From Burkholderia ubonensis subsp. mesacidophila (GTDB taxonomy: Bacteria; Pseudomonadota; Gammaproteobacteria; Burkholderiales; Burkholderiaceae): a stretch of 64,000 bases of DNA. The notes beneath the pieces were generated by a model. The model was given only the letters and a program-made list of their open reading frames with translations. It did no database searches and had not been told where the DNA came from. Positions within the stretch are counted from its first letter, which is position 1; the number at the start of each line of letters is the position of its first letter. Positions 1 through 64,000 of this stretch are shown here, in pieces. A program made the translations under genes and the position numbers. Location of the stretch: the NCBI RefSeq assembly GCF_002097715.1, contig NZ_CP020737.1:1426001-1490000 (forward strand), read 5' to 3'.

Positions 1-71
1 TTTCTGCGTCACTTGCTTCTCCCTGGTTATTCGTTGATCGCGTCGCGCACCTGAGCGGGTTCGAGCGACGG

Positions 72-608
72 TCATTCCTTCGGCAGACGCAGGACGTCGA
101 GCGCCTCCTGCGAGAACTCGACCCAGAACTGCTCTTGCGCGATGCCCGCCTTCAGCACCAGATGCTGCAGACGCTTCGCGCGGGAGGCGGTCTCCGGCGG
201 GAAATCGCGCGCCTCGATCTGCCGGTACAGATCGAGCTTTTCCTGGTGCAGCGCCATGTGTCGCCTGATCTCTTCCTCCAGTCCGGCGGGGCCGAGCACC
301 GCCTCCGCGCGCAGCCGGACCAGCAGCGCCTCGCGCAGCGGCGTCGGGTCTTCCTGCTCGGCAATCCAGCGCCGCAGCTCCTTCTTGCCGGCCGGCAGGA
401 TCCGGTACGCGCGCTTGCGGCCGCGCCCGGCTTCGGCCGGCAGCGATTCGATCCACCCCAGTTCCTCGATGCGGCCGAGCTCGCGATAGATCTGCTGATG
501 GGTCGCCTGCCAGAAATAGCCGATCGAACGATCGAAGCGGCCGGCAAGTTCCGAGCCGGAGCCGGGGCGTTCGGCGAGAGCGGTGAGAAGTGCGTGAGGC
601 AGGGACAT
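72..608 (-). CDS. PadR family transcriptional regulator
   Basis: This 178-residue protein begins with a PadR-type winged helix (about residues 1-75, including SLPHALLTALAERPGSGSEL and the YRELGRIEELGWI wing region) and ends in an alpha-helical VirR-like dimerisation region. Such proteins are dimeric repressors, often released by small aromatic or xenobiotic ligands. The start at 608 is chosen because the PadR domain begins directly there; upstream in-frame codons read through palindromic operator DNA. It is divergent from the flavin oxidoreductase at 761, and two palindromes lie between the genes, so it probably represses that gene and possibly itself. The ligand is unknown. Confidence 0.9.
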   Translation of the reverse strand: MSLPHALLTALAERPGSGSELAGRFDRSIGYFWQATHQQIYRELGRIEELGWIESLPAEAGRGRKRAYRILPAGKKELRRWIAEQEDPTPLREALLVRLRAEAVLGPAGLEEEIRRHMALHQEKLDLYRQIEARDFPPETASRAKRLQHLVLKAGIAQEQFWVEFSQEALDVLRLPKE

Positions 609-687
609 GTCGAATCGGGGGGAATCTACGAGATGCATCGCATCTTGCCATATCGGGGACACAAGGCAATCGGCATGGCAATGTTTG

Positions 688-701
688 TGCAACATGTTGC
701 A
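688..701. promoter_or_regulatory. Palindromic operator 1, putative PadR site
   Basis: TGCAACATGTTGCA is a perfect 14-bp palindrome in the PadR/flavin-oxidoreductase intergenic region. A near-identical copy lies 41 bp downstream, and in both the palindrome is followed by TAAAC. The placement next to a PadR gene makes this regulator the likely ligand, which is inference. Confidence 0.6.
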
Positions 702-728
702 TAAACGAAAACCGCGGGCTAGTATCAA

Positions 729-742
729 TGCAACTTGTTGCA
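729..742. promoter_or_regulatory. Palindromic operator 2, putative PadR site
   Basis: TGCAACTTGTTGCA has the form TGCAAC-N2-GTTGCA and matches operator 1 except for one central base. It ends 18 bp before the ATG at 761, so a bound repressor would cover the transcription or translation start region of the oxidoreductase gene. Confidence 0.6.
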
Positions 743-745
743 TAA

Positions 746-2782
<2,037 letters not shown>

Positions 2783-2832
2783 TATTCGATCCACGCCTCA
2801 TTCATTCACGCCTGACGATACAGGAGCACTCG

Positions 2833-3273
2833 ATGACGCACGCACCGACGCATCTCCATCCCGCTGTCGCGAAATCCCTCGATACGTGGCATGCGCTGAT
2901 CGAACGCAAGGACCTTGGCGCGCTGGAAGCGATCGTCCATCCGGACGCGGTGTTCCGCTCGCCGATGGCCTTCAAGCCTTACGGCCCGGCGCCCGCGCTG
3001 CTGCTGGCGCTGCGGACGGTGATCACGATCCTCGAGGACTTCACCTATCACCGCCAGTTCGGCAGCGACGACGGCATGAGCGTGGTGCTGGAATTCAGCG
3101 CGACGGTCGGCGACAAGCAGCTCAAGGGGATCGACATGATCCGCTTCGACGCCGACGGGCGGATCGTCGAATTCGAGGTCATGATCCGTCCGCTCAACGG
3201 GCTGCAGGCGCTCGGCGCGGAAATGGGCGCCCGGCTCGGACAGGTGCTGCCTGCATTCAAGTTCAACGGCTGA
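2833..3273 (+). CDS. SnoaL-like / NTF2-fold protein
   Basis: This 146-residue protein has the pattern of the small cone-shaped NTF2/SnoaL fold: an N-terminal helix (SLDTWHALIERKDLGALEAI), then HPDAVFRSP and a C-terminal pair of strands ending in IVEFEVMIRP. Members are isomerases, cyclases or ligand-binding proteins. AGGAG sits 7 bases before the ATG. It follows the flavin oxidoreductase by 50 bp on the same strand, so it may act on the same substrate or its product. No catalytic residue can be assigned with confidence. Confidence 0.8.
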   Translation: MTHAPTHLHPAVAKSLDTWHALIERKDLGALEAIVHPDAVFRSPMAFKPYGPAPALLLALRTVITILEDFTYHRQFGSDDGMSVVLEFSATVGDKQLKGIDMIRFDADGRIVEFEVMIRPLNGLQALGAEMGARLGQVLPAFKFNG

Positions 3274-3287
3274 ATCCGCCGCCGCGG

Positions 3288-3337
3288 GCCATGACGTCGC
3301 CGGGTCCGGAGCAGGCCGCGCCGGCGACGGTCATGGC
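3288..3337. repeat. Long imperfect inverted repeat between convergent genes
   Basis: The left arm GCCATGACGTCGCCGG (3288-3303) pairs with 3321-3337, its exact reverse complement except for one inserted G, around a 17-base loop. It lies 15 bp after the SnoaL-like gene and just before the end of the convergent desaturase gene. There is no T-run, so it could be a bidirectional transcript-end hairpin without a U-tract, or a small palindromic repeat element. Confidence 0.65.
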
Positions 3338-3349
3338 CGCGCGTCCGAT

Positions 3350-4351
3350 TCAGTCACCCCGCTCCGGCAAGGCGCTCCGCTTGTCGAAGAAGTGGCCCAT
3401 CAACTCGAGCAGCGGCCTGCGGCGCTTCACGAGCGCGAATGTCCATTCGTCGTTCATGCATGACGATTCGGCGGAGTGCGTCGCGTCGACGAGTCGTTGC
3501 GCGTGCGGCAACTGATGCCACGGCAGCCACGGGAACGCGTGATGGACCACGTGCAGGTTGAAGTTCAGGATCACCCAGCGCGACCAGATGGGAACGCTCG
3601 CGCAGCTGTGCGACACCACGTCCTGTTCCCACAGCGGCGGGCGCTTCGCATCGTGCGCGAGCAGCGGAATCTCCGCGTGGTGCGGGAGATTGAGCATCTC
3701 GATGGCCAGCAGCAGCGTGAGCCACAGCACGGCCGCGAATGCGACGAGTTCGCCCAGTACGCCCCACGCGAAGGCCAGCGCGGCAATGCCGGCGTAGCCC
3801 AGCAGGTAAATGATCGCGTGCATGCGCTCGGTATTCGGGTTCGACCGGCGCGAACGCGTGTCCTCGGGCCGGAACGAAGCGATCCAGTGCGTGATGATGT
3901 GGTTGAAGGCGATCATCGGGATCCAGTACCGCCAGATGAACTCGAGCTTGCGCGCTTCCTTTTCCGTCATCACGGAAAACTTGTCGATCATCTTCTTGTT
4001 TTCGGGGTCCCCGGTCGGATGGGCGGTCCATGCGTGGTGCGCAAGGTGGGTTCGGCGTCTCGGCAGGAACGGCAAACCGATGACCCACGCGCAGACGTGG
4101 CCGACGCCTTCGTTCCAGAAGGACACGCGCGAGACGGCAAAGTGGAGCGCCTCGTGCATGATCAGGTAAAGATGCAGCAGGGCGAGCACGCCGAGCAGGA
4201 ACGCCGGTATGCGCGCCAATCCGCCGTGGCACCACAGCAGCCACGCTGCGACGAGCAGCGCGAGATCCGCGCACCACAGCGCGATCGTCGCGCCGCCCGT
4301 CGGCCCTTGCGGAAGTTGTTCCTTCACGGCGAGCCATTCGTCTTTTGTCAT
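3350..4351 (-). CDS. Fatty acid desaturase family membrane protein
   Basis: This 333-residue membrane protein carries the three histidine clusters of the di-iron desaturase/hydroxylase superfamily: HEALH, HLAHH and HVVHH, plus a further HH pair (LPHHAE). Hydrophobic segments flank them. Such enzymes insert double bonds or hydroxyls into acyl chains in the inner membrane. The ATG at 4351 has GAGGA six bases upstream, which favours it over the upstream in-frame GTG. The gene follows the GNAT gene on the same strand by 66 bp, so the pair may form one pathway. The substrate is not predictable from sequence. Confidence 0.85.
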   Translation of the reverse strand: MTKDEWLAVKEQLPQGPTGGATIALWCADLALLVAAWLLWCHGGLARIPAFLLGVLALLHLYLIMHEALHFAVSRVSFWNEGVGHVCAWVIGLPFLPRRRTHLAHHAWTAHPTGDPENKKMIDKFSVMTEKEARKLEFIWRYWIPMIAFNHIITHWIASFRPEDTRSRRSNPNTERMHAIIYLLGYAGIAALAFAWGVLGELVAFAAVLWLTLLLAIEMLNLPHHAEIPLLAHDAKRPPLWEQDVVSHSCASVPIWSRWVILNFNLHVVHHAFPWLPWHQLPHAQRLVDATHSAESSCMNDEWTFALVKRRRPLLELMGHFFDKRSALPERGD

Positions 4352-4417
4352 TGTTGTCCTCGGTCGATCAGTCTGTCTGGATTCGGCGCCGGGCAGGGAC
4401 GGCGCCGGACGCACGCA

Positions 4418-5467
4418 TCAGGCGGCCAGGATGTGTCGGCCGATATCCTGATAGGCGGCATCGAATGAATCGATGTAGGCGTCGAGCCCGTTCTTGTTCG
4501 CGAATTCGTGCTGGCGACGCGCCAGCAGCACGCAGTCGTAGCGTGCGCCGCGATGCCAATGCCATGCCGGCAGATAGGCGGTCATGCCGAACCCGAGCTC
4601 GAGCATCGCCTTGATGAGCGTCAGTTTGTCGGCGAGCACGATCGCCCCCACATACGCGTTCCCGCCGTGGTGCGCGAGGAACCGGCGCAGGTCGCCGATC
4701 ACTTCGTCCGTCGATGCGTAGTCGCCGCCCGCGTGCTGACAGAGATAGATCGCGCCGACCCGTTCGTCGAACTGATACGTGAAGCGGTCGGAAAACTGAT
4801 CGCCGTGCCCCCAGAAGAACGCATTGGGAAACCGGCCGACCGTGCCGTCGAGTCCGAGCGGCTCGAAGATCTGTTCCCGCAGGAACGTGGACTCGCTGAA
4901 CACCGGCGCAGCGGGGAGGTAATGGAGATGGGGCCCCGACCGGAATTTTCCGATGGTCACGGCGTGATATTCGTGGATTCCGCGGACCATATTGGGCGAA
5001 CCGTCATGGCCGACGAGAACCACATCGACGTAGTTTCGAGTCGCCTGAAGCGCGGGGAAATTGCGGGCAATCGCAAACGTCAGATCGTGTGCCGCAATTG
5101 GCATGGATTCGATGGTCGATTGCATGAGCGTCGAAAGTATGCCCATGTTCCGGTGTTGCTCGGAAATCATGCCGCGGCCGAACTCCCACGAGCGATTCTG
5201 GGCGTTGTAACTGACGCTCAGGCAGCCGATTACCGTTTCGATTTCATTTTCCGCAACAAACCAGACTTCCGATTTGTTTGCAATTGCATTGCGGACGAAG
5301 CGTTCGTCAAGGCAAGGGTGGGATGAATCGCCGTATTCCCGTTCGAACAGCGCGCAGATGTGCGCGGCGTCCGCCACCGTTCCCCGGCGGATTCGCAGTC
5401 GCAAAGCGCTCGTTGCGCTTCGGTCGGAATAATTGTTGCCGATAATGTTTTCGGAGTACGAGTTCAT
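4418..5467 (-). CDS. GNAT family acyltransferase, apparently with two GNAT-like halves
   Basis: The 349-residue protein has a GNAT core in its N-terminal half: beta-alpha start LRIRRGTVADAAHICALFE, then a motif-A-like ISEQHRNMGILSTLM expected to bind the pyrophosphate of acyl-CoA. The C-terminal part (about 250-330) resembles a second GNAT half, with LELGFGMTAYLPA followed by a terminal strand. Acceptor and acyl donor are unknown. The first codons are richer in A/T than the surroundings and the promoter is strikingly AT-rich. No clear Shine-Dalgarno precedes the ATG. Its pairing with a desaturase suggests lipid or acyl-amide chemistry, which is inference. Confidence 0.75.
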   Translation of the reverse strand: MNSYSENIIGNNYSDRSATSALRLRIRRGTVADAAHICALFEREYGDSSHPCLDERFVRNAIANKSEVWFVAENEIETVIGCLSVSYNAQNRSWEFGRGMISEQHRNMGILSTLMQSTIESMPIAAHDLTFAIARNFPALQATRNYVDVVLVGHDGSPNMVRGIHEYHAVTIGKFRSGPHLHYLPAAPVFSESTFLREQIFEPLGLDGTVGRFPNAFFWGHGDQFSDRFTYQFDERVGAIYLCQHAGGDYASTDEVIGDLRRFLAHHGGNAYVGAIVLADKLTLIKAMLELGFGMTAYLPAWHWHRGARYDCVLLARRQHEFANKNGLDAYIDSFDAAYQDIGRHILAA

Positions 5468-5829
5468 TTTGTAAATGAAGTCAATTGATTGGCGCTGAGT
5501 AAGCTTGGCGAAATATAGATTGCAATTGGAATGCAGTCTTTACATGTAGCAATTTGTTACAATTACTATTTTTAAAACGGCCGCGTCATTTATAATTAAT
5601 TTTATTAAATAATTGCGCCGACTGTATCGACATCGATTGCTGTCATTATTGTGAAATATTTAATAGCTGAATCGATTGAAATCCGGCGGTGGCGCAAAGC
5701 GATTGCGGCGGCCGCGAACGGCACGTTCGCGTCGAGAAAGCAGGGAGGGGAAAATCACCGGCGTCATGGGTGAGCCACCGCCGAACCGGCGGGCGCTTGC
5801 GGCCGGGTGCGAAGTGTTGCCGTGATGCG
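5468..5829. other. AT-rich intergenic region upstream of the GNAT-desaturase pair
   Basis: About 360 bp without a gene. The part from 5468 to 5690 is far richer in A/T than the rest of the window, with A/T runs around 5590-5615 that could act as an UP element or H-NS-like silencing target. It holds an inverted repeat at 5545-5561. The part from 5690 to 5829 returns to normal composition and I see nothing in it. Confidence 0.6.
5545..5561. promoter_or_regulatory. Inverted repeat upstream of the GNAT gene
   Basis: TGTAGCA-ATT-TGTTACA is a 7-3-7 inverted repeat with one mismatch, 78 bp upstream of the GNAT start codon, inside the AT-rich region. Its size suits a dimeric repressor. No regulator gene lies directly beside it. 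Confidence 0.4.
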
Positions 5830-7155
5830 TCAGGCTGACGAGTTCACCACATCGCACGCCTGATCCATCGCCCGCGCCGGCAGCGTGATCACGAACCGCG
5901 CGCCGCCGAGCGGCGAATCCTCGAGCCGCACGTCGCCGCCGTGCACGAGCGCGACGCGCCGCGCGATCGCCAGCCCGAGACCGAACCCGCCCGTCTGCCG
6001 GTCGCGGCTCGAATCGAGCCGCTGAAACGGCTCGAACACGCGCGCGCGGTCGGCCGCCGGAATCCCGGGGCCGTCGTCGTCGACGGTCAGCACGAGCGCG
6101 CCGTCGGCGCCGGCCGTCGCGGCCAGCGAGACCGTCTTCGCCGCATAGCGCAGGCCGTTGCGGATCAGGTTCAACAGCGCTCGCGCGACGAGCTTCGGGT
6201 CGCACACGTGGCTCGCCGGCGCGCCGCGCGTCGACACGTCGAGCGCGAGCCCGCGGTCGGCGACGGCGTTCGCGATGCTGCCGGCAATGCTGTCGATCAG
6301 GTCCGCCACGGCGACCCGCATCGGCGCGAGTTCGCTTTGACCCTGCTCGAGCCGGCCGATCGTCAGCAGCTCGGTGACGAGCTCGTCGAGTTCCCGCACG
6401 TCGCCGAGCAGCGCATCGCGTTGCTCGCGCGTCCGGTCCGTCTCGTCCGGCGCCGCGAGCAACGCGAGCCCGAATTCGAGCCGCGCGAGCGGCGTCTTCA
6501 ATTCGTGCGAGATGCCGTGCATCATCTCGCGCTGCTGCTGGATCGACGCTTCGATCCGCTGCGCCATGTCGTTGAACTGCTGCGACAGCTCATAGATGTT
6601 CGACTTGCTCGACAGCTGGGCGCGCGTCGACAACCGGCCCGCGCCGAACGAGCGCGCGGCGTCCTGCAGCTTGCGCAGGTCGCGCCAGTGGTAATTCACC
6701 CACATGACGACCGCGAACAGCGTCGCGAGCGCGAGCACCAGGTAAGCGTAGATGCGGATGTCCAGGTCCGGCGCCTCGACCGGACGGGCGTGCAGCACGG
6801 AGCCGTCCGCGAGCGGCATGTAGTAATCGGTGCCGTCGTAGCTGATCGCGATCCTGCCGCTATCGAGGTCGCGCAGCGGTATGCCGCTCAGCCGCGCGCG
6901 GGCGTCGGCCATCGACATGAAGCCGAAGCCGGCGGTGCCGTGCCGCGCCAGTTCGCGCAGCGCGAATGCACGCTGCGGGCCCGGATGGCGTTCGAGGTAA
7001 TCGTTCAGCACGAACGCGTAGGTGGTCAGCGAATCGCGCGTGGCCTGCGCGCCCCGCTCGTAGAAGATCCGGTCGAACGACAGCTGGATGAACAGGATCG
7101 CGACCGCGACGCACGCGATCACGATGAGGTACAGCCGGATCAGGGAGCGCAGCAT
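5830..7155 (-). CDS. Two-component sensor histidine kinase (RstB-like)
   Basis: The 441-residue kinase has a transmembrane helix at about 5-25, a periplasmic sensor of roughly 110 residues, a second helix at about 136-156, and a HAMP-type linker. The HisKA box is ISHELKTPLARLEFG with the phosphorylated His at 217. The ATPase domain has an N box (LLNLIRNGLRYA), G1 (DDDGPGIP) and G2 (GFGLGLAI). It starts immediately after the stop codon of the response regulator gene, so the two are translated together. The layout and the EFG after the H box suggest the RstB group; the signal is unknown. Confidence 0.9.
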   Translation of the reverse strand: MLRSLIRLYLIVIACVAVAILFIQLSFDRIFYERGAQATRDSLTTYAFVLNDYLERHPGPQRAFALRELARHGTAGFGFMSMADARARLSGIPLRDLDSGRIAISYDGTDYYMPLADGSVLHARPVEAPDLDIRIYAYLVLALATLFAVVMWVNYHWRDLRKLQDAARSFGAGRLSTRAQLSSKSNIYELSQQFNDMAQRIEASIQQQREMMHGISHELKTPLARLEFGLALLAAPDETDRTREQRDALLGDVRELDELVTELLTIGRLEQGQSELAPMRVAVADLIDSIAGSIANAVADRGLALDVSTRGAPASHVCDPKLVARALLNLIRNGLRYAAKTVSLAATAGADGALVLTVDDDGPGIPAADRARVFEPFQRLDSSRDRQTGGFGLGLAIARRVALVHGGDVRLEDSPLGGARFVITLPARAMDQACDVVNSSA

Positions 7156-7881
7156 TCACGCATCCCACGCGGAAGGGCTGAACAGGTAGCCGCGGCCCCA
7201 GATCGTCTTGATCTTGTGCGGCTCCGACGACGCGTCCTCGAAGCGGCGGCGCAGCCGCGAGATGCCGGAATCGACCGAGCGGTCGAGCCCGTCGAACTCG
7301 ATGCCGCGCAATTGCTTCAGGATGTCGTCGCGGCTCAGTACGGTGCCGGCGGCGCGCGCGAGGATCAGCAGCAGGTTGAACTCGGCGGTCTTCAGGTCGA
7401 CCGGCTCGCCGCGCCACGTGACCGTGCGGTTCGGCGGCGAGATCGTCAGTTCGCCGAACACGAGCGATTCCGGCGCCACGCCGGGGGCCGCCGTAATAGC
7501 GGGCCGCGCGCGGCGCAGCAGCGCGCGGGCGCGGGCGACGAGCACGCGCGGCTCGATCGGCTTCGTCACGTAGTCGTCGGCGCCCGTCTCGAGGCCGGCG
7601 ACCTGGTCGTACACGTCGGCGCGCGCGGTCATGATCAGCACCGGCACGTTCGAGAACGCGCGAATCCGGCGGCACACTTCCATGCCGTCGAGATTCGGCA
7701 GCATCAGGTCGAGTATCACGAGCGACGGCTGGTGCTCGCGCACCGCCGCAATGGCGAGATCGCCGCGCCGCACGACCGTCACCGCGAACTCGTAGCCGTC
7801 GAGATATTCGCGAACCAGCTGCGCCAGGCGGTCGTCGTCCTCGATCAGCAGGACGCGGTATTTGAGCGGGTCTTCGTTCAT
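7156..7881 (-). CDS. OmpR-family response regulator (RstA-like)
   Basis: The 241-residue regulator has a receiver domain with acidic pocket EDDD near residue 14 and phospho-acceptor Asp58 in VILDLMLPNLDG, then an OmpR/PhoB winged helix ending in GRGYLFSP. The ATG at 7881 fits the start of the receiver domain. It is the first gene of the operon with the kinase at 7155, and it is divergent from the MipA-like porin gene, whose promoter region carries three 11-bp tandem repeats of the sort bound by OmpR-type dimers. Confidence 0.92.
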   Translation of the reverse strand: MNEDPLKYRVLLIEDDDRLAQLVREYLDGYEFAVTVVRRGDLAIAAVREHQPSLVILDLMLPNLDGMEVCRRIRAFSNVPVLIMTARADVYDQVAGLETGADDYVTKPIEPRVLVARARALLRRARPAITAAPGVAPESLVFGELTISPPNRTVTWRGEPVDLKTAEFNLLLILARAAGTVLSRDDILKQLRGIEFDGLDRSVDSGISRLRRRFEDASSEPHKIKTIWGRGYLFSPSAWDA

Positions 7882-8017
7882 GGTTTCCTCGGAATGCGCG
7901 CGCCGCCGCGCGGCAGGGCGGACGCGGCGGGGCAGGCAGGCGAAGCGGATTTTATCCGGCGTGCCGGCGGGCGGGGCGCGACCGCGACAATCAACAACAA
8001 TCGAACACAATTGCGCA

Positions 8018-8050
8018 CAGATTTGCGTCAGTTTCCGGACAGTTTCGGCG
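8018..8050 (+). promoter_or_regulatory. Three tandem 11-bp repeats, putative response-regulator site
   Basis: CAGATTTGCGT, CAGTTTCCGGA and CAGTTTCGGCG begin at 8018, 8029 and 8040, an exact 11-bp period, so the repeats lie on one DNA face. This is the usual geometry of OmpR/PhoB-family sites. They sit between the response regulator and mipA-like genes. Just upstream ACAAT recurs at 7987, 7997 and 8007 with a 10-bp period. Confidence 0.55.
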
Positions 8051-8097
8051 CGCGGCGGCTTCTAGACTTCGGACTCCCTGACTTCGATCCGAATATC

Positions 8098-8877
8098 GTG
8101 CGCTCAACCCTTCGCCGCTACCGCTATTGCATGCCGCTTGCCGGCCTGACCCTTGCCGCCGCCGCTCATGCGGAGAACGAATACACGATCTCGCTCGGCG
8201 GCGGCTTCGCGCCGCGCTACACGGGCAGCAGCCAGTACCGCGGCGTCGTCGCGCCGTCGTTTTCCGCGACGTTCGACAATGGTTTCTTCATCGGCGGCGA
8301 GGACGGCATCGGTTACCGGTTGAACCTGCCGCACGGCGTGTTCGTGTCGGCGGCGGTGAACTACGATCCGGGCCGCACGGACGAGAACCGCTTCGACCGG
8401 CCGGGCTCCGACTACCTGAAGGGGATGGGGCGGATTCCCGGATCGGTGCTCGTCGGCGTGCGCGCCGGCGTGAAGCTCTATGGCGATGCGGTGCTGAGCG
8501 TGACGCTCGATACGCCCGTCACGCATACGTCGCGCGGCGTGTCCGGGCATGTCGATCTCGCGGTGCCGGTGTTCAAGTCGGCCAAGGACGAGATCGTCCT
8601 GACGGGCAGCGTGCACGGCGGGTCGGGGCGCTACATGCAGACGTTCTACGGCGTGACGGACGCGCAGGCGGCGTCGAGCCGCTTCCGGCCGTATTCGGCG
8701 GGCGGCGGGATCGACAGCGCGTCGATGTCGGCCGTATGGACGCGTGCGGTGTCGCAGCACTGGTCGATCCTCGCGACGGCGGGCGCGTCGCGGCTGCTCG
8801 GCCGTGCCGGCAACAGCCCGATCGTGCAGTCGCGCACCAACTACTACGGGATGGCGGGCGCGAGCTACCGGTTCTGA
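8098..8877 (+). CDS. MipA/OmpV family outer membrane beta-barrel protein
   Basis: The 259-residue protein has a signal peptide ending AAAAHA, followed by ENEYTISLGGGFAPRYTGSS, the typical opening of MipA/OmpV proteins, then alternating amphipathic strands and a C-terminal aromatic (ASYRF) needed for barrel assembly. OmpV-type proteins are outer membrane scaffold or pore proteins, and MipA binds murein enzymes. The GTG at 8098 gives a complete signal peptide; an ATG at 8131 would shorten it. The gene is divergent from the RstA-like regulator and is a likely target of that system. Confidence 0.85.
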   Translation: MRSTLRRYRYCMPLAGLTLAAAAHAENEYTISLGGGFAPRYTGSSQYRGVVAPSFSATFDNGFFIGGEDGIGYRLNLPHGVFVSAAVNYDPGRTDENRFDRPGSDYLKGMGRIPGSVLVGVRAGVKLYGDAVLSVTLDTPVTHTSRGVSGHVDLAVPVFKSAKDEIVLTGSVHGGSGRYMQTFYGVTDAQAASSRFRPYSAGGGIDSASMSAVWTRAVSQHWSILATAGASRLLGRAGNSPIVQSRTNYYGMAGASYRF

Positions 8878-8937
8878 CGGCGGCCGCGTCGGGCCGTTGG
8901 CGGGGTCGGGTAAGATGGGCTCCGCTATGCCCAAGCG

Positions 8938-8965
8938 AACGGCCGACCCGTTGCGTTCGGCCGTT
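8938..8965. repeat. Inverted repeat in the leader of the I78-like lipoprotein gene
   Basis: AACGGCCGA at 8938-8946 pairs with TCGGCCGTT at 8957-8965 around a 10-base loop, ending 25 bp before the TTG start of the lipoprotein gene. It has no T-run, so it is more likely a leader hairpin than a terminator. Confidence 0.4.
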
Positions 8966-8990
8966 GACCGGATGGATCACGGAGCCCTCA

Positions 8991-9314
8991 TTGAAGAACA
9001 CGATACCGATTCTCGTCGCACTGGTTGCGGGCGCATCGATTGCCGGATGCGCGAATTCGACCCCCGGCAACGCAGGACAGGCGATGCCGGCCCCCGGGCG
9101 TCCTGACGCAGCCGCGATCTGCAAGCCCGATGTCGCGCCGGACGATGCCTTGATCGGCAAGTCCGAAGCCGACGCGATCGCGATGCTGGGCGGCTGCCCG
9201 TGGCGCGTCGGCGAACGCGACGGCCAGTCGCTGCCGGGCACGATGGATTACCGCGAAGACCGCCGCAATCTCGGCGTGCGCAACGGCAAGGTGATCTGGG
9301 TGCGCCGCGGCTGA
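8991..9314 (+). CDS. Lipoprotein with peptidase inhibitor I78-type domain
   Basis: The 107-residue protein starts with a short signal peptide and lipobox IAGC, so it should be lipidated in the periplasm. After a Pro/Ala-rich linker the last 60 residues follow the I78 family pattern: LIGKSEADAIAMLG, then MDYREDRRNLGV and a final NGKVIWVRRG. I78 proteins inhibit serine peptidases. The only suitable start is TTG at 8991, six bases after GGAG. A paired Cys (ICK and GGCPW) could form a disulfide. The target protease is unknown. Confidence 0.75.
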   Translation: MKNTIPILVALVAGASIAGCANSTPGNAGQAMPAPGRPDAAAICKPDVAPDDALIGKSEADAIAMLGGCPWRVGERDGQSLPGTMDYREDRRNLGVRNGKVIWVRRG

Positions 9315-9331
9315 CGCGGCGCGGTCGTGCG

Positions 9332-10474
9332 CTACTTCGAGATGTACCAGAGCGCGTCGGTGCTGACGCGCGCGGGCGTCGCGGCAGGTGACGGCGACGG
9401 CGCCGAAACGGCGGCAGGTGACGGCGCCGTCGCCACAACAGGCATGGCCGCGGGCAGCGACGTCGGCGCGGCCGACGATTTGGTCACGTACCAGAGGGCG
9501 TCGGCCGATGCGTTGCTCCGGGCCGTTTCCGCGGTTCGTTTCGCCGGCGGCGGTGCGCTGGCCGCGGCCGTCGCGGCCGGGCGCTGCGCGGGCGCGCCGG
9601 CCGGCAGCAACGGGCCCGGCGTCCCTCGCTGCGCGCGCGCCTCGTAGGCCCCGAGCTGGAAGATCAGCGCCTGCGCGGGACGCGCGAGCACCGCATACGG
9701 GAACTGCGGCTCCCACGGCACCAGCACGCGTCCGCCCGGCGTGTCGGCAAAGATCGCCGGCACGCGCTTCATGTCGCTGAATTGCACATAGACCTTCGCG
9801 CCGTCGTCGAATACCTGGATCGGCTTCGCCTGATCCGCGCCGGTCACCGTCCAGCCGAAGTTGTACGCGCCGGCGGGGCCGGCGGGTGCCGCGGCGGCCG
9901 GCGCCGCGGCGCGCGGCCGCGTGGCCTGCGGCGCCGAGATGCTCAGGCTCGCGAACGGGTTGTACACCTGCGGCGGTGTATAGGATGGGGGAAGGATAGG
10001 CATGGGAGAGTCCGGCGTATCCGGAATGGTTTGAATCGCATCATAGACCTTGCGGGCGTACGCAAGGCGCTTGTCGGGCGACGCCGAGTTGTACGCGCCG
10101 ATGGCGTTCCAGGTCGGCCCGAGCTGACGGATGTTCTGCGACAGGATCCACGCGCCGACGAACGCGTTGGTGCACGGGTCGAACAGGCTCTGCTGGCTGA
10201 TGCCCTCGCGCGAGAGCGTCGGCAGCCACGAGCTGTTGATCTGCATGAGCCCGATGTCGGTCGTGCCGTTGGTGTTGGTGTTCACGGCATTCGCCTTCAT
10301 GCCGGACTCGACCAGTGCGATGCCGCGCATCAGGCTGACGTTGACATGATGGAAGGCGGCGGCGTCGTCGAGGCAATCGGCGCGGGCAATGCCGTGCATC
10401 ACGAGCGAAATCGCGATGCTCGGTGCAATTTTCAGCGTTGCGCTGCGGATCGATGGGTAAGTCTGACGCGGCAT
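9332..10474 (-). CDS. VirB1-like lytic transglycosylase fused to a VirB9-like domain
   Basis: The 380-residue protein has a signal peptide cut near residue 32, then an SLT/VirB1 domain with catalytic Glu56 in ALVESGM, followed by DIGLMQIN and IGAYNSA. A Pro-rich linker leads to a region at about 203-275 (VFDDGAKVYVQF, RVPAIFAD) that resembles the C-terminal domain of VirB9/TrbG/CagX. A second Pro/Ala-rich tail holds two copies of DALWY-(V/I)-(T/S)-K at 325-332 and 373-380. No other type IV secretion gene is present nearby. The ATG at 10474 fits the signal peptide. The VirB9 resemblance is by eye. Confidence 0.8.
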   Translation of the reverse strand: MPRQTYPSIRSATLKIAPSIAISLVMHGIARADCLDDAAAFHHVNVSLMRGIALVESGMKANAVNTNTNGTTDIGLMQINSSWLPTLSREGISQQSLFDPCTNAFVGAWILSQNIRQLGPTWNAIGAYNSASPDKRLAYARKVYDAIQTIPDTPDSPMPILPPSYTPPQVYNPFASLSISAPQATRPRAAAPAAAAPAGPAGAYNFGWTVTGADQAKPIQVFDDGAKVYVQFSDMKRVPAIFADTPGGRVLVPWEPQFPYAVLARPAQALIFQLGAYEARAQRGTPGPLLPAGAPAQRPAATAAASAPPPAKRTAETARSNASADALWYVTKSSAAPTSLPAAMPVVATAPSPAAVSAPSPSPAATPARVSTDALWYISK

Positions 10475-10651
10475 GGCAGGTTGGGGTGCATTCCGGGCGC
10501 CCGGTGCAAGGAAATCACGCAAACGCGAAGTGTGCCATAGCGTGCATGCAAATGGCTCGCGTCGAACTTTCCTTTGCATTTGCCGGCCTGATTCACGCCT
10601 GCCGTCCCGACCCCGCCATCGGTGCGCGCCGGGCAGTGCTGCACATTTGTA

Positions 10652-10670
10652 TATAATAATAATTCTCATT
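10652..10670 (+). promoter_or_regulatory. Putative Fur box upstream of the FecI-like sigma gene
   Basis: TATAATAATAATTCTCATT is an AT-rich island in GC-rich DNA and resembles the 19-bp Fur consensus GATAATGATAATCATTATC. It lies about 40 bp before the ATG of an iron-type sigma factor, where Fur repression is expected. Confidence 0.65.
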
Positions 10671-10708
10671 TACATATGTGATCGCGCGCCCGCGCCCGGA
10701 ACCCGGCC

Positions 10709-11218
10709 ATGTCCGCTGACAAGCTCCACCTCTATCGCGAAATCGACTCCCTGTACGTCGGCCATCACGCGTGGCTGCGCGGCTGGCTGAGCCGCAAGCT
10801 CGGGTGCGCGCACCGCGCGGCCGATCTCGCGCACGACACGTTCATGCGCCTGCTCGCGCGCGACGAGCCGATCGGCGCCGACGAGCCGCGCGCGTTCCTG
10901 ACGACGGTCGCGCAGCGCGTGCTGTACAACCACTGGCGCCGCGAGCAGCTCGAGCGCGCGTATCTCGACGCGCTCGCGCAGCGTCCCGAAGCGCACGCGC
11001 CATCGCCGGAGGCGCGCGCCGTCGTGCTCGAGACGCTGCTCGAAATCGACCGGCTGCTCGACGGCTTGCCGCTCGCGGCCAAGCGCGCGTTCCTGCTGTC
11101 GCAGCTCGACGGGCTCACGCAGGCCGAGATCGCGGCCGAGCTCGACGTGTCGCTGTCGACGGTCAAGCGCTATCTCGTGAAGGCCGGCGCGCAGTGCTTC
11201 TTCGCGATGGCGGCCTGA
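10709..11218 (+). CDS. ECF RNA polymerase sigma factor, FecI type
   Basis: The 169-residue protein has sigma-70 region 2 (HHAWLRGWLSRKLG, AADLAHDTFMRLL) and region 4 (GLTQAEIAAELDVSLSTVKRYL), with no other domain, as in iron-starvation ECF sigma factors. It should direct transcription of the TonB-dependent receptor gene downstream when the receptor signals through FecR. A Fur-box-like sequence precedes it and the FecR gene starts 3 bases after its stop codon, so the two form an operon. Confidence 0.93.
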   Translation: MSADKLHLYREIDSLYVGHHAWLRGWLSRKLGCAHRAADLAHDTFMRLLARDEPIGADEPRAFLTTVAQRVLYNHWRREQLERAYLDALAQRPEAHAPSPEARAVVLETLLEIDRLLDGLPLAAKRAFLLSQLDGLTQAEIAAELDVSLSTVKRYLVKAGAQCFFAMAA

Positions 11219-11221
11219 CCG

Positions 11222-12217
11222 ATGGCCGCCCCGGGAACGCCGGCGATCGAGCCGCAGGTCGCGCAGCGCGCGGTCGAATGGTGGATCGATCTGCAGGCCG
11301 GCAACACGGACGACGCGTTCGCGGCCGACCTCGCGCGCTGGCGCGCGGCGCACGCGAGCCACGACGCTGCGTGGCGCCACATCGAAGCCGTGCACGGCAG
11401 GCTGAACCGGCTGGCCGCCGGTCTCGACGCGCCGGCCGCGCGCGCGGCGCTGCTGCCGCCGCGTTCGGGCCGCCGCCGCGCGGCCGTCAAGGCGCTCGCG
11501 GTGCTGCTGTTCGCGGGCGGCGCGACATGGATGGCCGATCCGTATCGACACTGGGGGCACTGGGCGCTCCGGCACGCCGACCTGCGCACCGCGGTCGGCG
11601 AACGGCGCACGGTGACGCTGGCCGACCGCACCGTCGTCGTGCTCGATACCGACACCGCGCTCGACGTGCGCTTCGACGCGACCGAGCGGCGGCTGCGCCT
11701 GCTGCGCGGCACGATCATGGTGACGAGCGGTCACGACGATCGCCCGGTCGCGCGGCCGCTCGTCGTCGCGACCGACGACGGCGAACTCCGGCCGCTCGGC
11801 ACGCGCTTCTCGGTGCGACAGCGCGACGGCGCGAGCCGCATCGAGGTGTTCGCCGGCGCGGTGCGCGTGCAGCCGTACGGCGCGTCGGCCGGAGCACGGG
11901 TGATCGCCGCGGGCGAGGGCGCCGACTTCACGCGCGACGCGATCGGCGCGAGCGCGCCGCTCGACGCGCATGCGGCCGCGTGGACCGACGGGATGATCGT
12001 CGCGTCGCACATGCGGCTTGCCGACCTCGTCGCCGAACTCGGCCGCTATCGGCGCGGCAGCCTGCGTTGCGACGCGTCCGTCGCGGACCTGCGGGTGTCC
12101 GGCACGTTTCCTGTGGACGACGCCGATCGCGTGCTCGACACGCTGAAGGCGACGCTGCCGATCGACGTCGCGCATGTAACCCGCTACTGGGTGACGGTCG
12201 TGCGGGCCGGTTCGTGA
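11222..12217 (+). CDS. FecR-type anti-sigma regulator
   Basis: The 331-residue protein has a cytoplasmic N-terminal DUF4880-like segment (VEWWIDLQAGNTDDAFAADL), one transmembrane stretch (VKALAVLLFAGGATWMA, about 90-106), and a periplasmic FecR domain (VGERRTVTLADRTVVVLDTD). It would hold the FecI-like sigma factor and pass on the state of the TonB-dependent receptor. It lies between the sigma factor and receptor genes in the standard fecIR-receptor order. Confidence 0.93.
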   Translation: MAAPGTPAIEPQVAQRAVEWWIDLQAGNTDDAFAADLARWRAAHASHDAAWRHIEAVHGRLNRLAAGLDAPAARAALLPPRSGRRRAAVKALAVLLFAGGATWMADPYRHWGHWALRHADLRTAVGERRTVTLADRTVVVLDTDTALDVRFDATERRLRLLRGTIMVTSGHDDRPVARPLVVATDDGELRPLGTRFSVRQRDGASRIEVFAGAVRVQPYGASAGARVIAAGEGADFTRDAIGASAPLDAHAAAWTDGMIVASHMRLADLVAELGRYRRGSLRCDASVADLRVSGTFPVDDADRVLDTLKATLPIDVAHVTRYWVTVVRAGS

Positions 12218-12331
12218 GCCGCCCCGAAAAAACGCGCTGAAAAAATTTCCGCCGGCCTGAGCTGTTTTCGATGTTCGCGTGACATGGGTGATGAAAGCCG
12301 CACCGACCCATCGCCTATCCACACCTCGATC

Positions 12332-14872
12332 ATGCCTTCCACTCGTCTTGCCCGCCGCCGCAGAGCGGCCGCCATCCGCCCCCAGCCGCAGCGCCCGCGC
12401 GTGGCCGCCATCGTCGCGCCCGCAGCATCTGCCGCGCCGCGCAGTCTCGTTCGCCGGCTGGCCGGCGCCGTGCTGCTGTCGGCGCTGCTGCCGGCGCCCG
12501 CGCTGGCCGACGCCGAGGCCGCGCCCGCGACCGCGCAGGATGCGGCGGCGCGCCGGCCATTCGACGTGCCGTCCGGCCCGCTCGAGGCGGTGCTCAATCG
12601 CTTCGGGCGCGACGCGGGCATCCTGCTCGCGTTTCCCGCGGATCTGACGGCCGGCCTGACGAGCGGCGGCGTGCATGGCCGGTTCGACGTCGAAGGCGCG
12701 CTCGACCGCCTGCTCGCGGGCACCGGGCTCGTCGCGCTGCGCCAGCCGGGCGGCGGCTATACGCTGCAGCGCGCTGGCAAGGCGGCCGCCCAGCCGTCGG
12801 CCGCCGCCGGCGCGGAACTGCCGACGATCGCGGTGCGCAGCAGCGCGATTCGTGCGGAAAGCTACCGTCCACCGCACGAGGCCGGCGTGCTGCGCTCGGA
12901 GATTCCGCTGCTCGACACCGCGCAGGCCGTCGCGATCGTGCCGGCGCAGGTGCTGCGCGACCAGCGTCCGCGCAATCTCGACGATGCGCTCGCCAACGTG
13001 AGCGGGATCACGCAGGGCAACACGCTCGCGGGCACGCAGGACACGATCATGAAGCGCGGCTTCGGCGGCAACCGCGACGGCTCGATCATGCACAACGGGA
13101 TGCCGATCGTGCAGGGGCGCTCGTTCAACCCGGCGGTCGACAGCGTCGAGGTGCTGAAGGGCCCGACGTCGCTGCTGTACGGGCTGATGGATCCGGGCGG
13201 GGTCGTCAACGTCGTTGCCAAGCAGCCGCTGCTCACGCGCTACCACGCGATCTCGGTCGGCGGCGCGACCTACGGTCACGGCAAGAACGGCGGCAACGTG
13301 ACGCTCGATACGACCGGGCCCGTCGGCGACACGCGGCTTGCGTACCGGCTGGTCGTCGACCAGTCGAACCAGCCGTACTGGCGCAACTTTGGCGAAGACC
13401 GGCAGACCTTCGTCGCGCCGTCGCTCGCGTGGTACGGCGGCGATACGCAGGTCGTGCTGTCGTATGAGTACCGCAAGTTCCATACGCCGTTCGATCGCGG
13501 CACCGCGCTCGACCCGCGCACCAACGCGCCGCTCGACATTCCCGCGCGGCGCCGGCTCGACGAGCCGTTCAACGACATGGACGGCGAATCGCATCTCGCG
13601 CAGATCTCGGTCGATCACGAGATCAACGCGGACTGGAAGGCGCACTTCGGCTACAGCTACAACCGCGAAACCTACGACGCGAACCAGATCCGCATCACGG
13701 GCGTGAACCCGGCGACGGGCACGCTGACGCGCAGCAACGACGCGACGCACGGCTCGCTCAGCACCGACAGCTACGGGATCGGCTACGTCAACGGCAAGCT
13801 GACGCTCGCGGGGATGCGGCACGACGTGCAGCTCGGCGTCGACAGCGAATACCGCCGCATTTACCGCAAGGACATGCTGCGGCAGGCCGTAAAGACGCCG
13901 TTCAGCTACCTGAACCCCGTGTACGGCCTGCTGCCGCCGTCGAGCACGGTGTCCGCGAGCGACAGCGACCAGACCGACACGCTGCACGATGCGTCCGTGT
14001 TCTTCCAGGACAGCATCCACGTGACCGACAAGTGGATCGTGTCGGGCGGGATGCGCTTCATCACGTACAACCAGGTCGCGGGCCGCGGCCGGCCGTTCAA
14101 GGCGAACACCGACTTGAGCGGCTCGAAATGGCTGCCGCGCGCGGGCGTCGTCTACAAGTGGAACGACGCGTTCTCGCTGTACGGGAGCTACTCGCAGTCG
14201 CTGAAGCCGTCGTCGTCGATCGCGCCGATGGGGTCCGGCTTCGTGATCGACGGCGCGACGCCGCCGGAGGAGTCGACCGCGTGGGAAGTCGGCGGCAAGC
14301 TCGACCTGGCGGGCGGCCTGACCGGCACGCTCGCGTTCTTCAACATCGACAAGAAGAACGTGCTGGTGTCGCAGTTCAACGACGCGACGAAGCTCACCGA
14401 CTGGCGCACGTCCGGCAAGGCGCGCTCGCGCGGCGTCGAGCTCGACGTGTCGGGCAAGCTCGGCGAACGCTGGAACGTGATCGCGAGCTACGCGTACATC
14501 GACGCGAAGACGATCGAGGATCCGCTCTACGCGGGCAACCGGCTCTGGAACGTCGCGCGCCATACCGCATCGCTCGCGGCCGTGTACGACGTCGGCACGC
14601 TGATGGGCGGCGACGACCTGCGCATCGGCGCCGCCGCGCGCTACGTCGGCGCGCGGCCCGGCGATTCGGCGAACAGCTTCACGCTGCCGTCGTACGTGCT
14701 CGCCGACGCGTTCGCGACGTACGACACGCGCGTCGGCAAGCAGAAGCTGTCGTTCCAGCTCAACGTGAAGAACCTCTTCAATCGCACGTACTATCCGTCG
14801 AGCGCGAACCGCTACTTCGTCGCGATCGGCGACGCGCGGCAGGTGTCGCTGCTGACGACGCTGCAGTTCTGA
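12332..14872 (+). CDS. TonB-dependent siderophore receptor with signalling domain
   Basis: The 846-residue protein begins with a long basic leader and signal peptide ending ALA-DAEAA, then an STN signalling domain (FDVPSGPLEAVLNRFGRDAGILL), marking it as a transducer that contacts FecR. Next comes the plug (VPAQVLRDQRPRNLDDALANV, VEVLKGPTSLLYG, PGGVVNVV) and a 22-strand-type barrel ending in LLTTLQF with terminal Phe. The resemblance is to ferric hydroxamate or pyoverdine receptors (FpvA/FoxA group), but the ligand cannot be fixed. ATG 12332 is preferred to ATG 12284 because the arginine-rich leader starts there; neither has a good ribosome site. Confidence 0.9.
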   Translation: MPSTRLARRRRAAAIRPQPQRPRVAAIVAPAASAAPRSLVRRLAGAVLLSALLPAPALADAEAAPATAQDAAARRPFDVPSGPLEAVLNRFGRDAGILLAFPADLTAGLTSGGVHGRFDVEGALDRLLAGTGLVALRQPGGGYTLQRAGKAAAQPSAAAGAELPTIAVRSSAIRAESYRPPHEAGVLRSEIPLLDTAQAVAIVPAQVLRDQRPRNLDDALANVSGITQGNTLAGTQDTIMKRGFGGNRDGSIMHNGMPIVQGRSFNPAVDSVEVLKGPTSLLYGLMDPGGVVNVVAKQPLLTRYHAISVGGATYGHGKNGGNVTLDTTGPVGDTRLAYRLVVDQSNQPYWRNFGEDRQTFVAPSLAWYGGDTQVVLSYEYRKFHTPFDRGTALDPRTNAPLDIPARRRLDEPFNDMDGESHLAQISVDHEINADWKAHFGYSYNRETYDANQIRITGVNPATGTLTRSNDATHGSLSTDSYGIGYVNGKLTLAGMRHDVQLGVDSEYRRIYRKDMLRQAVKTPFSYLNPVYGLLPPSSTVSASDSDQTDTLHDASVFFQDSIHVTDKWIVSGGMRFITYNQVAGRGRPFKANTDLSGSKWLPRAGVVYKWNDAFSLYGSYSQSLKPSSSIAPMGSGFVIDGATPPEESTAWEVGGKLDLAGGLTGTLAFFNIDKKNVLVSQFNDATKLTDWRTSGKARSRGVELDVSGKLGERWNVIASYAYIDAKTIEDPLYAGNRLWNVARHTASLAAVYDVGTLMGGDDLRIGAAARYVGARPGDSANSFTLPSYVLADAFATYDTRVGKQKLSFQLNVKNLFNRTYYPSSANRYFVAIGDARQVSLLTTLQF

Positions 14873-14953
14873 TTTCGGACCACGCATTACACACTTCACA
14901 CTTGGTGCGCGGTTTGTGATCAGAACTGCGGCGCGCCCCTGGAGAACATCGCA

Positions 14954-15706
14954 ATGAACACGAACCTGAAGAACGGACCGATGCGCGCACGGCGCGGCGC
15001 ACTGCGCGCGATCGCGAGCGGCGCGCTCGCGCTGGGGATGAGCGTCGCGGGGATGATGCCGGCCGCCGCGGCCGACACGCATGCCGCCGTCACGCGCGTT
15101 GCGATGCTCGTGCAGCTCGGCGGGCCGAACCTGAAGGTCGACGAACGCGCCAGCGCGCATCTGGAAACGCGCGGCTACGCGGTGCGTTTCGTCGACCAGG
15201 CCGCGACGCCCGACGCGGCGCGCGACGCCGACCTGGTGATCATCTCGTCGACCGTGTCGTCGAAGCACGTCGCGGCCGGCTGGCGCACGCTCGACAAGCC
15301 GCTCGTGACCTGGGAAAACGACCTGCTCGACGATCTCGCGATGACGGGCAAGCGCCACGACGTCGACTTCGGCGAAACCGGCAAGGAGCGCTACGTGTGG
15401 CTCGTCAACGCGCCGCATCCGATCGCGGCGGGGTTGCCGGCGGGCGCGACCAACGTGTACGGCAAGCAGGCGCCGATGAGCTGGGGCAAGCCGGGGCTCG
15501 GCGCGAGCATCATCGCGACCGTCTACGGGCAGCCGGACAAGGCCGCGATCTTCGCGTACGAGAAGGGCGCGACGATGGACTACGAAGCGCTCGCGCCGGC
15601 GCGGCGCGTGATGTTCTTCCTCGACAACGACACGTTCGTCAACCTGTCGCCGGCCGGGCTCGCGCTGTTCGACGCGGCGGTCGACTGGGCGGCGGGCCGG
15701 CGCTGA
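14954..15706 (+). CDS. Exported ThuA/glutamine-amidotransferase-like protein
   Basis: The 250-residue protein has a long basic signal peptide ending AAAADTHAA. The mature part reads like a flavodoxin/class I amidotransferase-like fold: VAMLVQLGGPN, then ADLVIISSTVSS, then HPIAAGLPAG and RVMFFLDND, similar in order to ThuA-type proteins. No Cys nucleophile appears at the usual place, so enzymatic activity is doubtful. GGAG lies 9 bases before the ATG. It follows the siderophore receptor on the same strand by 81 bp and might be co-regulated with it. Confidence 0.6.
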   Translation: MNTNLKNGPMRARRGALRAIASGALALGMSVAGMMPAAAADTHAAVTRVAMLVQLGGPNLKVDERASAHLETRGYAVRFVDQAATPDAARDADLVIISSTVSSKHVAAGWRTLDKPLVTWENDLLDDLAMTGKRHDVDFGETGKERYVWLVNAPHPIAAGLPAGATNVYGKQAPMSWGKPGLGASIIATVYGQPDKAAIFAYEKGATMDYEALAPARRVMFFLDNDTFVNLSPAGLALFDAAVDWAAGRR

Positions 15707-15887
15707 CGGCGGTGCCGGCGCGTGCGCGGCGCGTGCGCGGCGTGCGTCGGCCGGCCGCCGCGCGAACGGCGGGACTCGATGTGAAAGGTGGCGCGAATAC
15801 ACGCGAAGCCGACAGGTGGATTCGCTCCGTCGCGCGTGTTGGATGCGAGAATGCGGACGTTTTCCGCATCGCTCCGAGAGAGCCTGA

Positions 15888-16478
15888 ATGGACAGTCATA
15901 TTGCTCCGGTGGAGCTCGAGAAAGCCTACCGCCTCCTCAATCACGGTCCGACCGTGCTCGTCTCGGCCCGTCACGACGGCGTGGACAACGTGATGGCCGC
16001 GGCGTGGGCCTGCGCGCTGGACTTCCAGCCGCCGAAACTGACGGTCGTGCTCGACAAGTCCGCGAAGACCCGCGAGCTCGTCGAGCGCAGCGGCCGGTTC
16101 GTGATCCAGGTGCCGACGGCCGCGCAGATGCAGCTCACGCACGCGGTCGGCAGCCACAGTCTCGCCGAGCGGCCCGACAAGCTGCGCGAAGCGGGCGTCA
16201 CGCTGTTCGACGTCGACGGGCACGACCTGCCGTTCGTCGCGGGATGCTCGGGCTGGCTCGCGTGCCGGTTGATTCCCGAGCCGCACAACCAGCAGACCTA
16301 CGACCTGTTCATCGGCGAGGTGGTCGGTGCGTGGTCCGACACGCGCGTGTTCCGCGACGGTCACTGGCATTTCGAATCGGCCGATCCCGCGCTGCGCAGC
16401 CTGCATTACATCGCGGGCGGCAATTTCTATGCGATCGGCGAATCGCTGCACGTCGATCCGGACGCGCAGCAATCATAA
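15888..16478 (+). CDS. Flavin reductase-like domain protein (DIM6/NTAB type)
   Basis: The 196-residue protein matches the FMN-binding split-barrel flavin reductase family: an early conserved TVLVSARHDGVDNVMAAAWA, then PPKLTVVLDKSAKTRELVERSGRFVIQVP, and a C-terminal DLFIGEVVGAW. Members reduce FMN with NAD(P)H or bind flavin as part of two-component monooxygenases. No partner monooxygenase is adjacent, so its role remains open. A hairpin terminator follows. Confidence 0.85.
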   Translation: MDSHIAPVELEKAYRLLNHGPTVLVSARHDGVDNVMAAAWACALDFQPPKLTVVLDKSAKTRELVERSGRFVIQVPTAAQMQLTHAVGSHSLAERPDKLREAGVTLFDVDGHDLPFVAGCSGWLACRLIPEPHNQQTYDLFIGEVVGAWSDTRVFRDGHWHFESADPALRSLHYIAGGNFYAIGESLHVDPDAQQS

Positions 16479-16502
16479 AGCGGGTGTTCTTTCCCGATCC
16501 GG

Positions 16503-16526
16503 GCGCGCGGTTCACGCGCGCTTTTT
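16503..16526 (+). terminator. Rho-independent terminator of the flavin reductase gene
   Basis: GCGCGCG, a five-base loop, CGCGCGC, then TTTTT. The stem is 7 bp of pure GC and the T-run overlaps the 3' end of the convergent LysR gene. Confidence 0.75.
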
Positions 16527-17408
16527 CAATTCCGCCAGCATCGCTTCGGCGAACGCCTGCGCGACACGCGGCAGCGTGCGCCCGCGCTTGCTGACGAGCG
16601 CGATCGGCCGCACGAACGCGGGATCGTCGATCGGCTTCGCGACCAGCTCCGGTTCGGCGCGCACCTCGCGCGCGGTTGCGGGCAGGATCGTCACGCCGAG
16701 GCCGCCGCGCACCATCGCGACGGCCGTCATCATGTAGGTCGGCTCGCACGCGATGTCGGGCGTGCAGCCGGCTGCTTCCAGCGCGGCGTCGACGACGCTG
16801 CGCACGCTCGTGCCCTGCGCGGTGAGCACGAGCGGCACGCGCGCGACGTCGGCGGTGGTCACGCGGCGCTTGCGCGCGAGCGGATGATCGTTCGGGCACA
16901 CGGCGACGAGCCGGTCGGCGCCCGTGTACAGCACCTCCAGCGACGCATCGAACGTGTGGCCGCCCGTCAGTCCGAGATCGGCTTCCTCGTTGCGCACGAG
17001 CGCGGTGACGAGGCTCGCGACGCCGTCGCGGATCTCGAAGCCCGCGCGCGGCACGTCGCGCCGGAACGACTGGATCAGCTCCGGCAGCACGCTGGACGCG
17101 AACGTCGGCAGGCACGCGAGCCGCACCGTGCCGCTCGCGCCTTCGCCGAGCGCGCGCGCATCGCGCAGCACGCGCTCCATGTCGTCGAGCGAGCGCTGCA
17201 GCAGCGGCAGCAGCTCGCGCCCGGTCTGGGTGAGCGCGACGCTGCGGCTGTTGCGGTCGAACAGGCGCGCGCCGACGATTTCCTCGAGCCGGCGGATCTG
17301 CACGGTCAGCGCCGGCTGTGACAAGTGCAGGCGCGCGGCCGCGCGCGTGAAGTTGCCGGCGTGCGCGACGGTGACGAATGCGCGGATGTCGCGAAGATTC
17401 AGATCCAT
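16512..17408 (-). CDS. LysR family transcriptional regulator (CitMHS cluster)
   Basis: The 298-residue regulator has the N-terminal LysR helix-turn-helix (LRDIRAFVTVAHAGNFTRAA, LSQPALTVQIRRLEE) and a substrate-binding domain of the usual length. It is divergent from the CitMHS-type transporter gene with a 97-bp shared promoter region, so it probably controls the transporter and the two AtuA-like genes. The co-inducer would be expected to be the transported carboxylate. Confidence 0.93.
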   Translation of the reverse strand: MDLNLRDIRAFVTVAHAGNFTRAAARLHLSQPALTVQIRRLEEIVGARLFDRNSRSVALTQTGRELLPLLQRSLDDMERVLRDARALGEGASGTVRLACLPTFASSVLPELIQSFRRDVPRAGFEIRDGVASLVTALVRNEEADLGLTGGHTFDASLEVLYTGADRLVAVCPNDHPLARKRRVTTADVARVPLVLTAQGTSVRSVVDAALEAAGCTPDIACEPTYMMTAVAMVRGGLGVTILPATAREVRAEPELVAKPIDDPAFVRPIALVSKRGRTLPRVAQAFAEAMLAELKKRA

Positions 17409-17505
17409 AACGGTTCGTGATTGCTGCGATCAAATCATTTCAATTGTGCTATCGCTGCGCCGACCTTACGCTCGTCTCCAGCAAAAGACAAGGTAGGAGA
17501 CACGG

Positions 17506-18804
17506 ATGCTGCCGTTACTCGGGCTTGGCACGATCGTCGTGCTGCTGGCCGCGATTCTGTCCAGGCGCATGTCGCCGCTCGTCGCGCTGATCATCGTGCC
17601 GATCGCGGCATCGCTGATCGGCGGCTTCGGGCTGCAGACCAGCAAGTTCGTCGTCGACGGGCTGAAGGGCCTCGCGCCCGTCGTCGGGATGTTCGTGTTC
17701 GCGATCCTGTATTTCGGGACGATCACCGACGCCGGCACGCTCGACCCGATCATCGACCGCATCCTGCGCGCGGTCGGCACGCGGCCGACGCGCATCGTGA
17801 CGGGTACGACGCTGCTCGCGCTGCTGATCCATCTCGACGGCTCGGGCGCCGTCTGCTTTCTCGTGACGATTCCCGCGGTGCTGCCGCTGTATGACCGGCT
17901 GAAGATGGACCGCCGCGTGCTGGCCGCGGCCGTGTCGATGGCCGCGGGCATCAACTTCCTGCCGTGGACGGGGCCGATGATCCGCGCGTCGGCGTCGCTG
18001 CACCTGCCGGTGTCGACGCTGTTCAATCCGCTGATTCCGGTCCAGGCGATCGGCCTCGTGTTCGTGTTCGGCGTCGCGTACTGGCTCGGGCGGCGCGAGG
18101 AGAAGCGGCTCGGCCTGTCGCGTGACGATGCGGCCATCCCGTTGCCGACGCGCGAACTGACGCCCGACGAGCGGGCGCTGCGCCGGCCGCGCCTGTTCTG
18201 GTTCAACCTCGTGCTGACGCTCGCCGTGCTCGGCACGATGGTCGTGATGGGCGAGAAGATCCCGCCCGCGATCATGTTCATGGTCGGGCTGTGCATCGCG
18301 CTGATGGTGAACTATCCGGATGTCGACATGCAGCGCAAGCGGATCGATGCGCATGCGCGCGCGGCGCTGATGATGGCCGGCATCCTGCTCGCGGCCGGCG
18401 TGTTCACGGGGATCATGCAGGGCAGCGGGATGCTGAAGGCGATGGCGCAGGCGGCGGTCGGTTTCGTGCCGCCGTCGATGGCCGGCCACATTCCGGTGGC
18501 GCTCGGCATCGCGTCGATGCCGCTCAGCATGCTGTTCGATCCCGACTCGTTCTATTTCGGCGTGCTGCCCGTGATCGCGGAGGTGGCCGGCCAGCTCGGC
18601 GTGCCGGCCGTGCAGGTCGGGCAGGCCGCCTTGCTCGGCCAGATGACGACGGGGTTTCCCGTCAGCCCGCTGACGCCCGCGACGTTCCTCGTCGTCGGCC
18701 TGTGCGGGATCGAGCTGGCCGAGCACCAGAAATTCACGTTCCCGCTGCTGTTCGGCGCCTCGATCGTGATGACGATCGCGTGCGTCGTGCTGGGCATCTT
18801 TTGA
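17506..18804 (+). CDS. CitMHS family citrate-type carboxylate:H+ symporter
   Basis: The 432-residue integral membrane protein has about 11-12 hydrophobic segments and CitMHS family hallmarks, such as the N-terminal LLGLGTIVVLLAAILSRRMS and the conserved LIHLDGSGAVCFLVTIPAVLPLY. CitMHS carriers take up metal-citrate complexes or related tricarboxylates in symport with protons. It begins a cluster with the AtuA-like genes, which suggests uptake and breakdown of one organic acid. Confidence 0.88.
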   Translation: MLPLLGLGTIVVLLAAILSRRMSPLVALIIVPIAASLIGGFGLQTSKFVVDGLKGLAPVVGMFVFAILYFGTITDAGTLDPIIDRILRAVGTRPTRIVTGTTLLALLIHLDGSGAVCFLVTIPAVLPLYDRLKMDRRVLAAAVSMAAGINFLPWTGPMIRASASLHLPVSTLFNPLIPVQAIGLVFVFGVAYWLGRREEKRLGLSRDDAAIPLPTRELTPDERALRRPRLFWFNLVLTLAVLGTMVVMGEKIPPAIMFMVGLCIALMVNYPDVDMQRKRIDAHARAALMMAGILLAAGVFTGIMQGSGMLKAMAQAAVGFVPPSMAGHIPVALGIASMPLSMLFDPDSFYFGVLPVIAEVAGQLGVPAVQVGQAALLGQMTTGFPVSPLTPATFLVVGLCGIELAEHQKFTFPLLFGASIVMTIACVVLGIF

Positions 18805-18842
18805 TCTTTCCCGGCGGCGCGCCGCCGGACGACGGTACGGAC

Positions 18843-20201
18843 ATGACAGCAAAGCAACCTGAACGGCGCGTGCGCATCGGCGCGGGCGCCGGCTACTCGG
18901 GCGACCGCATCGAGCCCGCGGTCGAGCTGGCCGAACACGGGCAGCTCGACTATCTCGTCTTCGAATGCCTGGCCGAGCGCACGATCGCGATCGCGCAGCA
19001 GGCGCGGCGCAAGGATCCGTCGCTCGGCTACGATCCGCTGCTCGACGCGCGCATGCACGCCGTGCTGCCGGTGGCCGTGGCCAGCGGCGTGCGCATCGTG
19101 TCGAACATGGGCGCGGCGAACCCGCGTGCGGCCGCGCGGCGTACCGCGCAGATCGCGCAGTCGCTCGGCATCGCGGGGCTGAAGGTCGCGGCGGTCGAAG
19201 GCGACGACGTGCTCGACGTCGTGCTGCGCGGCGCGTTCCGTTTCGAGGAGTCGGGCGACGCGGTCGCCGCGTATCGCGATCGCATCGTGTCCGCGAACGC
19301 GTATCTCGGCGCCGCGCCGATCGTCGATGCGCTCGCGGCCGGCGCGGACGTCGTGCTGACCGGGCGCGTCGCCGATCCGTCGCTGTTCGCCGCACCGCTG
19401 ATCCACGCGTTCGGCTGGCGGATGGACGACTGGGACACGCTCGGGCAGGCGACAGTTGTCGGCCATCTGCTCGAATGCGCGGGGCAGGTGACGGGCGGCT
19501 ATTTTGCCGATCCCGGCTACAAGGACGTGCCGAATCTCGCGCGGCTCGGGTTCCCGATCGGCGAAGTCGCGCTCGACGGTTCGGTCGTGATCACGAAGGT
19601 GCCGCACGCGGGCGGCCGCGTGAGCGCGGCGACCTGCAAGGAACAACTGCTCTACGAGATCCACGATCCGGCGCGGTATCTGCAGCCCGACGTCGTCGCG
19701 GATTTCACGCGTGTCGCCGTCGCGGAGGAGGCGACGGATCGTGTGCGCGTGACGGGCGGGCGCGGTGCCGCGCGGCCCGACACGCTGAAGGTGTCGGTCG
19801 CGTACGTCGACGGTTTCATCGGCGAAGGCCAGATTTCGTACGGCGGCCCGGGGGCGCTGGAACGCGCGCGCCTCGCGCTCGACATCGTCCGCGAGCGGTT
19901 GGCGCTGACCGGCGTCGCCGCGACCGAACTGCGCTTCGACCTGATCGGCGTCGATTCGCTGTACGGCGACGCGACGCCGGCCATGCACGGCGAGCCGGCC
20001 GAGGTGCGCGTGCGGGTGGCCGGCCGAGCGGCGAGCGCCGACGAAGCGGCGCGGATCGGCAATGAAGTCGAGACGCTCTATACGAACGGGCCGGCCGGCG
20101 GCGGCGGCGCATTCAAGTCGACGCGCGAGGTGATCGCCGTGCAGTCGGTGCTGCTGCCGCGCGCGGCCGTGGCGCCGTCGTTTTCATTCGTGGAGGCATG
20201 A
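18843..20201 (+). CDS. AtuA-like protein (DUF1446 family)
   Basis: The 452-residue protein starts with RIGAGAGYSGDRIEPAVELAEHGQLDYLVFECLAERT, the typical opening of the DUF1446/AtuA family, and includes GADVVLTGRVADPSLF in the middle. AtuA is linked to acyclic terpene utilisation in Pseudomonas, but its reaction is not established. The C-terminus overlaps the start of the next gene. The position after a CitMHS carrier suggests carboxylate catabolism rather than terpenes, which is inference. Confidence 0.85.
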   Translation: MTAKQPERRVRIGAGAGYSGDRIEPAVELAEHGQLDYLVFECLAERTIAIAQQARRKDPSLGYDPLLDARMHAVLPVAVASGVRIVSNMGAANPRAAARRTAQIAQSLGIAGLKVAAVEGDDVLDVVLRGAFRFEESGDAVAAYRDRIVSANAYLGAAPIVDALAAGADVVLTGRVADPSLFAAPLIHAFGWRMDDWDTLGQATVVGHLLECAGQVTGGYFADPGYKDVPNLARLGFPIGEVALDGSVVITKVPHAGGRVSAATCKEQLLYEIHDPARYLQPDVVADFTRVAVAEEATDRVRVTGGRGAARPDTLKVSVAYVDGFIGEGQISYGGPGALERARLALDIVRERLALTGVAATELRFDLIGVDSLYGDATPAMHGEPAEVRVRVAGRAASADEAARIGNEVETLYTNGPAGGGGAFKSTREVIAVQSVLLPRAAVAPSFSFVEA

Positions 20202-20512
20202 TGCAACTGCGTGAACTCGCGCATGCGCGCACCGGCGACAAGGGCAATACGCTGAACGTGTCGGTCATCTGCCGCGATCCGCGCCATTACGAACACCTGC
20301 GCACGCATCTGGATGCCGACGCGGTGAAGAAACGGCTGGCGGGAATCGTGCGCGGCGACGTCGTCCGCTACGAACTGCCTGCGCTTGCCGCATTCAATTT
20401 CGTGCTGCGCGATGCGCTCGGTGGTGGCGTGACACGCTCGCTCGCGCTCGACGCGCACGGCAAGTCGGTCAGTTCGGCGCTGCTGGCCATCGACATGCCC
20501 GACCCGGCGTGA
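20198..20512 (+). CDS. Small AtuA-associated conserved protein
   Basis: The 104-residue protein reads LRELAHARTGDKGNTLNVSVICRDP and later GDVVRYELPALAAFNFVLRDALGGG, a small domain that in many bacteria is fused to, or encoded next to, DUF1446 proteins. It overlaps the AtuA-like gene by ATGA; a second ATG at 20201 has a slightly better distance from the GGAGG. Tight coupling implies a stoichiometric complex with the AtuA-like protein. The biochemical role is unknown. Confidence 0.8.
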   Translation: MMQLRELAHARTGDKGNTLNVSVICRDPRHYEHLRTHLDADAVKKRLAGIVRGDVVRYELPALAAFNFVLRDALGGGVTRSLALDAHGKSVSSALLAIDMPDPA

Positions 20513-20545
20513 CGGGCGAAGTCGCCGCCGGGCGCGGGTACGCAC

Positions 20546-21397
20546 TTACGGAATCAGCAGTTCGCGACGCCCGTCCGCGTGCTCGATGCGTTCGCCGGCG
20601 ATGTGCAGGCGCTGATCCATTCGATAGTCGTAGACTGCGCGCGACGCGGCGAGCCGGCCGAAATCGAGTTCGATCGCGTGACGCGATTCACCGTTGCCGG
20701 CTTCGAAAATCACATTGCCGAACGGATCGGCGGCGAGACTGCCGCCGGCGAACACGAAGTCGTGCGTGCTGCCGCCGACGCGATTGGCGACCACCGCGTA
20801 GACCTGGTTCTCCATCGCGCGCGCGGTGACCGACGTGCGATGCACGTGGCGATACGGCTCCATGTTGCCGTCGGTCACGAGGATCAGCTCGGCGCCCAGT
20901 TCCGCGAGTGCGCGCCCGCTTTCCGGGAATTCGCTGTCGTAGCAGATCAGCAGGCCGATGCGCACGCCGCGCCATTCGACGGTCGCGTAGCGGTCGCCGG
21001 GCAGCACGACGCCGCGTTCGCTCACCCACAGATGGGTCTTCCGGTAGTGGAGCGCGACGCCGTCCGGCGTGACGAACACCGTGGTGTTGTAGAAGCGGCC
21101 GCGATCGTTTTCGGTGAGCCCCACGACCACCGCGACGTCGCGTGCGCGCGCGGCGTCCATGACCGCCCGCACGCTCGGGCCGTCGAGCGGTTCGGCGAGC
21201 GCGGCGACGTTGTCGGGAGCGGGGAAGCCGGTGAGCTGCAATTCCGGAAACATCACGATGTCGGTGTCGGGTGCGCACGTCGCGATCGCGTCGAGCGTGC
21301 GTTGCAGGTTGTAGCGCGTGTCGCCGTCGCGGCCGGCGAGCTGGTTGATGTCGAGCTTCAGTTTCATCGGCGGTCGATCGGCGCGAGTCGGGTTCAT
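20546..21397 (-). CDS. Carbon-nitrogen hydrolase (nitrilase superfamily amidase)
   Basis: The 283-residue enzyme has the nitrilase-fold catalytic triad: Glu in FPELQLTGF, Lys in HYRKTHLWVSE and Cys in GLLICYDSEFPE. These enzymes hydrolyse amides, carbamoyl groups or nitriles to acids and ammonia. The ATG at 21397 has AGGAAG 8 bases upstream; an ATG ten codons later begins closer to the conserved core. It is convergent with the AtuA-like cluster. The substrate is unknown. Confidence 0.88.
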   Translation of the reverse strand: MNPTRADRPPMKLKLDINQLAGRDGDTRYNLQRTLDAIATCAPDTDIVMFPELQLTGFPAPDNVAALAEPLDGPSVRAVMDAARARDVAVVVGLTENDRGRFYNTTVFVTPDGVALHYRKTHLWVSERGVVLPGDRYATVEWRGVRIGLLICYDSEFPESGRALAELGAELILVTDGNMEPYRHVHRTSVTARAMENQVYAVVANRVGGSTHDFVFAGGSLAADPFGNVIFEAGNGESRHAIELDFGRLAASRAVYDYRMDQRLHIAGERIEHADGRRELLIP

Positions 21398-21647
21398 GCG
21401 GGTCTTCCTGTCGGATTGGGCGGTTGGCGTCGTGACGGGATGCGTCGACGCGCGCGATGCGCTTCGACCCCGCATCGAGCGAAACGGGGATCGTACCGCT
21501 GGCCGGCCGGAATGACGAGGACCGCCACGGGCAGGGATAGCGACTAATATGGAAGAACCTGCGGCCCGCGGTTGCGCATGCTCCTGCGCGGTGCGCCGCG
21601 ACGCACGTGTCGCGGCCGTGTGCGGGCAGGGGAAGGAGGGGCGGGAA

Positions 21648-22157
21648 ATGCGAAGAATCTACGTGTTGTTGCCCAACGCGAAGAGTGCGACGCGGATCAT
21701 CGACGAGTTATTGCTCCGACGAGTCGAATGGCGGCATGTCCACGTGCTGGCCGCGCCGGGCGTGCGCACCGGCGACCTGCCGAAGGCGACGCTCGCGCAG
21801 CGCAGCGATCTGCTGCCGGCGCTCGGGCGCGGCACGGCGGTCGGCTGGCTGTCGGGGATGGTGATCGGGCTCGCCGCGCTGGTCTTCCATCCGGAAGGGC
21901 TCAAGTTCGGCGCGGGTGCCGTCGTGCTGATCACGCTGATCAGCGCCGGGTTCGGCGCGTGGACCGCGACGATGATCGGCGTCGACGTGCCGAATACGCG
22001 CCTGAAGCGCTTCGAAGGGGCGGTCGAGAAGGGCGAACTGCTGATGATGGTGGACGTCAAGACCGATCGCGTCGACGAAATCGAGGCGCTGATCAAGAAG
22101 CACCATCCGGAAGCGGACGTCGAAGGGCACGACCCGACGATCCCGGCGTTTCCTTGA
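21648..22157 (+). CDS. DUF1269-like membrane protein
   Basis: The 169-residue protein has an N-terminal alpha/beta part (RRIYVLLPNAKSATRIIDEL), two central transmembrane segments (TAVGWLSGMVIGLAALVF and AVVLITLISAGFGAWTATMIG), and a C-terminal part with KGELLMMVDVKTDRVDEIEALI and HHPEADVEGHDPTIPAFP. This domain order is seen in DUF1269-type proteins of unknown function. A strong GGAAGGAGG precedes the ATG at 21648, which decides the start over upstream in-frame codons. Confidence 0.75.
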   Translation: MRRIYVLLPNAKSATRIIDELLLRRVEWRHVHVLAAPGVRTGDLPKATLAQRSDLLPALGRGTAVGWLSGMVIGLAALVFHPEGLKFGAGAVVLITLISAGFGAWTATMIGVDVPNTRLKRFEGAVEKGELLMMVDVKTDRVDEIEALIKKHHPEADVEGHDPTIPAFP

Positions 22158-22422
22158 GCCGCCGGGCGGCGCGCTCGGTGGCCCAATCGATCGCGCGATG
22201 ACGCGGCGTGGCGGCGCGCGTGCCGACCGTGCCGCCGTTGCGCGCGCCGGCGCCTGACCGGCGCGCGGCCGGCCGTCTGCGCGCGCGCCGGCCTGGGCGA
22301 CTACGGATCGCGCCCGTCGATCCGGCGCTGCATCCTGATAAGCTATCGCGATTCCGGGATGGCGCTGCCGACGGCTGCGCCAGCAGAAAGAACAACGACA
22401 CTCCGACGGGCCCGCTTTTCCG

Positions 22423-23226
22423 ATGAACTCGACTTTCCGCCGCGTCAGCCGACTGCTGACGCTTGCCGGCTGCGGCCTGTGCGCCGCGCTGCCGGCCCAA
22501 GCCGCCCAGGCGGCCGACGCCCCGCCCGCCGACCGCCTGCTGCAAGGCTTCATCCGCGATACCTACGTCAAGTGGCGCGCCGATCGCAACGGCTGGCAGC
22601 CCGTCGACGGCGACAACATCTACGAGCCGTGCGCGTCGCTGCGCGTGACGACGTCCGACGGCCCGCGCTATCTGCTCGCGATGTGCGGCGCAACCGCCGC
22701 CAGCGTGCAGAACGGCACGCCGCGCATGGGTTCCCAGGGCGATTCGGGCTCGGTCGACCTGTACGTGCTCAAGCCCGTCCGGGGCGGCAAGTCGCTGGCG
22801 CCGGTGATGAAGAAGACCGGCATCGATTCCGGCAACTACGGCGAACCGGGCACGGTGAGCATCCAGCGCCTCGGGCCGCATCTGTTCGGCTTCGTCCTGA
22901 ACGACGGCGTGACGCTGCAGGGCTATTCGGTGAGCATGCGCAGCATCTGGCTGCCGCGCGACAACGCGTTCGTGCTGGCCGCGCCGCGCATCAACGAGGC
23001 GCTCGACAATTCGGCGTCGAACGATTGCGCAACCGCGAAAGCGCATTGCGAGGAGCGGCGCTTCGCGATCGCGCCCGATACGAGCGGCAGCGACGAAGTC
23101 TATCCGCTGACGGTCACCGAAACCGGCTGGCGCGGGAACCGGGAGATCCATGCCCGCTACACGGTGAAGTTCGACGGCGCGCGCGGCCGCTACGTCGTGC
23201 CGAAGGCGCTGCGGGAAGGGTATTGA
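22423..23226 (+). CDS. Exported hypothetical protein
   Basis: The 267-residue protein has a clear signal peptide (RRVSRLLTLAGCGLCAALPA, cut near AQA-ADA). The mature part has four cysteines (YEPCASL, LAMCGA, NDCATAKAHC) that could form two periplasmic disulfides. I do not recognise a family. It is convergent with the CdsA-like gene, separated by a long hairpin. Confidence 0.7.
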   Translation: MNSTFRRVSRLLTLAGCGLCAALPAQAAQAADAPPADRLLQGFIRDTYVKWRADRNGWQPVDGDNIYEPCASLRVTTSDGPRYLLAMCGATAASVQNGTPRMGSQGDSGSVDLYVLKPVRGGKSLAPVMKKTGIDSGNYGEPGTVSIQRLGPHLFGFVLNDGVTLQGYSVSMRSIWLPRDNAFVLAAPRINEALDNSASNDCATAKAHCEERRFAIAPDTSGSDEVYPLTVTETGWRGNREIHARYTVKFDGARGRYVVPKALREGY

Positions 23227-23240
23227 GCCGGGCGCGCGCA

Positions 23241-23275
23241 TGACGCGAGGCGGCACGTCGTGCCGCCCGCGCGTC
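23241..23275. terminator. Long hairpin between convergent genes
   Basis: TGACGCG-a-GGCGGCACG-t-CGTGCCGCC-cg-CGCGTCA forms a 16-bp stem with a small bulge. It falls in the 47-bp gap between the exported hypothetical and the CdsA-like gene and could end transcription in both directions. There is no U-tract. Confidence 0.55.
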
Positions 23276-24203
23276 ACACGTACAGATACCGGACGAGGTG
23301 GAAGAACACCGGCGCCGCGAAGCAGATCGAGTCGACGCGGTCGAGCATCCCGCCGTGGCCGGCGATCATCGAGCCCCAGTCCTTCGTGCCGAGCGAGCGC
23401 TTGACGGCCGACAGCACGAGCCCGCCGACGAAGCCCGCGATCACGATCGAGAGCGAGATGCCGAACGCCGCGCCGAAGCTGAACGGCGTCACGCGATACA
23501 GCGACGCGCCGCACAGCGTCGCAAGCAGGCCGCCGCCGACGAAGCCCTCGATCGTCTTCGACGGCGACAGGCGCGGCGCAATCTTGTGGCGTCCGAACAG
23601 CTTGCCGACCACGTACTGCAGCACGTCGCTGATCTGCACGACGACGAGGAAGAAGAACAGCAGCAGCGCGTTCTGGCCGGTGTAGTGCGGAATGTCGAGG
23701 ATCAGCACCGCGGGCGCATGGCTCAGCCCGTACACGCAGACCATCAGCGCCCAGTTGATCTTCGCGTTGCGGCTCAGGAACTCGCGCGTGTCCTGCGTGA
23801 GCGCGGACACGAGCGACATCGCGAAGAACAGGTGCACCGGCACGAAGATCGAGTACATCCCGTACCAGTCGATCGCGAGCAGCAGGTACTGCACCGGAAT
23901 CGCGACGAAGAACGCGATGAACAGCGTCGTGTGGTCGCTCGCGGTGGTCGGCGTGAGCGTGATGAATTCGCGCAGCGTCAGGTACGACAGCAGCGCGAAC
24001 ACGAGGTAGGTGATGTTGTTGCCGAGGCCGATCGCGATCACCATCACCGCGATCATTGCCCACCACGCGCGAATGCGCTGGTTCAGGTTGACGATGGTCG
24101 CGCTCGCGCCGCCGCTGCGTGCGCCGAGGATCGCGCCGATCACGGTCGCGACGGCCAGCAGGGCCGTGACGCCCGAGACCAGTTCCCAGAAAAGAGTTCG
24201 CAT
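23274..24203 (-). CDS. CdsA-family phosphatidate cytidylyltransferase
   Basis: The 309-residue membrane protein has about eight hydrophobic segments and the C-terminal CDS signature: LSPSKTIEGFVGG followed by KRSLGTKDWGSMIAGHGGMLDRVDS, with the Asp-Arg and Lys-Asp pairs intact. It should make CDP-diacylglycerol from phosphatidate and CTP in the inner membrane. It lies 33 bp behind the PlsC-like gene and is likely a second CdsA devoted to this locus, as YnbB is in E. coli. Confidence 0.9.
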   Translation of the reverse strand: MRTLFWELVSGVTALLAVATVIGAILGARSGGASATIVNLNQRIRAWWAMIAVMVIAIGLGNNITYLVFALLSYLTLREFITLTPTTASDHTTLFIAFFVAIPVQYLLLAIDWYGMYSIFVPVHLFFAMSLVSALTQDTREFLSRNAKINWALMVCVYGLSHAPAVLILDIPHYTGQNALLLFFFLVVVQISDVLQYVVGKLFGRHKIAPRLSPSKTIEGFVGGGLLATLCGASLYRVTPFSFGAAFGISLSIVIAGFVGGLVLSAVKRSLGTKDWGSMIAGHGGMLDRVDSICFAAPVFFHLVRYLYV

Positions 24204-24236
24204 GTCGATGTCCGGATGAGGAGGGAGGCGCCGCGT

Positions 24237-24866
24237 TCAGCCCGCGGGCCGGTGCGGCGCGAGCGCGACGATCGCGTCGCGCATGCGGGCGAGGAACGAC
24301 GGCTTGTCCTCCTGGTCGCCGCGCGCCTCGTTCGCGCCGAAGTGCACCTTGCAAATCAGCGGCACCGGCCAGATCGCGCCTTTCGGCATGATCCGCTGCA
24401 GGTTCTCCAGGTAGACCGGCGCGAGCGCGACGTTCGGGAATTCGCTCGCGAGATGGAACAGCCCGCTCTTGAACGGCTGCGGCAGCGCTTCCGCGCTGCG
24501 CGTGCCTTCGGGGAAGATGATGATCGAATGGCCCTGCGCGAGCGCGTCGCGCACGGGGTCCAGCGGGTCGCCGCCGGTTTCGCGGTGGCGGTCGATCAGC
24601 ACGACGTTCAGCAGCTTCTGCGCGATGTGGCGTTTCATGTCGCTGCTGTCCCAGTAGTCGCGCGCGGCGACCGGCCGCACGACCGCGCGCACGTCGCGCG
24701 GCAGCGCGGCGAGGATCGCGAGCGTATCGATGTGGCTCGTATGGTTCGAGAAGTAGATTTTCTGCGTCGGCGAGGGCGGCGCCTGATGCCAGACCGGATA
24801 CGCGCCGGCGACAAGCCGCACGATCGACAGCAGGAAATCGCGTTGCCATTCATGCAGGATGTTCAT
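24237..24866 (-). CDS. PlsC-like 1-acylglycerol-3-phosphate acyltransferase
   Basis: The 209-residue protein has the acyltransferase HX4D motif in NHTSHID and the glycerophosphate-binding FPEGTRS. It would acylate lysophosphatidate to phosphatidate at the inner face of the membrane. The ATG at 24866 (MNILHEW) is chosen over an upstream in-frame start because homologues typically begin shortly before the HX4D region. It is first in an operon with the CdsA-like gene, so both consecutive steps to CDP-diacylglycerol are encoded together. Confidence 0.88.
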   Translation of the reverse strand: MNILHEWQRDFLLSIVRLVAGAYPVWHQAPPSPTQKIYFSNHTSHIDTLAILAALPRDVRAVVRPVAARDYWDSSDMKRHIAQKLLNVVLIDRHRETGGDPLDPVRDALAQGHSIIIFPEGTRSAEALPQPFKSGLFHLASEFPNVALAPVYLENLQRIMPKGAIWPVPLICKVHFGANEARGDQEDKPSFLARMRDAIVALAPHRPAG

Positions 24867-25300
24867 CGGCGACGCGCCTCCTGTTCGCATGCCCGCCGCG
24901 CCGCATCGCTGCGGCGGGCAGGCTCCCGGAATGCCGGCGCGCTGCGTGGCGCGCCGGACGGCCCATGTTTAACTATTTTCAAATTTGTGCATGCCTGTCG
25001 CGGGTCCGCGATAATCGGCGGAGGCCGCGATGAACGGCGTGAATGACCGCTATTGGACAGGTGCGCGAATGCGGCGAACACGGTGCCGCGCGGCATTCGG
25101 GCCAGCGGATTATCGCGAGTTTCCGCGAAAAACACCAGAATGCGCGCCGCAGCTCGCCGCGTCGGGCGTCGCGCGACACCTTTCGGGATGCTTGACGCAC
25201 GATGGCCGCTCGGCGACGATTACGGCCGTCCATTGATACGACGTCCGCGCCTCCGGGGCATGACCGGCAACGACGTCCCGCAAGCCGCGCGAATAAAACG
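24867..25300. other. Divergent intergenic region of the lipid locus
   Basis: About 430 bp between the PlsC-like and CDP-alcohol phosphatidyltransferase genes. An AT-rich patch at 24965-24992 could hold the leftward promoter. A short open frame at 25030-25236 has GGAGG at good distance from its ATG, but its composition is like non-coding GC-rich DNA, so I do not call it a gene. Nothing else is recognisable. Confidence 0.5.
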
Positions 25301-25906
25301 ATGAGCCTCTACGCACTCAAACCCAAATTCCAGAATTGCCTGCGTCCGCTCGCGAATTCCCTTGCCGAACGCGGCGTCACCGCGAACCAGGTCACGCTGT
25401 TCGCCGCCGGCGGCTCGATTGTCGTCGGCGCGCTCGCCGGGCTCGGCGGGTTCGCGAAGGCGCTGTTCCTGCTGATCCCGCTGTGGCTGTTCTTGCGCAT
25501 GGCGCTCAATGCGATCGACGGCATGCTCGCGCGCGAGCACGGGCAGAAGAGCACGCTCGGCGCGTACCTGAACGAGCTCGGCGACATCGTGTCGGACGTC
25601 GCGCTCGTGCTGCCGTTCCTCGCGGTGCCGGCGTTCGCTCAAGCGGATGTCTGGCTGTTCGCACTGCTGGCGGTCATCGTCGAAGGCGCGGGGCTGATCG
25701 GGCCGCTCGCCGGCGCGAGCCGCCGCTACGACGGCCCGTTCGGCAAGAGCGACCGGGCGCTCGCGCTCGGCGCGTTCGCGCTGTGGATCGGCATCGGCCT
25801 GCCGGTCGGCGGGCTCGCCGCGTGGCTGTGGCGGCTCCTGATCGTGCTGTCGGCCGTGACCGTGGTGCGGCGCGTGCAGGCCGGCATCGCCGAAGCGGGC
25901 GGCTGA
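25301..25906 (+). CDS. CDP-alcohol phosphatidyltransferase (YnbA-like)
   Basis: The 201-residue membrane protein carries the CDP-alcohol phosphotransferase signature IDGMLAREHGQKSTLGAYLNELGD. The canonical form is DG-x2-AR-x8-G-x3-D-x3-D; here the third Asp is Asn and the last Asp is present. Five or so transmembrane helices surround it. It should join a phosphatidyl group from CDP-diacylglycerol to an alcohol, giving an unknown phospholipid. The ATG at 25301 starts just before the conserved region. It heads the rightward part of the locus. Confidence 0.85.
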   Translation: MSLYALKPKFQNCLRPLANSLAERGVTANQVTLFAAGGSIVVGALAGLGGFAKALFLLIPLWLFLRMALNAIDGMLAREHGQKSTLGAYLNELGDIVSDVALVLPFLAVPAFAQADVWLFALLAVIVEGAGLIGPLAGASRRYDGPFGKSDRALALGAFALWIGIGLPVGGLAAWLWRLLIVLSAVTVVRRVQAGIAEAGG

Positions 25907-25979
25907 CGCGGGCCGTGTCGGGGGAACGGCGCCGGAGGGCGGCGCCGAAATGATTCGAATAACGAAACGAGAGAAACGC

Positions 25980-27749
25980 ATGAGCGCACGCATCGCCCGC
26001 GAGGCGGACTTCATCACCCACGACGGCGAAACGCTGTTCTACCGTCACTGGCCCGCGACGGGCGCACGCTGCCGCGGCGCGATCGTGCTGCTGCACCGCG
26101 GCCATGAGCACTCGGCGCGCGTCGCGCACCTCGTCGACGAGCTCGACCTGCCCGAATTCGCGTTCTTCGCATGGGACGCGCGCGGCCACGGCCGCTCGCC
26201 GGGCGCGCGCGGCTACAGCCCGAGCGCGGCCGCGTCGGTGCGCGACCTGCAGACCTTCGTCGAGCACATCCGCGACGCGCACGGCATCGCGATCGAGGAC
26301 ATGGCGGTGGTCGGCCAGAGCGTCGGCGCGGTGCTCGCGGCGACCTGGGCGCACGACTATGCGCCGTCGATCCGCTGTCTCGTCGTCGCGTCGCCGGCGT
26401 TCCACATCAAGCTCTACGTGCCGTTCGCGCGGCCCGGCCTGCGGCTGATGCACAAGCTGCGCGGGCTGTTCTACGTGAACAGCTACGTGAAGCCGAAATT
26501 CCTCACGCACGACCCCGAGCGCATCGCGAGCTACGCGGCCGATCCGCTGATCACGCGGCCGATCGCGGTCAACATGCTGCTCGACCTGCACGACACCGCG
26601 CAGCGGATCGTCGCGGACGCGGCGGCGATCACCGTGCCGACGCAACTGCTGATTTCCGGTGCGGACTGGGTCGTCCATCGCGGCCCGCAGGATCGCTTCT
26701 ACGAGCGCCTCGGCGCGGCGCGCAAGGAGCGCATCGTGCTGCCGGGCTTCTATCACGACACGCTCGGCGAGCGCGACCGCGCACAGGCGCTCGCGCCGCT
26801 GCGCGCGTTCGTGCTGCGCGAATTCGATACGCCGAGCCCGCGCGTGTCGCTCGCCGACGCCGACCGGCGCGGCGCGTTCCACGACGAATACGCGGCGCTC
26901 CAGCGGCCGTCCGCGAATCCGCTCGCGCGCGCGTACTGGGCGATCACGCGGGCAGGGCTGAAGGCGGGCGGCGCGCTGTCCGACGGCATCGCGCTCGGGC
27001 TGAAGCTCGGCTTCGATTCGGGCTCGACGCTCGACTACGTGTATCGCAACCACGCGCAGGGGCGCCTCGGCGTCGGCCGGCTGATCGACCGCACCTATCT
27101 CGATTCGCCGGGCTGGGCCGGCATCCGCCAGCGCAAGGTGCACCTGCAGGAACTGATCGGCGCGGCGATCGCGCGGCTGCGCGGCGCCGGCGCGCCGGTG
27201 CGGATCGTCGACATCGCGGCCGGGCACGGCCGCTACGTGCTCGACGCGATCGCAACGGCGGCCGAGCGCGACGGCGCCGCGCCCGACGACATCACGCTGC
27301 GCGACTACAGCCCGCCGAACGTCGAGGCAGGGCGCGTGCTGATCGCGCAGCGCGGCCTCGAGCCGATCGCGCGCTTCGAGCGCGGCGACGCGTTCGACGA
27401 GGCGTCGCTCGCGACGCTCGAGCCGCGCCCGACGCTCGCGATCGTGTCGGGCCTCTACGAGCTGTTCGGCGAGAACGCGCTGATCGAGCGCTCGCTGCGC
27501 GGGCTCGCGCAGGCGGTGCCGCCGGGCGGCTATCTCGTCTACACGGGGCAGCCGTGGCATCCGCAGCTCGAGTTCATCGCGCGCGCGCTGAACAATCACC
27601 GCGGCGACGCGACCTGGGTGATGCGACGCCGCTCGCAGGCCGAGATGGACGAGCTCGTCGCACGCGCGGGCTTCCGCAAGCTCGACCAGCGGATCGACGA
27701 GATGGGGATCTTCACGGTCAGTCTCGCGCAGCGGGTCGACGCGCAATGA
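25980..27749 (+). CDS. Bifunctional alpha/beta hydrolase-methyltransferase (YnbC-like)
   Basis: The 589-residue protein has an N-terminal serine hydrolase domain of the monoacylglycerol-lipase type (nucleophile elbow GQSVG near residue 111; catalytic His expected in GFYHDTLGERD). The C-terminal half is a class I SAM-dependent methyltransferase with VDIAAGHGRYVLDAI near 409. It could trim an acyl chain and methylate a head group, though these roles are inferred. It is translationally coupled by ATGA to the next gene. The same fusion occurs as E. coli YnbC. Confidence 0.85.
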   Translation: MSARIAREADFITHDGETLFYRHWPATGARCRGAIVLLHRGHEHSARVAHLVDELDLPEFAFFAWDARGHGRSPGARGYSPSAAASVRDLQTFVEHIRDAHGIAIEDMAVVGQSVGAVLAATWAHDYAPSIRCLVVASPAFHIKLYVPFARPGLRLMHKLRGLFYVNSYVKPKFLTHDPERIASYAADPLITRPIAVNMLLDLHDTAQRIVADAAAITVPTQLLISGADWVVHRGPQDRFYERLGAARKERIVLPGFYHDTLGERDRAQALAPLRAFVLREFDTPSPRVSLADADRRGAFHDEYAALQRPSANPLARAYWAITRAGLKAGGALSDGIALGLKLGFDSGSTLDYVYRNHAQGRLGVGRLIDRTYLDSPGWAGIRQRKVHLQELIGAAIARLRGAGAPVRIVDIAAGHGRYVLDAIATAAERDGAAPDDITLRDYSPPNVEAGRVLIAQRGLEPIARFERGDAFDEASLATLEPRPTLAIVSGLYELFGENALIERSLRGLAQAVPPGGYLVYTGQPWHPQLEFIARALNNHRGDATWVMRRRSQAEMDELVARAGFRKLDQRIDEMGIFTVSLAQRVDAQ

Positions 27750-29161
27750 GCGAGCTCGGCGGCGGCGCGCGTGGTCTTGCCGCACCGGCGGCGGCCGGCG
27801 CGCGCGACGCGTCGTTCGCGCTGCGCTTCGGGTGGCTCGCGGTGATGGGCGCGGTGTTCTTCTCGAGCTACGGCTTCGCGAACTGGCTCGCCGCGCGCCG
27901 CGCCGTGGTGCCGACCTTCGCGTTCGGCTGGGAGCATGCGATCCCGTTCGTGCCGTGGACGATCGTGCCGTACTGGTCGATCGACCTGCTGTACGCGCTG
28001 TCGTTCTTCTTCTGGACGCGCCGCGACGACCTGCTCGATCAGGTGAAGCGGCTCTTGACCGTGCAGCTGATCTCGGTCGCGTGCTTCATCGCGTGGCCGC
28101 TGCGCTTCGGCTTCGAGCGGCCCGACGCGGGCGGCGTGGCTGGCGCGTTGTTCACGCTGCTGATGGGCTTCGACAAGCCGTTCAACCAGGCGCCGTCGCT
28201 GCATATCGGCCTGCTCGTCGTGCTGTGGGCCGTCTATGCGAAGCACCTGCGCGGCACGCTGGCGCGCGCCGCGCTGCATCTGTGGTTCGCGGCGATCGGC
28301 GTGTCGGTGCTGACGACCTACCAGCATCACGTGATCGACGTGCCGACCGGTGCGGCGGTCGGCTGTCTCGCGCTGTTCCTGTTTCCGCTGCGCGACGCGG
28401 CGGGCCGGCTGCCGGGCGCGGACGCGGCGCGCTCCATGGCACCCTCGGCGGCGAGCCGTGCGCTGGCGCGCCGCTATGCGCTCGGCGCGGGCGCAGTCGC
28501 GCTGGTCGCGCTCGCCTGCATTGCGCACGCGGCCGGCTGGGCGCTGGCGGCGGGGTGGGGCGCGCTGGCGCTCGCGTGCGTCGGATGGATCTATTGGCGC
28601 GGCGTGCCGGGCGCATTCCAGAAGGATGCCGACGGCCGGTTCCCGCCGTTCATGCTATGGCTGCTCGCGCCGACGATCGCCGGCGCATTCGTCAACTCGC
28701 GCGCGTGGACGTTCCGGCGGCCCGCGCCCGCGCGGCTCGGCGAGCGCGTGTCGATCGGCCGCACGCCGACCACGCGCGAGCTGCGGCGGCACGGCTTTAC
28801 GGGCGTCGTCGACCTGACCGCCGAGATGCCGCGCTGGGCCGCGGCCGATGCGGCGTGCGCGTATGCGACGGCGCCGCAGCTCGATCTCGTCGCGCCGACG
28901 GCGCGGCAATTGCAGCAGGCCGTCGCGGCGCTCGAGCGCCTGCACGGCGAGGGCCGCGACGTGCTGGTCTGCTGCGCGCTCGGCTACGGACGCAGCGTGC
29001 TGTGCGCGGCGGCCTGGGTCGCGATGCGGCGCGGGCTGCACGATGCGCGCGACGCGCTGGCCGCGGTGCGGGCGGTCCGGCCGCGCGCGGTGTGGTCGGA
29101 TGAAGCGGTGGCCGTGCTGCAGGACTGGATCGACCGCCGCACGGCAGAGGCGGGCGCATGA
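27746..29161 (+). CDS. PAP2-dual-specificity phosphatase fusion (YnbD-like)
   Basis: The 471-residue protein has an N-terminal membrane part with an Aur1-like PAP2 pattern, PSLH near 150 and HHVIDVPTG near 195, on the outer face. More membrane helices follow, then a cytoplasmic dual-specificity phosphatase domain with active site CCALGYGRS (C-x5-R) near 409. Such a domain could dephosphorylate a phosphatidyl-alcohol phosphate, as PTPMT1 does with PGP, while PAP2 domains remove or transfer phosphate groups on lipids. Its start and stop both overlap neighbouring genes, so the order is fixed within one operon. Confidence 0.87.
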   Translation: MSELGGGARGLAAPAAAGARDASFALRFGWLAVMGAVFFSSYGFANWLAARRAVVPTFAFGWEHAIPFVPWTIVPYWSIDLLYALSFFFWTRRDDLLDQVKRLLTVQLISVACFIAWPLRFGFERPDAGGVAGALFTLLMGFDKPFNQAPSLHIGLLVVLWAVYAKHLRGTLARAALHLWFAAIGVSVLTTYQHHVIDVPTGAAVGCLALFLFPLRDAAGRLPGADAARSMAPSAASRALARRYALGAGAVALVALACIAHAAGWALAAGWGALALACVGWIYWRGVPGAFQKDADGRFPPFMLWLLAPTIAGAFVNSRAWTFRRPAPARLGERVSIGRTPTTRELRRHGFTGVVDLTAEMPRWAAADAACAYATAPQLDLVAPTARQLQQAVAALERLHGEGRDVLVCCALGYGRSVLCAAAWVAMRRGLHDARDALAAVRAVRPRAVWSDEAVAVLQDWIDRRTAEAGA

Positions 29162-29628
29162 TGCGCGACCGCTCCGCGCCGTACCGGATCGCGGCGGCCC
29201 GCGGCGCGCTCGACGCCGGCGCGTGGGCGGTCGCCGTCGCGCTCGTCGCGGCGGGCGCGGGATGGTGGGTCGCGTCGGGCTGGCGCGCCGCGCCGTTCGC
29301 GCAGGCGCTGCTCGCGACCGTCAGCACCGCGTCGGGCGTCGCGGCGCTGTGGTTCGCGGTGCGGATCGCGATCGACCGCAGGCTGTTCGCGGCGCTGGCC
29401 GATGCAGCGACGGCCCCGGAGCCCGCCGGCGGCGATGCGCTGGCCGCGCTCGACCGCGCGCTCGCCGACCTCGGCTGGATCGACGAAACGAAGGCGGGCC
29501 GCACGCTCGATGCGCGCGTGCGCGGCGCGATCGGCCTGTGCCGGACCGGCGTGTGGATCGCGGTCGTCCAGTGGCTCGTCGTCGGGGCCGCGATCGCGGC
29601 GTCGGGGTTCTGGCGCGTGCTGGCCTGA
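29158..29628 (+). CDS. Small membrane protein ending the lipid operon
   Basis: The 156-residue protein has two N-terminal hydrophobic segments (AWAVAVALVAAGAGWWVASG and VSTASGVAALWFAVRIAI), a hydrophilic middle (ALDRALADLGWIDETKAGR) and a C-terminal hydrophobic segment (WIAVVQWLVVGAAIAASGFW). I do not recognise a family. It overlaps the stop of the PAP2-phosphatase gene by ATGA, so it is co-translated and probably serves the same membrane pathway. Confidence 0.8.
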   Translation: MMRDRSAPYRIAAARGALDAGAWAVAVALVAAGAGWWVASGWRAAPFAQALLATVSTASGVAALWFAVRIAIDRRLFAALADAATAPEPAGGDALAALDRALADLGWIDETKAGRTLDARVRGAIGLCRTGVWIAVVQWLVVGAAIAASGFWRVLA

Positions 29629-30250
29629 CGGGCGCCGCCGCGACGTCACAGCGTCACGTCACTCCGCTGCGCGCGATGCGGCCGCGACCGCTTCACCCCG
29701 CGCTTTGCCTTCGGTCTGCGCGGCGATGTCTGAGGATTGATACAAGTCTGTTTTTCCACGAAGAAAACGCGGCGGGCGGCGGCGGAATGCGGTAGCATAC
29801 GCGCCGCTTACGCGGAGGCGCGCGGCCTGCAACGGGTCCGCCGCCGACGTCTCGCCCGTCGGAGCAGGGCCCGCGCACGATTTTCCGCGCCGGCAGCGTC
29901 CGGCATTGTGCCGCTCGGCGACTTCAGCAGCAACGACGCAATTCATACCTCTCATGCACGGCGTGCAGCATTTCTGACCGGAATCGGGGCTTTCATGCAG
30001 TGCATGTTCGAACTGGGGTAATTTTTAATCTATTTTTGAGATAGTGTGACGAATCGGATCTGCACGCGTGCCAGTGCCAGGCATGCGCGCAACGGCGCGG
30101 GGGCGCCGTCGTGGCCAGCCACGTCGTTTCGATCACCACGATCAGGACCTGGATTCAAGGGGAAGCATTGGGGATGTGCATTCGCCTGCCCGGCTGCGCC
30201 GCGTGCGCCGCTTTCGACACTGTCGACCACCACATGAAACGGGGCCGCGC
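29629..30250. other. Upstream region of the cellulose operon
   Basis: About 620 bp without a convincing gene. An AT-rich stretch at 30017-30045 stands out and is the best place for the bcs promoter. Two small palindromes, TGCAC-GGC-GTGCA at 29955-29967 and ATGCAGTGCAT at 29995-30005, lie upstream of it. In B. cenocepacia the CRP/FNR-type c-di-GMP effector Bcam1349 (BerA) is reported to bind the cellulose promoter; whether these are its sites cannot be said. Confidence 0.45.
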
Positions 30251-32557
30251 ATGAAGCCGGCCGCATCGCTGTTCGTCTCGATCGCGGCCGCGGCCGGCAC
30301 GTTCTACGCGGCCTGCCTGCCGGCTGCCACGGCGAGCGCGCCGGGTGCGGCCGGGGCCGCCGCAACTCCGGCTCCGGCATCGGCACCGCTCGCCGCTGCG
30401 CCGGCAGCCCCGACGAGCGCACCGTCCGCCACCCGGGGCGCGACCACCGTGCACCTGCCGTTCACGACGCTCGGCGCGTACGATCCGCTGCGCCTGCGCG
30501 GCGCCGACGACGCGCGCACGATCAGCGCCGGCGTGCGGCTCGACCGCGTGGTGACCGCCGCGCGGCTGCGCCTGACCTACGCGTATTCGCCGTCGCTGGT
30601 GTTCCCGCTGTCGCACCTGAAGGTGTCGATCAACGGCGAGGTGGTCGCCACCGTGCCGTTCGACCCGCCGCGCGCGGGCCGCACGGTCACGCAGGACATC
30701 CCGATCGATCCGCGCTACTTCTCCGACTTCAACCAGATCGGGCTGCGCCTGATCGCGCACTACACGCTCGATCACTGCGAGGATCCCGCGAACTCGGCGC
30801 TGTGGGCCGACGTGAGCCCGACGAGCGAGCTGATCCTCGACGAGACGCCGGTGCGCCTGCCGAACGATCTCGCGCTGCTGCCCGCGCCGTTCTTCGACCG
30901 CCGCGACAACGGGCGAGTGCGCCTGCCGTTCGTGCTGCCCGCGTCGCCCGACACCGCGACGCTGCGCAGCGCGGGCGTGCTCGCGTCGTGGTTCGGCGCG
31001 CTCGCGGACTACCGCCGCGCGCGCTTCCCGGTGTCGTCCACGCTGCCGGCGAACGACCACGCGGTGCTGATCGGCCCGGTCGCGACGCTGCCGCCGGGCC
31101 TCGCGCTGCCGTCCGTCAACGGCCCGACGCTCGCGGTCGTCGACAATCCCGCCGCGCCGGAGCGCAAGGTGCTCGTCGTCACCGGCCGCACGGCCGCCGA
31201 AGTCGACGACGCGGTCGCGACGCTGGTGCTCGGCCGCGCGGCGCTGTCGGGGCCGTCGGCGACGGTCGCGCACGTCGACGTCGGCGCGCCGCGCCAGCCG
31301 TATGACGCGCCGCGCTGGCTGCCGGTCGACCGGCCGATCGCGTTCCGCGAACTGGTGGCGGACCCGCGCGAGCTGGAAGTGCGCGGCACGTCGCCGGACG
31401 CGATCCGGCTGAACCTGCGGGTGCCGGCCGACCTGCATTCGTGGAACGGCGCGGGCGTGCCGATCACGCTGCGCTACCGCTACACGGCGCCGACCGTGCA
31501 GGACAATTCGACGCTCGCGGTCGAGATCAACGACCAGCTCGTGAAGTCGTACCGGCTCGGGCCGGCCCACGCCGAGGACGCGCGCGGCCGCATGCAACTG
31601 CCGCTCCTGGCGGTGCCCGAAGGGCGCGTGACGAGCGACGTCGACATTCCGGCGTTCCGCGTCGGCAGCGGCAACCAGCTGCAGTTCCGCTTCACGCTCG
31701 ACTCGCAGAAGACGGGCCTGTGCTCGAGCACCGCGACCGAGCCGCAGCGCGCGGCGATCGACCCGGATTCGACGATCGATTTCTCGCACTTCGTCCATTA
31801 CGCGCAACTGCCGAACCTCGCGTACTTCGCGAACAGCGGCTTTCCGTTCACGCGCTTCGCGGACCTGTCGCAGACCGCGGTCGTGCTCTCCGACCGGCCG
31901 TCGCCGCAGGAGCTCGAGGCGTACCTGACGATGCTCGGCCACATGGGCGAGTGGACCGGCTACCCGGCGCTGCGCGTGCAGGTCGCACGCCCCGGCGACA
32001 TGACTGCGCTGCGCGACAAGGACCTGCTGGTGATCGACGGCGCGCCGTCGTTCCCGCTGCTCGAGCGCTGGCGCGCGGCGCTGCCGCTGTCGTTCGGCGA
32101 GCAGGGCGGCGCGGGCGGCGCGCGGGTCGCGTTCACGGTCAAGGAGCGCTGGCGCAACGGCGTCGGCATGGCCGAGGGCGGCGCGCACATCGAGCAGACC
32201 GGCTCGCTCGCGGCGCTGCTCGGCTTCGAGCTGCCGGGCAGCCGCGGCCGCAGCGTCGTCGCGCTGACGGCGACCGACCAGCCGCAGCTCGGCACGCTGC
32301 TCGACGTGTTCGAGAACGCCGGGCTCGTGTCGCAGCTGCAGGGCGATCTCGCGGTGGTGCGGCCGGGCACGGTCGACAGCATGCGCGTCGGCGAGCCTTA
32401 TGTGGTCGGCTTCGTGCCGTGGTATGCGCGGCTCTGGACGCATGCGGCGCGGCATCCGGTCGTGCTCGGCGCGGTCGGCGTCGTAGCTGGCCTGCTGCTC
32501 GCGCTCGGCGCGTTCAGCGTGCTGCAAAGGATTGCCGCGCGGCGACGGGGGATGTGA
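30251..32557 (+). CDS. bcsB: Cellulose synthase regulatory subunit BcsB
   Basis: The 768-residue periplasmic, C-terminally anchored subunit begins with a signal peptide and an Ala/Pro-rich linker, then has alternating carbohydrate-binding and flavodoxin-like domains (VHLPFTTLGAYDPLRLRG, LDHCEDPANSALWADVSPTS, KTGLCSSTATEPQRAAIDP). A single C-terminal membrane helix (VLGAVGVVAGLLLALGAFSV) anchors it next to BcsA. It guides the nascent glucan across the periplasm. It is the first gene of the operon; bcsZ follows after 3 bases. The ATG at 30251 fits the signal peptide. Confidence 0.95.
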   Translation: MKPAASLFVSIAAAAGTFYAACLPAATASAPGAAGAAATPAPASAPLAAAPAAPTSAPSATRGATTVHLPFTTLGAYDPLRLRGADDARTISAGVRLDRVVTAARLRLTYAYSPSLVFPLSHLKVSINGEVVATVPFDPPRAGRTVTQDIPIDPRYFSDFNQIGLRLIAHYTLDHCEDPANSALWADVSPTSELILDETPVRLPNDLALLPAPFFDRRDNGRVRLPFVLPASPDTATLRSAGVLASWFGALADYRRARFPVSSTLPANDHAVLIGPVATLPPGLALPSVNGPTLAVVDNPAAPERKVLVVTGRTAAEVDDAVATLVLGRAALSGPSATVAHVDVGAPRQPYDAPRWLPVDRPIAFRELVADPRELEVRGTSPDAIRLNLRVPADLHSWNGAGVPITLRYRYTAPTVQDNSTLAVEINDQLVKSYRLGPAHAEDARGRMQLPLLAVPEGRVTSDVDIPAFRVGSGNQLQFRFTLDSQKTGLCSSTATEPQRAAIDPDSTIDFSHFVHYAQLPNLAYFANSGFPFTRFADLSQTAVVLSDRPSPQELEAYLTMLGHMGEWTGYPALRVQVARPGDMTALRDKDLLVIDGAPSFPLLERWRAALPLSFGEQGGAGGARVAFTVKERWRNGVGMAEGGAHIEQTGSLAALLGFELPGSRGRSVVALTATDQPQLGTLLDVFENAGLVSQLQGDLAVVRPGTVDSMRVGEPYVVGFVPWYARLWTHAARHPVVLGAVGVVAGLLLALGAFSVLQRIAARRRGM

Positions 32558-32560
32558 CGG

Positions 32561-33763
32561 ATGGCGCAGGCAACGGCAGGGCGGCAGGCGTGGCGCGCCG
32601 GCGCGGCGCTGGCTTTCGCGCTGGCGGCGTCGACGGCCGGCATGGCCGCGAGCGCGCCGGTCGCGGGCAAGGATGCCGCGGACGCGGCCTGCACGGCCGC
32701 GTGGCCGCGCTGGGACGCGTTCAAGCGCGATTTCGTGTCGGCCGACGGCCGCGTGATCGACGTCGGCTCGGACGATGCGCGCACGGTGTCGGAAGGGCAG
32801 GGATACGGCCTGTTCTTCGCGCTGGTCGCGAACGACCGGCCCGCGTTCGACAGGATGCTCGCGTGGACCGAGAACAACCTCGCGCAGGGCGACCTGAGCG
32901 CGCGCCTGCCCGCGTGGCTGTGGGGGCGCGCGGCCGACGGCGCGTGGCGTGTGCTCGACGCGAACGCCGCGTCGGACGCCGATCTGTGGATCGCCTATGC
33001 GCTCGTCGAGGCGGGCCGCCTGTGGCGCGAGCGCAGCTACACCGCGCGCGGCGCGCTGCTCGCGAAGCGCGTGCTCGACGACGAGACGGCCACCGTGCCG
33101 GGGCTCGGGCTCACGCTGCTGCCGGGGCCGACCGGGTTCCGGCTCGCGAACGACCTGTGGCGGGTCAACCCGAGCTATTCGCCGCCGCAGGTGATCCGCG
33201 GCCTCGGCGCGCGGCTGCCGGACGACCGCCGCTGGGCCGCGCTCGCAGCCGGCACCGGGCGGGTGCTGCTCGATACCGCGCCGAAAGGCTTCGCGCCGGA
33301 TTGGGCGCTGTTCCGCGCGGGCGCGGGCTTCGCGCCCGATCCGGCCACGCATGCGGAGAGCGCGTACAACGCGATCCGCGTGTATCTGTGGGCCGGCATG
33401 CTCGATCCGGCCGATCCGCTCGCCGCGCCGCTGCTCGCGCGCTTCGCGCCGTTCGCCGAGCACATCGCCGTGCACGGCGCGCCGCCGGAAAAGGTCGACA
33501 CGACGACCGGCGTCGCCGGGCCGAACGACGGCAACGGCGGCTTCTCCGCGGCGGCCGTCCCGTTCCTGGACGCGCGCGGCCAGCACGCGCTCGCCAATGC
33601 GCAGGCGGCGCGCGTTGACACGCTCGCGCGGCAGTCGTCGCCCGGCTACTACACGAGCGTGCTGACGCTGTTCGGCCTCGGCTGGCGCGACGCGCGCTAC
33701 CGTTTCGCCGCGGACGGCACGCTGGACGTGCGCTGGGGGGACCGCCGATGCGCCGCCCGCTGA
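32561..33763 (+). CDS. bcsZ: Periplasmic endoglucanase BcsZ (GH8)
   Basis: The 400-residue protein has a signal peptide ending ASTAGMAASA and a glycoside hydrolase family 8 domain: WDAFKRDFVSADGRVID, SEGQGYGLFFALVAND with the catalytic Glu in SEGQGYG, and ANAASDADLWIAYAL, which carries the family Asp. It trims or releases cellulose during export. It sits between bcsB and bcsC and overlaps the start of bcsC by 16 bases. Confidence 0.95.
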   Translation: MAQATAGRQAWRAGAALAFALAASTAGMAASAPVAGKDAADAACTAAWPRWDAFKRDFVSADGRVIDVGSDDARTVSEGQGYGLFFALVANDRPAFDRMLAWTENNLAQGDLSARLPAWLWGRAADGAWRVLDANAASDADLWIAYALVEAGRLWRERSYTARGALLAKRVLDDETATVPGLGLTLLPGPTGFRLANDLWRVNPSYSPPQVIRGLGARLPDDRRWAALAAGTGRVLLDTAPKGFAPDWALFRAGAGFAPDPATHAESAYNAIRVYLWAGMLDPADPLAAPLLARFAPFAEHIAVHGAPPEKVDTTTGVAGPNDGNGGFSAAAVPFLDARGQHALANAQAARVDTLARQSSPGYYTSVLTLFGLGWRDARYRFAADGTLDVRWGDRRCAAR

Positions 33764-36700
33764 AGCGCGCCGTCCCGCACGTGGCCGGGCTCGCGTGGCT
33801 CGCGTCGTCGGTCTGCGCGGCGGTGGCCGCGCCGGCCAGGCCGACGCCGGCCGTCCCTGCGTCGGCCGCATCGGACTCCGCCGACGCGCGGCGGCTGCTG
33901 GCGACCGCGCGCATGTGGGGCGTCAAGCACCGCGACGATCTCGCGCGCGACGCGATCCGCAAGGGGCTGCTGATCGCGCCCGGCGATCCGGCGCTGCTCG
34001 CCGAGCAGGTGCGCGTGCTGCTGCGCCTGGGCGATGCGCAGGGGGCGCAGGCGGCGCTGGCGCGCCTGAAGGCGCAGGCCCCCGGCGCGCCCGATACGCG
34101 GCGGGCCGACGACGAATACCGGGTCGCGACGAGCGGGCGCGAGGAGATGGCGCAGATCCGCCTGCTCGCGCGCAGCGGCCGCGCGGACGAGGCCGCCAGG
34201 CGGATCGTCGCGCTGTTCCCGAACGGCGCGCCGTCGGGCGCGCTCGGCGCCGAGTACTACCAGATCGTCGCGAACGGGCCGGGCGGCCGCGACGCGGCAG
34301 TCGCCGCGCTGCGCCGCGCGGTCGCGGCCGATCCGGACGACGTCGATTCGGCGCTCGGGCTCGCGAAGCTGCTGAACCAGCGCAGCGAGACCCGCGCGGA
34401 AGCGAACCGGCTCGCGTGGGCGCTCGTGCGGCGCACCGACGCCGACCATACGGAAGCGATGGCGGTGTGGCGGCGCGTGCTGCAGTCGGCCGATGCGGAC
34501 CCGGCCTACCTCGACGCGCTGCGCGCGTACCTCGCGCTCGTGCCGGACGACACCGAATTCCGCGACAAGGTCGCGGGGCTGGAGCGGCAGCGTGACGCGC
34601 AGCTTCGCCTCGAACGCGACCCGAACTACATTGCGCAGCAGCGCGGCCTGCAGGCGCTTGTGCGCGGCGATCTCGCCGCGGCCGAGCCGTTGCTGACGCA
34701 GGCCGCGCGCGTGCGGGCCGGCGACGCGGACGCGGTCGGCGGGCTCGGGCTGCTGCGTTTGCGGCAGGGCCGGCACGACGACGCGCGCGCGCTGTTCGCG
34801 CGCGCCGCGTCGCTCGCGCCCGACCAGCGCGGCAAATGGGACAGCCTCGCGCGGACCGCGCGGTTCTGGGGCACGCTCGCGCAGGGCCGCGCGGCTGCGG
34901 CGGCGGGGCGGCCGCAGGACGCGGAACGGGCGGCGCGCGCCGCGCTCGCGATGCAGCCGGACAGCCCGGACGCGAAGCTGCAGCTCGCCGACGCGCTGCT
35001 CGCGCAGCACGACTGGGCGCGCGCGGAGCCGCTGCTGCGCGGCCTGCTGGCGGCGCGCGCGCCGAGCGCGTCGGCGGTGCGCAGCACGGCCACCCTGTAT
35101 GAAAACACCGGCCGCGCTGATCAGATCGGCCCGCTGCTCGACGCGCTGCAAGGCCGCGTCGCTGGCCGCGACGACCAGCGCGCGCTCGACGGCCTGCGCG
35201 CCGACCTGCTCGCGCAACAGGCGCGCGCGCTCGCGGACAAGGGCGAGCGCGGGCCGGCCGCGCAGCGCTACGAAGCGGCGGTGCGCGCGGCGCCCGACGC
35301 GCCGTGGACCCGGTTCGCGCTCGCGCGCCTGTATCGCGACATGGGGCTGCCGCAGCTCGGCCGCACCGTGATGGACGAAGGGCTCGCGCAATCCGATGAG
35401 CCCGAAATGCATTACGCGACAGCGCTGTACCGCAATTCGATCGACGACGTCGTGGGCGCGCAGGCCGCGCTCGCGCCCGTCGGCGATGCGCGGCGCTCGG
35501 ACGGCATGCGTGCGCTCGCCCGCAAGCTGGATGCGGAAAGCGCGCTCGCCGACGCGCGCGGCGCGCTGGGTCGCGGCGATCGGGCGGCGTGCGCGGCGGC
35601 GCTCGCGCACGCGCAGGCGTTCGCGCCGGACGATCCCGACATGCTGGCCGCGGTCGGCGCGCAATGGATCGACGCGGGCGAGCCCGAACGCGGTCTCGCA
35701 CCGTTGCGCGACTGGATCGCCGCGCACCCGCGCGACGCCGATGCCGACGTGCGCCTTCGCTACGGAGACCTGCTCGGCAGCGCGGGCCGCGACGGCGAGC
35801 TCGCCGCGTGGCTCGACGCGATCCGCCGCGAGCCGTCGCTGACGGCCACGCAGACCGCGCGGCTCGAAGACCAGTCGCTGCGGCTGATCCTGCGCCGCAC
35901 CGACGACGCGATCGCGCAGCAGGACTACGAAACGGCGCGCCGGCTGCTCGACCGCGCAAGCCCTGCGGCCAAGGCGGACCCGCGCTACGCGCTCGAAGTG
36001 GCCGACCTCGAGCGCGCCCAGGGCCGCTACGACGCGGCGCGCGCCGCGCTCGCGCCGGTCGTCGCGCGCACGCCGGACAACGTCGATGCGCAGCTCGCGC
36101 TCGCACGGATCGACGAGGACAGCGGCGACCGCGCCGGCGCACTGGCGCGCGTGCAGGCGGTGCTCGCGCGCGCGCCGGCCGACGACGTCGACACGCAGCT
36201 GTCGGCGGTGCGCCGCCTCACCGCGCTGCGCCGCGCGGACGATGCGGCGGACATCACCGGCCGGTTGCAGGCGGCCTATCCGGCGCGTGCGGACGTGACG
36301 GTCGCGGCGGGGCGGGTGGCCGAGGCGCAGGGCCGCTACGACGACGCGGCGTCGCTGTACCGGCTGTCGCAGTCGCAGGAGCGCGCGAGCGGCGTGAGCC
36401 CGCGCCGCGACGGCCGCACCCCCGCGCAGGCCGCGTTCGCCGACCTGGAGCAGCGCCGCGACCCCGAACTCGAGATCGGCTGGCTGCCCGCATACAAGTC
36501 GGGCGACGACGGGGTGTCCGCGTACCGCGCGCAGCAGGTGCCGATCTACCTGCAGATGCCGGTCCGCTACGACGGGCATGCGTTCCTGCAGGTCGACACC
36601 GTGCATCTCGACGCCGGCACGCTCGACACGCGCAACCCGGATGCGTATGCGCTCAAGACTTTCGGCACCTACTCGGCGCTCAGGCAGCAGAGCCCGCCCG

Positions 36701-37638
36701 GGACGAATCCGGCGCTCGATTCGCTGCTTGCGAATCCGCCGAACTCGCTGCACCAGTCGGCCACAGGTGTTGCGCTCGGCGTCGGCTATCGCTCCGACGC
36801 GTGGCGCTTCGACGTCGGCACGTCGCCGCTCGGCTTCCCAGTGCATTACGTCGTCGGCGGCGCGCGCTACCGGTTCGACGCGGGGCCGGCGAGCTTCTCG
36901 GTCAACGCGTCGCGCCGCCCGGTGACGAGCAGCGAGCTGTCGTACGCGGGGCTGCGCGATCCGTGGACCGGCGCGGTCTGGGGCGGCGTGCGCCGCGACG
37001 GCGTGGACCTGCGCGCGTCGGTCGACTTCGGCCGCGCGAACCTGTTCGCGGAGCTCGGCGCGGGCGTGCTGACGGGCCGCAACGTCGAACGCAACGCGGC
37101 GGTGACGCTGCGCACGGGCTTCACGGCGCCGGTCTACGAGCGCGCGACGATGCGCGTCAGCACCGGGCTCGTCGGCAATGCGTGGCACTACGTGGAGAAC
37201 CTGCGCTACTACACGTTCGGGCAGGGCGGCTACTACAGTCCGCAGCGCTACCTGTCGCTCGGCGTGCCGCTCGAATGGGCGGGGCGGCGCGACGCGCTGT
37301 CGTGGGACCTGACCGTCACGGGCGGGATCTCGCACAGCTACGAAAAGGATTCGCTGTATTACCCGACGTTCGCGGACCAGCGGGCCGCACAGGAGCGCGA
37401 GGGCTTCGTCTATTCGGGCAGCTCGACGCGCGGCGTGTCGTTCTCGTATGGCGTGAACGGCATGGTCGAGTACCGGATGAACCCGCACCTGAGCGTCGGC
37501 GCGCAACTGAAGATCGACCGTTCGCACGACTACGCGCCGAGTTCGGCGATGGTGTACCTGCGCTACGCGTTCGACGCGCGCGCGCCGCGCACCGGCCTCG
37601 TCACGCCGACGCCGGTGCGGCTCTATTCGGATTTCTAG
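33748..37638 (+). CDS. bcsC: Cellulose export outer membrane protein BcsC
   Basis: The 1296-residue protein has a signal peptide, then roughly 900 residues of TPR repeats in the periplasm (many GDAQGAQAALARLKAQ-like helix pairs), and a C-terminal BcsC porin domain of about 330 residues that starts near DLEQRRDPELEIGWLPAYKS and ends in TPVRLYSDF. It forms the outer membrane pore for cellulose. Its length is somewhat above the E. coli protein (about 1150), probably from added TPRs. The ATG lies inside the bcsZ end after a G-rich ribosome site. Confidence 0.95.
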   Translation: MRRPLKRAVPHVAGLAWLASSVCAAVAAPARPTPAVPASAASDSADARRLLATARMWGVKHRDDLARDAIRKGLLIAPGDPALLAEQVRVLLRLGDAQGAQAALARLKAQAPGAPDTRRADDEYRVATSGREEMAQIRLLARSGRADEAARRIVALFPNGAPSGALGAEYYQIVANGPGGRDAAVAALRRAVAADPDDVDSALGLAKLLNQRSETRAEANRLAWALVRRTDADHTEAMAVWRRVLQSADADPAYLDALRAYLALVPDDTEFRDKVAGLERQRDAQLRLERDPNYIAQQRGLQALVRGDLAAAEPLLTQAARVRAGDADAVGGLGLLRLRQGRHDDARALFARAASLAPDQRGKWDSLARTARFWGTLAQGRAAAAAGRPQDAERAARAALAMQPDSPDAKLQLADALLAQHDWARAEPLLRGLLAARAPSASAVRSTATLYENTGRADQIGPLLDALQGRVAGRDDQRALDGLRADLLAQQARALADKGERGPAAQRYEAAVRAAPDAPWTRFALARLYRDMGLPQLGRTVMDEGLAQSDEPEMHYATALYRNSIDDVVGAQAALAPVGDARRSDGMRALARKLDAESALADARGALGRGDRAACAAALAHAQAFAPDDPDMLAAVGAQWIDAGEPERGLAPLRDWIAAHPRDADADVRLRYGDLLGSAGRDGELAAWLDAIRREPSLTATQTARLEDQSLRLILRRTDDAIAQQDYETARRLLDRASPAAKADPRYALEVADLERAQGRYDAARAALAPVVARTPDNVDAQLALARIDEDSGDRAGALARVQAVLARAPADDVDTQLSAVRRLTALRRADDAADITGRLQAAYPARADVTVAAGRVAEAQGRYDDAASLYRLSQSQERASGVSPRRDGRTPAQAAFADLEQRRDPELEIGWLPAYKSGDDGVSAYRAQQVPIYLQMPVRYDGHAFLQVDTVHLDAGTLDTRNPDAYALKTFGTYSALRQQSPPGTNPALDSLLANPPNSLHQSATGVALGVGYRSDAWRFDVGTSPLGFPVHYVVGGARYRFDAGPASFSVNASRRPVTSSELSYAGLRDPWTGAVWGGVRRDGVDLRASVDFGRANLFAELGAGVLTGRNVERNAAVTLRTGFTAPVYERATMRVSTGLVGNAWHYVENLRYYTFGQGGYYSPQRYLSLGVPLEWAGRRDALSWDLTVTGGISHSYEKDSLYYPTFADQRAAQEREGFVYSGSSTRGVSFSYGVNGMVEYRMNPHLSVGAQLKIDRSHDYAPSSAMVYLRYAFDARAPRTGLVTPTPVRLYSDF

Positions 37639-37658
37639 CGTGAAAAGGATGCGTTAGC

Positions 37659-39560
37659 GTGAACACCGACTTCGAAGCCACTCGTCCCGCGTTCGGCGCC
37701 GCCGGCGTGTTCGATCGCCTGCGCGCGCTGCTGCGCATGGGGCCGGCCGACGGCCGCGTGTCCACGCTGAGCCGTCTCGCGATCGACGGCCTGCCGGACG
37801 AATGGACGCAGCTCGAGGCGGGCGGCCTGTATGCGGTCTATGCGGCCGCGCGCACGCCTGCGTGCGACGCGCTGGTGTGGGAAAGCGCGCGCCAGGCGCG
37901 CACCCGCGACGTGACGGTCGTGCTCGCGCGCGACCACGCGAGCGTCGCCGCGCAGCTGGGCGAGCGGGGCTTCGCGGGCGCCGCGCTCGCGCCCGGCTGG
38001 CCGCGCAACCTGAACGTGCTCGCGATGCCGCCGGCGGTTGGCGACGCGCAGCCGGGCGCCGCGCACGCCGACCCGGGCCCGTTCGCCCGCCTGATGGGCG
38101 GGTTCCGCGCGATGAGGCGCTTCGGCTTTCACGCGCGTTCGCTGTATTTCATCGAGGGCGCGGAGCGCTGGTTCAGCTGGAACGATCCCGCCGCGCTGGC
38201 GGAAGAGGGGCGCGCGTTCGCGGACTGGTGCCGGATGCACCGGATCGCGGTCGTGCTGCTGATGAACCCCGACGCCGGGCACGCGGACGATGCCGGCACC
38301 GACGACCTGCCGCTCGTGCGCGATACGCGCCGCACCCGGCGCAGCGCCTTCCACAGCGTCTGCGCCGGCGTCGCGCAGCTGCAGCGCACCCACGGCGAGC
38401 TGCTGTGGGTCGTCGATTTCTGGCGCGCGGGCGACACGCTCGCCGCGGGCGAGGTGCGGCCGCTGCGCTTCGCGCCGAGCGGCCGGCTGTCCGCGATCTT
38501 CGATGCCGATGCGCTCGTGCAGCCGCGCGAGATGAAGCTCGCGAGCGACGAGGACCGGGTGGTCGTGAGCCGCGTGGTGGTCGACGGCGAGAACTGGGTG
38601 CCGAAGGACTGGGAGATCGTCGACGACAACGCCGCGGTGGTGGCCGCGTGCGCGAAGGCGCAGGCGGCGACCGCCGTGCTCGCGTTCCGCACCCGCACGC
38701 AGCTCGAGGCGCTGTGCGCGGACGTCCACACGCTGCGGCGGCAGTGCGGCGGCGCGCTGAAGATCACGATCGTCGAGCGCGGCGAGGTGCTGCGCCATCA
38801 GTTCGAGATGCTGGTGCTGAGCCTCGGCGCGAACAGCGTGATCGGGCGCGACCTGCCGTTCTCGCGGCTGCAGGCCGCGGTGCGCTCGCTGCACGGCCAG
38901 CTGCAGGCGCGGCCGGTCGCCGCCGATTACCGCGCGGCGCTCGCCGCGGCGCTCGGCGACACGGTGCTCGGCTACCTGCCGGTCGGCGCGTTCTGCCTGC
39001 GGACCCGCGCGGTGCTCGATCGCGGCGCGGTGCTCGCGCTGTCGCACACCCTCGTGAAGATGACGCTGCTGCCCGGCGTCGCGCACGTCGACGCGCTGCG
39101 TCACTGCATGCCGCGCCGCGCGGGCGACGTGGTGACGGCCGACGCGGAGCACCTGTACGTATTCCTGTTCGCGTGCGAGCCGGCCGATGCGGACGAGGCG
39201 CTCAAGCGGATCTTCGACGTGCCGGTCGACACGCTGTCCGACCGGGTCGTGCGCCTCGCGCACGGCAGCATCGACGCGGAGCTGAACAAGCTGAAGGCGG
39301 AAAACCGGCGCGCGCCGATCGCCGACTACAGCGACCTGTTCGCGGCCGCGCATCCGGCGGGCGGCGCGCGGGCGGACGCGGCGACGCCGGCGTCGCCGCG
39401 GACGGTCGATGCCGCCGGCGACGCGCCGCCACCGTCCGCCGCCGCCGCGCCGCTGCCGGACGACGCGTCCGCCGCGCCCGGCCCGAACCCTGTCGTCGCC
39501 GCGCGCGCGCGCGGCGCCACCCGCAGCGCGATGCCGCTGCGCAAGCCGGAGGCCCCATGA
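37659..39560 (+). CDS. bcsE: Cellulose biosynthesis protein BcsE
   Basis: The 633-residue cytoplasmic protein matches BcsE in position and pattern: a P-loop-like but degenerate N-terminal domain (LPDEWTQLEAGGLYAVYAAA), then the GIL region (TRTQLEALCADVHTLRRQCGG ... LLGANSVIG-type segment, here LSLGANSVIGRDLPFSRLQ), which in E. coli binds c-di-GMP. A GTG start at 37659 is used. The last 90 residues are low-complexity Ala/Pro. BcsE boosts cellulose output through BcsF and the BcsRQ complex. Its stop overlaps bcsF by ATGA. Confidence 0.9.
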   Translation: MNTDFEATRPAFGAAGVFDRLRALLRMGPADGRVSTLSRLAIDGLPDEWTQLEAGGLYAVYAAARTPACDALVWESARQARTRDVTVVLARDHASVAAQLGERGFAGAALAPGWPRNLNVLAMPPAVGDAQPGAAHADPGPFARLMGGFRAMRRFGFHARSLYFIEGAERWFSWNDPAALAEEGRAFADWCRMHRIAVVLLMNPDAGHADDAGTDDLPLVRDTRRTRRSAFHSVCAGVAQLQRTHGELLWVVDFWRAGDTLAAGEVRPLRFAPSGRLSAIFDADALVQPREMKLASDEDRVVVSRVVVDGENWVPKDWEIVDDNAAVVAACAKAQAATAVLAFRTRTQLEALCADVHTLRRQCGGALKITIVERGEVLRHQFEMLVLSLGANSVIGRDLPFSRLQAAVRSLHGQLQARPVAADYRAALAAALGDTVLGYLPVGAFCLRTRAVLDRGAVLALSHTLVKMTLLPGVAHVDALRHCMPRRAGDVVTADAEHLYVFLFACEPADADEALKRIFDVPVDTLSDRVVRLAHGSIDAELNKLKAENRRAPIADYSDLFAAAHPAGGARADAATPASPRTVDAAGDAPPPSAAAAPLPDDASAAPGPNPVVAARARGATRSAMPLRKPEAP

Positions 39561-39781
39561 TTGCCGACATCGTCATCGGTTTCGTCGTCGGCATCGCGAT
39601 CGCGGTGCCGGTTTGGATCATCGCGCAGCACCTGGGCCTCGGCCGCGGCTTCCGCGCGCCGCGCCGGATCGCCCCGCACGACGTGGTGCCGTGCGAGATC
39701 GCGCCGGTCGCGCTGCGCGGCCGGCTCCTGCCCGGGGCCGCCGACGTCGCCGCCGCCGCGGGCCGCGGGGCGCCGCGATGA
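39557..39781 (+). CDS. bcsF: Small membrane protein BcsF
   Basis: The 74-residue protein has one N-terminal transmembrane helix (IADIVIGFVVGIAIAVPVWIIAQHLG) and a short basic cytoplasmic tail. This size, topology and place between bcsE and bcsQ are those of BcsF, which anchors BcsE at the membrane. Both ends overlap neighbouring genes by 4 bases, so translation is coupled. Confidence 0.88.
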   Translation: MIADIVIGFVVGIAIAVPVWIIAQHLGLGRGFRAPRRIAPHDVVPCEIAPVALRGRLLPGAADVAAAAGRGAPR

Positions 39782-40557
39782 AGACGATCGCCATGACGTC
39801 GACGTCCGGCGGCGCGGGCCGCACGACGCTGGCCGCCGCGCTGGCCGTGCTGCTCGCGCGCCGCGGCCGGCCGGTGGTCGCCGTCGAATTCGATCCGCAG
39901 AACCTGCTCGGCGCGCACCTCGGCCTCGACACGCTGTCCGGCGCCGGTCTCGCGCAGAGCCTGCTCGGGGACCCCGAGCCGTGGCATGCGCACACCTGGC
40001 GCAACGCCGACGACGTGCTGTTCGTCCCGTACGGGTACGTCGACGCGGCGCAGGCGGCCGCGTGCGACGCGCGGCTCGCCGCCGATCCTCGGTGGCTTTC
40101 GCGCGCGCTCGGCGAGATCGCGCTGCCGGCCGACGGCGTCGCGTTCATCGACGCGGCGCGCTGCCCGTCGCTGCACGCCGAGCACGCGATCCGCGGCGCG
40201 GACCTGACGCTCGTCGTCGTGCCGCCGGAGCCGGCGGCGTGCGCGACCGTCGCCGCGCGCCTCGACGCGCTGAGGGCGGGCGGCGGCGCGCTGCAGATCG
40301 TCGTGAACCGGCTGAATCCGGCCCGCGACATGCAGCGCGACGCGCTCGCGATGCTGCGCGAGGTGGCGGGCCCGGCGGTGATCCTCGACCAGCGCATCCA
40401 TCTCGACGCCGCGGTGCCCGAATCGTTCGCGCGCGGCAGCTGGATCTTCGACGATGCGCCGTATTCGCAGGTGTCGCACGACCTGCACGGCGTCGCGAAC
40501 TGGGTCGACGCATGGCTCGGCGCCGCCGTGGCGGGGCGGACCGGGGGCCGGCGATGA
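39778..40557 (+). CDS. bcsQ: ParA/MinD-like ATPase BcsQ
   Basis: The 259-residue protein is a SIMIBI-type ATPase with a deviant P-loop TSTSGGAGRTTLAAAL. Both usual lysines of the KGGxGKT motif are missing; Arg stands where the Walker lysine would be. E. coli BcsQ also has an atypical P-loop, so this is probably not a defect. The switch region includes GVAFIDAARCPSL. BcsQ with BcsR is essential for cellulose secretion and localises or assembles the synthase. It overlaps bcsF and bcsA. Confidence 0.92.
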   Translation: MKTIAMTSTSGGAGRTTLAAALAVLLARRGRPVVAVEFDPQNLLGAHLGLDTLSGAGLAQSLLGDPEPWHAHTWRNADDVLFVPYGYVDAAQAAACDARLAADPRWLSRALGEIALPADGVAFIDAARCPSLHAEHAIRGADLTLVVVPPEPAACATVAARLDALRAGGGALQIVVNRLNPARDMQRDALAMLREVAGPAVILDQRIHLDAAVPESFARGSWIFDDAPYSQVSHDLHGVANWVDAWLGAAVAGRTGGRR

Positions 40558-43109
40558 AGCTCGCCGCATTGGCCACCGCTTACGCCGCCGCATTCGCCGC
40601 GGCGCGTGCGCTCGGCCGCCGCGTGCTCGACTGGCTCGCGCACGGCATCGGGCTGCCCGCCGAGCGCACGCTGCTCGACTGGGTCGTGCGGCTGTTCTTC
40701 CACGCGCCGCGGCCCGGGCGGCCCGATCCCGTGGGCCGCCGCGCGCGCGCGGCGTTCCTGCGGCTGGCCGCCGACTGGGGCGTGCTGCAGCCGCTCAGCC
40801 CGCGCGAGTGGCTGTGGCGCGCGTTCGTGCGCGCGCCGCGCAGCGCGGGCAACCGCCCGGTGCGCGATCCGCTCGCGTGGTTCGACAAGACCGTCGTCCC
40901 CGTGTACGTGTTCGTCCGCGCGATCGGGCGGGGCGTCGGCGCGCTCGTCGCGCGCCTGCCGTGGGACCGCTGGGGCGGCTGGATCGACGCGCGCGCGCAG
41001 CGGGTCGGCCGGCGCCGCGGGCTCGCGCCGCTGCTGCTCGCGGCCGGCGCGCTGCTGTGGGCGGCGGCCGGCATGTCGCCGCTGATGCCCGGCGCGCAGT
41101 TCGCGTTCTTCCTGATCGTCGCCGTGCTCGCGCTCGGCCTGCGCCGCCTGCCGGGCCACATGCCGACGCTCGCGCTCGCGTCGCTGGCGCTGCTCGCGAT
41201 GGTGCGCTACGTGTGGTGGCGCGCGACTCAGACGCTCGATTTCCGCAGCCCGCTGGAGGCGTGGGCGGGCTACCTGCTGTTCGCGGCGGAAGCCTATACG
41301 TGGCTGATCCTGCTGCTCGGCTTCATCCAGACCGCGTGGCCGCTCGACCGCCCGGTCGTGCCGCTGCCCGACGACACCGGCGCGTGGCCGACGGTCGACG
41401 TGTACATCCCGACCTACAACGAGCCGCTGTCGGTCGTGAAGCCGACGGTGTTCGCCGCGCAGAGCATCGACTGGCCGAGCGCGAAGCTGCGCGTCTACCT
41501 GCTCGACGACGGCAAGCGCCCCGAGTTCGAGGCGTTCGCGCGCGAGGCCGGGGTCGGCTACCTGACGCGCGACGACAACCGCCACGCGAAGGCCGGCAAC
41601 ATCAACCGCGCGCTGCCGAAGACGCACGGCGAGTACGTCGCGATCTTCGACTGCGATCACGTGCCGACCCGCTCGTTCCTGCAGACGACGATGGGCGTGT
41701 TCCTGCGCGACCCGAAGTGCGCGCTCGTGCAGACGCCGCATCATTTCTTCTCGCCCGATCCGTTCGAGCGCAACCTCGGCACGTTCCGCCAGGTGCCGAA
41801 CGAGGGCACGCTGTTCTACGGGCTCGTGCAGTCCGGCAACGACCTGTGGAACGCGACGTTCTTCTGCGGCTCGTGCGCGATCCTCAAGCGCAGCGCGCTC
41901 GAGGAGATCGGCGGCGTCGCGGTCGAGACCGTGACCGAGGACGCGCACACCGCGCTCAAGCTGCACCGCCGCGGCTATACGTCGGCCTACCTGCCGACCG
42001 TGCAGGCGGCGGGCCTCGCGACCGAAAGCCTCGCCGGCCACGTGAAGCAGCGCACGCGCTGGGCGCGCGGGATGGCGCAGATCTTCCGCATCGACAACCC
42101 GTTCCTCGGGCGCGGGCTCGGCTTCGTGCAGCGGATCTGCTACGGCAACGCGATGCTGCACTTCTTCTACGGCATTCCGCGGCTGATCTTCCTGACGATG
42201 CCGCTCGCGTACCTGTTCTTCCACCTGTACTTCATCAACGCGTCGGCGGTCGCGCTCGCGAGCTACGTCGTGCCGTACCTCGTGCTCGCGAACATCGCGA
42301 ACTCGCGGATGCAGGGGCGCTTCCGCCATTCGTTCTGGGCGGAAGTCTACGAATCGGTGCTCGCGTGGTACATCGCGCTGCCGACGACCGTCGCGTTCCT
42401 GAGCCCGAAGCACGGCAAGTTCAACGTGACCGACAAGGGCGGCAAGATCGACGAGGGCTACGTCGACTGGTCGACGTCGAAGCCGTACCTCGTGCTGTTC
42501 GCGGTGAACGTGATCGCGATTTTCGCCGGCGTCTCGCGCCTGATCGTGGACCAGGGCGACGAGGCGTCGACGATCCTGATCACGATGGGCTGGACCGTCT
42601 ACAACCTCGCGATGCTCGGCGCCGCGCTCGCGGTCGCGCGCGAGGCGAAGCAGGTGCGGGTCACGCACCGGATCGCGATGCGCGTGCCGGCGACGCTCCT
42701 GCTCGCCGACGGCACGACGGCCGCGTGCTTCACCAGCGACTACTCGGCGGGCGGCCTCGGGCTCGAGGCGGTGCCGGGCCTGAAGCTCGCGACGGGCGAC
42801 ACGCTGACCGTGTGCGTGACGCGCGGCGACCGGCCGTTCACGTTCCCGGTGCGCGTGTGCCGCGTGACACCGGCGCATATCGGCGTGAGCTTCGATGCGC
42901 TGACGCTCGAGCAGGAGCGGCAGCTCGTGCAGTGCACGTTCGGCCGCGCGGACGCATGGCTCGACTGGCACCAGGGCGAACGGCCCGACACGCCGCTGCG
43001 CGGGCTGAGGGAAGTGCTGAGAGTGGGCGTCGACGGTTACGTGCGCCTGTTGAAGGGCGTGTCGCGCAGCGTGCAGGCGATGCTGGCGCTCGACCGGGCG
43101 CGCGACTGA
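40554..43109 (+). CDS. bcsA: Cellulose synthase catalytic subunit BcsA
   Basis: The 851-residue inner membrane GT2 enzyme has its N-terminal helices, then glucosyltransferase motifs: DVYIPTYNEP near 281, LLDDGK near 317, FDCDH (DxD) near 365, TED near 461 and QRTRW near 499. More helices follow. The C-terminal PilZ domain has RVTHR near 703 and DYSAGG, the c-di-GMP binding pattern RxxxR...(D/N)xSxxG. It polymerises UDP-glucose and moves the chain through the membrane. c-di-GMP activation is expected. All key residues are present. Confidence 0.97.
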   Translation: MKLAALATAYAAAFAAARALGRRVLDWLAHGIGLPAERTLLDWVVRLFFHAPRPGRPDPVGRRARAAFLRLAADWGVLQPLSPREWLWRAFVRAPRSAGNRPVRDPLAWFDKTVVPVYVFVRAIGRGVGALVARLPWDRWGGWIDARAQRVGRRRGLAPLLLAAGALLWAAAGMSPLMPGAQFAFFLIVAVLALGLRRLPGHMPTLALASLALLAMVRYVWWRATQTLDFRSPLEAWAGYLLFAAEAYTWLILLLGFIQTAWPLDRPVVPLPDDTGAWPTVDVYIPTYNEPLSVVKPTVFAAQSIDWPSAKLRVYLLDDGKRPEFEAFAREAGVGYLTRDDNRHAKAGNINRALPKTHGEYVAIFDCDHVPTRSFLQTTMGVFLRDPKCALVQTPHHFFSPDPFERNLGTFRQVPNEGTLFYGLVQSGNDLWNATFFCGSCAILKRSALEEIGGVAVETVTEDAHTALKLHRRGYTSAYLPTVQAAGLATESLAGHVKQRTRWARGMAQIFRIDNPFLGRGLGFVQRICYGNAMLHFFYGIPRLIFLTMPLAYLFFHLYFINASAVALASYVVPYLVLANIANSRMQGRFRHSFWAEVYESVLAWYIALPTTVAFLSPKHGKFNVTDKGGKIDEGYVDWSTSKPYLVLFAVNVIAIFAGVSRLIVDQGDEASTILITMGWTVYNLAMLGAALAVAREAKQVRVTHRIAMRVPATLLLADGTTAACFTSDYSAGGLGLEAVPGLKLATGDTLTVCVTRGDRPFTFPVRVCRVTPAHIGVSFDALTLEQERQLVQCTFGRADAWLDWHQGERPDTPLRGLREVLRVGVDGYVRLLKGVSRSVQAMLALDRARD

Positions 43110-43134
43110 CGCCGCCCACGATGGAGTTGTCTCG

Positions 43135-44697
43135 ATGACGTTCTGGAACCTGTATTTCATCCTGAAGTTCGCGCTGTTCGCGGCGGACCGCCTGCAGCCG
43201 CTGTGGCTCGCGAACCTCGCGTTCGCGCTGGCGCTCGCGGCGAGCGCGCCGCTGCGGCGGCGCGGCTGGCGCATCGCGCGGCAGCTCGCGGCGCTCGCGA
43301 TCGCGGTGCCGCTCCTCGCGCGCGAGGCGCACGCGCCGCCGCTCGCGCGGCTCGCCGACGCGCTGCGCGAGGTGAGCACGTTCCGGCTCGAGTACTGGAT
43401 GGAGCTGCTGCCGCGCCTGCTGCCGCCGATGCTGCTGATCGCCGTGGCCGGCGCGCTCGTCGCATACTTCGTCGTCAACCGCTGGCTGCGCGTCGCGACC
43501 TTCGTGCTGATCGCGCTCGTCGCGCTGCCGCTGTGGCAGGCGGGCAACGCTCTGGTCGAGCGCATCGCGTCGAACGCGCAGGCGCAAGCGCAGGCGTCGT
43601 CGGCGGGCGCGGCGCGCGCCGGCCAGCCGGAGGACCACAACGCGGCGCTCGCCGCGTTCCGTGCGCAGGAATCGCAGCGGCAGGTCGCGTTCGGCCAGCT
43701 CGGCAACGATCCGGCCACGCAGTTCGACGTGATCGTGCTGCACGTGTGCTCGCTCGCGTGGGACGACCTCGACGCGGCGAAGGTGCGCAACCATCCGATG
43801 CTGAGCCGCTTCGACTACCTGTTCACGAACTTCAGCTCGGCCGCGAGCTACAGCGGCCCGGCGGCGATCCGCGTGCTGCGCGCGAGCTGCGGGCAGGAGG
43901 CGCATGCGGACCTGTACAAGCCCGCGCCGCGGCAGTGCCAGTTGTTCGCGCAGCTCGCGCGCGCCGGCTACACCGCGCAGTCGCTGCTGAACCACGACGG
44001 CCACTTCGACAATTTCCTGGATTTGATCCACGACAACCTCGGCGTGCCCGACGCGCCGCTGGTGTCGAACGCCGACGCGCCGGTCGCGATGCACGCGTTC
44101 GACGGCTCGGCGATCAAGGACGACTACGCGACGCTCGCGAGCTGGTACGCGCAGCGCGCGTCGGTGCCGGGGCCGGTCGCGCTGTACTACAACACGATCA
44201 GCATGCACGACGGCAACCGCGTGGTCGGCAGTTCGCTGACCAGCATCGACTCGTATCCGCAGCGCGCGACGAAGCTGATGAACGACTTCGACCGGCTCGC
44301 CGACCTGATCGCGTCGTCGGGCCGGCGCGCGGTGATCGTGTTCGTGCCGGAGCACGGCGCGGCGCTGCGCGGCGACAAGAACCAGGTGGCCGGCCTGCGC
44401 GAGATCCCGACGCCGCGCATCGTGCACATCCCGGTCGGCGTGCGGCTCGTTGGCTTCCCGGGCAACCACGGCACGACGACCGTGATCGACCAGCCGGCGA
44501 GCTTCCTCGCGCTCGCGCAGCTGCTGTCGAACCTCGTGTCGAACAGCCCGTTCAAGCCGGGCGTGACGCTCGCGCAATACGCGGCCGACCTGCCGCGCAC
44601 GCGGATGATCGGCGAGAACGAGGGCACCGTGACGATGCAGACGGCCGCGGGCTACGCGGTCAAGACTCCGGATGGCGTATGGATCGACGAAAAGTGA
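43135..44697 (+). CDS. bcsG: Cellulose phosphoethanolamine transferase BcsG
   Basis: The 520-residue protein has four or five N-terminal membrane helices and a periplasmic alkaline-phosphatase-fold domain. The segment FSSAASYSGPAAIRVLRASCGQ holds the nucleophile Ser and the Cys known from E. coli BcsG, and VFVPEHGAALRGDK has metal-binding residues. It transfers phosphoethanolamine from phosphatidylethanolamine to cellulose. Its presence implies a modified cellulose like that of E. coli and Salmonella. The stop codon overlaps the bcsR start by GTGA. Confidence 0.95.
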   Translation: MTFWNLYFILKFALFAADRLQPLWLANLAFALALAASAPLRRRGWRIARQLAALAIAVPLLAREAHAPPLARLADALREVSTFRLEYWMELLPRLLPPMLLIAVAGALVAYFVVNRWLRVATFVLIALVALPLWQAGNALVERIASNAQAQAQASSAGAARAGQPEDHNAALAAFRAQESQRQVAFGQLGNDPATQFDVIVLHVCSLAWDDLDAAKVRNHPMLSRFDYLFTNFSSAASYSGPAAIRVLRASCGQEAHADLYKPAPRQCQLFAQLARAGYTAQSLLNHDGHFDNFLDLIHDNLGVPDAPLVSNADAPVAMHAFDGSAIKDDYATLASWYAQRASVPGPVALYYNTISMHDGNRVVGSSLTSIDSYPQRATKLMNDFDRLADLIASSGRRAVIVFVPEHGAALRGDKNQVAGLREIPTPRIVHIPVGVRLVGFPGNHGTTTVIDQPASFLALAQLLSNLVSNSPFKPGVTLAQYAADLPRTRMIGENEGTVTMQTAAGYAVKTPDGVWIDEK

Positions 44698-44873
44698 ACG
44701 CACCCGACGGCGACGACGATCGCCTGTCGCAGCCCAACGACGTGATCGGGCTGGCGCGCCATCTGCCGGCGCTCGATCCGGACCGCTACGTCGACGAGCA
44801 GGCGCGCCGCGCGTATCTCGACGCGCTCGACCGGTGGCCGGCGCTCGCGAAGCTGATGGGGTTGCGGGGGTAG
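44694..44873 (+). CDS. bcsR: BcsR-like small protein
   Basis: The 59-residue protein (core QPNDVIGLARHLPALDPDRYVD ... ALDRWPALAKLMGL) resembles E. coli BcsR, which binds BcsQ. It uses a GTG start that overlaps the stop of bcsG. In E. coli bcsR precedes bcsQ, whereas here it closes the run of bcs genes. The similarity is short but the pattern and context agree. Confidence 0.8.
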   Translation: MNAPDGDDDRLSQPNDVIGLARHLPALDPDRYVDEQARRAYLDALDRWPALAKLMGLRG

Positions 44874-44881
44874 CGCGGGCG

Positions 44882-45190
44882 ATGCCGAACGTACCGCACC
44901 GCCTGCATGCTCGCCTGCTGCGCGTCGTGGCGGCCGCCGCGCTCGCGCTGCCGGTGGCCGCGCAAGCGCGCCCGCCGGTTCGGTGCATTCGGCAGCCCAT
45001 CGTGATGTCGGCGCCCGGCAAGCCGTTTGCGATCTACTCGCGCGATGGCGACTTGCTGTATCGCGACGTCGCCGACGAAAACGGCGTCGTGAACTTCGCC
45101 GGACGAGCGTTGCCGGCCGGCGCGGGGATCATTTTCGACCCGGATGGCAACCAGATCTATCCGGAGAGGATATGCCGCGACGGATCGTGA
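44882..45190 (+). CDS. Small exported protein following the cellulose operon
   Basis: The 102-residue protein has a signal peptide (LLRVVAAAALALPVAAQA-RPP) and a mature part of about 70 residues with two Cys (VRCIRQP and ERICRDGS) that could close a disulfide. The short body reads like a small beta domain (KPFAIYSRDGDLLYRDVADE). It starts 8 bases after bcsR, so it is probably transcribed with the cellulose genes. I do not recognise a family; a role in periplasmic cellulose handling is only a guess. Confidence 0.7.
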   Translation: MPNVPHRLHARLLRVVAAAALALPVAAQARPPVRCIRQPIVMSAPGKPFAIYSRDGDLLYRDVADENGVVNFAGRALPAGAGIIFDPDGNQIYPERICRDGS

Positions 45191-45212
45191 GCGGGCCGGT
45201 CCGCCCGACATG

Positions 45213-45237
45213 AAAAAGGACGGCCGAAGCCGCCCTT
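45213..45237 (-). terminator. Rho-independent terminator of the phosphatase gene
   Basis: Read on the minus strand: AAGGGCGGC-TTCG-GCCGTCCTT followed by T residues, a stable stem with a UUCG tetraloop. It lies 43 bp after the stop of the phosphatase gene and faces the end of the cellulose operon. Confidence 0.8.
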
Positions 45238-45279
45238 GCCACATCGGGATGGCCGGCGTTGCGCCGGCCGATTGCGCCG

Positions 45280-46866
45280 TTACAGGTTCGGCGACAGTTG
45301 CAGCGCGTTGGTCAGGTCGCCCATCGGCTGCGCGCCGTTCTGCTTCAGCGCGTCGTCGCGCTGCTGCAGGCCGGCGAGGCGCGGCAGCGAGTAGCGGCGC
45401 GTGATGAAGCGCAGGATCGAGCCCGTGTCGTACTGCGTGTGGTCGACGAAGCCCTTCTTCGCGAACGGCGACACGATCAGCGCCGGGATGCGCGTGCCCG
45501 GGCCCCAGCGGTCGCCGGTCGGCGGCGCGGCGTGATCCCAGAAGCCGCCGTTCTCGTCGTACGTGACGACCACGACCATGTTGTTCCACTGCGGGCTCTT
45601 CTGCAGGTGCGAGATGATGTCGGCGATGTGCTGGTCGCCCGACGTGACGTCCGTATAGCCCGGGTGCTCGTTCAGGTTGCCCTGCGGCTTGTAGAACGTC
45701 ACCGCCGGCAGCGTGCCCGCGTCGATCGCCTGGATGAACGCGGCGCCGTTCGCGCCGCCGTCGAGCAGGTGCTGCGCGCGGCTCGCGGTGCCCGGCGCCT
45801 GGTTCGCGAAGTAGTTGAACGGCTGGTGGTGCGGCTGGAAGTTCGGCGTCGACAGGTCGGCGCCGTAGATCACGTTCGACGTGCCGTTCTGGCTCGCCTG
45901 CAGCGCCTGGCCCCACGCGCCGCCATACCATGCCCACGACACGTTCGCGTTGGTCAGCAGGTCGCCGATGTTGGTCGCCGTCTGCGGCGGCATCGTCGAT
46001 GCGTTGGCCGGGTCGGCGAGCGTCGGGTCGCCGCCCGTGGCCGCCTTGTTGCCGCTCGGCTGGTACGGCGGCTGCATCGTGTTGACCGCGTAGAAGTCCG
46101 GCGTGATCGCGCCGTCGTTGACGAACTTCGGCGGGCCGCTCAGCGCGGAGGCGGGCGAGTTCGCGGCGACCGCCAGCGACTTGCCGTCCGCGTTCAGGAC
46201 CGCGATCTTGCCGGCCGCCGGGCTCGTGTTCGCGTTCGCGTAGAGCGGCGCGCAGGCGCAGATCAGGTACTGGTGGTTCAGGAACGAGCCGCCGAACGCG
46301 CCCATGAAGAAGTTGTCGGCGAGCACGTACTGCTGCGCGATCTTCCACAGCGGCAGCTTCGACGGGTCCGGCGTGTAGTGGCCCATCGTCAGGCCGCCCG
46401 CGTCGGTCCAGGCGGCGTACATGTCGTTCTTGCCGCCGTTGATCTGCATCTGGTCCTGGTAGAAGCGGTGCACGATGTCGCGCGTCGCGATGCTCATCGG
46501 CTGGTTGAAGCCGTTCGGATCGTCGATCGCGAACGGCGCGTTCGGCAGGTTCGCCGTCATCGCCTCGGTGACCGCCGGCGTGATGCCGGTCGCGGTCAGG
46601 CCGCCCCAGACCTTCGGCAGCGTCGCCATCGTCGAGCCGTCGCGATCCTTCTGCGCCGAGTTCGCGGCCGTCACGTTCTGCAGGCCGTTCACGCCCGGGA
46701 AGTTGCCGTACAGGTTGTCGAAGCTGCGGTTTTCCGCGTAGATCACGACGACGTTCTTGACGGCCGACAGGCCCTGCTGCGTGACGTCGTCGCCGCCGCA
46801 GGCGGTCAGGCTGAGCGCGGCCGCGAGGGCGATCGGCGTGTAGCGAATCCAGGCGTGCTTCTTCAT
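45280..46866 (-). CDS. Secreted acid phosphatase/phospholipase C-like lipoprotein (AcpA family)
   Basis: The 528-residue protein has a signal peptide with lipobox LTAC-GGD and the phosphoesterase family core: VKNVVVIYAENRSFDNLYGNFPG (metal/Thr-region with ENRSFD), later HPGYTDV and VVTYDENGGFWDH, the Asp-Glu metal ligands of the AcpA/PLC family. It probably removes phosphate from organic esters or phospholipids outside the inner membrane. ATG 46866 begins the signal peptide. It is divergent from the cytochrome c peroxidase gene, with Pho-box-like repeats between. Confidence 0.85.
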   Translation of the reverse strand: MKKHAWIRYTPIALAAALSLTACGGDDVTQQGLSAVKNVVVIYAENRSFDNLYGNFPGVNGLQNVTAANSAQKDRDGSTMATLPKVWGGLTATGITPAVTEAMTANLPNAPFAIDDPNGFNQPMSIATRDIVHRFYQDQMQINGGKNDMYAAWTDAGGLTMGHYTPDPSKLPLWKIAQQYVLADNFFMGAFGGSFLNHQYLICACAPLYANANTSPAAGKIAVLNADGKSLAVAANSPASALSGPPKFVNDGAITPDFYAVNTMQPPYQPSGNKAATGGDPTLADPANASTMPPQTATNIGDLLTNANVSWAWYGGAWGQALQASQNGTSNVIYGADLSTPNFQPHHQPFNYFANQAPGTASRAQHLLDGGANGAAFIQAIDAGTLPAVTFYKPQGNLNEHPGYTDVTSGDQHIADIISHLQKSPQWNNMVVVVTYDENGGFWDHAAPPTGDRWGPGTRIPALIVSPFAKKGFVDHTQYDTGSILRFITRRYSLPRLAGLQQRDDALKQNGAQPMGDLTNALQLSPNL

Positions 46867-47005
46867 GCGGTGTTCTCTCTCGTTGTTTGTCGCGTGTGGG
46901 AACCGGGTTGTATGGGGGCCGGCGCGAAATTCCGGGCGCCGACCGGCTGCGCGCATTATCTGGAACCGATTTGACAGGCGGGTGTAGGGGCGCTTTCAAT
47001 TGACT

Positions 47006-47048
47006 GTCGGTGGAACGTCACGCAATGGTCATGGAACTGACATAAGCT
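47006..47048 (+). promoter_or_regulatory. Pho-box-like 11-bp tandem repeats
   Basis: GTCG, GTCA, GTCA and GACA begin at 47006, 47017, 47028 and 47039, an exact 11-bp period. The Pho box consists of CTGTCA-type repeats with the same period. The site is between a secreted phosphatase gene and a cytochrome c peroxidase gene. Individual units diverge from the E. coli consensus, so PhoB binding is only a proposal. Confidence 0.45.
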
Positions 47049-47083
47049 CCGGCCGATTTCCCACCGCTACAAGAAGAACGACG

Positions 47084-48433
47084 ATGCAGAGCAATCCGAA
47101 ATCCTTCGCGTCCGCGCGATCGTTGATCCATGCCGCGGCGGCGCTGGCGCTGGCCGCCGGGCTCGCGGCGCTCGCCGGCTGCGATGCGCGGCCCGGCGCG
47201 GGCGCGCCGGTCGCGTCCGTCGTGCCGGCCGCCCAGGCTGCGCCGGCGGCCCCCGCGGTCGCGCCGGCCAGCCAGCCGCAGACGCGCGCGCAGGTGTTCG
47301 AGGGCGTGAAGCAGATGACGGCGCTCGGCAAGCAGCTGTTCGTCGACCCGTCGCTGTCGGGGTCCGGCAAGCTCGCGTGCGCGTCGTGCCACAGCGCCGA
47401 GCATGCATTCGGGCCGCCGAACGCGCTGTCGGTGCAGCTCGGCGGCGACGACATGCATCGCCCGGGGTTCCGCGCGGTGCCGTCGCTTAAATATCTGCGC
47501 GGGATTCCGCCGTTCAGCGAGCACTTCCACGATTCGCCCGACGAGGGCGACGAAAGCGTCGACGCGGGCCCGACGGGCGGGCTGACGTGGGATGGCCGCG
47601 TCGACACGCGCGACGCGCAGGCGCGCATTCCGCTCACGTCGCCGTTCGAGATGAGCAGCTCGCCCGCGAAGGTCGCGAAGGCGGTGCGCGCGGCGCCGTA
47701 TGCGGACGCGTTCCGCAAGGCGTTCGGCGACAAGGTGCTCGCCGACGACCACGCGACCTTCGACGCGGTGCTGCGCGCGCTCGACGCGTTCCAGCAGCAG
47801 CCGGCGCTGTTCGATCCGTACACGAGCAAGTACGACGCGTACTTGGCCGGCCGCGCGCAGCTCACGCCCGCCGAGCTGCGCGGGCTGCAGCTGTTCAACG
47901 ACGAGAAGAAGGGCAACTGCGCGAGCTGCCACCTGAGCCAGCGCACGCTCGAAGGCGGCCCGCCGCAGTTCAGCGATTTCGGGCTGATCGCGATCGGCGT
48001 GCCGCGCAACCGCGCGCTGCCGGTGAATCGCGACCCGCGCTTCTACGACCTCGGCGCGTGCGGGCCCGAGCGCACCGACCTGAAGGGGCGCGGCGAGTTC
48101 TGCGGGCTGTTCCGCACGCCGTCGCTGCGCAACGTCGCGACGCGCAAGACGTTCTTCCACAACGGCGTCTACCACTCGCTCGAGGACGTGATGCGGTTCT
48201 ACGTCGAGCGCGACATCCATCCGGAGAAGTTCTACCCGGTCGTGCACGGCAAGGTGCAGCGCTTCGACGACCTGCCGAAGCGCTACTGGGACAACATCAA
48301 CCACGAGCCGCCGTTCGACCGCAAGCCGGGCGACCAGCCGGCGCTGAACGAGGCCGAGATCAAGGACGTGATCGCGTTCCTGGACACGCTGACCGACGGC
48401 TATCAGGCCACGGCGACGCAGGCGAAACGCTGA
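47084..48433 (+). CDS. Di-haem cytochrome c peroxidase family protein
   Basis: The 449-residue exported protein has a signal peptide with a possible lipobox (LAALAGC-DAR) and two haem c motifs, CASCHSAEHAFGPP and CASCHLSQRTLEG. The spacing and the region KTFFHNGVYHSLEDVMRFYVERD agree with MauG/CcpA-type di-haem peroxidases. These use electrons from the respiratory chain to reduce peroxide, or oxidise protein substrates. An Ala/Pro linker follows the anchor. It is divergent from the phosphatase gene. Confidence 0.9.
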   Translation: MQSNPKSFASARSLIHAAAALALAAGLAALAGCDARPGAGAPVASVVPAAQAAPAAPAVAPASQPQTRAQVFEGVKQMTALGKQLFVDPSLSGSGKLACASCHSAEHAFGPPNALSVQLGGDDMHRPGFRAVPSLKYLRGIPPFSEHFHDSPDEGDESVDAGPTGGLTWDGRVDTRDAQARIPLTSPFEMSSSPAKVAKAVRAAPYADAFRKAFGDKVLADDHATFDAVLRALDAFQQQPALFDPYTSKYDAYLAGRAQLTPAELRGLQLFNDEKKGNCASCHLSQRTLEGGPPQFSDFGLIAIGVPRNRALPVNRDPRFYDLGACGPERTDLKGRGEFCGLFRTPSLRNVATRKTFFHNGVYHSLEDVMRFYVERDIHPEKFYPVVHGKVQRFDDLPKRYWDNINHEPPFDRKPGDQPALNEAEIKDVIAFLDTLTDGYQATATQAKR

Positions 48434-48534
48434 GCGGCGCGCCCGGCGGGGCGCGCATGCTATCCTCGCTGGCTGACGCGCGGGGCGGCGAGCGTTGCGC
48501 CGCGCGGTTTGATCGATCAGCCAAGGAGAACAAC

Positions 48535-48921
48535 ATGTCGATGCGTGCATCCCTTTCCGTCGTCGCGCGCTTGCTGGCCGGCGCCGCGTGTGTCGCCGCC
48601 GCGCTGCCGGCGCAGGCGCAAAGCAATCTCGGTTTCCTGAACGACACGCCGATCACGTACTTCAGCAAGGCGGACGCCGCATCGCTGGCGAAGGCCGTGC
48701 ACCAGGCCCGCGACGAAGGCAAGGACGGCGAGACCACGACCTGGCAGAACAGCGGCGGCGGCACGCAGCTCGAAGCGAAGCTCACGCCCACGACGTCCGA
48801 CAAGGACGGCAAGACCTGCCGCGAGATCGCGACCGAGATCGCCGCGAAGGGCCAGACGATGACGCTCAAGCCCGTCTACTGCAAGACCGCCGCGGGCAAG
48901 TGGCAGCTGCAGAAGCGCTGA
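48535..48921 (+). CDS. Small exported protein, surface-antigen-like
   Basis: The 128-residue protein has AAGGAG upstream, a signal peptide ending PAQAQS and a mature part with TWQNSGGGTQLEAKLTPT ... GKTCREIATEIAAKGQTMTLKPVYCKTAAGKWQL. The pattern of a strand with TCREI followed by C and KW is that of the RT0821/Lpp0805 surface-antigen-like domain, found in many small periplasmic or outer membrane proteins. Function is not known. It may share a transcript with the Nudix gene 11 bp downstream. Confidence 0.7.
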   Translation: MSMRASLSVVARLLAGAACVAAALPAQAQSNLGFLNDTPITYFSKADAASLAKAVHQARDEGKDGETTTWQNSGGGTQLEAKLTPTTSDKDGKTCREIATEIAAKGQTMTLKPVYCKTAAGKWQLQKR

Positions 48922-48932
48922 GCGCGGGGCCG

Positions 48933-49403
48933 ATGAAAGCGGGCAACGCGCCGCGCACGGTGTCGTGCGGCGTCGTGATTCTCGACGGGGTGGGGCGCGT
49001 GTTCCTCGCGCACGCGACGGACACGACGCACTGGGATATCCCGAAAGGGCAGGGCGAGCCCGGTGAAGCGCCGATCCAGGCGGCGCTGCGCGAGCTGATC
49101 GAGGAAACCGGGATCGCGCTCGCGCCGGACCGGCTCGTCGAGCTCGGCCGCTTCGCGTACCGCCAGGAAAAGGACCTGCACCTGTTCGCGGTGCGCGTCG
49201 CCGACGACGAGCTGGACCTGGCCCGCTGCGTATGCACGTCGCTGTTCCCGAGCCGGCGCGACGGGACGATGATCCCCGAGATGGATGCGTATCGCTGGAC
49301 GGCGCCCGGCGACGTCGACACGTATGCGAGCCGCAGCCTCGCGCGGCTGTTCCGCACGACGCTGTCGCTCGCGGACCTGCACCGGCGCCTGCCGCGCGCG
49401 TAA
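48933..49403 (+). CDS. Nudix hydrolase
   Basis: The 156-residue protein has a full Nudix box, GQGEPGEAPIQAALRELIEETGI, fitting G-x5-E-x7-REUXEEXGU. It is cytoplasmic and would cleave a nucleoside diphosphate derivative. The preceding WDIPKGQ is reminiscent of diadenosine polyphosphate hydrolase-type Nudix proteins, but the substrate is not settled. It follows the small exported gene closely and is followed by a bidirectional terminator. Confidence 0.9.
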   Translation: MKAGNAPRTVSCGVVILDGVGRVFLAHATDTTHWDIPKGQGEPGEAPIQAALRELIEETGIALAPDRLVELGRFAYRQEKDLHLFAVRVADDELDLARCVCTSLFPSRRDGTMIPEMDAYRWTAPGDVDTYASRSLARLFRTTLSLADLHRRLPRA

Positions 49404-49421
49404 GCGCGGCGGCGGACAAAC

Positions 49422-49450
49422 AAAAACCCGGCTCGCGAGCCGGGTTTTTT
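49422..49450. terminator. Bidirectional rho-independent terminator
   Basis: AAAAACCCGGCTCGCGAGCCGGGTTTTTT, an almost perfect stem flanked by A- and T-runs on both sides, between the convergent Nudix and glnS genes. Confidence 0.95.
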
Positions 49451-49502
49451 CATGATCGCGCGAGGGCGGCGTGGCGCCACGCCTCGCGGGGCGGGTGGGC
49501 CG

Positions 49503-51212
49503 TCAGGCCGGCTTGCCCCAGCTGTCGCGCAGCCCGACGATCCGGTTGAACACCGGCTTGCCCGGCTTCGAATCGACGCGGTCCGCAACAAAGTAGCCGT
49601 GGCGCTCGAACTGCAGGCGGGTTTCCGGCGCGACGTCGCCGGCGCCCGGCTCGACGTACGCGTGCGCGATCTTCTTCGAATCCGGGTTCAGCGCGTCGAG
49701 GAAGTTCGCGCCGCCCGCGTCCGGCTGCGGTTCCTTGAACAGGCGATCGTAGATCCGCACTTCGGCCGGCTGCGCATGCTTCGCGCTGACCCAGTGGATG
49801 TTGCCCTTCACCTTGTAGCTGTTCGCGCCTTCGGTGCCCGACTTGCTGTCCGGGAAGTAGTTGCAGTGCACGGCCGTCACGTTGCCGTCGGCATCCTTGT
49901 CGAAGCCCGTGCACTCGATCACGTAGCCGTAGCGCAGCCGCACCTTGTTGCCCGGGAACAGGCGGAAATAGCCCTTCGGCGGATTCTCGACGAAGTCCTC
50001 GCGCTCGATCCACAGCTCGCGCGAGATCGGGAACGTGCGCAGGCCGCGTTCCGGATGGTGCGGATGCACGGGCGCCGTGCACGCTTCTTCCAGGTCTTCC
50101 GGATAGTTGTCGATCACGAGCTTCAGCGGGTCGAGCACCGCGACCGTGCGCGCCGCCTTCTCGTCGAGGTCGTCGCGCAGCGCGCCTTCGAACACGCTCA
50201 TGTCGATCCACGAATCGACCTTGGTCACGCCGATCCGCTCGCAGAACAGGTGGATGCTCTCCGGCGTGAAGCCGCGGCGGCGCACGCCGACGATCGTCGG
50301 CATCCGCGGGTCGTCCCAGCCGTCGACGTGGCCTTCGGTGACGAGCTGCAGCAGCTTGCGCTTGCTCGTGATCGCGTACGTGAGGTTCAGCCGCGAGAAT
50401 TCGATCTGCTGCGGCAGCGGGCGGGTGAACACGCCGGCGTCGGCCAGTTCGTTCAGCACCCAGTCGTACAGCGGGCGGTGATCCTCGAACTCGAGCGTGC
50501 ACAGCGAATGCGTGATGCCTTCGAGCGCGTCCGAGATGCAGTGCGTGTAGTCGTACATCGGATACACGCACCACGCGTCGCCGGTGCGGTAGTGGTGCGC
50601 ATAGCGGATCCGGTAGATCACCGGGTCGCGCATGTTCATGTTCGGCGAAGCCATGTCGATCTTCGCGCGCAGCACGTGCTCGCCTTCCTGGAACTCGCCG
50701 GCCTTCATCCGGCGGAACAGGTCGAGGTTCTCGTCGGGCGTGCGCTCGCGATACGGCGACGGCTTGCCGCCTTCGGTCAGCGAGCCGCGGTTCGCGCGCA
50801 TCTCTTCCGCGCTCTGGCTGTCGACGTAGGCCTTGCCGCGCTTGATCAGCAGCTCGGCGAATTCATAGAGCTTGTCGTAGTAGTCGCTCGCGAAGTACTG
50901 GTGGTCGACCGCGTCCTTGCGCCAGTCGAAGCCGAGCCAGCGCACCGCGTCGACGATCGAGTCGACGTATTCGACGCTTTCCTTTTCCGGGTTCGTGTCG
51001 TCGAAGCGCAGGTGGCACACGCCGCCGTAGTCGCGCGCGACGCTGAAGTTCAGGCAGATGCTCTTCGCGTGACCGATGTGAAGGTAGCCGTTCGGCTCGG
51101 GCGGGAAGCGCGTTTCGACGCGGCTGCCCCATTTGCCGGTGCGGTTGTCGTCGTCGATGATGTTGCGGATGAAATTGGAAGCCGCGGGGGCGTCGTTGCG
51201 TTCGGTGCTCAT
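49503..51212 (-). CDS. glnS: Glutaminyl-tRNA synthetase
   Basis: The 569-residue class I synthetase has the HIGH motif in [18 protein letters not shown] near residue 40 and an MSKRK-type KMSKS loop in TSKRKLLQL near 280. It ends with the typical anticodon-binding beta barrels ([21 protein letters not shown]). It charges tRNA-Gln directly. Length agrees with E. coli GlnS (about 554). It is transcribed alone, away from the glycine-zipper gene. Confidence 0.97.
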
Positions 51213-51477
51213 GCGGATGGAGTCAGGTTTGGATCGGCGCGCGCCGCGCCGGTTTAATCTTGCTTAATCTTGCAATTCTACCTGAGCGGGGTGCGGCCCG
51301 CGCACCTTGTGCGGGGCCGGCGCGCGCGGATGGCGCGGCCGCACATTATCTCGACAGTGTGTCTGCTGTAACACGACGTAAATCGGATTGCCCGCGGCAT
51401 TCGGCGTTTTCTATGATTGCAGCACCGATTCAATGCCGCCGTAGCGCTCTTTGCGCGGCGGGAGGAACTGAACAATC

Positions 51478-51684
51478 ATGAAGAAAACCACCTTTCTCGT
51501 TCGCACCGCAGTGATCGTCGCGGCCCTGTCCCAGCTCGGCGCTTGCGCGATGACGCATACGCAGCGCAATGCCGGCATCGGCGCGGCCGCGGGCGGCGCG
51601 CTTGGCTACCTGATCACCGGCGGCCCGATCGGCACGGTCGCGGGCGCCGCGGCGGGCGGCATCGTCGGCGCCAACGTGCGCTGA
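51478..51684 (+). CDS. Glycine-zipper small lipoprotein
   Basis: The 68-residue protein has a signal peptide with lipobox LGAC-AMT and a glycine-zipper helix, GIGAAAGGALGYLITGGPIGTVAGAAAGGIVGA. Such small OmpB/SmpA-like or YMGG-type proteins sit in the outer membrane and often respond to stress. No partner gene is obvious. It is preceded by GGAGGAACTGAACAATC, a usable ribosome site. Confidence 0.85.
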   Translation: MKKTTFLVRTAVIVAALSQLGACAMTHTQRNAGIGAAAGGALGYLITGGPIGTVAGAAAGGIVGANVR

Positions 51685-51757
51685 CCGGCGGCGCGAGCCG
51701 CCGCCGTCGCACATCCTTCCGATGGTCTGAATATTGACGGGCAGCTTCAGGGAGGAA

Positions 51758-51870
51758 CGGATGTGCGACACGCCGTCGACCCATCACAACCATGCTTCAG
51801 TGAGCGACGGTCCTCCGCCTGAACGACCCCCCCTCGTATTCGTGCTGCCGGCCATGGCAACGCCGGCCCG
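51758..51870 (+). pseudogene. Degenerate duplicate of the start of the RBBP9-like hydrolase gene
   Basis: This stretch repeats 52818-52928, which is the promoter and first codons of the hydrolase gene at 52878. CGGATGTGCGACAC is identical at the left end, CCCTCGTATTCGTGCTGCCG is identical further on, and ATGGCAA-nn-CCGGCCCG follows. The middle has diverged. A reading of PLVFVLP is kept, but the copy stops being similar after about 110 bp, where the end of the Tat-exported protein gene begins. Confidence 0.6.
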
Positions 51871-51875
51871 TCGCG

Positions 51876-52688
51876 TCAGCCGTTCGGGTAGGCGGCGGCG
51901 ATCAGCTTGGCGCGCAGCGCCGTGAACTGCGCGTACATGTCGTGCACGAGGTACAGGTCGCGGCGGCGTGTCCACGCCTGTCCCGACTGCGCGTCGTATT
52001 GCAGCGGCAGCGGCACCTCGGCGACGGCGGCAGCCGTCATTCCGCGCGCCCGCGACGTCTGGATGCAGCGTTTCGCGTGGTCGCGATGGCCGACGACGCC
52101 GACGTTCCCCATCGCCGCCGCGCTGCCTTCGAGCGAGACGATCGCGGCCGCCACGCCGTCGGTGCTGAGGTAGGTGATCGTGCCGTCCTTCGCGACGACA
52201 GGCTCGATCGACTGCACGTTGGTCATCTGGTACTTCGATGCGAGAAAGCGCGCGATTTCCCACTGCGCGTAGACCTTCACGGACTTGAGCTGGCGAATCT
52301 GGTACACGGTGTCGGCGAGCGCCTCGTTGACGGGGCCCGGGTCGGGCAGCGCCACCTGGTTGCCGCCGCCGACGGGCGTGTTGCCGCTCGCCGCGTTCGC
52401 ACGGTTGCCGAAGCTGTACGCGACGATGCGGTCGATCTGCGCTGCGGGGATCGTCGGCAGATCCCACGTGAAGCCGATGTCCATCAGATAGGGCGAGACC
52501 GTGCCCGCCGTCGACGCGTCGCCGAGCTCGGCCGTCAGCTTGCCGACCATCTGGCGTGTCAGTTCGGCGTCCGACACTGAGGTCGGGGAATCGGCGAAAC
52601 TGTCCCCGCACGCGCTCAGCGCGGCGCTGACGAGCGGCAGCGCGGCGGCGGTGGACGTGGACAGAAGGAACGTGCGGCGCGACGACAT
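51876..52688 (-). CDS. Tat-exported protein with possible DUF218-like fold
   Basis: The 270-residue protein starts MSSRRTFLLS, a twin-arginine signal, and has a lipobox-like SAC-GDS after the hydrophobic part. The mature region includes RIVAYSFGNRANAASGN and NVGVVGHRDHAKRCIQTSRARGM, the latter like the T-S-x-H-x-x-R-A helix of DUF218/SanA-type proteins. This similarity is weak and made by eye. The gene is bracketed by two direct copies of the hydrolase gene start, so it may have moved here. ATG 52688 is chosen for the RR motif. Confidence 0.7.
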   Translation of the reverse strand: MSSRRTFLLSTSTAAALPLVSAALSACGDSFADSPTSVSDAELTRQMVGKLTAELGDASTAGTVSPYLMDIGFTWDLPTIPAAQIDRIVAYSFGNRANAASGNTPVGGGNQVALPDPGPVNEALADTVYQIRQLKSVKVYAQWEIARFLASKYQMTNVQSIEPVVAKDGTITYLSTDGVAAAIVSLEGSAAAMGNVGVVGHRDHAKRCIQTSRARGMTAAAVAEVPLPLQYDAQSGQAWTRRRDLYLVHDMYAQFTALRAKLIAAAYPNG

Positions 52689-52877
52689 CGGGTACCTCGA
52701 CAGGGAATGGGCGGGAGAGGCTTGTTTATAGGGCTGCGGCATGACGCGGCGGTGTCAGGACCGCCGGTTCGCACGCCGCGCGCCGGCGGTCCTGTCGGCC
52801 GGCACTTCCGGGCGAGTCGGATGTGCGACACTCGACCGATATTTCACCTGCCCCATCGCATGTCAAAGGACCCCCGC

Positions 52878-53432
52878 ATGACTCAACCCCTCGTATTCGT
52901 GCTGCCGGGCTATGGCAATTCCGGCCCGCTGCACTGGCAGAGTCGCTGGGAGCGCGATGACGCGCGCTTCGTGCGCGTCGCGATGCCCGACTGGGACCGC
53001 GCATTCCGCAACGGATGGTGTCGCGCGCTCGATCGCGCGGTCGAGGCGGCGCGCGCGCCGGTGCTGATCGCCGCGCACAGCCTCGGCACGCTGACGACGG
53101 CGTGGTGGGCGACGCGCTATGCGCGTCCGGCCGCGCTCGCGAAGGTCAGGGGCGCGCTGCTCGTCGCGCTGCCCGATCCGGCCGGGCCGGCGTTTCCGAC
53201 CGACGCGCACGGCTTCGGGCCGGTGCCGCGCGAGCGGCTGCCGTTTCCGACCCGGGTGGTCGCGAGTCGCGACGATCCGTACGGCGCGCCGGCGTTCGCG
53301 CGTGCGTGCGCGAACGCGTGGGGCAGCGACTTTCACGACATCGGCCCGCGCGGCCACATCAACGCGGACAGTGGGCTCGGCGACTGGCCGGAAGCGCGCG
53401 GCTGGCTCGACGCGATGGGGACGACGGACTGA
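52878..53432 (+). CDS. RBBP9/YdeN-type serine hydrolase
   Basis: The 184-residue alpha/beta hydrolase has the family opening LVFVLPGYGNSGPLHWQSRWE, the nucleophile region AHSLG near residue 60, Asp in ASRDDPYG and His in GPRGHINADSGLGDWPEA. These residues form a complete triad. RBBP9-like enzymes are small serine hydrolases with poorly known substrates. AAGGA lies 8 bases before the ATG at 52878; an in-frame ATG at 52860 is less likely. A decayed copy of its start lies at 51758. Confidence 0.88.
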   Translation: MTQPLVFVLPGYGNSGPLHWQSRWERDDARFVRVAMPDWDRAFRNGWCRALDRAVEAARAPVLIAAHSLGTLTTAWWATRYARPAALAKVRGALLVALPDPAGPAFPTDAHGFGPVPRERLPFPTRVVASRDDPYGAPAFARACANAWGSDFHDIGPRGHINADSGLGDWPEARGWLDAMGTTD

Positions 53433-53560
53433 CCGCCGGTCGTGGTTCATCGAATCGGACACCTTTTTTAACCAAGCGCGAATTTCATGCGATGCGTCGC
53501 GGCGCGACGTGCGCCTTGCTGCCCGTACGATTGTCTTGGGCGCGACGCGCAACCGACTGC

Positions 53561-53589
53561 ACTTTGTGACGAACCCCATAACTTTGTGA
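53561..53589 (+). promoter_or_regulatory. Direct repeats ACTTTGTGA, 20 bp apart
   Basis: ACTTTGTGA occurs at 53561-53569 and 53581-53589, exactly 20 bp apart, hence on the same DNA face. The second copy overlaps a GTG that could start the L,D-transpeptidase. It may be an activator site in the transpeptidase promoter. Confidence 0.4.
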
Positions 53590-54053
53590 TCGGCCGGGCC
53601 GGTAAAGTCACGGCCTATTCAATTCGATCGGAAGGAGGGGGCCATGTCGAGCGGCTCAAGGCGGAATCAACAGGTCGGTGGAAAAGAATCGTCGTCGACC
53701 TCTCAAGTCAGAGAGTGGAGGCGTTCGACGGGGCGGCGAGGGTGTTCCGCTTCGATTGTGTGACTGGAGACAGTGAGCATCCGACCGATCGTGGTGCCTT
53801 CCGCATCATGCGGAAATACCCGTCCTATCGCAGCCGTGCCTATAACGTGCAAATGGATTACGCGATGTTCTTCACGGGAGACGGCAAAGCGCTTCACCAG
53901 TACCACGGGCCGATGCCGCTCTCGCTCGTGAGAATGGCGCGCAATACCGTCAGCGACTGGTTCGGATCACACGGCTGCGTACGCCTGGCCGAGGCCGATG
54001 CGAAACGACTGTACGAGTGGGCTCCGATGGGAACCGTGGTGCAGGTATCGTGA
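53586..54053 (+). CDS. L,D-transpeptidase family protein, start uncertain
   Basis: From the GTG at 53586 this frame gives 155 residues. The C-terminal half is a YkuD-type L,D-transpeptidase domain: RIVVDLSSQRVEAFDG, HPTDRGAFRI, ALHQYHGP and SHGCVRLAEADAKRLYEW with the catalytic Cys and His. Such enzymes crosslink peptidoglycan through meso-DAP. No signal peptide is seen. A strong GGAAGGAGGGG-CC-ATG at 53644 is in the wrong frame for this domain, so either the true start is a GTG upstream or a frameshift is present. The stop overlaps the next gene by GTGA. Confidence 0.65.
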   Translation: MIGRAGKVTAYSIRSEGGGHVERLKAESTGRWKRIVVDLSSQRVEAFDGAARVFRFDCVTGDSEHPTDRGAFRIMRKYPSYRSRAYNVQMDYAMFFTGDGKALHQYHGPMPLSLVRMARNTVSDWFGSHGCVRLAEADAKRLYEWAPMGTVVQVS

Positions 54054-54631
54054 AGATCGCATCGGCAACGCGATTCGCGATCCCGTGTCTGGCGATGCTG
54101 GTCGGTGTGCTCGCTGGCTTCGGCTGGCGCAGCGTCGCCGACTGGACCGACAGCCGCATACGGATCGATCCCGGCACCGAGTTGTTCGGCGTGCTGCCCG
54201 ACGAGGTGATGGCGCTGACCTATACGACCGCCGCGCTGACGCTGACCGCGCAGCGCTCACAGCCCGCGGCGCGGTTCGCCGTGCAGGTGACTTATGCGGA
54301 CGGCCGTGCCCCCCGGCAATGCGTGGCGTTGGCGGATCTGGCCGCGCATCTTGAGTCCTTTTCGACGATCGTCGCGCAACGACAGGTCGATCCGGCCGAC
54401 CTCGCGCGCGGATTTCCACGGCAGATCGGGCGGCTGGATATCCGTGATCGCATTGCGTCCGAGCCGCCGCCGTCGCTCGTCTTCCTGGCCGCGGCGGATT
54501 CGGACGCGGTCGCCGTCACCGTCGACAGTCTGTCGGCCGGGCACGGTGGTTACGCGGCAGTCGTGCGTTCGCCATCGCGCGCGGCGCTTGCGACGCTGGC
54601 CGGCGGCTGCGATACGCTGGCCCGGCGCTGA
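54050..54631 (+). CDS. Membrane-anchored hypothetical protein
   Basis: The 193-residue protein has one N-terminal hydrophobic segment (FAIPCLAMLVGVLAGFGW) and a periplasmic part with an internal Cys (RQCVALADLAAH) and a final GGCDTLARR. I do not recognise a family. It uses a GTG start that overlaps the transpeptidase stop codon, so it is translated with it and may act on the cell wall too. Confidence 0.7.
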   Translation: MKIASATRFAIPCLAMLVGVLAGFGWRSVADWTDSRIRIDPGTELFGVLPDEVMALTYTTAALTLTAQRSQPAARFAVQVTYADGRAPRQCVALADLAAHLESFSTIVAQRQVDPADLARGFPRQIGRLDIRDRIASEPPPSLVFLAAADSDAVAVTVDSLSAGHGGYAAVVRSPSRAALATLAGGCDTLARR

Positions 54632-54673
54632 CCGGACGGCGGGCGCCCCCCGTTCCGGCCGCAGCCGCGCCGC

Positions 54674-55894
54674 TCAAATCGCCTGCTTCGCCTTCAGCGC
54701 CGCGATCTGTTCGTCGTCGTAGCCGAGCAGTTCGCGCAGCACGGCGTCGGTCTGCGCGCCGAGCAGCGGCGGGGCCGAGCGCGCGTCGGGCGGCGTGGCG
54801 CTCATCCGGATCGGATTGCGCACGAGCTTCACGTTCGCGCCGCACGGGTGCGGCAGCTCGACCTGCATGCCGCGCGCGACCACCTGCTCGTTGGCGAACA
54901 CTTCCTCCAGATCGTTGATCGGCCCGCACGGCACGCCGGCCGCCTCGAGCGCCGCGATCCACGCGTCCTTGTCGAGCGTCCTCACCATGTCCGCGAGGAT
55001 CGGCACCAGCGTGTCGCGGTGGCGCACCCGCGCGGGATTGGTCGCGAAGCGCTCGTCGTCGGCGAGCTCGGGGCGGCCGCCGGACTCGACGAACTTGCGG
55101 AACTGCCCGTCGTTGCCGACCGCGACGATGATCCAGCCGTCGCTCGTCTGGAACGTCTGGTAAGGCACGATGTTCGGATGCGCGTTGCCCCAGCGCACGG
55201 GCGGCTTGCCGCTCGCGAGGAAGTTGGTGTTCATGTTCGCGAGCAGCGCGACCTGCACGTCGAGCAGCGCCATGTCGATGTACTGGCCTTCGCCCGTCCG
55301 GTCGCGATGCGCGAGCGCGGCGAGCACCGCGATCGTCGAATAGAGGCCCGTCGCGAGGTCGGAGATCGCGACGCCGGCCTTCTGCGGGCCGCCGCCGGGC
55401 TCGCTGTCGCGCTCGCCGGTGATGCTCATGAACCCGCCGATCCCCTGGATGATGAAGTCGTAGCCCGCGCGGTGCGCATACGGGCCGGTCTGGCCGAAGC
55501 CCGTGACCGAGCAGTAGACGAGGTCGGGCTTCACCGCGCGCAGCGAGTCGTAGTCGAGCCCGTATTTCTTCAACTGGCCGACCTTGTAGTTTTCCAGCAC
55601 GACGTCGCTCTGCGCGGCGAGCTCGCGGACGATTCGCTGGCCTTCGGGCGTCGCGATGTCGACCGTGACCGAGCGCTTGTTGCGGTTCGCGGCGAGGTAG
55701 TAGGCGGCCTCGGCGGTGTCCTCGCCGTTCGCGTCCTTCAGGTACGGCGGCCCCCAGTGGCGCGTGTCGTCGCCGGCGCCCGGGCGCTCGACCTTGATCA
55801 CGTCGGCGCCGAAGTCGGCAAGCGTCTGCGCGCACCACGGGCCCGCGAGCACACGGGTCAGGTCCAGCACGCGGATATGGCTCAGGGCACCCAT
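54674..55894 (-). CDS. CaiB/BaiF family (class III) CoA-transferase
   Basis: The 406-residue protein has the family opening LSHIRVLDLTRVLAGPWCAQTLADFGADVIKVE and the catalytic-Asp region GQYIDMALLDVQVALL. Class III CoA-transferases move CoA between carboxylates such as formate and oxalate, succinate or carnitine derivatives. Only one transferase gene is present, as expected for this class. The substrate pair is not deducible. It is divergent from alaS. Confidence 0.92.
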   Translation of the reverse strand: MGALSHIRVLDLTRVLAGPWCAQTLADFGADVIKVERPGAGDDTRHWGPPYLKDANGEDTAEAAYYLAANRNKRSVTVDIATPEGQRIVRELAAQSDVVLENYKVGQLKKYGLDYDSLRAVKPDLVYCSVTGFGQTGPYAHRAGYDFIIQGIGGFMSITGERDSEPGGGPQKAGVAISDLATGLYSTIAVLAALAHRDRTGEGQYIDMALLDVQVALLANMNTNFLASGKPPVRWGNAHPNIVPYQTFQTSDGWIIVAVGNDGQFRKFVESGGRPELADDERFATNPARVRHRDTLVPILADMVRTLDKDAWIAALEAAGVPCGPINDLEEVFANEQVVARGMQVELPHPCGANVKLVRNPIRMSATPPDARSAPPLLGAQTDAVLRELLGYDDEQIAALKAKQAI

Positions 55895-56194
55895 CGTCGA
55901 TTCGTCTCCTTTATGGCTTGGCCGTGCCGCGCGGCGCGGGCAAGGCGAGCGGCATGGCGAGCATCTTAAGATGAATCGCGCGCGGGTGGCGCGGCGGCCC
56001 CGCGGCCGGGGCGGAAACGGGACGAAAGCGGGCTGAAACCGGCTTCAAGTCTGACGGAACGGGCGCCGCCCTGGCCCGCCGGCCGCGCACCCGGATCTAT
56101 CCCGTATAATCGATCGTTTCAGAAACCTGCCGCCGTGCGCCCGCGAGGGCCGCACGGCGTTTGAAGCGTCTTAGCCAGACCGTCCCCGCACGCC
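55895..56194. other. Intergenic region upstream of alaS
   Basis: About 300 bp between the divergent CoA-transferase and alaS genes. A perfect TATAAT at 56105-56110 is the probable -10 box for alaS; no good -35 box is seen. The rest is GC-rich without recognisable elements. Confidence 0.5.
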
Positions 56195-58819
56195 ATGAAA
56201 GCTGCCGAAATCCGCGAGAAATTCCTCAAATTCTTCGAATCGAAGGGCCACACGATCGTCCGCTCGTCGAGCCTCGTGCCCGGTAACGACCCCACGCTGA
56301 TGTTCACGAATTCGGGCATGGTCCAGTTCAAGGACGTCTTTCTCGGCACGGACCGGCGCCCGTATTCGCGCGCCACGACGGCGCAGCGCAGCGTGCGCGC
56401 GGGCGGCAAGCACAACGACCTCGAGAACGTCGGCTACACGGCGCGCCACCACACGTTCTTCGAGATGCTCGGCAACTTCTCGTTCGGCGACTACTTCAAG
56501 CATGACGCGATCAAGTTCGCGTGGGAGCTGCTGACGACGGTCTACCAGCTGCCGAAGGAAAAGCTGTGGGTCACCGTCTACCAGGAAGACGACGAGGCGT
56601 ACGACATCTGGGCGAAGGAAGTCGGCGTGCCGACCGAGCGCATCATCCGGATCGGCGACAACAAGGGCGCGCGCTACGCGTCGGACAACTTCTGGACGAT
56701 GGGCGACACGGGCCCGTGCGGCCCGTGCACCGAGATCTTCTACGATCACGGCCCGGACGTGTGGGGCGGCCCCCCGGGGTCGGCCGAAGAAGACGGCGAC
56801 CGCTACATCGAGATCTGGAACCTCGTGTTCATGCAGTTCAACCGCGACGCGCAGGGCAACATGACGCGCCTGCCGAAGCAGTCCGTCGACACCGGCATGG
56901 GCCTCGAGCGCCTCGCCGCGGTGCTGCAGCACGTGCACAGCAACTACGAGATCGACCTGTTCCAGAACCTGATCAAGGCCGCCGCGCGCGTGACCGACAT
57001 CAGCGATCTCACCAACAACTCGCTGAAGGTGATCGCCGATCACATCCGCGCGTGCTCGTTCCTGATCGTCGACGGCGTGATTCCCGGCAACGAAGGCCGC
57101 GGCTACGTGCTGCGCCGCATCGTGCGCCGCGCGATCCGCCACGGCTACAAGCTCGGCCGCAAGGGTTCGTTCTTCCACAAGCTGGTGGCCGACCTCGTCG
57201 CCGAGATGGGTGTCGCGTATCCGGAGCTGAAGGAAGCCGAGCAGCGCGTGACCGACGTGCTGCGCCAGGAAGAGGAGCGCTTCTTCGAGACGATCGAGCA
57301 CGGGATGTCGATCCTCGAGGCCGCGCTGGCCGAAGTCGAGGCGAAGGGCGGCAAGGTGCTCGACGGCGAACTCGCGTTCAAGCTGCACGACACGTATGGC
57401 TTCCCGCTCGACCTCACGGCCGACGTGTGCCGCGAGCGCGGCATGACGGTCGACGAGCCGGCGTTCGACGACGCGATGGCGCGCCAGCGCGAGCAGGCGC
57501 GTGCGGCCGGCAAGTTCAAGGCCACGCAGGGCCTCGAATACGCGGGCGCGAAGACGACCTTCCACGGCTACGAAGAGATTGCGTTCGACGACGCGAAGGT
57601 CGTCGCGCTGTACGTCGACGGTTCGTCGGTGACCGAAGTGAAGACCGGCCAGGATGCGGTGGTCGTGCTCGACCACACGCCGTTCTACGCGGAATCGGGC
57701 GGCCAGGTCGGCGACCAGGGCGTGCTCGCGAATGCGTCGACGCGCTTCGCGGTCGGCGATACGCTGAAGGTGCAGGCCGACGTGATCGGCCACCACGGCA
57801 CGCTGGAGCAGGGCCTGCTTAAGGTCGGCGACGTGCTGCGCGCCGAGATCGACGCGCACCGCCGCGCGCGCACCCAGCGCAACCACTCGGCCACCCACCT
57901 GATGCACAAGGCGCTGCGCGAGGTGCTCGGCGCGCACGTGCAGCAGAAGGGTTCGCTCGTCGACGCGGACAAGACCCGCTTCGACTTCGCGCACAACGCG
58001 CCGCTGACCGACGACGAGATCCGTCGCGTCGAGCGGATCGTCAACGACGAGATCCTCGCGAACGCGCCGGGCATCGTGCGCGTGATGCCGTACGACGAAG
58101 CGGTGAAGGGCGGCGCGATGGCGCTGTTCGGCGAGAAGTACGGCGATGAAGTCCGCGTGCTCGACCTCGGCTTCTCGCGCGAACTGTGCGGCGGCACGCA
58201 CGTGAGCCGCACGGGCGACATCGGCTTCTTCAAGATCGTCGTCGAAGGCGGCGTCGCGGCCGGCATCCGCCGCGTCGAGGCGATCACCGGCGACAACGCG
58301 GTGCGCTACGTGCAGGACCTCGACGCGCGCGTGAACGAAGCGGCGGCGGCACTGAAGGCGCAGCCGTCGGAACTGACGCAGCGCATCGCGCAGGTGCAGG
58401 ACCAAGTGAAGTCGCTCGAGAAGGAACTGGGCGCGCTGAAGTCGAAGCTCGCATCGAGCCAGGGCGACGAGCTCGCGCTGCAGGCAGTCGAAGTCGGCGG
58501 CGTGCACGTGCTGGCCGCGACGCTGGACGGCGCGGACGCGAAGACGCTGCGCGAGACCGTCGACAAGCTGAAGGACAAGCTGAAGAGCGCGGCGATCGTG
58601 CTCGCGGCGGTCGAAGGCGGCAAGGTCAGCCTGATCGCGGGCGTCACGGCGGACGCGAGCAAGAAGGTCAAGGCCGGCGAGCTCGTGAACTTCGTCGCGC
58701 AGCAGGTCGGCGGCAAGGGCGGCGGCCGTCCGGACATGGCGCAGGCGGGCGGCACCGAGCCGGCGAACCTGCCGGCGGCGCTCGCGGGCGTCAAGGGCTG
58801 GGTCGAAGAGCGGCTCTGA
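56195..58819 (+). CDS. alaS: Alanyl-tRNA synthetase
   Basis: The 874-residue enzyme has class II motifs in [15 protein letters not shown] and [14 protein letters not shown], the editing domain motif [16 protein letters not shown] near 563, and [13 protein letters not shown] near 667. A C-Ala domain with coiled-coil segment follows, ending VKGWVEERL. It charges tRNA-Ala and hydrolyses mischarged Ser/Gly-tRNA. The length is that of the family. It stands alone, with a hairpin terminator 76 bp downstream. Confidence 0.98.
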
Positions 58820-58894
58820 TCGGCCTGGGCGGCGCGGCGCTCGTGAGGGCGGCGCGCGGTCCGATGCGGCGCGGTTCTTCAGGGATCGCATGAA

Positions 58895-58931
58895 GCGGCC
58901 CGATCGGCAGATGTGCCGGTCGGGTCGTTTT
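58895..58931 (+). terminator. Rho-independent terminator of alaS
   Basis: GGCCCGATCGGCA-GATG-TGCCGGTCGGGTC forms a 13-bp stem with two G-U pairs, followed by G-TTTT. Confidence 0.75.
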
Positions 58932-58959
58932 GCGTTTACGCCGGGCGGGGCGGATCGCG

Positions 58960-59874
58960 TCAGGCCGGCAGTGCCACGCGCGGCTCTTTCGCGTCGCCCG
59001 GCTGCCATGCCGCCGCGCCCAGCGCATCGCGCAGCGCGGCAAGCGCCGCCGACGCATAACCCTGCCGCCACGCGAGCAGCGTGTCGATCCCTTCGAACTC
59101 CGGAATCGCATGCGCGGCGACGTTGCCGGTCTCGGGCTGCAGGTCGAGCACCGAACGCGGCGCGACCGCGATGCCCGCGCCGGCCGCGACGCACGCGACG
59201 ATCGCGTGGTACGAGCCGAGTTCGAGCACGCGTGCCGGCTTCATCCCGTGCGCCGCATACCATTGCTCGACGTATTTGCGGTATGTGCAGCCGCGCTCGA
59301 ACGCGATCAGCGTCGGCAGGATCACGTCGCGCGGCGTGCGCACCGGCGGATGACCGCGCGGCGTCAGCAGCACCAGATCCTCGCGGAACACGGGCACCGC
59401 CTCGAACGTGTCGGGCAGCACATCCGGCGCGGGCGGGCGCGCGAACAGCGCCGCATCGATCTCGAAGTCGCGCACTTTTCCGATCAGCCAGCCCGTCGTG
59501 CCCGTCACGAGCTCGAGCGACACGTCGGGCCACGCATGGTGATAGCGGGCGAGCACGGTCGGCAGGCGGCTCGCGGCCGTGCTTTCCATTGTGCCAAGCC
59601 GCAGCCGTCCGCGAGGCGTGTCCTCGCGCACCGCGTCACGCGCCTCGTCGGCGAGCGCGAGCAGGCGCTCCGCATATGGCAGCAGCGTCTGTCCGGCCGG
59701 CGTCAGCACGAGCCGCCGGCCGTCCCGCACGAACAGCGCCGCGCCGAGTTCTTCCTCGAGCTGCTTGATGCGCGTCGTGACGTTCGACTGCACGCGATTG
59801 AGCTTCGCCGCCGCGCGCGTCACGCCGTTTTCGCGCACGACGGCCCGGAAAATCGCCAGCGCCGCCAGATCCAT
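58960..59874 (-). CDS. LysR family transcriptional regulator (divergent from MFS gene)
   Basis: The 304-residue regulator has the LysR helix-turn-helix (LAALAIFRAVVRENGVTRAA, LNRVQSNVTTRIKQLEE) and a full effector domain. It belongs by look to the CynR/PtxR-like type with GGRRLVLTPAG-like wing. It is divergent from the YbfB-type MFS gene with a 126-bp shared promoter containing the palindrome TGAATTATTCA, so it very probably regulates the transporter. Confidence 0.93.
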   Translation of the reverse strand: MDLAALAIFRAVVRENGVTRAAAKLNRVQSNVTTRIKQLEEELGAALFVRDGRRLVLTPAGQTLLPYAERLLALADEARDAVREDTPRGRLRLGTMESTAASRLPTVLARYHHAWPDVSLELVTGTTGWLIGKVRDFEIDAALFARPPAPDVLPDTFEAVPVFREDLVLLTPRGHPPVRTPRDVILPTLIAFERGCTYRKYVEQWYAAHGMKPARVLELGSYHAIVACVAAGAGIAVAPRSVLDLQPETGNVAAHAIPEFEGIDTLLAWRQGYASAALAALRDALGAAAWQPGDAKEPRVALPA

Positions 59875-59901
59875 GATTCTCTCCGTGCGATGGATTGATT
59901 C

Positions 59902-59912
59902 TGAATTATTCA
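59902..59912. promoter_or_regulatory. Palindrome in the LysR/MFS promoter
   Basis: TGAAT-T-ATTCA is a perfect 5-1-5 palindrome in an AT-rich patch, 28 bp upstream of the LysR start codon and 89 bp upstream of the MFS start. It could be part of a LysR-type recognition site. Confidence 0.4.
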
Positions 59913-60000
59913 TTTTTCGAGAAGGATTGGTCAAGCTACGATCGATGCATCCTGAATCCCGTTCCGGCCGGCGCATCGTGCGCCGGCGCACCTTGCCGCC

Positions 60001-61308
60001 ATGTCTCGTTCCGACCTTCCGCTCGCCGCCGCCCAGGCGTTTCCGACCCCCGACGCCGACCGCCGCGCCCGCGCCGCCGCGCTGGCCTGCATGATCGGCT
60101 TCGCCGTCGCGCTCGGCGTCGGCCGCTTCGCGTTCACGCCGCTGCTGCCGCTGATGCTCGCCGACGGCTCGATCGGCCTGAAGGCGGGCGGCTGGCTCGC
60201 GTCGGCGAACTACGCGGGCTATTTCGTCGGCGCGGTCAGTTGCGCGGCGCTGCGCATCGCGCCGGCGCGCATGATCCGCTTCGGGCTCGCGGCGACCGTG
60301 CTGCTGACCGCCGCGATGGGCGTCGGCCACCTGCTGCCGGTGTGGCTCGTGGTGCGGTTCGTCGCGGGCGCCGTGAGCGCGTGGACGTTCGTGTTCGTGT
60401 CGCAATGGGGGCTGCGGCGGCTCGCCGAGCTGCACGCGCCGGAATGGAGCGGCGTGATCTACGCGGGCCCCGGCGTCGGCATCGTGCTGACGGGGCTGAT
60501 CGGCAGCGCGTTGGCCGGCCAGCGCGCGGCGTGGGGCTGGCTCGGCTTCGCGGCGCTGTCGGCCGTGCTGTCGGCCGCGATCTGGCGCACGTTCGGCGGC
60601 GCCGCGCCGACCATGCCGCCGGCCGCGTCGCCGCATGCACCGGCCCATCCCGCGCCGGCCGCCGCGGGGCCGCATCGCGCAGACGCGGCCTGGCTCGTCG
60701 CGCTGTACGCGATGCCGGGCTTCGGCTACATCATCACCGCGACGTTCCTGCCGGTGATCGCGCGCGCGGCGCTGCCGGCCGGCTCGCCGTGGCCGGACCT
60801 GTTCTGGCCGATGTTCGGCGGCGCGCTGATCGTCGGCGTGATCGCCGCCGCGCGGCTGCCCGCGCACTGGGACAACCGGCTGCTGCTCGCCGGCGGTTGC
60901 GTGACGCAGGCGCTCGGCATCGCCGCCGGGATCGTCTGGCCGAACGCGGCGGGCTTCTCGCTCGGCAGCGTGCTGCTCGGCCTGCCGTTTACCGCGATCA
61001 CGCTGTTCGCGATGCGCGAGGCGAGGCGCCTGCGCGGCGAGCGCGCGGCGGGGCTGATGGGCTACACGACCGCGTCGTACGGGGTCGGGCAGATCGCGGG
61101 GCCGCTCGTGGCGGCGCCGCTGGTCGCGCAGAGCGGGTCGTTCACGCCGGTGCTGTGGATCGCAGCGGGCGCGCTCATGGTCGGCGCCGCCGGGTTTGCG
61201 ATGCGCGCATTTCGCGCGGCGGGCCTGAGCGCCGCGCCGCCGTCGCCCGTGGCTCGCTACGTTCGCGAAGCGCGAACCCGCACGGTCCGGCGCGGCGGAC
61301 AACCCTGA
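60001..61308 (+). CDS. YbfB/YjiJ family MFS transporter
   Basis: The 435-residue protein has about 12 transmembrane helices and the YbfB/YjiJ family opening ALGVGRFAFTPLLPLMLADG, with AGGWLASANYAGYFVGA and YAGPGVGIVLTGLIGSAL following. These major-facilitator proteins have no well-established substrate. The gene is divergent from its probable LysR regulator. Confidence 0.9.
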   Translation: MSRSDLPLAAAQAFPTPDADRRARAAALACMIGFAVALGVGRFAFTPLLPLMLADGSIGLKAGGWLASANYAGYFVGAVSCAALRIAPARMIRFGLAATVLLTAAMGVGHLLPVWLVVRFVAGAVSAWTFVFVSQWGLRRLAELHAPEWSGVIYAGPGVGIVLTGLIGSALAGQRAAWGWLGFAALSAVLSAAIWRTFGGAAPTMPPAASPHAPAHPAPAAAGPHRADAAWLVALYAMPGFGYIITATFLPVIARAALPAGSPWPDLFWPMFGGALIVGVIAAARLPAHWDNRLLLAGGCVTQALGIAAGIVWPNAAGFSLGSVLLGLPFTAITLFAMREARRLRGERAAGLMGYTTASYGVGQIAGPLVAAPLVAQSGSFTPVLWIAAGALMVGAAGFAMRAFRAAGLSAAPPSPVARYVREARTRTVRRGGQP

Positions 61309-61418
61309 CGCGGCTGGGGCCAGATCCTCTGCGGCGCGGGCAAACTCGCTAGAATGAAGCCTTTCCCGCGCCGAGCGGGCGCGCGGGCCGCCTGCGGGCG
61401 GCCTCCCCGGCGTCCGCC

Positions 61419-61967
61419 ATGTCCACATCGATGACTCTCGCCGACTATCGCTTTTGCCCGCGCTGCGCGCGCCCGCTGATCGAGCGCGCCGATCCCGCCG
61501 AAGAGGGCGGCCGCATCCGCCAGGCTTGTCCCGACGACCTCTGCGGCTATGTGCACTGGAACAACCCGCTGCCGGTCGTGGCCGCGATCGTCGAGATCGA
61601 CGGCAAGGTCCTGCTCGCGCGCAACGCGGCCTGGCCGGAAGGGATGTTCGCGCTGATCACCGGCTTTCTCGAGCACGGCGAGACGCCCGAGGACGGCATC
61701 GCGCGCGAGGTGCTCGAGGAAACGGCGCTGAAGGCCGAGCAGATCTCGCTCGTCGGTGTCTACGAATTCATCCGCAAGAACGAGCTGATCATCGCGTACC
61801 ACGTGCGCGCGTCGGGCGCGATCACGCTGTCGCCGGAGCTGCTCGAGTACCGGCTCGTCGATCCGCCGCGGCTGCGCCCGTGGCGCGCGGGCACCGGCTA
61901 CGCGCTCGCCGACTGGATGCGCGCGCGCGGGCTCGATTTCGAGTTCGTCGACCGGCCGGGACAATGA
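61419..61967 (+). CDS. Nudix hydrolase with zinc ribbon
   Basis: The 182-residue protein begins with a zinc-ribbon-like CPRCARP ... ACPDDLCGY and continues with a Nudix domain whose box is GFLEHGETPEDGIAREVLEETAL. This order recalls NudC-like NADH pyrophosphatases without their N-terminal domain. It may hydrolyse nucleotide sugars, NADH-like or CoA-like compounds. It is the first gene of a run with a thioesterase and branched-chain amino acid permeases. Confidence 0.88.
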   Translation: MSTSMTLADYRFCPRCARPLIERADPAEEGGRIRQACPDDLCGYVHWNNPLPVVAAIVEIDGKVLLARNAAWPEGMFALITGFLEHGETPEDGIAREVLEETALKAEQISLVGVYEFIRKNELIIAYHVRASGAITLSPELLEYRLVDPPRLRPWRAGTGYALADWMRARGLDFEFVDRPGQ

Positions 61968-62061
61968 CGCGCGCTTGCGCGCGCCGTCCGCCGATTCCCC
62001 AGACCGGCGCGGCGGTGCACCGCCGCCGCGCGCCGCCTTCCTCGCCCTGAGCGCCATCGCC

Positions 62062-62499
62062 ATGTCCGACAAGCCGCAGCCGCGTCCGCGCGACGCCTAC
62101 CGCCACTTCCTGCCGATCACGACCCGCTGGATGGACAACGACGTCTACGGACACGTGAACAACGTCGTCTACTACAGCTACTTCGACACGGTCGTGAACG
62201 AATACCTGATCCGCGCCGGCGTGCTCGACATCGAACGCGCGCCGACCATCGGGCTCGTCGTCGAGACGCAGTGCAACTACTTCGCGCCGCTCGTGTTCCC
62301 GCAGGCGGTCGACGCGGGGCTGCGGGTCGCACGGCTCGGCACGTCGAGCGTGCGCTACGAGATCGGGCTGTTCGCGGCAGGCGACCTGTCGCCCGCCGCG
62401 CAGGGGCATTTCGTGCACGTGTACGTCGACCGCGACACGCGCCGGCCCGTGCCGCTGCCCGCCGCGCTGCGCGCGGCGCTCGACCCGCTCGCCGCCTGA
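62062..62499 (+). CDS. Hotdog-fold acyl-CoA thioesterase (4HBT type)
   Basis: The 145-residue protein has the 4HBT/YbgC pattern TTRWMDNDVYGHVNNVVYYSYFDT, with the catalytic Asp in NDVYGHVNN, and VVETQCNYFAPLVFP. It hydrolyses acyl-CoA esters. It starts 94 bp after the Nudix gene and ends 9 bp before the LivH gene. The context points to branched-chain amino acid or acyl-CoA metabolism. Confidence 0.9.
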   Translation: MSDKPQPRPRDAYRHFLPITTRWMDNDVYGHVNNVVYYSYFDTVVNEYLIRAGVLDIERAPTIGLVVETQCNYFAPLVFPQAVDAGLRVARLGTSSVRYEIGLFAAGDLSPAAQGHFVHVYVDRDTRRPVPLPAALRAALDPLAA

Positions 62500-62508
62500 C
62501 GACGCGCG

Positions 62509-63444
62509 GTGCAGGCGTTCGCGCTCCAGGCCTTCAACGGCCTCAGCTACGGCTTGCTGCTGTTCATGCTGTCGGCTGGCCTCACGCTGATCTTCAGCGT
62601 GCAGGGCGTGCTCAATTTCGCGCATGCGAGCTTCTACATGCTCGGCGCCTACGTCGGCTTCAGCATTGCCGCGCGCGCGGGCTTCTGGCCGGCGCTCGTG
62701 CTCGCGCCGCTCGCGGTCGGGCTGCTGGGCGCGGGCTGCGAGCGCTGGCTGCTGCGGCGCGTGCAGGCGCGCGGGCACACGAGCGAGCTGTTGCTGACGT
62801 TCGGGCTCGCATACCTGATCGGCGAGGGCGCGAAGCTCGTCTGGGGCCTCGCGCCGCTGCCTGCGCCGGTGCCGCCGCTGTTCGACGGCGCGCCGGTTAC
62901 GCTGCTCGGCGTCGCGCTGCCGCGCTACCGGCTGTTCATGATGGCGATGTCGGCGGCGATGCTGGTCGCGCTCGCGGGCCTGCTGCACGCGTCGCGCGTC
63001 GGGCTCGTCGTGCGCGCGGCGCTCACGCATCGCTGCGCGGTCGAGGCGCTCGGCTACGACGTGCCGCGCCTGATGACGGGCCTGTTCGGGGCCGGCACCG
63101 CGCTGGCGGCGCTGGCCGGCGTGATCGGCGCGCCGCTCGCGGTGATCGAGCCCGCGCTGGCCGAGACGGTCGGCTCGATCGTGTTCGCGGTCGTCGTGAT
63201 CGGCGGGCTCGGCTCGCTCGGCGGCGCGTTCGCCGCGTCGCTCGCGGTCGGCTTCGCGCAGACCTTCGCGGCGGCAAGCGACACGTCGCTGCGCGATGTC
63301 GCGCAGTGGACCGGCGTCGTGCTGCCTGACCGCGTGGCCTCGGTATCGATCGCGCAACTCGCGCCGCTCGTGCCGTACCTGCTGCTCGTCGCGGTGCTGG
63401 TCGCCCGTCCGAGCGGGCTGTTCGGCGAGCGCGACGATGCGTAG
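62509..63444 (+). CDS. Branched-chain amino acid ABC transporter permease, LivH type
   Basis: The 311-residue permease has about eight hydrophobic segments, an opening FNGLSYGLLLFMLSAGLTLIFSVQGVLNFAHA, and EAA-like GALAALAGVIGAPLAVIEP-type region before the C-terminus. It uses a GTG start 9 bases behind the thioesterase stop. It should form the membrane channel with the LivM-type protein, whose start it overlaps by 8 bases. The transported compound may be an amino acid, amide or urea. Confidence 0.9.
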   Translation: MQAFALQAFNGLSYGLLLFMLSAGLTLIFSVQGVLNFAHASFYMLGAYVGFSIAARAGFWPALVLAPLAVGLLGAGCERWLLRRVQARGHTSELLLTFGLAYLIGEGAKLVWGLAPLPAPVPPLFDGAPVTLLGVALPRYRLFMMAMSAAMLVALAGLLHASRVGLVVRAALTHRCAVEALGYDVPRLMTGLFGAGTALAALAGVIGAPLAVIEPALAETVGSIVFAVVVIGGLGSLGGAFAASLAVGFAQTFAAASDTSLRDVAQWTGVVLPDRVASVSIAQLAPLVPYLLLVAVLVARPSGLFGERDDA

Positions 63445-64000
63445 CCGCGTGTCGGCGGGCCTCCTGCGCTGGGCGCTGTTCGCCGGCTTGCTCGTGCTGC
63501 CCGCGTGGCTGTGGCCGCACGGCTGGATGCTCGGCTATCTCGCGCAGACCGCCGCGCTCGTCGTGCTCGCGCTGTCGTACAACCTGCAGCTCGGTGCCAC
63601 CGGCCTGCTGTCGTTCGGCCATGCGGCGTTCGCCGGCCTCGGCGCGTTCGCGGCCGCGCACTGGTTCAACCGCTTCGGCGGCCCGCTGCCGCTGTTGCCG
63701 CTCGTCGGCGGCGCGGCGGGCGCGGCCTTCGGCCTGCTGTTCGGCGTGCTCGCGACGCGCCGCGCGGGCACCGCGTTCGCGATGATCACGCTCGGTCTCG
63801 GCGAATGCGTCGCGGCGGCCGCGTGGAGCGTGCCCGCATGGTTCGGCGGGGTCGGCGGCGTGCCGATCGATCGCGCGAGCGGCCCGTCGTTCGGCGGCTG
63901 GCAGTTCGGCGCGCCGGCGCACGCGTATGCGCTGATCGCCGCGTGGTGCTTCGGGTCGGCGCTCGCGATGCGCGCGCTGACGCGCACGCCGCTCGCCCGC
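63437..64000 (+). CDS. Branched-chain amino acid ABC transporter permease, LivM type (partial)
   Basis: The first 188 codons are present and the gene leaves the window at its right edge. The protein starts with membrane segments and has the LivM hallmark LQLGATGLLSFGHAAFAGLGAF, then AGTAFAMITLGLGECVAAAAWS. It overlaps the LivH-type gene by 8 bases. ATPase and binding-protein genes are expected further right. Confidence 0.9.
   Translation, partial: MRSRVSAGLLRWALFAGLLVLPAWLWPHGWMLGYLAQTAALVVLALSYNLQLGATGLLSFGHAAFAGLGAFAAAHWFNRFGGPLPLLPLVGGAAGAAFGLLFGVLATRRAGTAFAMITLGLGECVAAAAWSVPAWFGGVGGVPIDRASGPSFGGWQFGAPAHAYALIAAWCFGSALAMRALTRTPLAR

Follow-up and report, generated by a model that had tools for sequence, protein, structure and literature searches.

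Gene content of the locus

The window, by which we mean the whole 64,000-nt stretch of Burkholderia ubonensis subsp. mesacidophila DNA that was analyzed (GCF_002097715.1, NZ_CP020737.1, positions 1,426,001 to 1,490,000) and to which all coordinates refer, carries six genes of lipid type. All six had been named in a sequence-only reading of this DNA and were found again by Pfam and open reading frame evidence, but the range given there, 24237 to 29628, covers five of them and omits the CdsA-like gene that it described, which lies at 23274 to 24203 on the minus strand. This is the ynbB orthologue (309 aa), encoding a CdsA-paralogous CDP-diacylglycerol (CDP-DAG) synthase (CTP_transf_1, 2.2e-62), and beside it on the same strand is a plsC-like acyltransferase gene (24237 to 24890; 217 aa; Acyltransferase PF01553, 7.1e-16) with an in-frame ATG at 24866 as an alternative start. 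The pair is divergent from four plus-strand genes, namely the orthologues of ynbA (25301 to 25906; 201 aa), ynbC (25980 to 27749; 589 aa) and ynbD (27746 to 29161; 471 aa) and a gene for a small membrane protein (29158 to 29628; 156 aa). The ATGA coupling of the last three genes, also claimed from the sequence, is borne out by two overlaps, at 27746 to 27749 and 29158 to 29161. The start of YnbA was set at 25301 by homology to E. coli YnbA, which likewise has 201 aa, and the open reading frame start at 25202 was dismissed. In an alignment of 13 intergenic regions, the divergent region at 24891 to 25300 contains the blocks GCGATAATC, inverted GATTATCGC and TTGACGC, which are kept among Burkholderia species and are weak or missing in some Paraburkholderia rows. 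A consensus promoter scan of this region gave no match, and terminators showed no excess over shuffled sequences.

With identities to the E. coli K-12 proteins of 43% for YnbA, 37% for YnbB, 57% for YnbC and 38% for YnbD, the window genes are, as judged by sequence, orthologues of ynbABCD, which goes beyond the likeness in protein types that had been noted before. The E. coli genes are arranged A-B-C-D in one direction with no plsC-like (P) or small-protein (S) gene annotated in the stretch, whereas the order in the window is a B-P pair divergent from A-C-D-S (A to D standing for ynbA to ynbD). The product of neither locus is settled, and searches of the open-licence literature, with longer result lists covered in part, gave no paper that describes what the ynb locus makes.

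The catalytic residues that were checked in YnbB, the PlsC-like protein, YnbC and the phosphatase domain of YnbD are all kept. YnbB has the KR, KD and HGG..DR.D motifs of a CDP-DAG synthase, with K268, R269, D275, H283, D288, R289 and D291 present in 20/20 sequences, and a YnbB profile run over 398 genomes separated near-full-length matches (about 300 to 550 bits) from CdsA-type proteins (<145 bits). In addition to this clear score gap, YnbB, according to the available text of PMC7018664, differs from CdsA in its N-terminal half but shares with it the C-terminal catalytic half and the synthesis of CDP-DAG in vitro, which is reported for the E. coli protein. The corresponding part of PMC6362211 states that E. 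coli YnbB fails to replace CdsA and that deletion of ynbB affects neither growth nor the glycolipid MPIase. The PlsC-like protein keeps H50-x4-D55 and FPEG-x-R in all 31 sequences compared. YnbC is a fusion of a Hydrolase_4 domain, nearest to monoglyceride lipases, with a SAM methyltransferase (Methyltransf_20, 2.5e-137), and its residues S114, D229 and H259 as well as D411, G415 and G417 are invariant (31/31).

YnbD consists of a PAP2-type membrane domain, two more transmembrane helices and a C-terminal dual-specificity phosphatase (DSPc, 8.2e-11). The latter has the Cys-x5-Arg motif with an upstream Asp (C410, R416 and D380 in 44/44), and the residue before the catalytic Cys, usually His in dual-specificity phosphatases, is a second Cys in 36 of the 44. 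A net charge of +3.9 ahead of the phosphatase domain predicts that this domain lies inside the cell. The canonical motifs of PAP2 proteins are KxxxxxxRP, PSGH and SRxxxxxHxxxD, of which the PAP2 part of YnbD retains P150-S151-L152-H153, H194 and D198 in 44/44, together with S187 and mostly the RP, but with Pro at the place of the Lys (44/44) and Val or Ile for the Arg of SR. The three-motif scheme is that given in the available text of PMC7413402. Both PAP2_3 and PAP2 are subthreshold in Pfam for the window YnbD; among 30 N-terminal parts 27 matched PAP2_3 (E up to 0.01) and 25 also matched PAP2. In the fold search, the phosphatase domain filled the lists and the membrane part was barely covered, and a profile search of that part against solved structures gave only weak matches, with an E of 0.014 at best, to phospholipid phosphatase 1. 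The C-terminal domain resembles PTPMT1 and archaeal Tk-PTP in fold and in Cys-x5-Arg and differs from them in the residue before the Cys. E. coli YnbD, as reported in the portion of PMC7413402 available, replaces neither the phosphatidylglycerophosphate (PGP) phosphatases nor the undecaprenyl-PP (C55-PP) phosphatases. A PGP phosphatase role for YnbD was set aside on this published complementation. The small protein belongs to no known family and has no Pfam match. With a lenient threshold of 15 bits, 99 of the 106 loci described below contain it, and R69, D73, D99, L102, R115 and R120 are invariant in 33 sequences.

Co-occurrence and modularity

A search for co-occurrence, the check named by the sequence-only reading, placed all six genes together in 92 of the 106 loci examined, and the regular scattering that would have spoken against the claim was not seen among them. 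These complete loci, from many Proteobacteria, span several genera, orders and classes in a sample rich in Burkholderiaceae, since its 80 named loci were taken as the top 80 among 248 matches to Burkholderia YnbC, and the recurrence of all six genes is far beyond chance. The order is A-C-D-S-P-B in 57 of the 92, P-B is reversed in 34, and D and S are sorted the other way in 1. Fourteen loci have a missing gene, and 4 of these end at a contig end beside the gap. In a more even sample of 398 genomes from a larger group, in which at most seven candidates per genome were scored (at most five for the YnbB profile), ynbA was present in 27/27 genomes with ynbC, and ynbB was present in 36/37 genomes with ynbA (one as a fragment only), 33 times within 10 kb.

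The locus is modular, being made up of a plsC-ynbB pair, a triad of this pair with ynbA and a separable ynbC-ynbD-small-protein module. Where C-D-S occurs apart from A, P and B, the triad is found elsewhere in the genome (4/4). The plsC-like gene adjoins ynbB in 16 of 17 loci (L172 to L188, the exception being L185). A two-asparagine transferase gene of the kind described below lies within 10 kb of ynbB in 53 of 70 places, and the other 17 have no match to YnbA or its sister family in that distance. The YnbA of one A-B-P locus (L149) pairs with E. coli YnbA in a tree that has only 7 canonical rows, has long branches and keeps the signature columns in; this pairing and the A-B-C-D order in E. 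coli represent module coupling in different layouts. No shared extra gene was found in the flanks of minimal triads or lone P-B pairs, with ten proteins scanned per set. Because the pair, the triad and the C-D-S module also occur separately, the methylation, hydrolysis and dephosphorylation steps appear to be accessory. The earlier idea is supported as far as a lipid locus orthologous to ynbABCD with strict co-occurrence is concerned, but an almost full route to a single new lipid is not supported in the form in which it was put. The active site of YnbA is also noncanonical, as are the motifs in the PAP2 part of YnbD, which the sequence-only reading could not see.

The two-asparagine active site of YnbA

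YnbA scores 22.7 bits against CDP-OH_P_transf (PF01066; 1.5e-4), over the cut-off of 22. The best Foldseek matches of its structure model (pLDDT, 93.8) are AF2299 and phosphatidylinositol-phosphate (PIP) synthases, with TMq values of 0.69 to 0.81, followed by the weaker CEPT1 (0.57), PgsA (0.54) and PSS (0.34 to 0.40). The model thus predicts the helical bundle of the CDP-alcohol phosphatidyltransferase family, folded like the PIP synthases. The best NCBIfam matches are archaetidylinositol-phosphate synthase (70.1 bits) and PIP synthase (43.8 bits), below the respective cut-offs of 180 and 170 (NF040950/NF045883). Public labels of YnbA relatives include PgsA-type names.

The family signature is DxxDGxxAR(x8)GxxxDxxxD, with four metal-binding Asp residues (D1 to D4). 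YnbA has Asn at D1 and D3 in all 34 aligned sequences. In the window these are N70 (codon at 25508 to 25510, plus strand), at the place of D68 of Mycobacterium tuberculosis PgsA1, and N91, at that of D89, which is followed by an invariant Glu, E92, at the place of the pocket residue A90 (codons at 25571 to 25576, plus strand). A pattern search found both Asn in 100 of 103 sequences, among them that of E. coli; it misread three loci because its spacing had been left open, and inspection of these three by eye, in the same output, gave the same residues. Both Asn also occur in 9 of 10 further loci, the tenth being L151, an orphan relative of YnbA in which the motif has decayed further. The controls, which are the four other PF01066 proteins encoded in the B. 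ubonensis genome and L165 to L167, have all four Asp. No paper on two-asparagine CDP-alcohol transferases was found in the open-licence literature (longer result lists in part).

Sequences down to 48% identity conserve the changed site, and N70, D73, E79, N91, E92, D95, D99, K149, R152 and R191 are invariant in 34/34. The place of PgsA1 R94 is taken by Val, Ile or Met and that of K135 by Gly or Ala (34/34 each), and that of R137 by Met, Leu, Thr or Ala in at least 31 of 34; these pocket assignments come from one pairwise alignment, in which matching K149-R152 to PgsA1 R152-R155 needed a one-residue gap. A sister family that adjoins plsC-ynbB has the same Asn at D1 and D3, with Arg at the R94 place in 14/14.

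A proposed dedicated CDP-DAG pathway and its alternatives

Our preferred reading, to which we give a probability of roughly 60%, is that the locus encodes a CDP-DAG pathway dedicated to a minor phospholipid, specific to stress or to a niche and as yet undescribed. It builds on the observed gene content, conservation, modularity, active-site changes and predicted folds, from which we infer the substrates and products beyond CDP-DAG, the order of the steps and the membrane sides. The PlsC-like acyltransferase and YnbB would provide a private supply of CDP-DAG, and YnbA, with its PIP synthase fold, retuned metal site and extra Glu in the acceptor pocket, would transfer the phosphatidyl group to a polar, probably phosphate-bearing alcohol other than inositol phosphate. 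The C-D-S module would complete or recycle this lipid: the phosphatase domain of YnbD, on the cytoplasmic side, may remove a head group phosphate, YnbC may methylate the product and cut an ester, and the PAP2 domain of YnbD, presumably facing the periplasm, may act on the lipid once it is across the membrane. Several observations run counter to this reading. Two of the four metal ligands of YnbA are replaced, so the reaction of the family might be lost; no lipid product has been seen; 17 of the 70 ynbB places stand without YnbA or its sister nearby; L151 is decayed; and in E. coli the reported ynbB deletion is silent and 847 of 5426 genomes lack any megablast match with the ynb operon.

A further-reaching version is tentative. 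YnbA and its sister family may form a separate two-asparagine clade with an altered metal site that makes an undescribed class of phospholipid, with a private acyltransferase and CDP-DAG synthase, across Proteobacteria and including E. coli K-12. E92 and the loss of three basic residues would suit a positively charged acceptor, such as an amino-alcohol phosphate, that is then dephosphorylated and methylated by the YnbC-YnbD module. In E. coli, YnbB has so far been described as an MPIase backup and YnbD as a PAP2 protein without an assigned role. The strict linkage and the shared active-site change lead to one hypothesis for ynbABCD as a whole, which names YnbA as the core enzyme and E. coli as the laboratory organism. 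If true, the best-studied bacterium would gain a class of phospholipid, and a motif regarded as defining a large enzyme family would prove able to stay under strong selection after the loss of two metal ligands.

More doubtful is a role in phospholipid turnover or repair under envelope stress, with acyl esters cut by YnbC and restored by the PlsC-like protein, head groups stripped by the PAP2 and phosphatase domains, and an ordinary phospholipid built anew by YnbB and YnbA. The kinship of the YnbC hydrolase domain to monoglyceride lipases would fit, as would the activation of E. coli ynbA by BglJ-RcsB that PMC12871917, in its available text, states to follow acid stress, but a hydrolase-fused methyltransferase is superfluous for such a cycle, and in the complementations cited above E. 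coli YnbD does not stand in for the PGP or C55-PP phosphatases, nor E. coli YnbB for CdsA. It is improbable that YnbB is a backup enzyme for MPIase and that the cluster serves membrane protein integration. Overproduction of YnbB raises MPIase in E. coli (PMC6362211, available part), and the excerpt of PMC7018664 calls it an MPIase backup, citing Sato 2019; the unchanged MPIase in the deletion mutant speaks against this, and MPIase synthesis does not explain why ynbB is tied to two-asparagine transferase and plsC-like genes.

A pathway like that of Bacteroides, with YnbA forming phosphatidylinositol phosphate and YnbD dephosphorylating it and transferring the head group in the manner of Aur1, is very unlikely. 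It would agree with the fold and NCBIfam matches of YnbA, the PAP2_3 matches of YnbD and the Arg of the sister family, and the available text of PMC9246714 describes the Bacteroides thetaiotaomicron cluster BT_1522 to BT_1526, in which an AUR1-like protein of PAP2 type, a PIP synthase and a phosphatase are likewise together. In that cluster the motif of BT_1523 is canonical and inositol phosphate is supplied by BT_1526, and the window locus has neither feature. The PIP synthases of M. tuberculosis (PgsA1), Renibacterium and M. kansasii, and AF2299, share with YnbA the fold, D2 and D4, the C-terminal Arg and a probable phosphate site, but YnbA has Asn at D1 and D3, Glu after D3 and none of R94, K135 and R137, and R94 of PgsA1 is required for inositol phosphate according to the part of PMC6506517 available. 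A source of inositol phosphate, sought as the MIPS family PF07994, was found in 0/37 genomes with ynbA and in 5/14 of a control set (3 above the cut-off). Phosphatidylinositol is an unlikely product and was rejected as the best reading on the sub-cut-off NCBIfam scores, the lack of PF07994 and the lost inositol phosphate contacts. Least probable of all is that YnbA has ceased to be a phosphatidyltransferase and delivers CDP-DAG by binding or scaffolding, as the loss of D1 and D3 in both families and the further decay of L151 might suggest. Against it, the base D95, D73, the new E92 and the Arg pair of the phosphate site are all kept in 34/34, which exceeds the needs of a scaffold.

Make-up and conservation of the locus

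We file the locus as a CDP-DAG-dependent lipid locus built around a phosphatidyltransferase with two asparagines in its active site. A ynbB-like gene (23274-24203), for a CdsA-paralogous CDP-DAG synthase, and a plsC-like gene (24237-24890) form a left-running pair. Four genes run rightward, namely, ynbA (25301-25906) for the CDP-alcohol phosphatidyltransferase, ynbC (25980-27749) for a hydrolase-methyltransferase fusion, ynbD (27746-29161) for a PAP2-type domain with a dual-specificity phosphatase, and a small membrane-protein gene (29158-29628), the final two junctions (ynbC/ynbD and ynbD/small protein) being ATGA overlaps. Pfam and NCBIfam families were assigned for the locus, and four of the six genes are orthologous to E. 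coli K-12 ynbABCD (NC_000913, 1477621-1482201). The sequence-only reading of a YnbABCD-like set was right, and its broad assignment to lipid synthesis is sound.

The window's YnbC shares 98% identity with its counterpart in B. ubonensis LMG 20358 (among the best 80 of 248 matches), and by its relatives the window belongs to the cepacia-complex kind of Burkholderia. Residues 244 to 464 of YnbD, covering transmembrane helices and the phosphatase domain, align with the beginning of NCBIfam PRK12361 at 6.1e-29, below its cut-off. PRK12361 is a fusion of a phosphatase with a lipid kinase, so other lipid enzymes may also be combined with this module.

The YnbC methyltransferase family was present in 27 of 398 genomes sampled evenly from the phylum. 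We compared 106 loci, 26 from these genomes (the 27th being the window's own, which stands outside the 106) and 80 named loci from the best 80 of 248 matches. All six genes were present in 92 of the 106, with ynbA (A) in 102, ynbB (B) in 98, ynbD (D) in 102, the plsC-like gene (P) in 98, and the small-protein gene (S) in 99. The sampled loci alone were complete in 22 of 26 cases, or 23 of 27 once the window is added. With ynbC as C, the order was A-C-D-S-P-B in 57 of the 106, and in 34 P-B was inverted as in the window. Among incomplete loci, the gap lies at a contig end in four (L065, L076, L110, and L122), D and S are missing in L046 and L112, L049 is limited to A and C, P and B are not nearby in L058 and L060, L087 nearly lacks ynbD, L135 to L137 carry C, D, and S only, and S was not found in L139. 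As separate observations, ynbC reads as three pieces in L121, and a 717-amino-acid WG-repeat (PF14903) protein lies between ynbC and ynbD in L055 (10108-12261).

Active site of YnbA and its sister family

The YnbA model (pLDDT of 93.8) fits AF2299 and the PIP synthases of Mycobacterium and Renibacterium at TMq values of 0.69 to 0.81 and fits bifunctional IPCT-DIPPS (0.64), CEPT1 (0.57), PgsA (0.54), and PSS (0.34 to 0.40) more poorly. The passages of PMC6506517 on M. tuberculosis PgsA1 describe metals held by D68, D71, D89, and D93, a phosphate held by R155 and R195, R94 as conserved in enzymes using inositol phosphate, and A90 as a position at which a large side chain interferes with the inositol ring. 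In our alignment with PgsA1, N70 and N91 of YnbA replace D68 and D89, respectively, E92 stands in the place of A90, and the aspartates D73 and D95 are retained. N70, D73, N91, E92, D95, D99, R152, and R191 were found in 34 of 34 aligned sequences, which have V, I, or M at the R94 place, whereas control PF01066 proteins (four others in the window genome and L165 to L167) had all four aspartates. The loss of two carboxylates and the gain of a glutamate beside one of them suggest a rebuilt metal site. Public names among the best 120 of 7998 relatives include "CDP-alcohol phosphatidyltransferase" and "Inner membrane protein YnbA," with PgsA-type names coming from one source within these 120; none of these names tests function.

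A sister family of two-asparagine transferases was detected as matches of 49 to 71 bits. In an alignment of 14 of its sequences (L152 to L164 and L140), the first place is N in all 14, the second is N in 13 and S in L140, and E or D beside the second place and R at the R94 place occur in all 14. A tree of 45 sequences grouped YnbA with this family and separated both from the 7 canonical rows (98/89), whose branches are few and long. In the Lysobacter and Xanthomonas loci L126, L140, and L141, a sister-family transferase lies between the small-protein and plsC-like genes as a second CDP-alcohol transferase, preceded by another long frame that, in L126 (the one scanned), matches the NCBIfam membrane domain TIGR04222. 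Two of these Xanthomonadaceae transferases, outside the 14-row count, are more worn (S at the first place in L126 and H at the second in L141).

The nearest analogue of the locus is the Bacteroides cluster (PMC9246714). An inositol lipid is unlikely as the product of YnbA since the MIPS family PF07994 matched in 0 of the 37 sampled genomes with ynbA (the control gave matches in 5 of 14, 3 of them over the cut-off) and the pocket has lost R94, K135, and R137 of PgsA1. Inositol use is less unlikely for the sister family, as it retains an arginine at the R94 place.

Layering of the gene set

Searching the 398 genomes with a YnbA profile gave 37 strong matches (>170 bits; next best, 74.6), one per genome, and these genomes contain all 27 with YnbC. 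Eight of the ten remaining loci have A, P, and B together (A-P-B or A-B-P), and C, D, and S were not found there; L150 holds a broken triad with fragments of A and B, and L151 is a solitary YnbA relative with a decayed motif in a genome (G287) where the YnbB profile found no YnbB-type gene. Conversely, the four C-D-S loci without A, P, and B (L135 to L137 and L110, which is cut by its contig) all have an A-B-P triad elsewhere in the genome.

The YnbB profile found 70 places in 69 genomes, 69 near full length at about 300 to 550 bits and one 193-bit fragment, below which scores drop to <145 bits with CdsA-type proteins. Within 10 kb of these places lay YnbA in 33 cases, a sister transferase (searched for in the 69 genomes having a YnbB-type gene) in 20, and neither in 17. 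The plsC-like gene adjoins ynbB in 16 of 17 loci (L172 to L188, the exception being L185) that comprise 16 of the transferase-less places and one further place in G253. From this adjacency and the transferase counts, the locus is layered, with plsC-ynbB innermost, the transferase next, and C-D-S outermost. The exact claim of the sequence-only reading, a nearly complete route to a single new lipid, is not established.

E. coli YnbA is sister to that of the A-B-P locus L149 (support of 100/100), and the E. coli order is A-B-C-D, so the C-D module appears to be linked with the core in at least two arrangements. Such variety would favor functional coupling over shared descent alone. Two genomes have A-C-D-S without P-B nearby (L058 in G043 and L060 in G253) and, elsewhere, P-B with a sister-family transferase (L162) or a piece of one (L186), a pattern that would fit two transferases drawing on a single CDP-DAG supply.

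Published E. coli data and surroundings of the locus

In published work on E. coli, YnbB makes CDP-DAG in vitro (PMC7018664), cannot replace CdsA, and raises MPIase when overproduced, while ynbB deletion does not lower MPIase (PMC6362211). Likewise, ynbD deletion is viable, and YnbD does not complement the loss of C55-PP or PGP phosphatases (PMC7413402). That the two enzymes tested do not replace their housekeeping cousins is as expected for a separate pathway. Other papers list ynbB in a transposon screen with ECA-PG, for which it is dispensable (PMC8609368). For ynbA, they give a place among insertion sites tabulated after sorting with a c-di-GMP reporter (PMC13031359), an increase in an acid-tolerance experiment, with BglJ-RcsB named as the activator (PMC12871917), and a decrease after plutonium exposure (PMC10134817). 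Work on persistence lists a substitution in ynbC together with increased expression (PMC13313352). Among complete E. coli genomes, 4579 of 5426 matched ynbABCD, 4242 of them over at least 80% of it, and the question can therefore be settled in a laboratory strain.

The divergent intergenic region of the window (24891-25300) has blocks conserved across Burkholderia species, including GCGATAATC, an inverted copy GATTATCGC about 100 bp away, and a TTGACGC block. Downstream (30251-37638) lies a candidate cellulose operon, with BcsB-, BcsZ-, and BcsC-like genes recognized by eye.
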